The position numbers and the translations under genes were made by a program. Below the pieces are notes generated by a model. It did no database searches, was not told the DNA's origin, and saw nothing but the letters and a program-made list of their open reading frames with translations. From Acidobacteriaceae bacterium (GTDB lineage: Bacteria > Acidobacteriota > Terriglobia > Terriglobales > Acidobacteriaceae), in contig PLKY01000197.1 of the NCBI GenBank assembly GCA_003140785.1, forward strand, positions 30,360 through 69,298: a stretch of 38,939 nt of DNA. Direction: 5' to 3'. Numbering within the stretch: the stretch's first letter is position 1; every line of letters starts with the position of its first letter. Shown piece by piece: positions 1 through 38,939 of this stretch.

Positions 1-780
1 AGTGAGCTCAAGAGCCCGCGCGCATGGGAGAAGTTCTTCTGGCCGATTTTAGCCGCACTGGTCGTGCTGTGCGTCTGGCACTATGCCGTCGTGGGTACAG
101 GCACAAAGGTCTTCCCGTCGCCACTCAGCGTCGAGAAAGGAATATCCGAGCTATCGCACAAGCACGTACTTTGGGCCGATATTGCCGACTCCCTGCGCCG
201 TGTGGCAATCGGGTATGGCGCAGCAGTTGTGATCGGAATTCCCCTGGGCCTGTGCCTCGGGTGGTTTCCCGCCGCAAATCAGGTCGTGAACCCCTTACTG
301 CAGATTCTGCGGCCCATCAGTCCCATCGCATGGATTCCCGTGGCCATCATCTTCTTCGGCATCGGCGATCCTGCTGCAATCTTCCTGGTTTTTCTCGGAT
401 CCTTCTTTCCCATTGTCGTTGCCGCTGTGGGAGGGGTGTCGAGCGTGCCGCTCATCTTCAGGCGCGCCGGGCGCAACTTCGGTTTGTCGAATTTCCAACT
501 GCTGCGCAAGATTGTCTTCCCCGCCGCACTTCCTCAAATCCTCATCGGCTTGCGCATCGCGCTCGGCATCGCTTGGCTCGTTGTCGTCGCAGGCGAAATG
601 ATTGCAGTGGATTCGGGCCTCGGTTACCTCGTCATCGACTCGCGCAACTCCGGTAAACGCTACGACCTCGTCGTCGCCGCGATGCTTATGATCGGGGTCC
701 TTGGCCTCCTTCTCGATGTTGCCTTCCGGCGCCTCGAGAAATTGAAGACTGTCCGCTGGGGGTTCCGGAATGCAACTTAG
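1..780 (+). CDS. ABC transporter permease, NitT/TauT/SsuC family (5' truncated by window edge)
   Basis: Frame +1 is open from base 1 (SELKSPRAWEKFFWPILAALVVLCVWHYAVVG...) to the stop at 780. BPD-permease pattern: DSLRRVAIGYGAAVVIGIPLGLCLGW and an EAA-like loop, LRKIVFPAALPQILIGLRIALGIAWLVVVAGEM. The supplied ORF (64..780) starts at an internal GTG. Confidence 0.9.
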   Translation, partial: SELKSPRAWEKFFWPILAALVVLCVWHYAVVGTGTKVFPSPLSVEKGISELSHKHVLWADIADSLRRVAIGYGAAVVIGIPLGLCLGWFPAANQVVNPLLQILRPISPIAWIPVAIIFFGIGDPAAIFLVFLGSFFPIVVAAVGGVSSVPLIFRRAGRNFGLSNFQLLRKIVFPAALPQILIGLRIALGIAWLVVVAGEMIAVDSGLGYLVIDSRNSGKRYDLVVAAMLMIGVLGLLLDVAFRRLEKLKTVRWGFRNAT

Positions 781-1828
781 AACCAAGGCAATCCTGCTGG
801 TGGTTGCGTGGCTGGTGCTGATTTCGGCCTTGCATTCGTATCTCAACGTCAACTGGGCCGCTGTTCTCAACGACTATCGTCCGATCGAGAAACGTAAGAT
901 CATCGTGGCATATCTTCCAGTCACCTGCCAGCTGACTTGCCCCGTGACCGATTACATCTCGAAGTATTCGACGTCGGGCGAAGAATTTCTGCCCAGAATG
1001 TTTCAGGGATTTCCGGAGATGAAAGAGGCTCTCATCTCCAATCGCGTGCAGGCGGCCTTCATCGTCGCCCCCATGGCGCTTGCTCTCAAAGCCCAGGGAG
1101 TTCCAATCAAAGTTGTGTATCTCGGCCACCGGTATGGCAGCGCGGTTGTGGTGCGCAAGGATGGTCCAATCAAAACATTCGCCGACATGCGCGGAAAGAC
1201 CATCGCGATTCCAAGCCGCTTCTCGGATGAACGCCTCCTGCTTTTCCGCGCGATGAAGATTTGGGGAATCAAGCCAACCGAGATCAAAATGCTTGAGATG
1301 GCGCCGCCGGATGTTTCCGGCGCATTAGCCGCTCATGCCATCGACGCTTTTGTGATGGGTGAACCTTTTCCGTCGCAGGCGGAGATGGCTGGATACGGCC
1401 GCGTACTCTTCCAGGCCCGAGAATACTGGCCGGATTACATGTCGTGCATCCTAGTCGTACGCCAGGACCTGATCGATCGCCGGCCAGACATCGTGCAGGT
1501 GCTGGTAGATGGGATCGCACGCTCTGGACTCTGGCTCGATACCAGCAAGCCGCACCGCGAACAGGCAGCCGACTTTGTCGGCCGCTTTTATTACAACCAG
1601 AAACCTGCGCTGCTGCGCTGGGCGTTGACCAAGCCGCTCGACCGCGTTGTCTACAGCCCGCTCGCTCCCAGAAAAGCAGACTTCGACCTGGTACGCGACA
1701 TGATGATCGAAACCGGCGTGCTGAACAAGAAACTCGAATTCAGCGAATACACCGATACACGCTTTTCAGACAAGTCCAGCATTGAAACACCGTGGAGATA
1801 CGAAGCAGCAACCGGCTCAGCCCAGTAG
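770..1828 (+). CDS. ABC transporter substrate-binding protein, NrtA/SsuA/TauA (NMT1-like) family, N-terminal membrane anchor
   Basis: 352 aa; 11 bp overlap with permease. N-terminal hydrophobic helix (AILLVVAWLVLISAL) without a lipobox; YLP...MFQGFPEMKEALISNRVQAAFIVAPMALALKAQGVPIKVVYLGH...TFADMRGKTIAIPSRFSDERLLL is typical of this family. Confidence 0.87.
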   Translation: MQLRTKAILLVVAWLVLISALHSYLNVNWAAVLNDYRPIEKRKIIVAYLPVTCQLTCPVTDYISKYSTSGEEFLPRMFQGFPEMKEALISNRVQAAFIVAPMALALKAQGVPIKVVYLGHRYGSAVVVRKDGPIKTFADMRGKTIAIPSRFSDERLLLFRAMKIWGIKPTEIKMLEMAPPDVSGALAAHAIDAFVMGEPFPSQAEMAGYGRVLFQAREYWPDYMSCILVVRQDLIDRRPDIVQVLVDGIARSGLWLDTSKPHREQAADFVGRFYYNQKPALLRWALTKPLDRVVYSPLAPRKADFDLVRDMMIETGVLNKKLEFSEYTDTRFSDKSSIETPWRYEAATGSAQ

Positions 1829-1871
1829 CCGATCGCGAATCGCAGCTCGAGAATCACGCCAGGAGAAGCCC

Positions 1872-2177
1872 ATGTTTCGCAGACAATTCATGCAGATCGT
1901 CGCTCTCACAAGCGTAGGCGCGCTCAATCCAATCGAGTCAATGGCCGCCGGCGCCCGTACCACCGTAATCTTTCAGGTGAAAGGCTTCACCTGCATCACA
2001 TGTGCGGTTGGGCTCGATACCTTGCTTGGCAAAGAAAAAGGGATCGTGTCGAGCCGATCAACCTATCCCGAGGGGAAAGTCACGGTCGTCTTCGATCCGA
2101 AAGAGTGCAGAGAAGAAACGATCCGAAAATTCATCGCAGAGATGGGCTTCTCCGTCGTCAGCAGCCATTCCGCCTGA
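1872..2177 (+). CDS. Secreted heavy-metal-associated (HMA, MerP-like) domain protein
   Basis: Start MFRRQFMQIVALTSVGALNPIESMAAGA looks like a signal peptide; AGGAG upstream at ~1861. HMA core VIFQVKGFTCITCAVGLDTLLGKEKGIVSSRSTYPEGKVTVVFDPKECREETIRKFIAEMGFSV with CxxC. The supplied ORF begins upstream at 1782. Confidence 0.82.
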   Translation: MFRRQFMQIVALTSVGALNPIESMAAGARTTVIFQVKGFTCITCAVGLDTLLGKEKGIVSSRSTYPEGKVTVVFDPKECREETIRKFIAEMGFSVVSSHSA

Positions 2178-2217
2178 AGGGCGAACGCAACTCACACCAC
2201 CGAGAAGGATATCCAAC

Positions 2218-3000
2218 ATGGAAAGCTATGCCGCATTGTCTCAGGAGTTGACTCAGTTGCTGCATCTCGAGCAGCCGCCCATCGCGATTTCATTCAGTGA
2301 CGCACCGCCCGCAGGAGTAGCGCTGTACGACGGCCAGGCGCCCGCGGGCTGCCGCTTCTGGCAGGATGCGGCCACCTCCACATTCACCACATCTGCACGC
2401 GACCATGAGTTGTGCGCCATCGGCGTGCACACGCACAACCTGCAGCCATCGCCGGCCCAACAGAAGGACCTGATGGACGCACTGAAGGTCTTTGCCGACC
2501 TCGGCTACGTCCGGCCGGAAGACGTACCGCAGATTCCTGTTCTCAAGAATCAGCCGCAGCATGTTACTTACTCCCGCCTTGCAGAAGCTCCACTTCCACC
2601 AGACCTGGTCATCCTCTTCGTTCGGCCCGATCAGACGTTGATCCTGACTGAAGCGACGCAGCAACTCGAGAACGAGAACGCTCCTGCAATGGGCCGGCCT
2701 GCGTGCGCGGTTGTGGCTCAGGTGATGAACACGGGACGGCCGGCGATGAGCCTTGGCTGCTGCGGTGCGCGCGCCTATCTCGACAATTTCGCTGACACGA
2801 CGGCGATCTTTGCGATTCCCGGGTCAAAGCTGGAATCCTACGTCGAACGCATCCGAGTTCTCACCAACGCCAACACGGTCTTGAGCCAGTTCCACCAGAT
2901 GCGCCGGCGCGATGTCGCTGCAGGCAATCGCCCGAGCATTCAGGAATCCCTCACAGCTTTCGCCGCTTCGCAATCCCGAGCCGGCCAACTGGGAACTTAA
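2218..3000 (+). CDS. DUF169 / COG2043 family protein
   Basis: MESYAALSQELTQLLHLEQPPIAISFSDAPP...GCRFWQDAA...HELCAIGVHTHN...GRPACAVV...LGCCGARAYLDN matches my recollection of DUF169 layout (conserved Cys and a CC pair). ATG at 2218 inside the supplied 2002..3000 ORF. Confidence 0.78.
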   Translation: MESYAALSQELTQLLHLEQPPIAISFSDAPPAGVALYDGQAPAGCRFWQDAATSTFTTSARDHELCAIGVHTHNLQPSPAQQKDLMDALKVFADLGYVRPEDVPQIPVLKNQPQHVTYSRLAEAPLPPDLVILFVRPDQTLILTEATQQLENENAPAMGRPACAVVAQVMNTGRPAMSLGCCGARAYLDNFADTTAIFAIPGSKLESYVERIRVLTNANTVLSQFHQMRRRDVAAGNRPSIQESLTAFAASQSRAGQLGT

Positions 3001-3172
3001 ATCCTGAGCGATCAATCTTGAATAGTCGCCTGGCGACGGATTTCTGATCGCTTCGAAGTCGATGGCTTCCAGACGCACGCTGACATGCGGCTGAACCATC
3101 CAGTGCGTTTCGCGGGCGATGCTCTCGCTTTATCCGAGGATTCGATCACGAGAACGGGCTCCTCAAATGTCT

Positions 3173-3202
3173 TTGACAACTGCCATCGGTTTTTCATATG
3201 GT
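3173..3202 (+). promoter_or_regulatory. Candidate sigma70-type promoter for the GH78 gene
   Basis: TTGACA (3173-3178), 18 bp spacer, TATGGT (3197-3202), about 115 bp before the GH78 start. Confidence 0.45.
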
Positions 3203-3317
3203 TTTCGAGCAGTAAATTATTTCATTTGGGAAGCGCGAACTGCTTGCTTTAAGGCCGATCGCACTTGAACCTCATTCACCAAATCGCTCTGAGGTTCCCA
3301 TCGAAATCGAGGGAAAC

Positions 3318-6300
3318 ATGGAACAGCTATCTCTGCGCGGTATAGTTTGCTGCGCCGCCTTGAGTCTTGCGGCACTCCCTTCTTTGGGACAAGCAGTTTC
3401 CGAGCGTGGACCCGTGGAATTACGCGTTGACACGGTGCGTGCTCCGCTGGGAATCGACGATCCCGCACCTCATTTTTCTTGGCAACTGCACGACACGACA
3501 CGCGGCGCGCGCCAATCCGCCTATGAAGTCCAAGTCGCCACTACGGCCGGCGGTCTCGCTGAAGACAAAATCGACATGTGGGATAGCGGCCGAATCTCTT
3601 CCCCGCAGTCTTTGAACGTCCGCTACCAAGGTCCAGCGCTCGCACCCAGCAAACGTTATTTTTGGCGCGTGCGGGTCTGGGATGCCGCAGGAAAACCGTA
3701 CCCCGAAAGCGAAACATGCTGGTGGGAGACGGGCCTGATGACGCAGGGCGGTTGGCACGCCGCATGGATCGGCTACGAAACCAAAGAAGAAGCTGCTGTG
3801 CGCAAGGCAAGAGCCACATGGATCGCGAGCCCCGACGCAAAGACACTTGCGGCTGAGAAACTGCCTGAACGGCGTTTTGCCTATCGCGCCGCAACCACCA
3901 TCGACGGAGCTGTGCGCAGTGCCACGTTGTATGCAACGTGTGAAGACACGGTTTCTGCGTGGGTCAATGGGACCGAGATGCTGAAGGAGAATCCTCTGCC
4001 GCCCTACAAGCAAATGCCGTGGAAAAAATACGTGCGCGCGGATGTCACGAAGCAGTTGACCAATGGAACCAATTCCCTCGCCCTCGAGTGCGTGCACTAC
4101 GTTGTGAATCCGAACGGCATGGCCTCAGCGGAGGCTCCTCCTCTCAGCGCCACACTATACATCGAATATGAAGACGGAAGGACCACGACCGTTGCAAGTG
4201 AAACCGCATGGAAGTCCGCGATCCACGCGCCTGAAGGCTGGCACGAAAAGAATTTCGACGACGCAGGATGGCAGAGCGCCGTCGCATGGATGCCTGTGCC
4301 CGGACCCAATGCCGCACCTCTCGGTCATCCATGGATTCCCGATTCCGTGAAGTCACTACGCAGCAGTTTCGATGTGAGCAAAGAAATTAATTCGGCTCAA
4401 CTTTACGCGACATCAATGGGTGCGTATGAGATGTTCCTGAACGGCAAGCGCGTTAGCGAAGATCTGCTCGCACCCGGCTGGACCGACTATCGCGAGCACG
4501 TGGTGTACCAGACCTATGACGTGACCGCGATGCTCAACACCGGGAAAAATGCAATCGCGGCGTTGCTCGCGCCTGGGTGGTATTCGACGCCGCTCGAATG
4601 GTTTCAGCAACCCAACAACTATGGCGACACGCCGCCCGCGCTACGAGCGCAGCTGCGCATCGAGTACACCGACGGCAGCGTGCAATGGGTCAATAGCAGT
4701 CCCGATTGGCGAGCGGCGAATTCTGCAATTCTGCACTCCGAACTGTACGACGGCGAAACGCAGGATGCGCGCCAATTGCAGCGCGGATGGGATACTGCCG
4801 CATTCGATGCGAACGGCTGGCAGAATGCAGTTGCGATTGAACCCAAACCGGTTCCCATTGACGCACAGGACTATCCGGCGATTCGCGTCGAGACCACAGT
4901 CGCAGCAAAGTCTGTCGCCGAACCCAAGCCCGGCGTCTTTGTCTTTGATTTCGGCCAGAACCTTGCCGGCATCGAACGTGTGCGCCTCCAAGGTCCGGCA
5001 GGAACCGATGTACGCTTGCGTTTCGCAGAGATCGTGAATGATGACGGAACCATCTACACGGACAATCTGCGCACCGCAAAAGTCACCGATCACTTCATCC
5101 TCGCGGGCAACGGCATCGAAGAATTTACGCCCCAGTTCACATTTCACGGATTCCGTTACGCCGAAATCACCGGCCTTCCGTCGGCTCCCGCAAAGGACGC
5201 CGTCGTCGCCTTGGTTCTTCACACGGCCGCGCCGTGGGATGCCAAGCTCAAAACTGGCAGTCCGATGATCGACAAGCTGTGGAGCAACATCCTCTGGGGA
5301 CAACGTTCCAATTTCGTCGGCGTGCCCACAGACTGGCCGCAGCGCGATGAGCGCTTAGGCTGGATGGTGGATGCGCAGGTCTTCTGGCGAACCGCGAGCT
5401 ACAACATGGATCTTGCCGCATTCTCGCGCAAATTTGCCGGCGACATGCGCGGTACGCAGGCTGGCACTCCGTTCTACGGGATCTATGCGCCCGGCACCGT
5501 GCAAAGTGCTTCCGGCTCGGGCGCGGGATGGAGCGATGCAGGAGTCGTAATCCCGTGGACATCGTGGCTGCAGACCGGAGACACCAGCGTCATTGAACAA
5601 AACTGGGATGCGATGCACAAGTACCTTGATGCCATCGAGGCATCAAACCCCGATGGACTTTGGAAGGTCGACTCTGGAATACCATTCGGCGACTGGCTCT
5701 CGCCGGAAGGAAGAACCGACCAGGTGCTGGTGGCGACTGCTTACTGGGCCTACGACGTGACGCTGATGCGTGAAATGGCGCATGCCACTGGCCGCGTCGC
5801 CGACGAAAAGAAATACCAAGAATCATTTGCCAAGATTTGGTCGGCATTCCAGGGCAGATTCGTACACGACGATGGCTTCATCGCCGGAGCGGACAACAGT
5901 CCTTCTCCGTTCGGGCAGATCAATAATCCCAACGCAAAAAGCAAAGGTGGAGACACGCAGACCGGGTATGTTCTGGCTCTGCATATGAATCTGCTGCCTG
6001 ACTCGATTCGACCGCTGGCCGCGCAAAAACTCGTCGCCAAAATCGAAGCAAACAACGGCATGTTGGCTACCGGTTTTCTCGGCACGCCCTATCTTCTGGA
6101 AGAGCTGTCGAAGGCCGGCAAGACCGAACTCGCGTACAAACTTCTTTTGAACACGCAGTACCCATCCTGGGGCTACCTCGTGAATCACGGCGCGACTACG
6201 ATGTGGGAGCGGTGGAACGGCGATCAGATGAAAGATGACCCGAGCATGAACTCCTACAACCATTACGCCTATGGCGCGGTTGCGGATTGGCTCTACCGGT

Positions 6301-6635
6301 TTGCAGCTGGAGTGGACACCGCGTCGCTCGACGCGGGCTTCCACACCGTGTTTCTCCATCCCGTATTCAGCGCGCAATTGGGCTCGATCGCTTTCGACTA
6401 CTCCTCCGCCTACGGCCCTATCCACTCCGATTGGACAGTGGAAGGCAAGACCGCGACTTGGCATGTGAGCCTACCGGCGAATACCACAGGATGGCTGAGC
6501 GCCGATGCGGCGAAGTACAAATTGGACGGCGTTCCGCTCAGCAGGAGTCCGCAGGCCAAGGCGGCTTCTCACGAGGGCGAGTCCGGCTTTGAATTACCTG
6601 CGGGCAGTTACACCTTCCAGGCCGACGTCGATTAG
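3318..6635 (+). CDS. Secreted alpha-L-rhamnosidase, GH78
   Basis: 1105 aa with signal peptide; GH78 opening VELRVDTVRAPLGIDDPAPHFSWQL, repeated beta-sandwich/carbohydrate-binding segments (YATSMGAYEMFLNGKRVSEDLLAPGWTDYREHVVYQTYDVT), FDFGQNLAG, and catalytic region GVPTDWPQRDERLGWMVDAQVF...GDWLSPEG...NHGATTMWERWNGD. Confidence 0.95.
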   Translation: MEQLSLRGIVCCAALSLAALPSLGQAVSERGPVELRVDTVRAPLGIDDPAPHFSWQLHDTTRGARQSAYEVQVATTAGGLAEDKIDMWDSGRISSPQSLNVRYQGPALAPSKRYFWRVRVWDAAGKPYPESETCWWETGLMTQGGWHAAWIGYETKEEAAVRKARATWIASPDAKTLAAEKLPERRFAYRAATTIDGAVRSATLYATCEDTVSAWVNGTEMLKENPLPPYKQMPWKKYVRADVTKQLTNGTNSLALECVHYVVNPNGMASAEAPPLSATLYIEYEDGRTTTVASETAWKSAIHAPEGWHEKNFDDAGWQSAVAWMPVPGPNAAPLGHPWIPDSVKSLRSSFDVSKEINSAQLYATSMGAYEMFLNGKRVSEDLLAPGWTDYREHVVYQTYDVTAMLNTGKNAIAALLAPGWYSTPLEWFQQPNNYGDTPPALRAQLRIEYTDGSVQWVNSSPDWRAANSAILHSELYDGETQDARQLQRGWDTAAFDANGWQNAVAIEPKPVPIDAQDYPAIRVETTVAAKSVAEPKPGVFVFDFGQNLAGIERVRLQGPAGTDVRLRFAEIVNDDGTIYTDNLRTAKVTDHFILAGNGIEEFTPQFTFHGFRYAEITGLPSAPAKDAVVALVLHTAAPWDAKLKTGSPMIDKLWSNILWGQRSNFVGVPTDWPQRDERLGWMVDAQVFWRTASYNMDLAAFSRKFAGDMRGTQAGTPFYGIYAPGTVQSASGSGAGWSDAGVVIPWTSWLQTGDTSVIEQNWDAMHKYLDAIEASNPDGLWKVDSGIPFGDWLSPEGRTDQVLVATAYWAYDVTLMREMAHATGRVADEKKYQESFAKIWSAFQGRFVHDDGFIAGADNSPSPFGQINNPNAKSKGGDTQTGYVLALHMNLLPDSIRPLAAQKLVAKIEANNGMLATGFLGTPYLLEELSKAGKTELAYKLLLNTQYPSWGYLVNHGATTMWERWNGDQMKDDPSMNSYNHYAYGAVADWLYRFAAGVDTASLDAGFHTVFLHPVFSAQLGSIAFDYSSAYGPIHSDWTVEGKTATWHVSLPANTTGWLSADAAKYKLDGVPLSRSPQAKAASHEGESGFELPAGSYTFQADVD

Positions 6636-8140
6636 TGCGACGCGCGGTCTGAGATTGTTGACATTTGCTTTTCGGACAAACTCTCGACCGTTGAAAGCCG
6701 ACGGGCCCATTTGCGCACGTCCGCCGGGCGCAATGGCTTTCCTGGCGCTTCAGTCGAAGCCAGCTGCACGGCAAAATTGCCCAGCGTGGAGCTTTCCGGA
6801 TCACCGATCTCGACCGGCAGACCGGTTCGCTCCGCAGTGAGCCGCGTCAACAGCCGGTTCTGAGCGCCGCCACCGAGGATATGAATCCGTTCCAACTTTT
6901 CGCCCAACATCTGTTCAAGGCTGCTGAGCGCCGCAACGTACCTGGTCGCGAGGCTCTCGAAGATCATGCGCGCAAACGCGGGCTCGTTGCCAGCGCAGTC
7001 CTCAATCGTTGCGCATCCGTACTGCCGCAGCTGCTCATTCAGACGAGCAGGCATCTGGTCATCGAGCAGCAAGGGAGGCGCATCGATGGGAACAATCCCA
7101 GGAAAATCTCCGCGATCCGCGGCCTCTGCAATGAGGCTTTCGATTGTCCACGGCCGTCCGGCTTTGCGCCAGCTCTCGAGGCACTGCTTGAGGATCCACA
7201 TGCCGTTCACATTGGTGTGGAAGCAGAACCCTCCGCCGGCCCCGCCCTGATTGGTGAATCCAGCACGCATCGCTTCCTCTGTCACGATCGGTTTCTCAAT
7301 CAGTGTGCCAACCAGCGACCATGTTCCCGAACAGATGTAGGCCGTCCTGACAAGCGAAGACGGGATTCCCGCAATGGCTGAAGCCGTGTCGTGACACGCG
7401 GGCACGATCAGCTCTGTCTCGCGAAAGGCATCGAGTTTGGCAAGGGGGCCATTCAATTCCCCGATGGCTGTTCCAGCAGGCACGATGGGAGGAAGAGCGT
7501 CCTTCGAAAGCTTGAGACGTTGCAGCAGATCCCCAGACCAATTGCCACTCTCGATGTCGACGAGCCCTGTATGTGTGGCGTTCGTATATTCCGCTACTCT
7601 GCGCCCACCAAGCCTGTAGAGCACATACTCCGGCAGATTGATCCACGGGGCGTCTGAATCTGCGGCGGTATCAGCCAGCAACTGATACACCGTGTTGATA
7701 CGCAGGGGCTGCGCGCCTGCCTTGCGAAACATTTCCTCTGGCGGAACGATGCGGTCAGCAGCCTCTTTTGCGGCGATGGTCCTTTCGTCGCGATAGCAAA
7801 ATGGGTTGGCGAGTGAACGCCCATCGGCGCCGAGCCGCACATAGTCCACGGCCCAGCCATCCACGGCAATTGAGGCAATTCCTTCCGGCGCGGCTGCCGC
7901 AGCCTTGCAGAGTCCATCCTCTAAGCCCGAAAGAATCGTGTCGAACGGCCAGCGCAAAAATCCATCTACATGGACAGGCCCATTGGGAGTGCGGTGGATC
8001 AGCTCAATCGCGGGCTGCCCATCGCGCCAGCGCAAAAGCGACACGCGGCAGCTCTCCGCACCAAGGTCGATCGCAACGCGCGCGCGATTCGGTTCGGCGG
8101 ATTGCGCAGGTTGGTCCGATCGCTTGCCCGCTGGGCTCAC
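6632..8140 (-). CDS. rhaB: Rhamnulokinase (FGGY carbohydrate kinase)
   Basis: 502 aa: VAIDLGAESCRVSLLRW, FDTILSGLEDGL, IAVDGWAVDYVRLG, RIHILGGGAQNRLLTRLTAERTGLPV. GTG start overlaps the upstream TGA (GTGA). Stop overlaps the convergent GH78 stop. Confidence 0.93.
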   Translation of the reverse strand: MSPAGKRSDQPAQSAEPNRARVAIDLGAESCRVSLLRWRDGQPAIELIHRTPNGPVHVDGFLRWPFDTILSGLEDGLCKAAAAAPEGIASIAVDGWAVDYVRLGADGRSLANPFCYRDERTIAAKEAADRIVPPEEMFRKAGAQPLRINTVYQLLADTAADSDAPWINLPEYVLYRLGGRRVAEYTNATHTGLVDIESGNWSGDLLQRLKLSKDALPPIVPAGTAIGELNGPLAKLDAFRETELIVPACHDTASAIAGIPSSLVRTAYICSGTWSLVGTLIEKPIVTEEAMRAGFTNQGGAGGGFCFHTNVNGMWILKQCLESWRKAGRPWTIESLIAEAADRGDFPGIVPIDAPPLLLDDQMPARLNEQLRQYGCATIEDCAGNEPAFARMIFESLATRYVAALSSLEQMLGEKLERIHILGGGAQNRLLTRLTAERTGLPVEIGDPESSTLGNFAVQLASTEAPGKPLRPADVRKWARRLSTVESLSEKQMSTISDRASH

Positions 8141-10368
8141 CGCAAGATTGCCTCGGGCAAGCCGCCATCCACCGGGATAAGGTGACCTGTGGTGCAGCGC
8201 GAACGTGGACTGGCGAGGAACAGAATCGCCTCCGCGCAGTCGACGGGATCGATGGGCGTGTGTGTCAGCGTCCGCTTGGCATAGAAGTTCGCCAGCAATC
8301 CGCGAAGCTCTTCATCGCTCATCGACTCCTCGAAGGAGATGCCGTACTTCGTCAGCGACGCACGCACGCGATCGCGCGGAAACATCGTCGAGCCCTTCAC
8401 GACGGTCGCAGGTGAGATGCCGTTGACGCGAACCTTTGGCGCAAGGCCCACGGCCAGTTCGCGCACGAGGTGACTGAGTGCGGCTTTGCTCACGTCATAC
8501 GCCTCACTGCCTCGCTTGGGCACCACAGCGTTGGCCGAGCTTGTCAACACAATGGAGCTATCGAGGCCCTGCGCCGCGAAAACCTTCGCGACCTCATCGC
8601 AGAGCAAATAATTCGAAGTCACGTTGACATCGAACGTCATGGCCCATTGCGCTTCTGTGATCACGCCATCCGGCGAAGATGGAAACATCGCCGCAGTATT
8701 GATGAGAATGTCAACGCCGCCAAATGCGGAGATTGTCGCATGGAGAGCGTTGCCAATCGCGTCGCGGCTCCGGATGTCTACAGCCGTGGATGCGACGGAC
8801 TCCTTCGACGTAATCTTCGTTAGTTCGTCCGCCACGTTCGAGGCTGCTGTCGTGTCGCGGTCGGCAATCATCACATGGGCTCCACGCGTGGCTGCGAGTA
8901 AGGCAACTTCACGGCCGATACCGCTGCCTCCGCCGACAACCAGCGCGATGGAGCGGCTCAACTCTTTCTCTGCGGGTTGACGCCGGATTTTGGCTTCTTC
9001 CAGCGCCCAATACTCAATGCGGAACGCCTCGCTCAGAGGCATGGCCACGTAGTTTGTGAAGACCTTGAATGTTGTGGGGTCCATACCCTGGCCGCACTGC
9101 GGAACCACGCTCGCTTTCGCTCCTGAAACCTCTCCATCCCCGAGCAGGCTCGCACCTTCCATTACGTGGATCGCATTTGTGTAGAATTCGCCGACGATGC
9201 GCGCTTCGGTCTTTGACTTGCTGAAACTGAACATGCCAAGGCCGGGAATCAGCACAATGGACGGGCTTGTATCGCGAAGAGCCGGCGAGTCCGGCAGTGC
9301 GTGCTCGTGATAATAACGTCGATAGTCCTCGCGATATTCGGCAAGCGACGACTCGATCCGTTTCTTCAGTGCGTCTACGTCTTCGCCATCGAGCCATGGC
9401 ACAAAGAGCGGCCGAATCTTTGTACGAATAAAGTGATCGGGGCAGCTCGTACCGAGAAACGACAAGTCTTTCGCATGCGATGAATTCACGAATTGCAGCA
9501 CGTCTTCTGCATCGCTGAAGCTCGCGATCCAGCGTCGCTGCGCGCTGATGCGCCCGCGCAGAAACGGGAGAATCTCGACAGCAAGCTCCTTGCGATTTGT
9601 TCTTGCCTTGATCGAATTCCCGCCAAACCGGCTTTCTCCCTTGCGTTGGCCGTGCTTCGCAATGAACTGGCCCAGTTGGTCGATGAGGGTCAGCGTGTTC
9701 ACATAGCACTCACGCTGCGTCTCGCCCCATGTGAAAAGTCCGTGCGCGCCCAACACGATCCCATCGCAGTCCGGGTTCTCTGCCACCGCGCGCTTCATCA
9801 TCATGGCAAGTTCAAAGCCCGGGCGCTGCCAGGGAATCCAAATCAGCTTGTGATGAAACTCGCGATTGAACTCCTCCATTTTGGCTTTGCCATTGGCTGA
9901 AGCTGCCAGCGCAATGCCCCAATCGGGATGAAGATGATCCACGTGAGGGAAAGGAAGAAAGCCGTGCAGCGGAGTATCAATCGATGCCGCCACTGGATTG
10001 TTGCGGAAGGCGCAGATGGCGTACATCTCCACCATCGAATCCTCCGTTGCCTCTCCCCGGTAGAGATGCTCGAGCGCCAGCAACTTCTCCTGGTACAGCG
10101 TGGCGAACCCAGTGCGCTTAATGCTGCCCAGGTCGCCGCCGCTTCCCTTCACCCACAGCACCTTCACCATTTGCCCGGTGAGCGGGTCGATCTCGTCGAT
10201 CTTAGAACTCGTGTTACCGCCCGCAAAATTTGTAATACGCAGGTCAGAGCCGAGAAGATTCGATCGATAGCGCAATAGCTCGGGCTCATCCAGTTTGTCG
10301 GCAATCGATGGGTCCCAGCGGTCTTCCAGAAATTTGAGCGAGGGTGAAGCGACAGCTGCCAGAGTCAT
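8137..10368 (-). CDS. rhaEW: Bifunctional rhamnulose-1-phosphate aldolase / lactaldehyde dehydrogenase (class II aldolase + short-chain dehydrogenase; RhaEW type)
   Basis: Class II aldolase N-terminal part (ITNFAGGNTSSKI...HGLFTWGETQRECYVNTLTLIDQLG) and SDR C-terminal part (IALVVGGGSGIGREVALLAATRGAHVMIADRD...NTAAMFPSS...YDVSKAALSHLVRELAVGLAPKVRVNGISP). ATG at 10368 preceded by AAGGCGGG; the 10392 start is a TTG. Confidence 0.92.
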   Translation of the reverse strand: MTLAAVASPSLKFLEDRWDPSIADKLDEPELLRYRSNLLGSDLRITNFAGGNTSSKIDEIDPLTGQMVKVLWVKGSGGDLGSIKRTGFATLYQEKLLALEHLYRGEATEDSMVEMYAICAFRNNPVAASIDTPLHGFLPFPHVDHLHPDWGIALAASANGKAKMEEFNREFHHKLIWIPWQRPGFELAMMMKRAVAENPDCDGIVLGAHGLFTWGETQRECYVNTLTLIDQLGQFIAKHGQRKGESRFGGNSIKARTNRKELAVEILPFLRGRISAQRRWIASFSDAEDVLQFVNSSHAKDLSFLGTSCPDHFIRTKIRPLFVPWLDGEDVDALKKRIESSLAEYREDYRRYYHEHALPDSPALRDTSPSIVLIPGLGMFSFSKSKTEARIVGEFYTNAIHVMEGASLLGDGEVSGAKASVVPQCGQGMDPTTFKVFTNYVAMPLSEAFRIEYWALEEAKIRRQPAEKELSRSIALVVGGGSGIGREVALLAATRGAHVMIADRDTTAASNVADELTKITSKESVASTAVDIRSRDAIGNALHATISAFGGVDILINTAAMFPSSPDGVITEAQWAMTFDVNVTSNYLLCDEVAKVFAAQGLDSSIVLTSSANAVVPKRGSEAYDVSKAALSHLVRELAVGLAPKVRVNGISPATVVKGSTMFPRDRVRASLTKYGISFEESMSDEELRGLLANFYAKRTLTHTPIDPVDCAEAILFLASPRSRCTTGHLIPVDGGLPEAILR

Positions 10369-10426
10369 AAGTCCCGCCTTGTGTGTCTGCAATCGGAATT
10401 ACACTACCATAGATGAAAAGCAATAG

Positions 10427-10438
10427 GGAATGTGTTTC
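10427..10438. promoter_or_regulatory. Weak candidate operator upstream of rhaEW
   Basis: GGAA-TGTG-TTTC, same 4-bp spacing as the perfect palindrome at 13061-13080 but one mismatch in the arm. Confidence 0.25.
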
Positions 10439-10495
10439 TCTTTCGAATCATACGAGCGCTCAAGCTTCGTAGCAGGCGTTACGGAAATTTGAATC

Positions 10496-11638
10496 TTACG
10501 CCTTTATACGGGCCGCAACCTCCGCCGATAGCGTCTCTGGCGTCACAACATGATGACGAACATAGTTGTATGGTGGGACAATGTGCCCGCGGAGCAATGA
10601 TATGCCTAATTGGATCAGTCGGGGACCATAGGTCTCGGCGCCGTGAGAGATGGAACCGATAATCGCGCCGGTCCCTTTGCGCATCTCGTCCAACACCTCG
10701 GGAATGCAGTCCTGTCCCACAATCGCGAAATCCTGTTCGCGACCTAGTTGACGCGCAGCATCCAAAACGCCAAGCGCGCTTGAATCCGTGGAAGCAGCCA
10801 CCAGAATCCTCTGGCCTTTCCGGTGCTTCAGAAATTCCGCAACAGCCATTAAGCTTGGCTGCCGCATTCCGCGACCATCGAGCCGCAAATAATGGTCCGA
10901 CGGAATCTTGTCGAGCCGCTCGCGAATCCCTTCAAACGCGCCCGCAATTCTGCTTTGCACAAAGCTGCCGGCCTCCGAGAATCCAATTCCAAGCACCCAG
11001 TCGGCTGAACCCTTCCACTTGCTGGACGCATACTTGGCCAGCAGCACGCCGGCCTCATAGCCCACTTCAAAATTGTCAACGCCGAAGTAAGTTGCATTCG
11101 GATGCGGTACATCAATCGCGACCAGCGGAATCTCGGCCTTCTTAAAGATGTGCGCCACATGCGGCGCAACATGCTCCTCAACCTGGAACTCAAGCACCAA
11201 ATCCACACGTTCCCGAACGAATTCTTCTGCATTCTTGATTGCCACATCCGGGTCGTAGCGATTGTCCAGTTGCAATAACTCCACGCCCGCGGCCGCAGCC
11301 GCAGCCGTAATGCTTGCGGCGACAGCAACAGAGAACGGCATCTCGGCACTCTGCGCGGCAAACCCGAAACGCAGTCTTTTGGGGCGCGAGACAAGTCGAT
11401 ATTGTCCACTTTGCCCCTGCGCCACGTAGCCCCGATGCACCAGCGTTTTTAAAATCCGGTACACACTGGTCTTGGATATTTTGGTCTGCTGAAATACGTC
11501 TTCCAGAGTGATCGGGCCGCCAGTCTGCTCCAGAAGTTCCAGAACATCGAGAGCCTTTGAAAGTATCGGGATAAGATACAGCCGCTTGAGCTTTGGTTTA
11601 GACAACCGTGCGTTCCTCCGTGCGATCGAGGCTGCCAT
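10496..11638 (-). CDS. Chimeric transcriptional regulator: IclR-like wHTH + Peripla_BP-type sugar-binding domain (probable rhamnose regulator)
   Basis: N-term SKALDVLELLEQTGGPITLEDVFQQTKISKTSVYRILKTLVHRGYVAQGQSGQYRLVSRPKRL is IclR-type HTH; C-term VELLQLDNRYDPDVAIKNAEEFVRERVDLVLEFQ...GSFVQSRIAGAFEGIRERL...RILVAASTDSSALGVLDAARQLG...IVGQDCIPEVLDEMRKGTGAIIGSISHGAETYG is RbsB/LacI-like. Lies between rhaI and rhaEW. Confidence 0.85.
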   Translation of the reverse strand: MAASIARRNARLSKPKLKRLYLIPILSKALDVLELLEQTGGPITLEDVFQQTKISKTSVYRILKTLVHRGYVAQGQSGQYRLVSRPKRLRFGFAAQSAEMPFSVAVAASITAAAAAAGVELLQLDNRYDPDVAIKNAEEFVRERVDLVLEFQVEEHVAPHVAHIFKKAEIPLVAIDVPHPNATYFGVDNFEVGYEAGVLLAKYASSKWKGSADWVLGIGFSEAGSFVQSRIAGAFEGIRERLDKIPSDHYLRLDGRGMRQPSLMAVAEFLKHRKGQRILVAASTDSSALGVLDAARQLGREQDFAIVGQDCIPEVLDEMRKGTGAIIGSISHGAETYGPRLIQLGISLLRGHIVPPYNYVRHHVVTPETLSAEVAARIKA

Positions 11639-11661
11639 TGCGCCGGGACTTGGTCATAATT

Positions 11662-12849
11662 CTAAGCGTAGGAAGTGACCGGGGCCATCTTCCCGCCGCG
11701 CTCCGCGCTTACGCGCTGCACGTATCCGCTTTCTGCCAACGCAGCCAGCGGATCCTCGGGCAGTCCTCGCAATTTTCGCCATTCCCGCAGCACCGGCCGC
11801 ACATCGTTCCAGAATGCGCCACGGAACAGTTCTTCCGCTGCCACCAACTCACATTGGTCCTGCAGCCGTTCCAGCCGCGGACGATCCACAAGCGCAGCCT
11901 TCAGCCATAGTTCCTGTGCCGTCACCACGGTCTGCACCATGGCTTCCATCTTGCCTTTCAGGTTGTGGCTTTGATCGATCATGAAAGCAATCTGCGATAA
12001 CACCTTTCGCCCCGACAGCTGAATTTCATGAAAGATGCGGAAGATCTGGTACGGATCAATCGAGCCCAGCGTCAGGTCGTCGTCGGCGTAACGGCGATCG
12101 TTGAAATGAAAGCCCCCCAGCATGCCGGAGTGCAAGAGCCACGCCACAATCTGTTCGATATTTTGCGTCGCATAGTGATGCCCGGTATCGACCAGGACAC
12201 GGGCTTGCGGACCGGCTTTTGCAGCCAGGTGCGAGGCCATTCCCCAGTCGGCAATGTCTGTGTGATAAAAAGCCGGCTCAAATGGTTTGTACTCGATGAG
12301 CAACCGCTGATTCGGCGCCAGCTTCTTGTGCGTCTTTTGCAGCGCCTCTTCCAACCATTCAATGCGCCTGCGGATGCTCTGCGTGCCGGGATAGTTCGAT
12401 CCATCCGGAAGCCAGAGCGATATATCGCGCGAACCTAGTTTGCGCGCGATCGCAACCGAGTCGAGCATGTGCGCAATCGCCCGCTCGCGAATCTCCTTCG
12501 AAGGGTTGCACAGCGAGCCAAACTTGAACTCCTGGTCCTGAAAAAGATTGGGATTGATCGACCCTGCGGCGACGCCATACTTGTTTGCAAGGTCATGCAC
12601 AGTCCCGGCATCGGCGGTTCCATTAGGCAAATCCCACAAGACGTGCAAAGCAAGCGTGGGCGTGACCCCCGTCAGCTTGTGCACCTGCCCTGCATCGCTG
12701 AATTTCTCTTCGAGTGTGGAAGCGGCGCCAGCCTGTAAAAACTTCCCGAACCGTGTGCCGGTGTTGGCGAATCCCCACGAAGGGACCTCGATCTGAAATG
12801 AATCCAGTGCCTCGAATGCCAATTGCTGGAGATCCGATTTTGATTGCAT
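11662..12849 (-). CDS. rhaI: L-rhamnose isomerase (RhaI / Pseudomonas-type TIM-barrel isomerase)
   Basis: MQSKSDLQQLAFEALDSFQIEVPSWGFANTGTRFGKF...SRDISLWLPDGSNYPGTQSIRRRIEWLEEAL...LIEYKPFEPAFYHTDIADWGMA...VLVDTGHHYATQNIEQIVAWLL...GGFHFNDRRYADDDLTLGSIDPYQIFRIFHE. ATG at 12849 (supplied ORF begins at 12879). Confidence 0.94.
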   Translation of the reverse strand: MQSKSDLQQLAFEALDSFQIEVPSWGFANTGTRFGKFLQAGAASTLEEKFSDAGQVHKLTGVTPTLALHVLWDLPNGTADAGTVHDLANKYGVAAGSINPNLFQDQEFKFGSLCNPSKEIRERAIAHMLDSVAIARKLGSRDISLWLPDGSNYPGTQSIRRRIEWLEEALQKTHKKLAPNQRLLIEYKPFEPAFYHTDIADWGMASHLAAKAGPQARVLVDTGHHYATQNIEQIVAWLLHSGMLGGFHFNDRRYADDDLTLGSIDPYQIFRIFHEIQLSGRKVLSQIAFMIDQSHNLKGKMEAMVQTVVTAQELWLKAALVDRPRLERLQDQCELVAAEELFRGAFWNDVRPVLREWRKLRGLPEDPLAALAESGYVQRVSAERGGKMAPVTSYA

Positions 12850-13032
12850 GGTTTCCCCACTTAGTCTGCGGATTCTCATTCGTCTTCAATCACGCACTTC
12901 TTTGCGAAATCCCTATCATTTCTGGCCCAATGCTACCAACCAGCGCCTGAACTCCATAATTTCCCTCGCCAACGACCAGCCGTGGGTGGCACTAAGCAAT
13001 CCAATGTTGCCCTTTGGGGTCATGGAATCCGC

Positions 13033-13062
13033 ATCCTAGCGCAACCCAAGTTGGTTTGTCTA
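13033..13062 (-). promoter_or_regulatory. Candidate promoter reading toward rhaI
   Basis: On the minus strand TAGACA (13062-13057), 18 bp, TAGGAT (13038-13033); about 185 bp upstream of rhaI. Confidence 0.35.
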
Positions 13063-13080
13063 ATGGAACTTTTTCCATTA
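13061..13080. promoter_or_regulatory. Perfect inverted repeat TAATGGAA-CTTT-TTCCATTA, candidate operator
   Basis: 8-bp arms, 4-bp spacer, read directly; in the rhaI/TonB-receptor divergent intergenic region and overlapping the candidate rhaI -35. Confidence 0.6.
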
Positions 13081-13310
13081 TATCTCGTGACATCGCTGGC
13101 GCCGGTTCGGCCCATCCGGCCTCCGCGCCTCGCATGACAACTCCAATTTCACGAAGATTGCCCTCAATCAGAGCTGATGGAAGTTTCGCATTCTTCACGT
13201 CTTGACCGACCACAAATGAATAGAAAACCGATTTTCTCAGCCCATTTCTTGAAACAGAATTCGGACGCTTCAACCTCGTCACATTTTTCAAATGAGAAAT
13301 AAAATTCTAC

Positions 13311-13340
13311 TTGACAATCGTCTTTGTTCATCGCTAGCCT
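13311..13340 (+). promoter_or_regulatory. Candidate promoter for TonB-dependent receptor 1
   Basis: TTGACA (13311-13316), 18 bp, TAGCCT (13335-13340); preceded by AGAAATAAAATTCT (13295-13308). Confidence 0.4.
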
Positions 13341-13463
13341 CGCCGTGCATTTGGATTAGGCTCTTCCACCATTCCGCAACTTACACAGTGGCGGTCTACC
13401 CCGAGCATTCATGCCGAGCCAATGCAAGCCAAATTGAGCACGATTTTCAGGAGGTTTCAGGAG

Positions 13464-16400
13464 ATGCGAATCGTTCGTATCACTCTTTGCTTGACCATGC
13501 TGCTGGTAATGACCAACAGGTTGTTCGCGCAGGCAGGCGCAACAGGCACGATTCTGGGCACTGTAACCGACAGCTCGGGCGCCATCATCCCCAACGTTAA
13601 AGTGACAATAACCAACACTTCAACGAACGCAATCCTTCGTCTGGTCACCAGTTCGTCGGGCGACTATTCGGCCACTTCACTGCCTCCTGGGACATATAGA
13701 GTCTCAGCGGAGGCGAAAAGCTTTGAAAAAACGTTGACTTCCGCGTTCCAGCTCGCCGTGGACGAGAAGCATCGCGTCGACCTGGCCTTGAAACCTGGCT
13801 CGGTCACAGAGACGCTGGAAGTTACCACGCAGGCTGTAACGCTTGACACCGACAGCTCCGATCAATCGACTCTCCTGAGTCAGCAGCAGGTAGAGCAACT
13901 CCCGTTAAACGGGCGCAACTTCATGCAGTTGCTTCTGGTGAGCGCGGGCGCCGTGACCGTGGGCGGTGAGCAGGGCACGATGCGGCAGGGCGAAGGCAAT
14001 GCCGTGAGCATCAACGGAGGCCGCCCCGAAGGCAACAACTATACGCTGGACGGATTGGTCAACACCGACCAGGCGCTGCAAACCCCGGCGGTCATCCTCT
14101 CGCAGGACGCCATTCAGGAATTCAAGGTAGAGAGCGGCACCTACTCCGCTGAATATGGATTCGCCGCGAGCCAAGTCAACATCGTCAGCAAGAGCGGAGG
14201 AAACAATCTTCACGGGGCTTTGTTTGAGTCCAACCGCAACCAAGCCTACGATGCGCTGCCGTACGCGACCGCAACCAACTACCTTGCCGGAACTGCAACT
14301 GCGAACCCCATTCTGCAGCAAAACCAGTTCGGCTTTGTTGTCGACGGCCCGGTGTATATTCCCAAACTTTACAACGGCCGCAACAGATCATTCTTCATGG
14401 CCAACTGGGAGCACTGGATCATCAACAACGGGTATCAGTTTTCAGCTCAGGTCCCAAACCCCGCGACTCTTACGGGAGATTTTTCCGCGGAGACGTATCA
14501 GGCGCAGCCCAATGCCAAGGACGGCTCCGGCAATCCGCATCCTCTTCCAGGCGGTCCATTGCCTGCCTACGGCGATGCGGCTGGAGATTGCGCGGTGCTC
14601 TTGAATGAAAACCAGAACTGCATGCCGGTGAATCCACTTACCGGCGCGGCCTACGCCGGCAACGCGGGTGTGCCGGTGAATGCGCGGTTGGCGACTGCTG
14701 CCATCGCCAACGGATTTTGGGCGACTCCGACGACCCCTGGCCTGCCAGAGGGAGTCACCAACTTTATTCGGAACGCTCCTCTGCCCCTGAGAACCAATCA
14801 GCAGACATATCGAGGAGATCAGAACCTGGGTAAACTTGGTTCGGTCTTTTTCCGCTTCACCTATGGCACCTATTCGAATGGCACCTATCCCAACTCGAAT
14901 TCACTTGTTTATGGACTCGAGACTCAGTACGAAACCCAGAAGGCCTGGGAGGCGTCGCACACCATCAGCTGGGGCAAGGCGAATGTGAACAACTTTCGCT
15001 TTGGCTATTTGGGCGCCAACGCCCCTGAAGGCGCTCCCGCGCCGCCCGCGTCGGCGGTCTCCGCGCTTGGCGAAACAGGTGTCTTTACAAAATTCGCTGC
15101 TTTGCAACAGACGTGGCCGTCTGTCTCTTTCGGGTCGCAGCTCACCACCCAGGGCGGCCCGATCAACGCCTACACCGGATCGAACGGTCCTAATTGGGAA
15201 TACGCGGATTCGTTCACCACGGTGCACGGCAGGCACACCATTGGATTCGGGATCGACTATCGCCGCTGGCAATTGATTCGCAATCTGGATGACGATTTCT
15301 ACGGTGACTTTACCTTCTCCTCCAACACCATATCCAACAACTCCACCGCCATCCCGGCCGGACAACCGGGCGCAGGTACGTCCAGTTGTTCCAATCCATC
15401 CGGATATTGCGGCTCCGGCAATCAGGTGGCCGATATGCTGCTGGGCTATTACAGCGCGGCCGCCGGATTTTTCCCCGGTCCGCTAAGTCCGACCACCCAG
15501 GCCGGCAATCCGCAGGACCACGTCTTCAGTTATGTCGCCCCCTACGCGGAAGACGATTTCAAGGTAAGTCAGAAGCTGACCCTCAACGTGGGCCTGCGCT
15601 GGGACTATCGCGCCGCGGCCTATGAAGCGCAGAACCATTTCTTCTGGCTCGATACGAAAAACCCAGAGGGCGGCCTTTGCTACGCCGATCCGAAACTGTC
15701 GACAGACGGAGTTGCACCCGGTATTGGCGTAAACGGCGGCCCGATCCTGCGATACTGCGGCTCGGTGCCCCATCTTGGCTCGAAGTTACCCTTCGCGCCA
15801 AGGATTGGTTTCAACTATAGGCTCACCGACAAAACAGTAATCCGCGGCGGTTACGGCATTTTCTTCGATTCCTTCGAGGGGCGCGAAATCGACGACTCGG
15901 CTGACATTTACCCCTACAGCGAACGCCTCAATCTGACCCCCCCGTTGACTCCGACACCAGCCTCCGTTCCCAAGTTGACCAATAACTTGTTCCCAGCGAA
16001 CACAACATTGGGCCCGATGTCCTATTCGACGCTGTCGTTCATCGCGGTCATCGAGTCGGAGAATCCGCGCAACCCTTACATCCAGAACCGCACCCTCTCC
16101 ATCGAGCGTGAGCTGGCAAGGAATACCACCCTCGAGGTGAACTATATTGGAACCCATGGCTCCCATCTGCTGGACCGCGAACAGATAGCTCAGCCAAACT
16201 CCATTCCCGCTGCCAGCCTGGCGTTTTGCCAAGCGCAGAATGCCGCGGGCAAATACATCAACTCCGGAACAGCTCCCTGCTCGCCGTCGAGCCGCCTGCC
16301 CTATCCGAATTTCACAGGGGATTACATCGACAGCGTTTTCGAGGGCTACTCCAACTACAACGCGATGAATATCAAGTTTGAGCATCGCGCAGGCGATCTG

Positions 16401-17129
16401 GCCGTAACCTCGGCCTTTACCTGGGCCAAGAGCCTGGACGATAAGTCGGCGGCAGCCGGCGTGGGCGCCACCGGCAGCGGCTACCAGGGATTTATGAACA
16501 ACGCCGATCCGCAACTCGACTACGGACCCTCGGATTTCAACGTGCCTCACCGCTTTGTCACCGCCTATGTGTATCAGCTTCCTTTCGGGCGCGGTAAGAA
16601 GTTTGCAGGCAACGTCAACCGGGTTGCCGACGTAGCCATAGGCGGCTGGGAACTCACCGGCATCGCAACCTTACAGACAGGGTTTCCATTCACCATCGAT
16701 GCGAACGATGCGCAGAGTTATCTGGGTACACCGTCGCAGCGGGCGAACATTGTCCCGGGCTGCAAGATACATTCCAACCTGACGGAACAGTTCCAGCGCA
16801 TCAATACGGCCTGCTTTAGTCAGCCTCTTCCGGGTGAATACGGCAACATAGGACGCAACACGCTGACCCAACCCGGCATTAACAACTTTGACATGGGCTT
16901 CGATAAGAACGTTTCTCTCGGCGAACATGCGCAGTTTCAGCTGTCGGTGCAGACGTTCAACACCTTCAACCATCATCAGTACAACATCGACGTAGGCGGC
17001 CTGGCGACTGCTGGGTCGGGTGGCGGATCGTCCGTCGACTCTAACGTCAACGATGCCACCTTCGGTCGGATAACAGGTGTAGTGGGAGCACCTCGTATCC
17101 TTCAACTGAGCGGAAAGATCACCTTTTAA
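13464..17129 (+). CDS. TonB-dependent receptor with N-terminal carboxypeptidase-regulatory-like domain (Oar-like)
   Basis: SD GGAGG/CAGGAG before ATG 13464; signal peptide; GTILGTVTDSSGAIIPNVKVTITNTSTNAILRLVTSSSGDYSATSLPPGTYRVSAEAKSF, plug VEQLPLNGRNFMQLLL...GRPEGNNYTLDGL, and a C-terminal barrel ending GAPRILQLSGKITF. Confidence 0.93.
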   Translation: MRIVRITLCLTMLLVMTNRLFAQAGATGTILGTVTDSSGAIIPNVKVTITNTSTNAILRLVTSSSGDYSATSLPPGTYRVSAEAKSFEKTLTSAFQLAVDEKHRVDLALKPGSVTETLEVTTQAVTLDTDSSDQSTLLSQQQVEQLPLNGRNFMQLLLVSAGAVTVGGEQGTMRQGEGNAVSINGGRPEGNNYTLDGLVNTDQALQTPAVILSQDAIQEFKVESGTYSAEYGFAASQVNIVSKSGGNNLHGALFESNRNQAYDALPYATATNYLAGTATANPILQQNQFGFVVDGPVYIPKLYNGRNRSFFMANWEHWIINNGYQFSAQVPNPATLTGDFSAETYQAQPNAKDGSGNPHPLPGGPLPAYGDAAGDCAVLLNENQNCMPVNPLTGAAYAGNAGVPVNARLATAAIANGFWATPTTPGLPEGVTNFIRNAPLPLRTNQQTYRGDQNLGKLGSVFFRFTYGTYSNGTYPNSNSLVYGLETQYETQKAWEASHTISWGKANVNNFRFGYLGANAPEGAPAPPASAVSALGETGVFTKFAALQQTWPSVSFGSQLTTQGGPINAYTGSNGPNWEYADSFTTVHGRHTIGFGIDYRRWQLIRNLDDDFYGDFTFSSNTISNNSTAIPAGQPGAGTSSCSNPSGYCGSGNQVADMLLGYYSAAAGFFPGPLSPTTQAGNPQDHVFSYVAPYAEDDFKVSQKLTLNVGLRWDYRAAAYEAQNHFFWLDTKNPEGGLCYADPKLSTDGVAPGIGVNGGPILRYCGSVPHLGSKLPFAPRIGFNYRLTDKTVIRGGYGIFFDSFEGREIDDSADIYPYSERLNLTPPLTPTPASVPKLTNNLFPANTTLGPMSYSTLSFIAVIESENPRNPYIQNRTLSIERELARNTTLEVNYIGTHGSHLLDREQIAQPNSIPAASLAFCQAQNAAGKYINSGTAPCSPSSRLPYPNFTGDYIDSVFEGYSNYNAMNIKFEHRAGDLAVTSAFTWAKSLDDKSAAAGVGATGSGYQGFMNNADPQLDYGPSDFNVPHRFVTAYVYQLPFGRGKKFAGNVNRVADVAIGGWELTGIATLQTGFPFTIDANDAQSYLGTPSQRANIVPGCKIHSNLTEQFQRINTACFSQPLPGEYGNIGRNTLTQPGINNFDMGFDKNVSLGEHAQFQLSVQTFNTFNHHQYNIDVGGLATAGSGGGSSVDSNVNDATFGRITGVVGAPRILQLSGKITF

Positions 17130-17153
17130 CTCATCAACCTTTGCTTTATCTCG

Positions 17154-17187
17154 ACTTCGCCACGCCCTTTCGGCGTGGCGAAGTTTT
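17154..17187 (+). terminator. Rho-independent terminator
   Basis: ACTTCGCCACGCC-CTTTC-GGCGTGGCGAAGT followed by TTTCTG: 13-bp perfect stem 25 bp after the TonB receptor stop. Confidence 0.9.
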
Positions 17188-17211
17188 CTGTAATGGAGAT
17201 ACACTCGACCG

Positions 17212-18426
17212 ATGATGTGCAAACGATTGAGGCTGTGTTTGGCTGTGGCTTTGTCGAGCAGCCTGGCATTTTCGGGGCTGGCACAAGCGGGCAGTGACAA
17301 GGAAGCAGCGCAGGTCGCCGCTGCCGGACAGCAAGCCCTCGCAGAGGGCCACTACGCTGAGGCTCAAGCTAACTTCCAAAGGCTGGCAAAACTCGCGCCG
17401 CAGGTCGCCGAGGTGCATGCCACGTTGGCCGCGATCTACTTTCAGCAGCGCGAATTCGAACTCGCAGTCCGGGAGGTTCGAACCGCGCAGAAGTTGAAGC
17501 CCAGCCTGCCACGGCTCGATAGCCTCCTGGGCCTTTCATTATCCGAGTTGGGCCAACTGACGGAGGCGCTGCCCTACCTTGAAAAAGGATTCAAGGATTC
17601 CTCGGACAGCGAAGGCAGGCGCATGTGCGGTCTTCAACTTCTGCGCACTTATACCGGGCTAAGCCGTGACGCTGAGGCCGTGGAGACAGCACTGGCGCTG
17701 AACAAGCTTTATCCCGACGATCCGGAAGTCCTCTATCACACCGGTCGCATCTACGGGAACTTCGCCTACGTGACTATGGAGAAACTCCACGATAAAGCGC
17801 CAAACTCGATCTGGATGCTCCAGGCGCAGGGTGAAGCCAACGAGAGCCAGAAGGATTACGACTCGGCAATCGTCGCATTCAATCATGTCCTCCTTATCGA
17901 TCCCCGGCGCCCCGGAATTCACTACCGGTTAGGCCGCGTTTACCTGGCTCGCTTTCACGAGTCGCAAAAGCCCGAGGATCAAGATGCTGCCGTCCGCGAA
18001 TTTTCGGCCGAATTGGACATCGATCCAGAGAACGGAAACGCCGGCTACGAGCTGGCAAACCTCAACGCCACGCGCGGTAAACCCGGCGATGCCATCCAGC
18101 AGTATCATGCCGTGCTGGAGCACTACCCTGACTTTGAAGAGGCGCTTGTAGGCCTGGGCGGCGTGTATCTCGAAAATCAGAAGCCGGCAGATGCAATTCC
18201 CTTGCTCGATCGTGCGACACGCTTGAAGCCGGAAGATGAAGTCGCCTGGTACAGACTGGCGCAAGCGGATCGTGCGACAGGAAACAGGGGGGGCCAGGCC
18301 AAGGCGATCGAGGCATTCACGCGCCTTCACTCCTCCACTCCCGTCACTCTCCGCAAGCCCGATGCTGACGACGCGATCACTCCCCAGCAACTCGGTCCAG
18401 ATGCAGAGACAAAAGCCCCCCAGTAA
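17212..18426 (+). CDS. Secreted tetratricopeptide (TPR) repeat protein
   Basis: Signal peptide RLRLCLAVALSSSLAFSGLAQA; repeated helix pairs ALAEGHYAEAQANFQRLAKLAPQVAEVHATLAAIYFQQREFELAVREVRTAQKLKP, SLLGLSLSELGQLTEALPYLEKGF. Confidence 0.9.
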   Translation: MMCKRLRLCLAVALSSSLAFSGLAQAGSDKEAAQVAAAGQQALAEGHYAEAQANFQRLAKLAPQVAEVHATLAAIYFQQREFELAVREVRTAQKLKPSLPRLDSLLGLSLSELGQLTEALPYLEKGFKDSSDSEGRRMCGLQLLRTYTGLSRDAEAVETALALNKLYPDDPEVLYHTGRIYGNFAYVTMEKLHDKAPNSIWMLQAQGEANESQKDYDSAIVAFNHVLLIDPRRPGIHYRLGRVYLARFHESQKPEDQDAAVREFSAELDIDPENGNAGYELANLNATRGKPGDAIQQYHAVLEHYPDFEEALVGLGGVYLENQKPADAIPLLDRATRLKPEDEVAWYRLAQADRATGNRGGQAKAIEAFTRLHSSTPVTLRKPDADDAITPQQLGPDAETKAPQ

Positions 18427-18466
18427 ATTCTTCTGGATCCCGACTTGAATGCCCGTCACTCAACCC

Positions 18467-19894
18467 TCAGCACACTTGCACAAACGGAATCTTCATCAGC
18501 CGTGCCAGCTTGCTAAGTTTTGCCGCCAGATGCCCCACTCCGACCGCACAATGATGCGCGGGGCCCTGCGCATTCCACGCCTCAACGAAACTCTTCGCGC
18601 CAATCGAAAAGCGATAATGGCTGTTCGTGTTTCCGATGCGCAGCACCTCGCCCTCCACGCTTTCGCCCTCTGCCGCCAACAGCCTGAAACCGCGCGAGGC
18701 TTCCTCGACAACGGAAAGCAGCGTCACTGGCCCATGTTTCACGCTCATCTCGACCGATAGCCCACGTCCGACTTTCCCGTGATACACCGCGAGAGGCCGA
18801 ACCTTGGTTTTGCTTTCGGCAATCGCGATGTGTCCCGGCCCGTCGTGCCCCATCAAAACGGTGTCCGCAGTCAGGTCCAGCGCGTAATATTCGGTAAACG
18901 AGCCGCCCGCTCCCAGGCAATCCATGATCTTCATCGCGAGCAGGTTTTTCACTTCGTACTCGCCTGCCACTGGAATTCCGCGCGCGGTCAGCAAGGATGT
19001 CCCCAGGATGATTGAACTCATCGTGTCTTCATTCGCCGGCACACCGCCTCCCGTGTAGTAATAGGCCAACGAATGCAAATCGTGCGCCGCTACCAACTGG
19101 TCCAGCGCAAGGGAAGTGCGCGCAGCGCGCACCTGTTCCTCATGTGAACAATCAGGCTCCACATCGAAGCAATTGATGAATTCGCTCACTCGCGCGGCTA
19201 TCTGGTCATTGCCGACCTGCTCACGCAACGCGCTCAGCTCGTCCACCTCGATATGCTCAATCTGGCAGCCAAATGTGATCGCAACTTGGGTCAGATCCGT
19301 CTGGATGTCCAGCATCCCGCTGTAATAGTGCCCCATCAGCCCAAGCCTATTCTCCGCGAGCGCCTTCTTCACGCGCGCAGCGTCGATCCACTCGCCTATC
19401 TCAGCCCACACCGCATCGTCTTGGAGCACACCGGTGACTTGATGGAACGCGATACCCGCGCGCGAAAGCACGTTGGCAATCTCCGGTACCGGGCACGCCG
19501 AGCAAAAGGCGAGCCATTCCCCGGTCATAGCCGTTCGGTTCGGCAGCCGATTGAAGGCTTCGTAGTCGATGGCAGCCTCAGGCTGCAGATTAAGAATCAG
19601 CACCGGGACCCGCGCCCGCTGCACCATTGGCAACACGGTACTCGACAGCGCATAGGTCGTGACATAGATGACCAGCAGATCTACATCGACACGACGGCAG
19701 GCATGCCCAGCCTCGCGCCCACGCTGCGGCGTATCGACCAAGCCCAAGTTTTCTACGCTCGCGCCGCACTTTTCCAACCGTGCGGCCGCCTCTCCCACAT
19801 AGGACTCCAACCGCGCGCGCAGGCCCTCAAACTGAAGCCAATAGGCGTCGAGTCCGATGCCGCACAATCCCACGCGCAGTTCTGTTTCCGGCAT
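18467..19894 (-). CDS. L-arabinose/L-fucose isomerase superfamily protein (divergent AraA-like)
   Basis: ANEDTMSSIILGTSLLTARGIPVAGEYEVKNLLAMKIMDCLGAGGSFTEYYALDLTADTVLMGHDGPGHIAIAE and C-terminal AHHCAVGVGH; likely Glu/Glu/His/His metal and catalytic positions retained. Confidence 0.82.
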   Translation of the reverse strand: MPETELRVGLCGIGLDAYWLQFEGLRARLESYVGEAAARLEKCGASVENLGLVDTPQRGREAGHACRRVDVDLLVIYVTTYALSSTVLPMVQRARVPVLILNLQPEAAIDYEAFNRLPNRTAMTGEWLAFCSACPVPEIANVLSRAGIAFHQVTGVLQDDAVWAEIGEWIDAARVKKALAENRLGLMGHYYSGMLDIQTDLTQVAITFGCQIEHIEVDELSALREQVGNDQIAARVSEFINCFDVEPDCSHEEQVRAARTSLALDQLVAAHDLHSLAYYYTGGGVPANEDTMSSIILGTSLLTARGIPVAGEYEVKNLLAMKIMDCLGAGGSFTEYYALDLTADTVLMGHDGPGHIAIAESKTKVRPLAVYHGKVGRGLSVEMSVKHGPVTLLSVVEEASRGFRLLAAEGESVEGEVLRIGNTNSHYRFSIGAKSFVEAWNAQGPAHHCAVGVGHLAAKLSKLARLMKIPFVQVC

Positions 19895-19922
19895 CTATCC
19901 CTCCCGCTTGGATCTTAGCCAG

Positions 19923-21461
19923 CTATGGGAGGCTGAGAACGGTTACGGCGAAAGGCGCAAGTTTCAACTCGGCGCTATCTACCTTTCCAGCACGCGGTTG
20001 GTCATCGCCCGTTTCCTCATCAACCGTCAACGAAGTGGCATTTTGCAAATCCGAGCTGAGCGTGACCGTCTTTTCCGAATTAGTTTTGTTCACCAGCAAT
20101 ACCTTCTTGCCCTGCGGGGTAAGAAAGCCCTGCGCCATCACACCCGACGAGTCCGGACCTTTGCCCGGCTTAGCTGCGACCAGTTTATCCCCGGCATGAA
20201 AGCTATCCTTGATCAGCTTCAGAACCCAATAGCGCGCATTTGGTTTCCCGTTGTTATAGTCGATCATCGATACGCTTGGGAACTGCGAAGGATAACCTAC
20301 CAATTGCGATTCCCCAATTACATCCACGCCCAGCTTCGACAGCTCTACAAACAAATATCCGTAGAGCGCCCCAGCCGCATTCCAATACCGATGCGGAATA
20401 TGATCGGGCATCGGCTTCGATGCGGCAATTTCCAGCCCATCCGTCGGAAGAATCACGCCGAGTTCATCGGTATCAATTTTCGTCTGCGGCGACAAACGAT
20501 CGCGAATCGCAAGAATGTAGCGCGTCGTGGCCAGAAATCCTTCGGCCTGGTTAAAGAAAGTGTGCTGCCAGCCATCGAGAGATTCGTCCATCGCCGGTGT
20601 CGCGTAAAAGTGAAACGAGATGTAGTCCAGAGGAATGCCGGGCTTGTGATTTTTCGAATCGAGAAAATATTCGAATTGCTTCGGATTGTTCCCCGGAGCA
20701 GCCAGCGCAATTCCGATGAACTTCGTCTCCGGATTTACCTTGTGAATTCCTTCGACGATCGCGTCGTAACGCTTCGCGTAGTCTTCGGGAGTGGTGCTGT
20801 GTTCAAAATCAATTTCATTCAGCACCTCCCAATACGGAAACCTATAGTGGTTGCCCGACTCATGCCGCTTTCCGTTCTCATCCGTGAATCCGCCTTTCGT
20901 GTACCAACTCACAAGGCGGCCAAAATAATCGCCCAGCTCTTTGCCGCTCGGGTCGCGGAGCACCGTTCCCTTGGTGTAATCCCAAAACACCTGGTTTGGA
21001 TCATCGGGATATTTCACCGGCTTATCGGTCTTGAACATCCATGCGGGAATCGTGCTGAAGTTGATGATTGTTGAGTGACCCTCCGTCGCCGCCAGAAAGT
21101 CCTTCGTCACCGGATCGATATATCTGAAATCCCACGAAGTCTTGTCCTTCTTCGGCGGCTCCAATTCCGCCACCGCAATCCTGGGATACGGAAGCCACGG
21201 CACGTAGCGCACGTAGTCCGCTCCCAGCGCTTTCAGTGCGGAGAAAGAGCCATCGTGAATCGGCGATCCAGGATTGAGCATCGGATTGGTCACAACTTGC
21301 AGCGTCGGCGTTGACTTCGACACAATCACCGTTTTGTCCCAATCGATGTCGACTTTGATTGGTACCACTTGAGCGTTCAGGCGCCACCCGCCCACCATCG
21401 CCGTCAGGCAAAATGCGAAAGCTCGAGCAATCCCGAAGCAGCGAACAGTGAACTGATTCAC
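19923..21461 (-). CDS. Secreted GH39-like glycoside hydrolase (clan GH-A fold)
   Basis: GTG at 21461 preceded by GGAGGTGA; signal-like FGIARAFAFCLTAMVGGWRLNAQ; PYWEVLNEIDFEHSTTPEDYAKRYDAIVEGIHKVNPETKFIGIALA (Asn-Glu acid/base motif), LDYISFHFYATP. Family assignment approximate. Confidence 0.75.
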   Translation of the reverse strand: MNQFTVRCFGIARAFAFCLTAMVGGWRLNAQVVPIKVDIDWDKTVIVSKSTPTLQVVTNPMLNPGSPIHDGSFSALKALGADYVRYVPWLPYPRIAVAELEPPKKDKTSWDFRYIDPVTKDFLAATEGHSTIINFSTIPAWMFKTDKPVKYPDDPNQVFWDYTKGTVLRDPSGKELGDYFGRLVSWYTKGGFTDENGKRHESGNHYRFPYWEVLNEIDFEHSTTPEDYAKRYDAIVEGIHKVNPETKFIGIALAAPGNNPKQFEYFLDSKNHKPGIPLDYISFHFYATPAMDESLDGWQHTFFNQAEGFLATTRYILAIRDRLSPQTKIDTDELGVILPTDGLEIAASKPMPDHIPHRYWNAAGALYGYLFVELSKLGVDVIGESQLVGYPSQFPSVSMIDYNNGKPNARYWVLKLIKDSFHAGDKLVAAKPGKGPDSSGVMAQGFLTPQGKKVLLVNKTNSEKTVTLSSDLQNATSLTVDEETGDDQPRAGKVDSAELKLAPFAVTVLSLP

Positions 21462-21489
21462 ACTCACCTCCGAGCGAACGAACTGCGGA

Positions 21490-24400
21490 TCAATTCTTGC
21501 TCTCACGCACCACGGCGACAGGTCCCAACAGGCCCGATGGAAGCAGCGGCGAGTTTACTTTGTACGGTTTCACATCGGCGAAAGTATACTTTGTCGCGCC
21601 CGGCTGTTCGTCCCCAATGAGTCGATTGACCCACGCGTTGACCACCTTCACGCTGACCTCGTTCGCACCCGGCTTCAGTGCCGCTGTTGCGTCCACACGA
21701 TATGGAGCGTGCCACACGACCCCAAGGCTTTTTCCGTTGACCGTCACTTCGGCTAGGTTCTTCACATCGCCAAGATCGATCCACAGATGCGAGCCTTTCG
21801 CAAACCAGTCGGCAGATGCTTGAATCGTATTTGTGTAAGTGCCCTCACCCGAAAAATACTTGATGCCCGGATCTGCGCTTTCGCTCCAAGAGACAAGTGC
21901 GTTCAGTGTCGCGGATTCCGGTGCGCCGCGGCCTGGCTGGAAATTTACCTTCCACGGTCCGCCCACCTCTGCCAGCTTTGACTCCCTGATCTGGGACAGT
22001 TCACGCGAAGTTTCGGTCGTTGCCTTGCGGAAAACAACAAACACCGTTCCCCAAGGCTCCAGATGCAGCGGCACAGTCGTTCGACCGTCCGCGATCTTGT
22101 ACGACACGGGCCTGGTTGTGCCCGTTTCCGCATACCAAAGTTCCGGCGCCTTGCCGCTCACGCGGAAAGTAGCCTCTGTAGTCGTCTCATGATCGCCGCG
22201 GTTGTCGACAAAATAGAGATCGGCGCTTGCAAGTTTGCGATGCAGAAACTCGAGGCGCGTGTCAGACTCCGGCTTCGTGTAGTCAAAGTCGGGCGCCACA
22301 TTCAACTGCTTGAAGACCTGTCCCAGGTCTTGGCCCGCATACACCGTACCGTTGCCCACCTTATGCGTTCCGCTCCCGTCTCCGAATAACTCATCATTCA
22401 ATTTGCGAAACTCCGCCTGGTCGTCGGAAAGGCTCGGATCGTCGCTCGGCTTGGGCCCAGCAACAACCGCACCGTTTTCGACCAGTTGATGAATCGCGCG
22501 CAGCACCGGCAGCGACATATGTCCGCTGTAAGAATCGAGGCCGAGCACGCGATAACTCATGCCGCTCTTCGTCGAAATGCGTCCATTCGAGGCAGTCAAT
22601 TCGTGAATCAGTGCATCTGCATTCACATAGTCAAATCCGTAACCCGCGGGCACATCAGGCGACTTATTGGCAAAGATCGCAGTGAGGTTCGAGTCTTCGC
22701 CATAGAAGTAGATCAGGTCCGCACCAAAATGTCCCTGCTGCAGCATGAAGCTGGTGCGCGCGAGATAGTCGATCCAGGGTCGCGCTTCGGCGGCCCACGT
22801 TTCGTTGCGGTTAAACCACTGTCCGAACGGTCCCAGGGTAAGGCCCGGCGCTTTGTCGATCAGCGGTTGATGCGCCGACTCATGAATCGCGAACCGGTTG
22901 ATGCCGTTCAAGAACTCCTGATCGGCCGTCGGCTTCAATGTCGCCGGAGACCAAGCCCACGGCGCAGCCGCCGCTGTCATCGATTCTGCAGCCGCCAGAT
23001 TTTGTCCGTAAATATGCGCCACCGACGCCGATTCGCGATCGTCCGCGTTGTACCCGAACTGCTCCTTGTTGACTCCCGGCGTCTGCGTCCACATCGCGCT
23101 CATGGGCACTTCGTTGAACTTCTTCACTTCCATCCCATCGGCCACAAACGCGCGTCCGCTTTCGTGCGACTCGCCGTAGTGCCCCATGTTCCACTCGTGC
23201 AGAGTTTCCTCCAACTGCCCATAGTGCTCATCCGCGATAAGGTCACCTATGGTCTTGCGAAAATCCCACAAGAATCTGTCGCTCGCTTCGGCGCTGTCGA
23301 CCACCTGCCCCGCAAGCACCGGCATCCACGGCACTGGATCATACCCACGCCGCTTTTTGAATTGCTCGATCATGTGATCGGTCCAGTTTTGCGATCCGGC
23401 CTCCCAGCTGTCGTTGATCACATAGCGAATGCCCCGTTTGCCCATGAAGTCAGCGCCAACCGTCTCCTTGTAGCTGTCAAGATATTTCTCCATGTATTGC
23501 TTTACAAATCTTCTATCGAGCTTGTCGACTTCGAGGCCGGTCGCCTCCGCCGTTGCCGGATGGTTGGTAATTCCAAGCAGCGAGTAGCCGAAACGCAGAA
23601 TCACCCAATCGCCAGCTGGCGGTGTCCAGGCGAGTGTGCCATCGGGCTGCATCTTCGCGGTAAGGTCGATCACATCCGCCTTGGCCACAACCTCATTCGC
23701 ACCGGACGCAGGCGTTGCGGAGCCATAGAGATCTCCCTCGGGAACAAACGCGGCCTTCTCCTCGAAATGGTTCACGCGTGCACCGGGGTGGAGCACCAGC
23801 TCGGCAACTTCATACTCGGTCGGAGTCGGAGGGAGCTTGATCCCCAGCGACGCCGGATCGATTCCCGCAGCCCAGGCAGGAATGGGAGGAGGCGGCGTCC
23901 TCTTGAATGTGACGCGAAAATATTTCGCCGTGACGGCCGAAAACGAAATCGTGTGTTCCGGAGCGTTTCCTCCACTCAGTTTGGCTACTAATCGGAAATT
24001 CTGTCCGTCGTCGCTCGCCTCAAGATTTTTCTCAGGAGCCGCCATTCCGGCCACCATGGCCGCAATCCAATTAGGATCCTTGGTGACAAATGTGATGGCG
24101 CGAATCGCTTGCGGCCCAGGAAATTCGTATTGAATCCAGGAAACCTCGCCAACCTCGGGAATCGGAATTCCGGTCGTCTTTTCCAGGTCTCCATCCGCCA
24201 GCATTGCAAAATCCGGCGACCCACCGCTCGCCGTCATCTTCGGGTGCAGCGATTCGAGAGACACATCGCTCGACGCGCGTCGATAGGCAACGACTGCTGA
24301 ATCGCTATAAAACTGCGGTACAGGTTTCGCGTTGCCCGGCCCTGCCAATGCGTCGCGAACGGACAGATTCTGGAATGCTCCAGTATTGGATGGTGGGTGC

Positions 24401-24882
24401 GCGAGAACGCCGTGGAACGGCTTGCCGTCTTGGACAACGGTTTCGCTCCATACATACTTCTTCATGCCTTCGGAAGCCGGCACCCACGGCCCGCCCGATT
24501 CGCTCCAGCCCGGCGAACCGGCGATCGCCTCTTCCATTCCCAGTTGGTCCGCCAGCGTCGTTGCGTATTTGAATGCGTCCTTCCACTCCGGCGTCATGTA
24601 CGCGAGCCGATGGTCGACGACTTGCGGTGTCGAAAGCGCCGCATCGAAATTCTGAAAGCCACCAATGCCAGACCGATGCATCCACTCGAGGTCGAGTTTG
24701 ATTCCTTCCTTGGTGATGTTCCCATTCATCCAGTGCCACCACACTCTCGGCCTTGCACTTTCCGGCGGATTCTCAAAGCCGCTCCATAATGAATCCACCG
24801 CCGCCTGGCCCCACGCAGCGATCGTTCCCGGAACCAAAAGCACCACCGCAATCGGAATCAGTCTCTTCCAGACGTTACCCAT
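21490..24882 (-). CDS. Secreted GH106-family alpha-L-rhamnosidase-like protein
   Basis: MGNVWKRLIPIAVVLLVPGTIAAWGQA signal; SARPRVWWHWMNGNITKEGIKLDLEWMHRSGIGGFQNFDAALSTP...TPEWKDAFKYATTLADQLGMEEAIAGSPGWSESGGPWVPASEGMKKYVWSE; C-terminal galactose-binding-like LWIDLGDVKNLAEVTVNGKSLGVVWHAPYRVD. Confidence 0.9.
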   Translation of the reverse strand: MGNVWKRLIPIAVVLLVPGTIAAWGQAAVDSLWSGFENPPESARPRVWWHWMNGNITKEGIKLDLEWMHRSGIGGFQNFDAALSTPQVVDHRLAYMTPEWKDAFKYATTLADQLGMEEAIAGSPGWSESGGPWVPASEGMKKYVWSETVVQDGKPFHGVLAHPPSNTGAFQNLSVRDALAGPGNAKPVPQFYSDSAVVAYRRASSDVSLESLHPKMTASGGSPDFAMLADGDLEKTTGIPIPEVGEVSWIQYEFPGPQAIRAITFVTKDPNWIAAMVAGMAAPEKNLEASDDGQNFRLVAKLSGGNAPEHTISFSAVTAKYFRVTFKRTPPPPIPAWAAGIDPASLGIKLPPTPTEYEVAELVLHPGARVNHFEEKAAFVPEGDLYGSATPASGANEVVAKADVIDLTAKMQPDGTLAWTPPAGDWVILRFGYSLLGITNHPATAEATGLEVDKLDRRFVKQYMEKYLDSYKETVGADFMGKRGIRYVINDSWEAGSQNWTDHMIEQFKKRRGYDPVPWMPVLAGQVVDSAEASDRFLWDFRKTIGDLIADEHYGQLEETLHEWNMGHYGESHESGRAFVADGMEVKKFNEVPMSAMWTQTPGVNKEQFGYNADDRESASVAHIYGQNLAAAESMTAAAAPWAWSPATLKPTADQEFLNGINRFAIHESAHQPLIDKAPGLTLGPFGQWFNRNETWAAEARPWIDYLARTSFMLQQGHFGADLIYFYGEDSNLTAIFANKSPDVPAGYGFDYVNADALIHELTASNGRISTKSGMSYRVLGLDSYSGHMSLPVLRAIHQLVENGAVVAGPKPSDDPSLSDDQAEFRKLNDELFGDGSGTHKVGNGTVYAGQDLGQVFKQLNVAPDFDYTKPESDTRLEFLHRKLASADLYFVDNRGDHETTTEATFRVSGKAPELWYAETGTTRPVSYKIADGRTTVPLHLEPWGTVFVVFRKATTETSRELSQIRESKLAEVGGPWKVNFQPGRGAPESATLNALVSWSESADPGIKYFSGEGTYTNTIQASADWFAKGSHLWIDLGDVKNLAEVTVNGKSLGVVWHAPYRVDATAALKPGANEVSVKVVNAWVNRLIGDEQPGATKYTFADVKPYKVNSPLLPSGLLGPVAVVRESKN

Positions 24883-24998
24883 GTCGCTATCCTCGCCTCG
24901 CATTTGATCGGAGTTCCCATCCCTACGCAAAACAAATCGGGGATTCAGCACGGGCTCGTTCAACGAAGCATCCGCGCCATCGGAACAGGAACGTGCGA

Positions 24999-25027
24999 AA
25001 TATATGGGTCTATGGCGGCAGTGTCAA
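24999..25027 (-). promoter_or_regulatory. Strong sigma70-type promoter for the GH106-GH39-isomerase set
   Basis: Minus strand TTGACA (25027-25022), 17 bp, TATATT (25004-24999), preceded immediately by GGAAAATTATTTATTCCAC. Confidence 0.7.
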
Positions 25028-25097
25028 GTGGAATAAATAATTTTCCTATTGAAACTTTCTCCCGTCTGCCCGCGTTTCGTTCTTCCGCTCGATCCAT

Positions 25098-26861
25098 TCA
25101 TTTCGATTGCTGGGAGAATGGACGGCCTTTCACCACACCCGCGCCTTCGCGAATGGTGACAAGCTGATTCGCGCGCAGTGCCTTGTAATCCTCTACTGAG
25201 CCGGAAGGCCAGTGAACCTCAACGCCGGCGGTGCTCTCAGCTCCTAATCCAAAATGCAGTCGCGGATCGTTTGCCGAGAGATAGCTCGTTTGGCTCATCA
25301 CCTGCTGCGCCTGGACGTGTTCGCCATAGCGAACCAGAACCCGTGCGCCGATCGCGCTTCGATTGCTCTTGGTTCCTTCGAGTCGCACCTTGATCCAGTT
25401 GTTGCCAGCCGGCGCATCATTGCGCAGCAAGGACGGCGGCTCATTTTGGTTCATCACCAGAATATCGATATCGCCGTCGTTGTCGAAATCGCCGAAGGCG
25501 CAACCGCGACTGCAGTGACGCGTCGCGAAAGCAGGGCCGGCCGCATCGCCGATTTCAACGAATGTGCCATTGCGCAGGTTGCGGAAAAGCATCGGCTGGC
25601 TGCGCGCGGGAAAGCGGCTGAAGACACGCTCGAGTTCAGGATAGACATTGCCGGTGACGTAAAAGATATCCGGCCAACCATCATTGTCGAGATCGAGGAT
25701 GCAGTCGCCCCAACTGACAAAGCGCCGCTCCGTACCAATGCCGGATTCCACCGTGACATCGTCAAAATCGCCTTTCCCCGTGGCGCGATAAAGGCCGTTC
25801 GACTGCAGTTGGTAATGCGTTTTGAAAATATCGATGTGCCCGTCGAGATCGTAGTCGCCCGGCGCAATGCCCATGCCCGCCATCTCCTGGCCATTGCTGC
25901 TGACGGCGAGGCCGCGGATCAGGGCTTCTTCACGAAACGTGCCGTCGTGATTATTCATGAAGAGCAGGCTTGGCGTGGAATCAGCCGCAACCAGGATGTC
26001 GGGCCAGCCATCTTCATCCACGTCGAGCGACACTGCAGTTAGCCCGTAGGAAGTTTTGACTTTGTCAATGCCGGAAGTCTTCGACACATCCGTGAACGTG
26101 CCGTCTCCGTTGTTGCGATAAAGCGCGTGTGTTGGAATGGGAAGGCCGCGCGGGCCGCAGTAGACAGCGACACCTTGATAAGAACATGTCGCTACGTGAA
26201 TGCTTGGCTTTGGCGCTGTCGCCAGGTCGAATTCAACGTAATTCGCGACAAAAAGATCGAGATGACCGTCGCGGTTGTAATCAAGAAAAGTGCAGCCCGT
26301 ACCGAAACGATTGCCGCTGTGCAAGAGCCCCGCTTGTGCCGTTACGTCGATGAAGGTCCCATCGCCATTGTTGCGGTAAAGCCGATTGTGGCCGTAATAC
26401 GTGAGAAATAGATCTTCGAAGCCATCGTTGTTGTAATCGCCCACACACACGCCGTTGGCCCATCCCGGATCGCCCAGTCCCGATTTTGTCGTGACGTCGG
26501 TGAATGTCCCGTCACGATTGTTGCGATAAAGACGATTGCCCGATCTGGGCGGCACGCTCTCCAGAAGACGACCGCCAAGAATAAAAATATCCATCCAGCC
26601 ATCGTTGTCGTAGTCGAAAAATGCGCAGCCGCCGCCCATCGATTCGATGATGTAAGGCACTTCGCCGGTTGGGCCATACACAATCGGTTGGGTGAGGCCG
26701 GCCTGCGCTGCCACATCTGCGAATCGAGAGAACGGCGGAAGCGCAGCCGACACCGCTTGCGCGGCGTGCACAAAATTCGGCGCCGATGCTTGTGCAGCAG
26801 CCATTGCACCGGTCTGAAGCAGACGACGACGAGACCACTGGCGATGATCGGAGTAAGTCAT
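25098..26861 (-). CDS. CRTAC1-family protein: FG-GAP/VCBS repeats + C-terminal ASPIC/UnbV domain, Tat-type signal
   Basis: MTYSDHRQWSRRRLLQTGAMAAAQA signal; repeated FFDYDNDGWMDIFILGG / GDYNNDGFEDLFLTYYGHNRLYRNNGDGTFIDVT; C-terminal NNWIKVRLEGTKSNRSAIGARVLVRYG...LHFGLGAESTAGVEVHWPSGSVEDYK. ATG at 26861. Confidence 0.92.
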   Translation of the reverse strand: MTYSDHRQWSRRRLLQTGAMAAAQASAPNFVHAAQAVSAALPPFSRFADVAAQAGLTQPIVYGPTGEVPYIIESMGGGCAFFDYDNDGWMDIFILGGRLLESVPPRSGNRLYRNNRDGTFTDVTTKSGLGDPGWANGVCVGDYNNDGFEDLFLTYYGHNRLYRNNGDGTFIDVTAQAGLLHSGNRFGTGCTFLDYNRDGHLDLFVANYVEFDLATAPKPSIHVATCSYQGVAVYCGPRGLPIPTHALYRNNGDGTFTDVSKTSGIDKVKTSYGLTAVSLDVDEDGWPDILVAADSTPSLLFMNNHDGTFREEALIRGLAVSSNGQEMAGMGIAPGDYDLDGHIDIFKTHYQLQSNGLYRATGKGDFDDVTVESGIGTERRFVSWGDCILDLDNDGWPDIFYVTGNVYPELERVFSRFPARSQPMLFRNLRNGTFVEIGDAAGPAFATRHCSRGCAFGDFDNDGDIDILVMNQNEPPSLLRNDAPAGNNWIKVRLEGTKSNRSAIGARVLVRYGEHVQAQQVMSQTSYLSANDPRLHFGLGAESTAGVEVHWPSGSVEDYKALRANQLVTIREGAGVVKGRPFSQQSK

Positions 26862-26868
26862 CGAACGC

Positions 26869-28623
26869 TCAATGCGGCTTTCGCGCAGACGCACTGCTTG
26901 GGCTCGAAGCCGAGGGTTCGCCACCTGCCGCACCAGCCAGCATCTCACGAAGTCGCAGTGCATCGGCATTACGCGGGTCGATCCGAAGTGCGGACTCTAC
27001 CGCAGCGCGCGCCTCAGTGAAACGCGACTCGCTGGCAAGCGTTGCCGCCAGGTTCACCCACGCTTGTCCAAAACGCGGATTCGCCGAGACAGCGGATCGC
27101 AAGAAAGTTTCGGCCTCGCGATCCTTTCCCTGCTGGCCGAGCAGCGTGCCCAGATTGTTGTCTGCTGCTGCGTAGCTTGGCGCAGCTGCAATTGCATTGC
27201 GGAAGTGCTGCTCCGCTGCAGAGATTTCGCCAGCACGCGCGGTCACGAGGCCTAGTTGATTCTCCGCTTCCGCGAACCCCGGCCTGAGTTGCAATGCTTT
27301 CTCAAGCGCGGCTCGCTCGCCGGCCGCGTCACTGGCACGTTCCAGTGCAAGCGCCAGGTCATACTCGAGTACGGCATCCTGCGGCAACGCATCGATTGCC
27401 TCGCGATAGAGCGAGATCGCCTGCGTGATGTTTCCAGCATCGAGAGCTTGTGCCGCCTGTCCGGCCTTCGTCTGTCCCAGTGCGAGCGTAGTGGTGGCCT
27501 GTTGACATTGTTCAAATAGTTTCAGCTGTGTTTGTGCGTCCGTGGTTTGACCGAGTGCTCGCAACACTTGCGCCAAGTGAAAATGCGCTTCGGCCTTCGA
27601 AGGATCGAGAGTAACCGCCTTCTCCAATTGTTCACGCGCGGCATCATTCTGTTTCTGGTGCGCATACGCCGTACCCAGGTTGAAGCGCACATCGTAGTGA
27701 TTGGGATTCAATCGAGCCGCAGCCTGCAGATGATCAACGGCTGCGGCATATTGTTGATCGTCGTTCTCGACAACACCCGACAGATAGAGCGCGTCGAAGT
27801 CCTGCGGATGCGCGGCCAACATTTTCTCCGCAATCGGTTGCGCGTCTGCATCGTCGTCCTGCAGCACAAGCAGCCGAAGATAGAGTAGTTCAGTTGCCGC
27901 GTCGTTGGGATGCGCATTCAGTGTGGCGCGAATGAGATTGGTTGCATCCTGATACCGATGGGACTGGACATATACCGTTGCCAATGCGCCGCTGATCCGC
28001 AACGCACCAGGCGACTTCGCAAGCGCTGCGATCAACGTATCCGCGGCCTTGTCGAATTTCCCCGATTGCGAATAGGCAAGCGCGAGATCGAGCGTGAGGT
28101 CCTCATCGGGCGGCGCGGACGAGAGCAACTCGATCGCAGCACCGAATTGGCCATCCACGATCCGCGCTTTTGCAAGCCAGTCAAGGGCCGTTGTAGAGTT
28201 CGGACCGATGGCGAGTGCGCCTTCCCATGCCGCCTCCGCATCAGCCGCGCGGCCCAATTGGTGATAAGTCACTCCAAGGGCAAGGCGCGCTTGCAGGTCG
28301 TTCGAGTCCAACTCGACGGAACGTCGAAGTTCCGCAATTGATGCGTTCGCCTCGCCTGACGAATAGAGGGACAACCCGAGGAAATAGTGCATCCGGGCCG
28401 ATGCGGGATCGAGACTGATAGCCCGCTGGAACGCCGAAATCGCGCAGGAATACTGGTGTTGCTCGCCGAACCACCCGCCAAGCGCTCCCCATGCTCGCGC
28501 CGATGGGTGAGCCTGGACCGGCGCCTCAAGCCCTTCCGGCCCTTTGCATGCGGCCGACGCGGCACGTGCGGTCCCTACAATGCCCAGCAGAACAATTACG
28601 AGAATGGTGAGTCTATGAACCAT
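26869..28623 (-). CDS. Secreted TPR repeat protein
   Basis: Signal VHRLTILVIVLLGIVGTARAASA; many TPRs (YDVRFNLGTAYAHQKQNDAAREQLEKAVTLDPSKAEAHFHLAQVLRALGQTTDAQTQLK). 7 bp from CRTAC1 gene and overlaps ROK gene. Confidence 0.92.
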   Translation of the reverse strand: MVHRLTILVIVLLGIVGTARAASAACKGPEGLEAPVQAHPSARAWGALGGWFGEQHQYSCAISAFQRAISLDPASARMHYFLGLSLYSSGEANASIAELRRSVELDSNDLQARLALGVTYHQLGRAADAEAAWEGALAIGPNSTTALDWLAKARIVDGQFGAAIELLSSAPPDEDLTLDLALAYSQSGKFDKAADTLIAALAKSPGALRISGALATVYVQSHRYQDATNLIRATLNAHPNDAATELLYLRLLVLQDDDADAQPIAEKMLAAHPQDFDALYLSGVVENDDQQYAAAVDHLQAAARLNPNHYDVRFNLGTAYAHQKQNDAAREQLEKAVTLDPSKAEAHFHLAQVLRALGQTTDAQTQLKLFEQCQQATTTLALGQTKAGQAAQALDAGNITQAISLYREAIDALPQDAVLEYDLALALERASDAAGERAALEKALQLRPGFAEAENQLGLVTARAGEISAAEQHFRNAIAAAPSYAAADNNLGTLLGQQGKDREAETFLRSAVSANPRFGQAWVNLAATLASESRFTEARAAVESALRIDPRNADALRLREMLAGAAGGEPSASSPSSASARKPH

Positions 28624-29590
28624 CACGAAGCGAATCGGCTCGCTCGGGATCCTCTGTTACCGCTTCTGCAAAGGTATCGCTACCATTCTTCCAGAACGCA
28701 GCAGCACCCACGAGAGGGGCCTTGTCGAGCAAGCTCGATGTTACCAACTTGAAATCAAAACCGTTGAGCTGATTTTGCGCAAAAGGAAGAAAAAGCCGTG
28801 CCGAACGGGAGATTCCACCGCCAAGCACCACCACGTCAGGTCTGAAAGGAGCTAATACATCGCGAAAGACCTTGCCCAGATTGAATCCAAAGGTTTGAAA
28901 CACGGCCCGTGCATCCGGATCGGAGTCGGCTCCAGAAGCGATCGTTACCACTTCCTCATCCTTCCCCGTCCGCGCGGCATACTCTCCCTTGATCGCGCGC
29001 GTCGAAAGTAGATCTTCGACGGTCCCGCTTTCGTAAGAAAGATCCCAGATTTCGCCACCAGGAGGTACGCCTTCGCCTTCCGTGACCCATTGCCCGTCGC
29101 GTGTAAAGGCGGAACCGATTCCTGTTCCAAGAACGATGCCGATGGCTCTTCTGGCGCCGCACGCAGTCCCACACTGAACCTCTCCAAGAAGGAACGCAAC
29201 GGCATCGTTGACAAAGCAGAACTGAGCTGGATGCCAGCCAAACCGCTCTGCCAGTGCGGCTCGCAGGTTCACGCCATATAGCGATTTCAATTTGTGGCGC
29301 ATATGGCTGACGCCCGCGACCAGATCGAAGGGACCAGGAACTGCGAAAGCTGCCCCGGCCGCCGGTGATCGATGGATTCCCATGTCGCGACCGAGACCAT
29401 GGAGCAGATCGAGAAAACGATCGCTGCTCAGGTCCGGCGGAAGGGGAGCCCTGGCAGTCCCCACGATCCGGAAGTCACTGAGGGTACAACGTGCAACGGA
29501 GATATGACTGCCACCAACGTCATAGGCGAGAACAGAACGAGCTTCTGAAAGATCGACCGCCACGGGCAGCTCCAATGATTTCGATACCAT
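28613..29590 (-). CDS. ROK-family sugar kinase-like protein
   Basis: VLAYDVGGSHISVARC, AGAAFAVPGPFDLVAG, FVNDAVAFLLGE, AIGIVLGTGIGSAFTRDG, RPDVVVLGGGISRSARLFLP. No N-terminal HTH. Confidence 0.88.
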   Translation of the reverse strand: MVSKSLELPVAVDLSEARSVLAYDVGGSHISVARCTLSDFRIVGTARAPLPPDLSSDRFLDLLHGLGRDMGIHRSPAAGAAFAVPGPFDLVAGVSHMRHKLKSLYGVNLRAALAERFGWHPAQFCFVNDAVAFLLGEVQCGTACGARRAIGIVLGTGIGSAFTRDGQWVTEGEGVPPGGEIWDLSYESGTVEDLLSTRAIKGEYAARTGKDEEVVTIASGADSDPDARAVFQTFGFNLGKVFRDVLAPFRPDVVVLGGGISRSARLFLPFAQNQLNGFDFKLVTSSLLDKAPLVGAAAFWKNGSDTFAEAVTEDPERADSLRDGS

Positions 29591-29636
29591 TTTTAGCACA
29601 CATTTCCCCTAATCTGTCGAATTACGAAGAATCCGC

Positions 29637-29665
29637 TTGACAAAGGCACTTCTGAGGCATTATTT
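29637..29665 (+). promoter_or_regulatory. Candidate promoter for TonB-dependent receptor 2
   Basis: TTGACA (29637-29642), 17 bp, TTATTT (29660-29665). Confidence 0.5.
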
Positions 29666-29685
29666 CTTCTGTTCGTCGATGATAA
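29657..29685 (-). promoter_or_regulatory. Candidate promoter for the ROK-TPR-CRTAC1 set
   Basis: Minus strand TTATCA (29685-29680), 17 bp, TAATGC (29662-29657). Confidence 0.45.
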
Positions 29686-29713
29686 CGCTATCATGGCGTC
29701 GTGAATGATAGCG
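29679..29713. promoter_or_regulatory. LacI-like operator ATGATAACGCTATCAT plus an additional half-site
   Basis: ATGATAACGCTATCAT (29679-29694) is a near-perfect palindrome with central CG; CGCTATCAT (29686-29694) is also repeated inverted as ATGATAGCG (29705-29713) with a 10-bp spacer. Confidence 0.6.
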
Positions 29714-29795
29714 ATATCGGACCGCACATTCCAGGGGTCCTCCCTTCACGGGTCCCGCAATTGCGTCCGTCGTCCATCGGCATTCAGGAGGCAGT

Positions 29796-32700
29796 ATGCG
29801 ACTCAAACAATGGTTCAACAGCCTGATCGTCCTCGCCTTTCTGGGTGTCTTCGCGCATGCACAGACGCCCACTGGCACAATCCAGGGTTTGGTAACCGAC
29901 AAAACGGGCGCGGCCGTTCAGGGAGCCACGATCACCATCACCAAAACGACAACGAACGAACAGCGCCAGTCGACCACCGATTCGGCGGGCCGATTCAACA
30001 TTCCTTTCGTGGAGCCGGCAACCTACAACATCTCTGCGGCGGCCACCGGCTTTCGCAAAGCCGAGCAGCAGAATGTCCTGATCCAGGTGACGGAGACGCG
30101 CGCAGTAAATTTCGTTCTCGAAGTCGGCACCGTGAATCAGTCCGTCGAAGTCAATGCCACAACGCAAACGCTCGACGTGGATACCTCGAGCCTTGGGCAA
30201 ACCATTCAAAGCCAGACGCTGCTTGACTTGCCCGACAACGGACGTAACATCTTCGATTTTGCCCTGCTGGTTCCGGGCGTAAACAATGGTGTCAGCGGCT
30301 CTTCGGAGGCGGGAGCATCGACGCCTCACATTGGCGGCAGCCGCAACGGCAACAACGAGCAGCTGATCGACGGCATGACCAACATCCTGCCGGAAAACAA
30401 CGTCGGCAACAACGAGTCGGCCTATCTTCCGGTAGAGGACTCAATCCAGGAAGAAAACGTGCAGACGAGCGTACCGGCGGCCGAGTACGGACGCTTCTCG
30501 GGCGGCATTATCAGCCTGAACACCAAGAGCGGCACCAACCAATTGCACGGCAGCTTCTATGAATTCATCCAGAATGGAGCTCTGGACGCAATTCCGTTTG
30601 GCACGCCAGGCGCGGTGAATACCGGCAAAAAACCGGACATGCACCAGTACCAAACCGGGGGAACAATCGGCGGACCGATCGTGTTTCCGGGATTCAATGG
30701 ACATGACCGAGCCTTCTTCTTCTTCGATTATGAGGATTCTCGCGCTTCCGCCGGCCAGACGAGCACCTACTCTGTGCCCAACCCGGCGTGGTTGACCGGC
30801 GACTTCACCAGCTTGTATGGCTCGACGACACCGATGCTCTTCGATCCCGATACGGTGGCGAAAAACGCCAGCGGGGTCTACGTGCGCCAGCCGCTTATGT
30901 ACAACGGCGAATACAACGTTATCAACCCGGCGCGGATTTCTCCAGTTGCAGCAGCTACTTTGCCGTACTTCCCTAAGCCCAATATTGCGGGCGCGGGAAC
31001 CTACAACAACTACCAGCAGACTGGAGCCGTTCCAACCGACTACTGGCACTTCGATGCACGCGTCGACGTGGATGTGACGAAGAAGTGGCACTCGTTCCTG
31101 CGCTACTCCGAGTTGAACCAGACCGGTTCCACATTGAACGACTACAACAACGCCGCGTCGCCGGGCAACTATGGGGGCACCTACCACACGCCGGATTTCA
31201 GCGGCTCGTTCAACAACACCGTCACTTTCACGCCAACTTTGCTGGGCGAATTCCGCTACGGCTTTTCGAAGCAGGACTATAACCGCGTGCCGGTAGGCGG
31301 GAATTTCAACCCTGCAAAGCTCGGGTTCGATTCGGGCTATGTGGCGCAGTCAGCACTCGAAGGCGAAATGTTCCCGCACTTCGGTTTCAGCGGCAACGGC
31401 AGCTTCTCCGACCTCGGACCATTGGGCTACGAGGAATACCAGGAAGATCCCCTGGCCCAGGACATCAACGGCAGCCTGGTGAAGATCGTGGGCGCTCACA
31501 GTATCAAGATGGGCGGCGAGTTCCGTACACTGCGCAACAACTTCTACCAATGGAGCTACCCGTCCGGCACCTTTACCGCGGATGACAGCTGGACGCGCCA
31601 GTTCCCGCAAACCCAGGACACGACCGGTTTTTCGGTTGCCTCGCTGCTGTTGGGGTTACCTTCCGGCGGAGATATCACCGAGGACGAGAGATCGATTTCG
31701 ACCAGCCAGTACTGGGCCTTCTATGGCCAGGACGACTGGAAGATATCGCCGAAACTGACTCTGAACATCGGTCTTCGCTATGACTGGGACGTTCCGCACG
31801 AAGAGCAACGCAACCAGCTGAGCTCCTGGGATCCCAACGCGCCCTCTCCGTTGGGCAAAGTGGCAGTAGCCCCAGGCGTCACTTGCCCGGCTTGCAGCAA
31901 CCTGCAGGGCGCAATGACAATCGTGGGCACGCCGGGTGCGAAGTATGGACGCAAGCAAGTGCCGACCCCCCGTGAGGATTTCGGGCCGCGGTTTGGCTTG
32001 GCCTATAACCCATCTCCCAAAGTCGTGATTCGCGCGGGCGGCGGACTTATCTTCCAACCCTCGGCCTTCCAGGCAGCCGGCACGACAGGAGCGCCGGGCA
32101 ACGAGGGATTTTCGAACCAGACCAACTTCATCCCGTCGTTCACCAACCAGGACAACCTGCCGGTCGCAACGTTGTACAGTCCCGATCCGGTGATTCTCGC
32201 CGTGAATCCTGGCGCCGGCACTCCTTACCCCGGATACGCGAGTCCGCAAGGCCATCAAGCCGCTTGTCTGGCATCCGCGGCGTGCGTTGCGGGTATCGAC
32301 TTAGGCAACCAACTGCAGAACTCATACTTCGACAGTTACCGCACCCCGTATTCCATTGAGTGGAACGCGAACGTGCAATTTGCCATGCCGTTCGGTATCA
32401 AACTCGAACTCGGCTATCTGGCAAATAAGGGCCTCTTCCTGATCGACGGCGATCCTGGTAAACCTTACGATCAGTTGTCGACCGGCACCCTCGCGCAATA
32501 CGGCTGCACTCCAGGCGCACCAACATCTGCGTGTCTGCTGCTGAACCAGGTAGCAAATCCGTTTGACGGCATCATTGGGCCGGGGACCACTTACACCGTG
32601 GCCTCGTCCGGCTTAACGAGCAGCTCCACTGTTGAAATGGGACAATTGTTGAAGCGCTGGCCTCAGTACACCAACGTTTCGAGCTTCCGCAAGCCGGATT

Positions 32701-33470
32701 CTGCGTCGATGTATAACGGCTTTACTGTGCGTGCGGACAAGCAGCTGACGCATGGCCTTGCTTTCACCTTCTCGCTGACCGACGGGCGTGAGTATGACAA
32801 CGCGGCATCGCCGGTGAATTACCTTGGCGGGGCCAGTCAAACCTACGCCGACCAGTACAATCCGAAGGCCGAGTGGGCCATTGGTGCGCAAAACATCTCC
32901 TACGAGATTGCGTCGAGCTTCCTGTATCAGCTGCCCTTCGGTCACGGCCAGCCATTCCTGAACAACGGCAATTTGATTGCCGACAAGATCATCAATGGCT
33001 GGCAGGTCACGGGCATCGAGAACTGGAGCACTGGTCAACCGCTTGTTCTGGGAGCGGTAGACAACGGCACCACCAAGAACGCACTTTGGGGCGGCAACGC
33101 TCCGTTCAATCAGCGCCCGTCCTGGAACGGCCAGAGTCCGAAGCTGCAGAATCCCTCCTACAAGCAGTGGTTCAATCCCAACGTCTTCAGCATCCCGGCG
33201 AGTTTTGCCATTGGCAATGCTCCCCGAGCGCAGTGGGGCGCTAACAATCCGAACTATCAGGATCTGGACCTGGCAGTGGCAAAGAACACGATGTGGGGCG
33301 CCACTGAACGATATAACGTCCAGTTCCGGCTTGAGATGTTCAATGCATTCAACCACCCGTCGTATGCCAATCCGAACAACACCCTGACTTCAGGGCAGTT
33401 CGGGGTGATCAGCGGGTACGAGGGAATTGGCGCACGCCGTATCCAGATTGCTGCCAAAATCGTATTCTGA
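29796..33470 (+). CDS. TonB-dependent receptor with N-terminal carboxypeptidase-regulatory-like domain (Oar-like)
   Basis: CAGGAGG SD before ATG; signal FNSLIVLAFLGVFAHAQ; GTIQGLVTDKTGAAVQGATITITKTTTNEQRQSTTDSAGRFNIPFVEPATYNISAAATGF; plug LLDLPDNGRNIFDFALLVPG...GSRNGNNEQLIDGM; C-terminus RRIQIAAKIVF. Confidence 0.93.
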   Translation: MRLKQWFNSLIVLAFLGVFAHAQTPTGTIQGLVTDKTGAAVQGATITITKTTTNEQRQSTTDSAGRFNIPFVEPATYNISAAATGFRKAEQQNVLIQVTETRAVNFVLEVGTVNQSVEVNATTQTLDVDTSSLGQTIQSQTLLDLPDNGRNIFDFALLVPGVNNGVSGSSEAGASTPHIGGSRNGNNEQLIDGMTNILPENNVGNNESAYLPVEDSIQEENVQTSVPAAEYGRFSGGIISLNTKSGTNQLHGSFYEFIQNGALDAIPFGTPGAVNTGKKPDMHQYQTGGTIGGPIVFPGFNGHDRAFFFFDYEDSRASAGQTSTYSVPNPAWLTGDFTSLYGSTTPMLFDPDTVAKNASGVYVRQPLMYNGEYNVINPARISPVAAATLPYFPKPNIAGAGTYNNYQQTGAVPTDYWHFDARVDVDVTKKWHSFLRYSELNQTGSTLNDYNNAASPGNYGGTYHTPDFSGSFNNTVTFTPTLLGEFRYGFSKQDYNRVPVGGNFNPAKLGFDSGYVAQSALEGEMFPHFGFSGNGSFSDLGPLGYEEYQEDPLAQDINGSLVKIVGAHSIKMGGEFRTLRNNFYQWSYPSGTFTADDSWTRQFPQTQDTTGFSVASLLLGLPSGGDITEDERSISTSQYWAFYGQDDWKISPKLTLNIGLRYDWDVPHEEQRNQLSSWDPNAPSPLGKVAVAPGVTCPACSNLQGAMTIVGTPGAKYGRKQVPTPREDFGPRFGLAYNPSPKVVIRAGGGLIFQPSAFQAAGTTGAPGNEGFSNQTNFIPSFTNQDNLPVATLYSPDPVILAVNPGAGTPYPGYASPQGHQAACLASAACVAGIDLGNQLQNSYFDSYRTPYSIEWNANVQFAMPFGIKLELGYLANKGLFLIDGDPGKPYDQLSTGTLAQYGCTPGAPTSACLLLNQVANPFDGIIGPGTTYTVASSGLTSSSTVEMGQLLKRWPQYTNVSSFRKPDSASMYNGFTVRADKQLTHGLAFTFSLTDGREYDNAASPVNYLGGASQTYADQYNPKAEWAIGAQNISYEIASSFLYQLPFGHGQPFLNNGNLIADKIINGWQVTGIENWSTGQPLVLGAVDNGTTKNALWGGNAPFNQRPSWNGQSPKLQNPSYKQWFNPNVFSIPASFAIGNAPRAQWGANNPNYQDLDLAVAKNTMWGATERYNVQFRLEMFNAFNHPSYANPNNTLTSGQFGVISGYEGIGARRIQIAAKIVF

Positions 33471-33478
33471 ACCATTGG

Positions 33479-33506
33479 GAGTTCGGACGCTTTGGGGTCC
33501 GGACTC
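33479..33506 (+). other. Intergenic hairpin GAGTTCGGAC-GCTTTGGG-GTCCGGACTC
   Basis: 10-bp stem with a single T-G wobble, 8 bp after the TonB receptor stop, without a following T-run. Confidence 0.6.
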
Positions 33507-33633
33507 CACTCATTTGCAAAACGGATCGGGTGGAAGGAAGGCTCGGCCATCTTTCCAACCGATCTTTTACTTTTGTTGGGCGACCAAGTCCGACATGACG
33601 GGTCGAGCGAAAAACATTAGGATATTGCCCGCG

Positions 33634-36600
33634 ATGCGAATTCAATCTGCACGTGCCTTGAATCGACCTTGGATCTCTTCCTTCCGCAGTTTTTCATTTC
33701 AATCCACAATCGCGATCGCCATTTTTGCAGTGCTGGTGTTCGCTTCCCTTGCCCGTTCGCAGGAGATTCCGGCCGAAAGCTACGGTCCCTACAACGCCGT
33801 CTTTCTCCCCGATGGCCCTGGACTGACGAAACAACTGGCCGCCCCTTCGCCCCTCGACAGCCGTACTGCAGCATTGCTCGACAGGCTCGGGCTGAACAAG
33901 GAACCGGATCAGCGCGACGTGTTGCTCGAAGGGCGCGCCACTTGGACTCTGGCCTTCTGGTTTCGTTCCTCCGAGCCGCTGCAAGGGTCGTTGCTGCTGG
34001 CAGGCATCGGCGACCCAGCGGCTGAAGACGCGCGATTCGTCGGAGTCCTCGACGGACGGCTGGCTCTCTGGCTCGGGCGCGGCGATGGATCGGGCAAGCT
34101 GCTCAAGTCTGAGAGCGCCTTGAGCAACACCGAGTGGCATTTCGTCGCACTCGTCGGCGACGGCGAAAACGTCACCCTCTACGCCGACGGCAAGTCAGTT
34201 CTCACCCACGCGCTCGGGCAGGGTGACGTCGCAGGTCATCTGGAGATGGCGTCCGCGCCGCTCGAAGGCATAACAGATCGTCATTTTGGCGGCCAGATTT
34301 GCGGCCTTCGCGTCTACCGTGACGCGCTGCCCGTCGCGCAGACTCTTGCGATGAACCTCGCGCCGCCAGATTTCGCGCTGCCAACTTACGAAGAAGCATC
34401 GCGTCATTGGCCGGTGCAGACCTTTGCCCAAGCCGGATACAGTGCACCGCAGGATCCGTCCACTTACCCACGCGGCAAGGCCGCAATTCAGAAGCCCACA
34501 GCAAAGGCATTGACTGCGGCAGACCTTCATACAGAATTGGTCGGCCAAAATCCTTGGACCATCCAAGGCGGCTGGAAGCTCGCAGCCGCACCAACAGTGA
34601 ACGCGACAGGCGAGGAGATTTCGAAACCAAATTTCACGGTGAAAGATTGGCTGTCCGCCACCGTTCCCGGCACGGTTCTCACCACGATGATCGATCGCGG
34701 CATCTATCCCGATCCCGATTACGGTCTCAATAATCTCGCCATTCCCGAGAACCTCGCGCACCAGGACTACTGGTATCGCGTCGCATTCAAAGTGCCTGCG
34801 GCAGCGCGCGGCCAGCGTCTCACGCTTACCTTCAATGGTGTCAACTATGCCGCTGAAGCGTGGCTCAATGGAAAAGATCTAGGCGGCTTCACCGGCGCGT
34901 TCCTGCGCGGCAAATTCGATGTCACCTCCCTGCTCTCGGCGTCCGACGAAAACGCACTTGCGGTACTCGTAAGTCCCCCGCCGCATCCCGGCATCGCGCA
35001 CGAGCAGTCCATCAAAGCCGGGCCCGGCGAAAACGGCGGCATCGAAGTGCTCGATGGACCGACATTCTCGGCGGCCGAGGGATGGGACTGGATTCCCGGA
35101 ATCCGCGATCGCAACACCGGCATCTGGCAGGATGTCGTGCTGACAGCCACGGGTCCAGTCGAAGTCGGCGACCTGCAGGTGGTCACTACGCTGCCCAAGG
35201 CGGACCGAAGCGAAGCCGACCTCGAAATTGAAGCGCCTTTGACAAATACAGCGAAGGACGCGATTGACGGAGACCTGACCGCGAGCTTCGACAACGTGGC
35301 TGTCACGAAGCACGTGCATCTCTCTCCCGGTGAGACTGTCGTTCAGCTTGAGCCCGCGGAATACGCGCAGCTCAAAGTCCAGAATCCGAAACTGTGGTGG
35401 CCTAACGGCTATGGCGAGCCAGCGCTTCACACTCTGAGCGTCAGCTTTACTGTCGGCGGCAAGAAAAGCGCCGAGCGCAAGATCGACTTCGGCATCCGCG
35501 AAGTAAGTTATGAGACTTCCCTCTTCGACTCGACGGGCCATCTGCGTCGTGTTGAAGTGCTGCCCAGTCGCACCCATGGCTCCGGTGCTCCGCTGATCGA
35601 CGAAAGCCACGAAGGCATTCGCCAAATCGACGACAAAACACCCAACCAGATGCCGCCGGGGCAGCCTTTGCCGGAGTATTTCCGCCATGCGTGGGTCCAT
35701 TCGCTTGCGCCTGGCGCGCTCGATTCCCCGTCGGTTCGCCCGGTGGATGGCGGCTGGCCTGGAACCGACATAGTGATCAAGGTGAACGGCGTGCGGATTG
35801 CCGCACGCGGCGGCAACTGGGGCATGGATGACAGCCGGAAGCGCGTGAGCATCGAGCACCTCGAGCCCTACTTCCGCCTGCATCGCGACGCGCACGTGAA
35901 CATCATCCGCAACTGGATGGGCCAGGATACCGAAGAAAGCTTCTACGCGCTCGCCGACAAATACGGCTTGATGGTCTGGAACGATTTTTGGGAATCGACG
36001 CAAAACTACAATGTCGAAGCGCAGGATCCGCATCTCTTCCTCGAGAATGCCCGCGACACCATTTTGCGTTTCCGCCATCATCCATCCATTGTGGTCTGGT
36101 GCGGCCGCAACGAAGGCGTGCCCCAGCCCATCATCAATGAAGGACTCGCCACACTGGTGCGCACGCTCGATCACACGCGCTACTACACCGGCAGTTCGAA
36201 TCAAGTGAACCTGCGCAACTCGGGCCCGTATCAGTTCCAGCCGCTCGAAACCTACTACCGCATCAACCGCGGCTTCAGCGTCGAACTCGGCATTCCCAGC
36301 GTCCCCACACTTGAGAGCCTGGAGTCTTTCATCCCTGAACCGGATCGCTGGCCCATCAGCGACACGTGGGCGTATCACGATTGGCACCAGAGCGGCAACG
36401 GAGCGGTGGCGCCTTTTCTCGCCCACATGGATACGGAATTCGGCGCACCAAGCAGCCTCGAAGATTTCGAACGCAAGGCGCAGATGCTCGATTATGCGGG
36501 CCACCGTGCGATCTTCGAAGGATTCGCGGCGCACCTATGGGAGCCAAATTCAGGCCGCATGATCTGGATGACTCAACCCGCATGGCCCAGCATGGAATGG

Positions 36601-37263
36601 AATTTTCTAAGCTGGGATTACGACACGCAATCGAGTTTCTACGGGACCCAAAAAGCCTGCGAGCCCGTTCATGCGCAATTGAATCTCGCCGACAACGCGG
36701 TCGACCTGATCAACCTCGGCGAAGCACATTCTTACAAAGTGGAAACACGCATCGTCGGGCTAGACGGCAAGGTCCTGAGCGACCAGACCAATCAAATTGA
36801 CGCAGCAGCCAACGCGCGCACGCCCGTAGGCAAGCCGGATCTGGAAAAGCTGGCAAACGACCATACCATCCTCATCGTCCTCAAAGTCACCGATGCCAAC
36901 GGCGCACCGGTAAGCGACAACATCTATTGGTGGTCAAAGCAGGAGTCGAGTCTCCGCGAGCTCGATGCACTGGCAAATGTCAGGCTCGCTGCCTCCGCGT
37001 CGATGACCGCCAAAGACGGCGAACGCCAGGCGACCATCAAACTCGAAAACACTGGAACTGTCCCGGCATTGCTCGTGAAACTGACGCTCAAAGACGCCGC
37101 ATCGGACGCACGCATCCTGCCGGCCTATTACAGCGAGAATTATGTTTCGCTCTTGCCCGGCGATTCACGCACAATCACCATTGCCTTCCCTGCCGGCGAA
37201 TCCAAACCTGAAATCGCACTACGCGGGTGGAACTTGGAGAAGGAGACGATTGCCGTGCATTGA
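33634..37263 (+). CDS. Secreted GH2-family glycosidase (beta-mannosidase/exo-glucosaminidase-like) with N-terminal LamG-like domain
   Basis: LamG-like ATWTLAFWFRSSEPLQGSLLLAG...TEWHFVALVGDGENVTLYADGKSV...FGGQICGLRVYRDAL; then GH2 WLSATVPGTVLTTMIDRGIYPDPDYGLNN...AEAWLNGKDLGGFTGAFLRGKFDVTSLL, KLWWPNGYGEPALHTL, RNWMGQDTEESFYALADKYGLMVWNDFW, IVVWCGRNEGVPQPIINEGL. Start 33634 or 33595. Confidence 0.88.
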   Translation: MRIQSARALNRPWISSFRSFSFQSTIAIAIFAVLVFASLARSQEIPAESYGPYNAVFLPDGPGLTKQLAAPSPLDSRTAALLDRLGLNKEPDQRDVLLEGRATWTLAFWFRSSEPLQGSLLLAGIGDPAAEDARFVGVLDGRLALWLGRGDGSGKLLKSESALSNTEWHFVALVGDGENVTLYADGKSVLTHALGQGDVAGHLEMASAPLEGITDRHFGGQICGLRVYRDALPVAQTLAMNLAPPDFALPTYEEASRHWPVQTFAQAGYSAPQDPSTYPRGKAAIQKPTAKALTAADLHTELVGQNPWTIQGGWKLAAAPTVNATGEEISKPNFTVKDWLSATVPGTVLTTMIDRGIYPDPDYGLNNLAIPENLAHQDYWYRVAFKVPAAARGQRLTLTFNGVNYAAEAWLNGKDLGGFTGAFLRGKFDVTSLLSASDENALAVLVSPPPHPGIAHEQSIKAGPGENGGIEVLDGPTFSAAEGWDWIPGIRDRNTGIWQDVVLTATGPVEVGDLQVVTTLPKADRSEADLEIEAPLTNTAKDAIDGDLTASFDNVAVTKHVHLSPGETVVQLEPAEYAQLKVQNPKLWWPNGYGEPALHTLSVSFTVGGKKSAERKIDFGIREVSYETSLFDSTGHLRRVEVLPSRTHGSGAPLIDESHEGIRQIDDKTPNQMPPGQPLPEYFRHAWVHSLAPGALDSPSVRPVDGGWPGTDIVIKVNGVRIAARGGNWGMDDSRKRVSIEHLEPYFRLHRDAHVNIIRNWMGQDTEESFYALADKYGLMVWNDFWESTQNYNVEAQDPHLFLENARDTILRFRHHPSIVVWCGRNEGVPQPIINEGLATLVRTLDHTRYYTGSSNQVNLRNSGPYQFQPLETYYRINRGFSVELGIPSVPTLESLESFIPEPDRWPISDTWAYHDWHQSGNGAVAPFLAHMDTEFGAPSSLEDFERKAQMLDYAGHRAIFEGFAAHLWEPNSGRMIWMTQPAWPSMEWNFLSWDYDTQSSFYGTQKACEPVHAQLNLADNAVDLINLGEAHSYKVETRIVGLDGKVLSDQTNQIDAAANARTPVGKPDLEKLANDHTILIVLKVTDANGAPVSDNIYWWSKQESSLRELDALANVRLAASASMTAKDGERQATIKLENTGTVPALLVKLTLKDAASDARILPAYYSENYVSLLPGDSRTITIAFPAGESKPEIALRGWNLEKETIAVH

Positions 37264-37281
37264 CGCACCAGGCGAGCCACT

Positions 37282-38352
37282 TCACTTCGCATGCAACACA
37301 CTCTCGGCAAGCTCCCGCTTTCTAGCCCCGAGGAGTTTCTGATGCGTTCCGCAGGATTCGCGGAGAACCAGCTCCACGGGCAGAACGATGTGTTTCCCTC
37401 GTTCCGTGCGGTCGTTGTTCAGCAAGCGCGAAAACAGAATGTTCGCTCCCATGCGCGCCAGGTCAGTAATCGGCTGGCGCACCACAGTTAACGGAGGGTT
37501 CAGGATGTTGGCCGTCTCAAAGTCGTCAAAGCCGACCAGCGCAACGGATTCCGGAACCCGCACTTTGAGATAGGCCAGCGCGTGAATTGCATTTCGCGTG
37601 ATCAGGTTATTGCTGCAATAGAAGGCTGTGGGCGCGTTTTTGCTATCCAATACGCTGCGAATGGTCGCCACCATTTCGGTTTGCGTGCCGTTGCCGAAAT
37701 AGAATTCCGGCTTCAGGTTCGCCTTCTTCAATGCTTCCCGATAGCCCTCGAACCGCGCGCGGATTGTGTACAGATTGCGCGAGAGGCCGAAAAAAGCAAT
37801 ACGGCGATGGCCATGTTGGATCAAATGATTCACACCCAGTTGCGACCCGAACTTGTTCTCGACGACGACGCTGTCGAAAGAACTGTTCTCTATGGGTCGA
37901 TCGAGGGTCACCACTGGAGTGCGGCTGAACTCACTGCCCGCGATGCGCGACACTCCGCCGGCCGCCGGAATAATAACGAATCCTTCCACCTGGCGGCGGA
38001 GCATACGGCTGGCTTCGTTGTACTCGCTATCGGGGTCTTCGTCCGCCGTGGCAATAATGACGGAATAAGCATGCTCCTTGGCAACCACGCTCACGGTCTG
38101 CGCGCAGATCGCGAAGAATGGATCAACGAGGTTCGGGACAATCACTCCAATTTGATGCGACCGCTGGTCCCGCAGCGCGCGCGCGACTTCGTTCGGCCGG
38201 TAGTTGAGCGTCGCAATGGCATCAAAGACGCGCCGCGACGTCTCCTCGCTCACCTTCACACTGCCGCTCAGCACCCGCGATACGGTCATCGTGCCGACAC
38301 CGGCAAGCTTGGCGACATCGCTCATGCGGGGTGGCCGATTCATGGCGCTCAT
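37282..38352 (-). CDS. LacI-family transcriptional regulator
   Basis: PRMSDVAKLAGVGTMTVSRVLSGSVKVSEETSRRVFDAIATLNYRPNEVARALRDQRSHQIGVIVPNLVDPFF and periplasmic-binding-like C-terminus (VALVGFDDFETANILNPPLTVVRQP). Confidence 0.96.
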   Translation of the reverse strand: MSAMNRPPRMSDVAKLAGVGTMTVSRVLSGSVKVSEETSRRVFDAIATLNYRPNEVARALRDQRSHQIGVIVPNLVDPFFAICAQTVSVVAKEHAYSVIIATADEDPDSEYNEASRMLRRQVEGFVIIPAAGGVSRIAGSEFSRTPVVTLDRPIENSSFDSVVVENKFGSQLGVNHLIQHGHRRIAFFGLSRNLYTIRARFEGYREALKKANLKPEFYFGNGTQTEMVATIRSVLDSKNAPTAFYCSNNLITRNAIHALAYLKVRVPESVALVGFDDFETANILNPPLTVVRQPITDLARMGANILFSRLLNNDRTERGKHIVLPVELVLRESCGTHQKLLGARKRELAESVLHAK

Positions 38353-38412
38353 CTTCTCGTACAGCCTTTCAATCGAATCAAGTAATCCTCAATCTTTCAC
38401 GGAGCAGAGTCG

Positions 38413-38939
38413 ATGGTCAAGGATCGTATGAAGATCATTAGGAATTCGGTAGTACTTTATCTCGCTGTTGCATCCGCATTGATTCTTGCAAACGCGCAAA
38501 CTGCACCAGCTCCAATCGCTGCACCTCATGCCGCGCCTGTGAACACGAACGCAACGCCCGAGGTACGCGCGCTCCTCAAACAGATCGACCAGATCTCCGG
38601 GCATTTCACTCTGACCGGTCAACATAATTTCCCCAATCACGTTTCGCGCTGGTCCGATCGAATCTATGACCTGACCGGAAAATTCCCAGCGATCTTCGGG
38701 CAGGACTTCGGCTTTTCCGGAGGAGAGGACAAGGACTCTGTCGAAGGTCGTCCTTCGATGATCGAAGAAGCGAAGCGCCAATATCGCAGCGGCGCCGTGA
38801 TTGCGCTGACTTGGCACTCCGTCCGGCCCACCGAAGACGAGCCCGTCACCTTCCACGACAGCGTGCAGGGCCACCTGACCGATTACGAGTGGCAGCAGGT
38901 GCTTACTCCCGGTTCGCCGCTCTACAACCGCTGGTGCGG
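38413..38939 (+). CDS. GH26-like secreted endo-mannanase, 3' truncated by window edge
   Basis: Not in supplied ORF track because it runs off the end. Manual translation: MVKDRMKIIRNSVVLYLAVASALILANAQTAPAPIAAPHAAPVNTNATPEVRALLKQIDQISGHFTLTGQHNFPNHVSRWSDRIYDLTGKFPAIFGQDFGFSGGEDKDSVEGRPSMIEEAKRQYRSGAVIALTWHSVRPT... Start 38413 or 38428. Confidence 0.75.
   Translation, partial: MVKDRMKIIRNSVVLYLAVASALILANAQTAPAPIAAPHAAPVNTNATPEVRALLKQIDQISGHFTLTGQHNFPNHVSRWSDRIYDLTGKFPAIFGQDFGFSGGEDKDSVEGRPSMIEEAKRQYRSGAVIALTWHSVRPTEDEPVTFHDSVQGHLTDYEWQQVLTPGSPLYNRWC

Follow-up and report, generated by a model that had tools for sequence, protein, structure and literature searches.

Organization of the operon

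The window, by which we mean the whole stretch of 38,939 nucleotides analyzed here, begins with four tightly packed genes on the same strand, encoding a permease, a binding protein (SBP), a small HMA-domain protein and a DUF169 protein (Table 1). An earlier note, made from the letters of the sequence, had described this arrangement, and the coordinates agree with it down to the overlap of exactly 11 bases between the permease and SBP genes. The note had also predicted that an ATPase gene should lie just left of the window: it was found there, with a second permease gene ahead of it. The operon thus extends beyond the window and runs in the order permease 1, ATPase, permease 2, SBP, Tat-type HMA protein, DUF169 protein. 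Two 2-base N joins, one inside the ATPase gene and one at the window edge, truncate the ATPase and the 5' end of permease 2.

Table 1. Genes and sites of the operon. Positions are those of the window unless prefixed G000:C337.
Feature	Position	Strand	Remarks
Permease 1 (further permease)	G000:C337 28951-29709		Precedes ATPase
ATPase	G000:C337 29709 to ~30357		Directly left of window; two 'nn' joins
Permease 2 (BPD_transp_1)	1..780	+	PF00528, 79.5 bits (Pfam); 5' end lost at 2-N scaffold gap, window start
SBP, NMT1-type	770..1828	+	PF13379, 92.6 bits; N-terminal helix anchor (residues 3-25), no lipobox
SBP C53 (926-928) and C57 (938-940) codons, in PVTCQLTCPVTD	926..940	+	C53 is TGA in 16/96 relatives; C57 invariant
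SBP His120 codon, candidate site residue	1127..1129	+	His in 94/96, Asn in two outgroup rows
SBP Cys226 codon, candidate site residue	1445..1447	+	Cys in 94/96, Asn in two outgroup rows
HMA-domain protein, small, predicted exported	1872..2177	+	Twin-arginine-type signal; profile matches
HMA metal-site motif TCITC (C41, C44)	1992..2003	+	G[FY][ST]CxxC in 46/47
DUF169 protein, no export signal	2218..3000	+	PF02596, 77.7 bits (cut-off 27)
DUF169 C181-C182	2758..2763	+	C182 confined to operon-linked subfamily

An NMT1-type SBP, BPD_transp_1 permeases and an ATPase encoded in one operon make up an ABC importer of the NitT/TauT type, the type to which the SBP had been assigned; that it is anchored by a helix and carries no lipobox likewise holds. 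The cysteines named in the earlier note – C53 and C57 of the SBP, C41 and C44 of the HMA protein, C181 and C182 of the DUF169 protein – are all present. No internal promoter or terminator above chance was found in the operon; a promoter-like site (~3173-3202) lies past the DUF169 gene, ahead of a gene for a multi-domain alpha-L-rhamnosidase (3318-6635) that is likely to form a separate transcription unit.

Conservation and gene neighborhood

A close SBP sequence is present in 14 of the 150 genomes of the family, and a 48% relative is found in one more (G028). When 84,980 species were scanned, 80 loci emerged; by title almost all of them are Acidobacteriota, with a few from Myxococcota (where the transporter is rare, 2/237) or other groups. 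Acidicapsa dinghuensis and Granulicella sp. L46 are cultured carriers. Wherever the contig permits, permease 1, the ATPase, permease 2 and the SBP are almost always found together, the visible exceptions in the profile scan being L084 and L086. Downstream sequence of 1.3 kb or more is available for 51 close loci; in 40 of these the HMA gene comes next, and HMA followed by DUF169 is found in 27; DUF169 without HMA never occurs among them. Neither gene is present in any of 19 deeper loci examined: the four-gene core therefore works without them. This gene order, recurring in dozens of genomes, is far beyond chance, and the co-occurrence elsewhere that the earlier note had proposed as a check is thereby confirmed.

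Within the family, strong matches to the HMA protein (E at most 3e-35) occur in 12 of the 14 transporter genomes and in none of the 136 other genomes (Fisher P = 5e-16). Since strong matches are found in exactly these 12 genomes, all of them transporter carriers, the HMA protein is a dedicated component of the transporter system.

Several other genes adjoin the operon in particular loci. About 30 loci carry, on one side or the other and on either strand, a block of genes of TPR/CRTAC1-like, ASPIC/UnbV-like and membrane type, the last RnfD/NqrB-like by eye (for example L071:1288-7489), and one locus carries a degenerate second SBP copy in fragments (L044:7175-7883) beside the HMA gene and near an intact operon. 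Genes resembling flavin monooxygenases directly follow the SBP gene in a few loci (L108:11039-14700, L084 and L086), as does, in L108, a gene for a PLP-dependent enzyme; both kinds of enzyme were considered as operon parts and rejected as too scattered.

Selenocysteine and cysteine exchange at position 53 of the binding protein

In the window the SBP carries the motif PVT-C-QLTCP. In deeper loci the SBP frame looked split precisely at C53; reading through the TGA at this point gives PVT-U-HL[AT]CPVTD in 12 of 92 motif-bearing loci. Four Sec-type loci were added by a search of the phylum: L167, and L174, L175 and L176, which belong to two further subfamilies, such that Sec-type SBPs span three. 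Across 96 aligned sequences position 53 is Cys in 78, Sec in 16 and Thr in two, and C57 is found in all 96: the conservation asked of the two cysteines by the earlier note is thus evident, provided that Sec is allowed at the first. Apart from TGA the codon is TGC or TGT, and never TAA or TAG in the aligned set. Each Sec-type sequence contains exactly one TGA in a frame that is otherwise intact. Because TGA also serves as the normal stop of adjacent genes (22 of 29 neighboring operon genes), the code is not reassigned.

All 12 Sec-type genomes tested have a SelB that exceeds the curated cut-off, and nine of them a tRNA-Sec of more than 60 bits; SelB is also present in 18 of 24 Cys-type genomes. 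Folding energies compared to synonymous shuffles gave no overall excess of SECIS structure, while clear SECIS-like stems follow the TGA in L174, L175 and L176. On the tree, seven changes between Sec and Cys are needed, at least five of them forced by the starred branches; in the Terriglobia branch, which includes the window, position 53 is Cys throughout. Judged by its sequences, the SBP is a selenocysteine/cysteine family, and the exchange singles out one residue as central to the site. A UxxxC binding protein is not among the 119 selenoprotein families listed in a 2026 review, which include SaoX (UxP) and SaoB (CUxxT) (PMC13188914, Table 1). Gene callers probably report the SBP of this candidate selenoprotein family as two separate open reading frames or as a pseudogene.

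A candidate site in the binding protein

The nearest solved relative of the SBP, both by sequence (profile, E = 9.7e-36) and by fold (Foldseek, E = 1.6e-22), is 3UN6, an NMT1-type binding protein of S. aureus that is zinc-bound by its title. At the residues aligned with 53, 120 and 226 it has His, His and Cys: H120 and C226 of the SBP are thus kept, whereas His stands in place of C/U53 and Leu in place of C57, leaving 3UN6 without the second cysteine. In the SBP, 94 of the 96 sequences retain C53(U), H120 and C226, and the outgroup L177/L178 has all three changed (to T, N and N); this joint loss is one event and is therefore suggestive only.

In this fold it is the loop following the first strand that borders the ligand cleft. 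The AlphaFold model of the SBP (m361c0124242b) is of modest confidence (mean pLDDT 65.9, with loop 51-56 below 50), and with the loop ill-defined the exposure of position 53 to the cleft rests on the fold family. It would appear that a capture site is formed in the cleft by Cys/Sec53, next to which lies Cys57, together with His120 and Cys226.

The HMA and DUF169 proteins

The HMA protein had been described as a secreted HMA domain with FTCITC. The cysteines and the domain identity stand; the export signal, however, is of the twin-arginine type, with RRxF and a hydrophobic stretch in 46 of 47 HMA proteins, from which Tat export is predicted. By itself the sequence from the window scores 18.6 against a Pfam gathering score of 24.8, that is, below it; as a profile, the alignment strongly matches the HMA domains of Cu-ATPases (to E = 1e-56) and also MerP. 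Like MerP and MerTP it is an HMA domain with CxxC, in this case predicted to be exported, and the MerTP fusion is its best NCBIfam match. It nevertheless scores far under the MerP and MerTP cut-offs (26.2 bits for the MerP model TIGR02052, cut-off 92.55), and differs in its Tat-type signal, in its linkage to an ABC importer and in its GF[TS]CxxC motif, where the usual motif is GMTCxxC.

The CC pair reported for the DUF169 protein is present, but of its cysteines four are common to the whole DUF169 family, shared with unlinked members, and of the pair only C182 is specific to the operon. Where DUF169 (PF02596) at large has GC[IVAT]GNR, the operon branch has CC: GCCGAR is found in 27 of 28 operon-linked proteins, the remaining one giving no match to the pattern. 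A model of modest confidence gave no meaningful PDB match, and none was found by sequence either. No neighbor is shared by the DUF169 homologues found elsewhere in Acidobacteriota; the operon gives this widespread family a concrete context.

Comparison with the SAO system and other transporters

The nearest published system is SAO, the selenocysteine-assisted organometallic system, whose transporter consists of SaoA, SaoP and SaoX (Haft & Gwadz 2023, as cited in PMC13188914). The comparison was made by means of NCBIfam models and published Sec motifs, with SaoX and SaoB taken by description. The ATPase (scored from L118, the window's own being interrupted by gaps) gives 249.1 bits with SaoA (NF040729, cut-off 360) and the permeases give 170.8 (window) and 157.7 and 160.1 (L118) with SaoP (NF040733, cut-off 295): both fall short of the cut-off, yet in both cases the SAO model is the best of all NCBIfam models. 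The SBP matches SaoX (NF040735, cut-off 300) at 49.8 bits in the window and 47.6-66.3 in Sec-type relatives, again below the cut-off, and its best broad NCBIfam match is the sulfonate model SsuA (TIGR01728; 127.8 bits, below the cut-off of 163.5). No match to SaoB was found. The SAO trait of selenocysteine in a transporter component is present in relatives (16/96 SBPs), the window having Cys.

The likeness to SAO thus lies in the ATPase and permeases, in the SaoX match of the SBP and in the Sec/Cys position of the binding protein. The differences are that every score is under its cut-off, that there are two distinct permeases and additional Tat-HMA and DUF169 proteins, that most genomes lack a MerB-like lyase, and that the Sec motif is UxxxC as against UxP in SaoX and CUxxT in SaoB (PMC13188914, Table 1). 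As far as can be judged, the transporter works like that of SAO, while lying outside SAO by the curated cut-offs.

A second likeness is to NitT/TauT transporters found beside clade B Ni-CODH in other bacteria. These have a 3UN6-like binding protein, 3UN6 itself being called a metal-binding protein, and import of a metal, namely Ni, was proposed for them; no HMA or DUF169 protein or Sec was reported (PMC6344411). The description of the module as undescribed therefore needs tempering, given that its ATPase and permeases are nearest SAO and that NitT/TauT transporters of the 3UN6-like kind have already been proposed to import metal (PMC6344411).

An organomercurial lyase (MerB/SaoL-like) was considered as a partner of the transporter and rejected, because MerB is no commoner in transporter genomes (2/32) than in others (3/32) and is thus not associated; nor was any metal-resistance gene found to accompany the transporter. 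Three MerB-family matches with one in-frame TGA each (L179, L180 and L183; G055:C75, G049:C20 and G150:C318) are candidate selenocysteine MerB/SaoL-like proteins in Acidobacteriota.

Proposed function and alternatives

We propose, with a probability of about one half, that the operon encodes an SAO-like importer of NitT/TauT architecture, specific for soft, thiol-loving cargo. A metal(loid) species of this kind, or an organometal, would be bound by the anchored SBP at C/U53, H120 and C226, close to C57, and passed on to the two-permease ABC importer: this capture-and-delivery step is supported. The Terriglobia branch, always with Cys53, would have gained the dedicated, Tat-exported HMA protein (CxxC), which probably exchanges metal with the SBP outside the cell, giving or taking. 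A subset would also have gained the cytosolic DUF169 protein with its extra cysteine, which may accept the imported species inside. The earlier note had suggested capture of a soft-metal complex or metallated organic ligand: co-occurrence and conserved cysteines speak in its favor, and Cys/Sec exchange and the zinc-bound 3UN6 strengthen the case for a metal or organometal as the likely ligand. Against it stand the modest confidence of the SBP model, the lead of SsuA (below its cut-off) among broad SBP models, the deeper loci lacking HMA and DUF169, the want of an accompanying MerB or metal-resistance gene, and SECIS signals that are not enriched overall. A wider formulation, to which we give somewhat less credence, is that these proteins are an uncatalogued selenoprotein family of ABC SBPs that import a soft metal or organometal by means of a Sec/Cys cleft ligand, one lineage of which combines Cys with a dedicated Tat-HMA metallochaperone and a DUF169 acceptor, the whole being a lyase-free second SAO-like branch. 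Importers of soft metals and organometals are barely known, and bear on copper nutrition and on the entry of mercury and arsenic into cells.

The main rival, appreciably less probable, is uptake of an organosulfur or organoselenium compound (a disulfide, thiosulfonate, sulfinate or polysulfide), captured by thiol/selenol exchange at C/U53-C57, with the HMA and DUF169 proteins handling thiols and not metal. NitT/TauT relatives bind taurine and sulfonates, redox sites commonly show Cys/Sec exchange, and the fold is shared by the sulfinate desulfinase DszB, whose active-site Cys27 sits in a CPV motif on the loop equivalent to that of the SBP. The sulfur reading is also kept alive by the Desulfovibrio 'nitrate cluster', in which a DUF169 gene lies by a TauE permease and a PtxB-like binding protein and for which thiosulfate uptake was suggested (PMC4001038). 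It sits poorly, however, with an HMA protein with CxxC that is dedicated to the transporter, with a nearest structure that is zinc-bound with His/His/Cys at the equivalent positions, and with closest named relatives that are organometal components. An ordinary importer of small anions or organics, its cysteines forming a structural or regulatory disulfide and the HMA and DUF169 proteins being passengers, could account for the SsuA match and for a core without either protein in the 19 deeper loci; it is improbable nonetheless, as repeated Sec at C53 is costly and unexpected for a structural disulfide, and strong HMA matches are confined to transporter genomes.

That the system is a true SAO member, importing and breaking down organometals such as organomercury, we consider more doubtful again. 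Its nearest equivalog-level models are indeed SaoA, SaoP and SaoX, and the binding protein may hold selenocysteine as in SAO (PMC13188914); but the cut-offs, the UxxxC motif and the missing SaoB all speak against membership, and with MerB distributed as it is the lyase step is largely refuted. Least probable of all is high-affinity uptake of selenium for selenocysteine synthesis. A binding protein that may itself hold Sec would suit it, as would L124, where SelA- and SelB-like genes lie directly ahead of permease 1, in the stretch between 7 and 2.7 kb before the SBP motif. Within the family, however, SelB is present in six of 14 transporter genomes compared to 77 of 136 others, and for this want of association the reading was rejected; the window's own genome and the complete genome L071 also have no SelB over the cut-off. 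The same stretch of L124 contains an AhpD-like gene and a deiodinase-like gene, the latter apparently split, possibly at a Sec codon.
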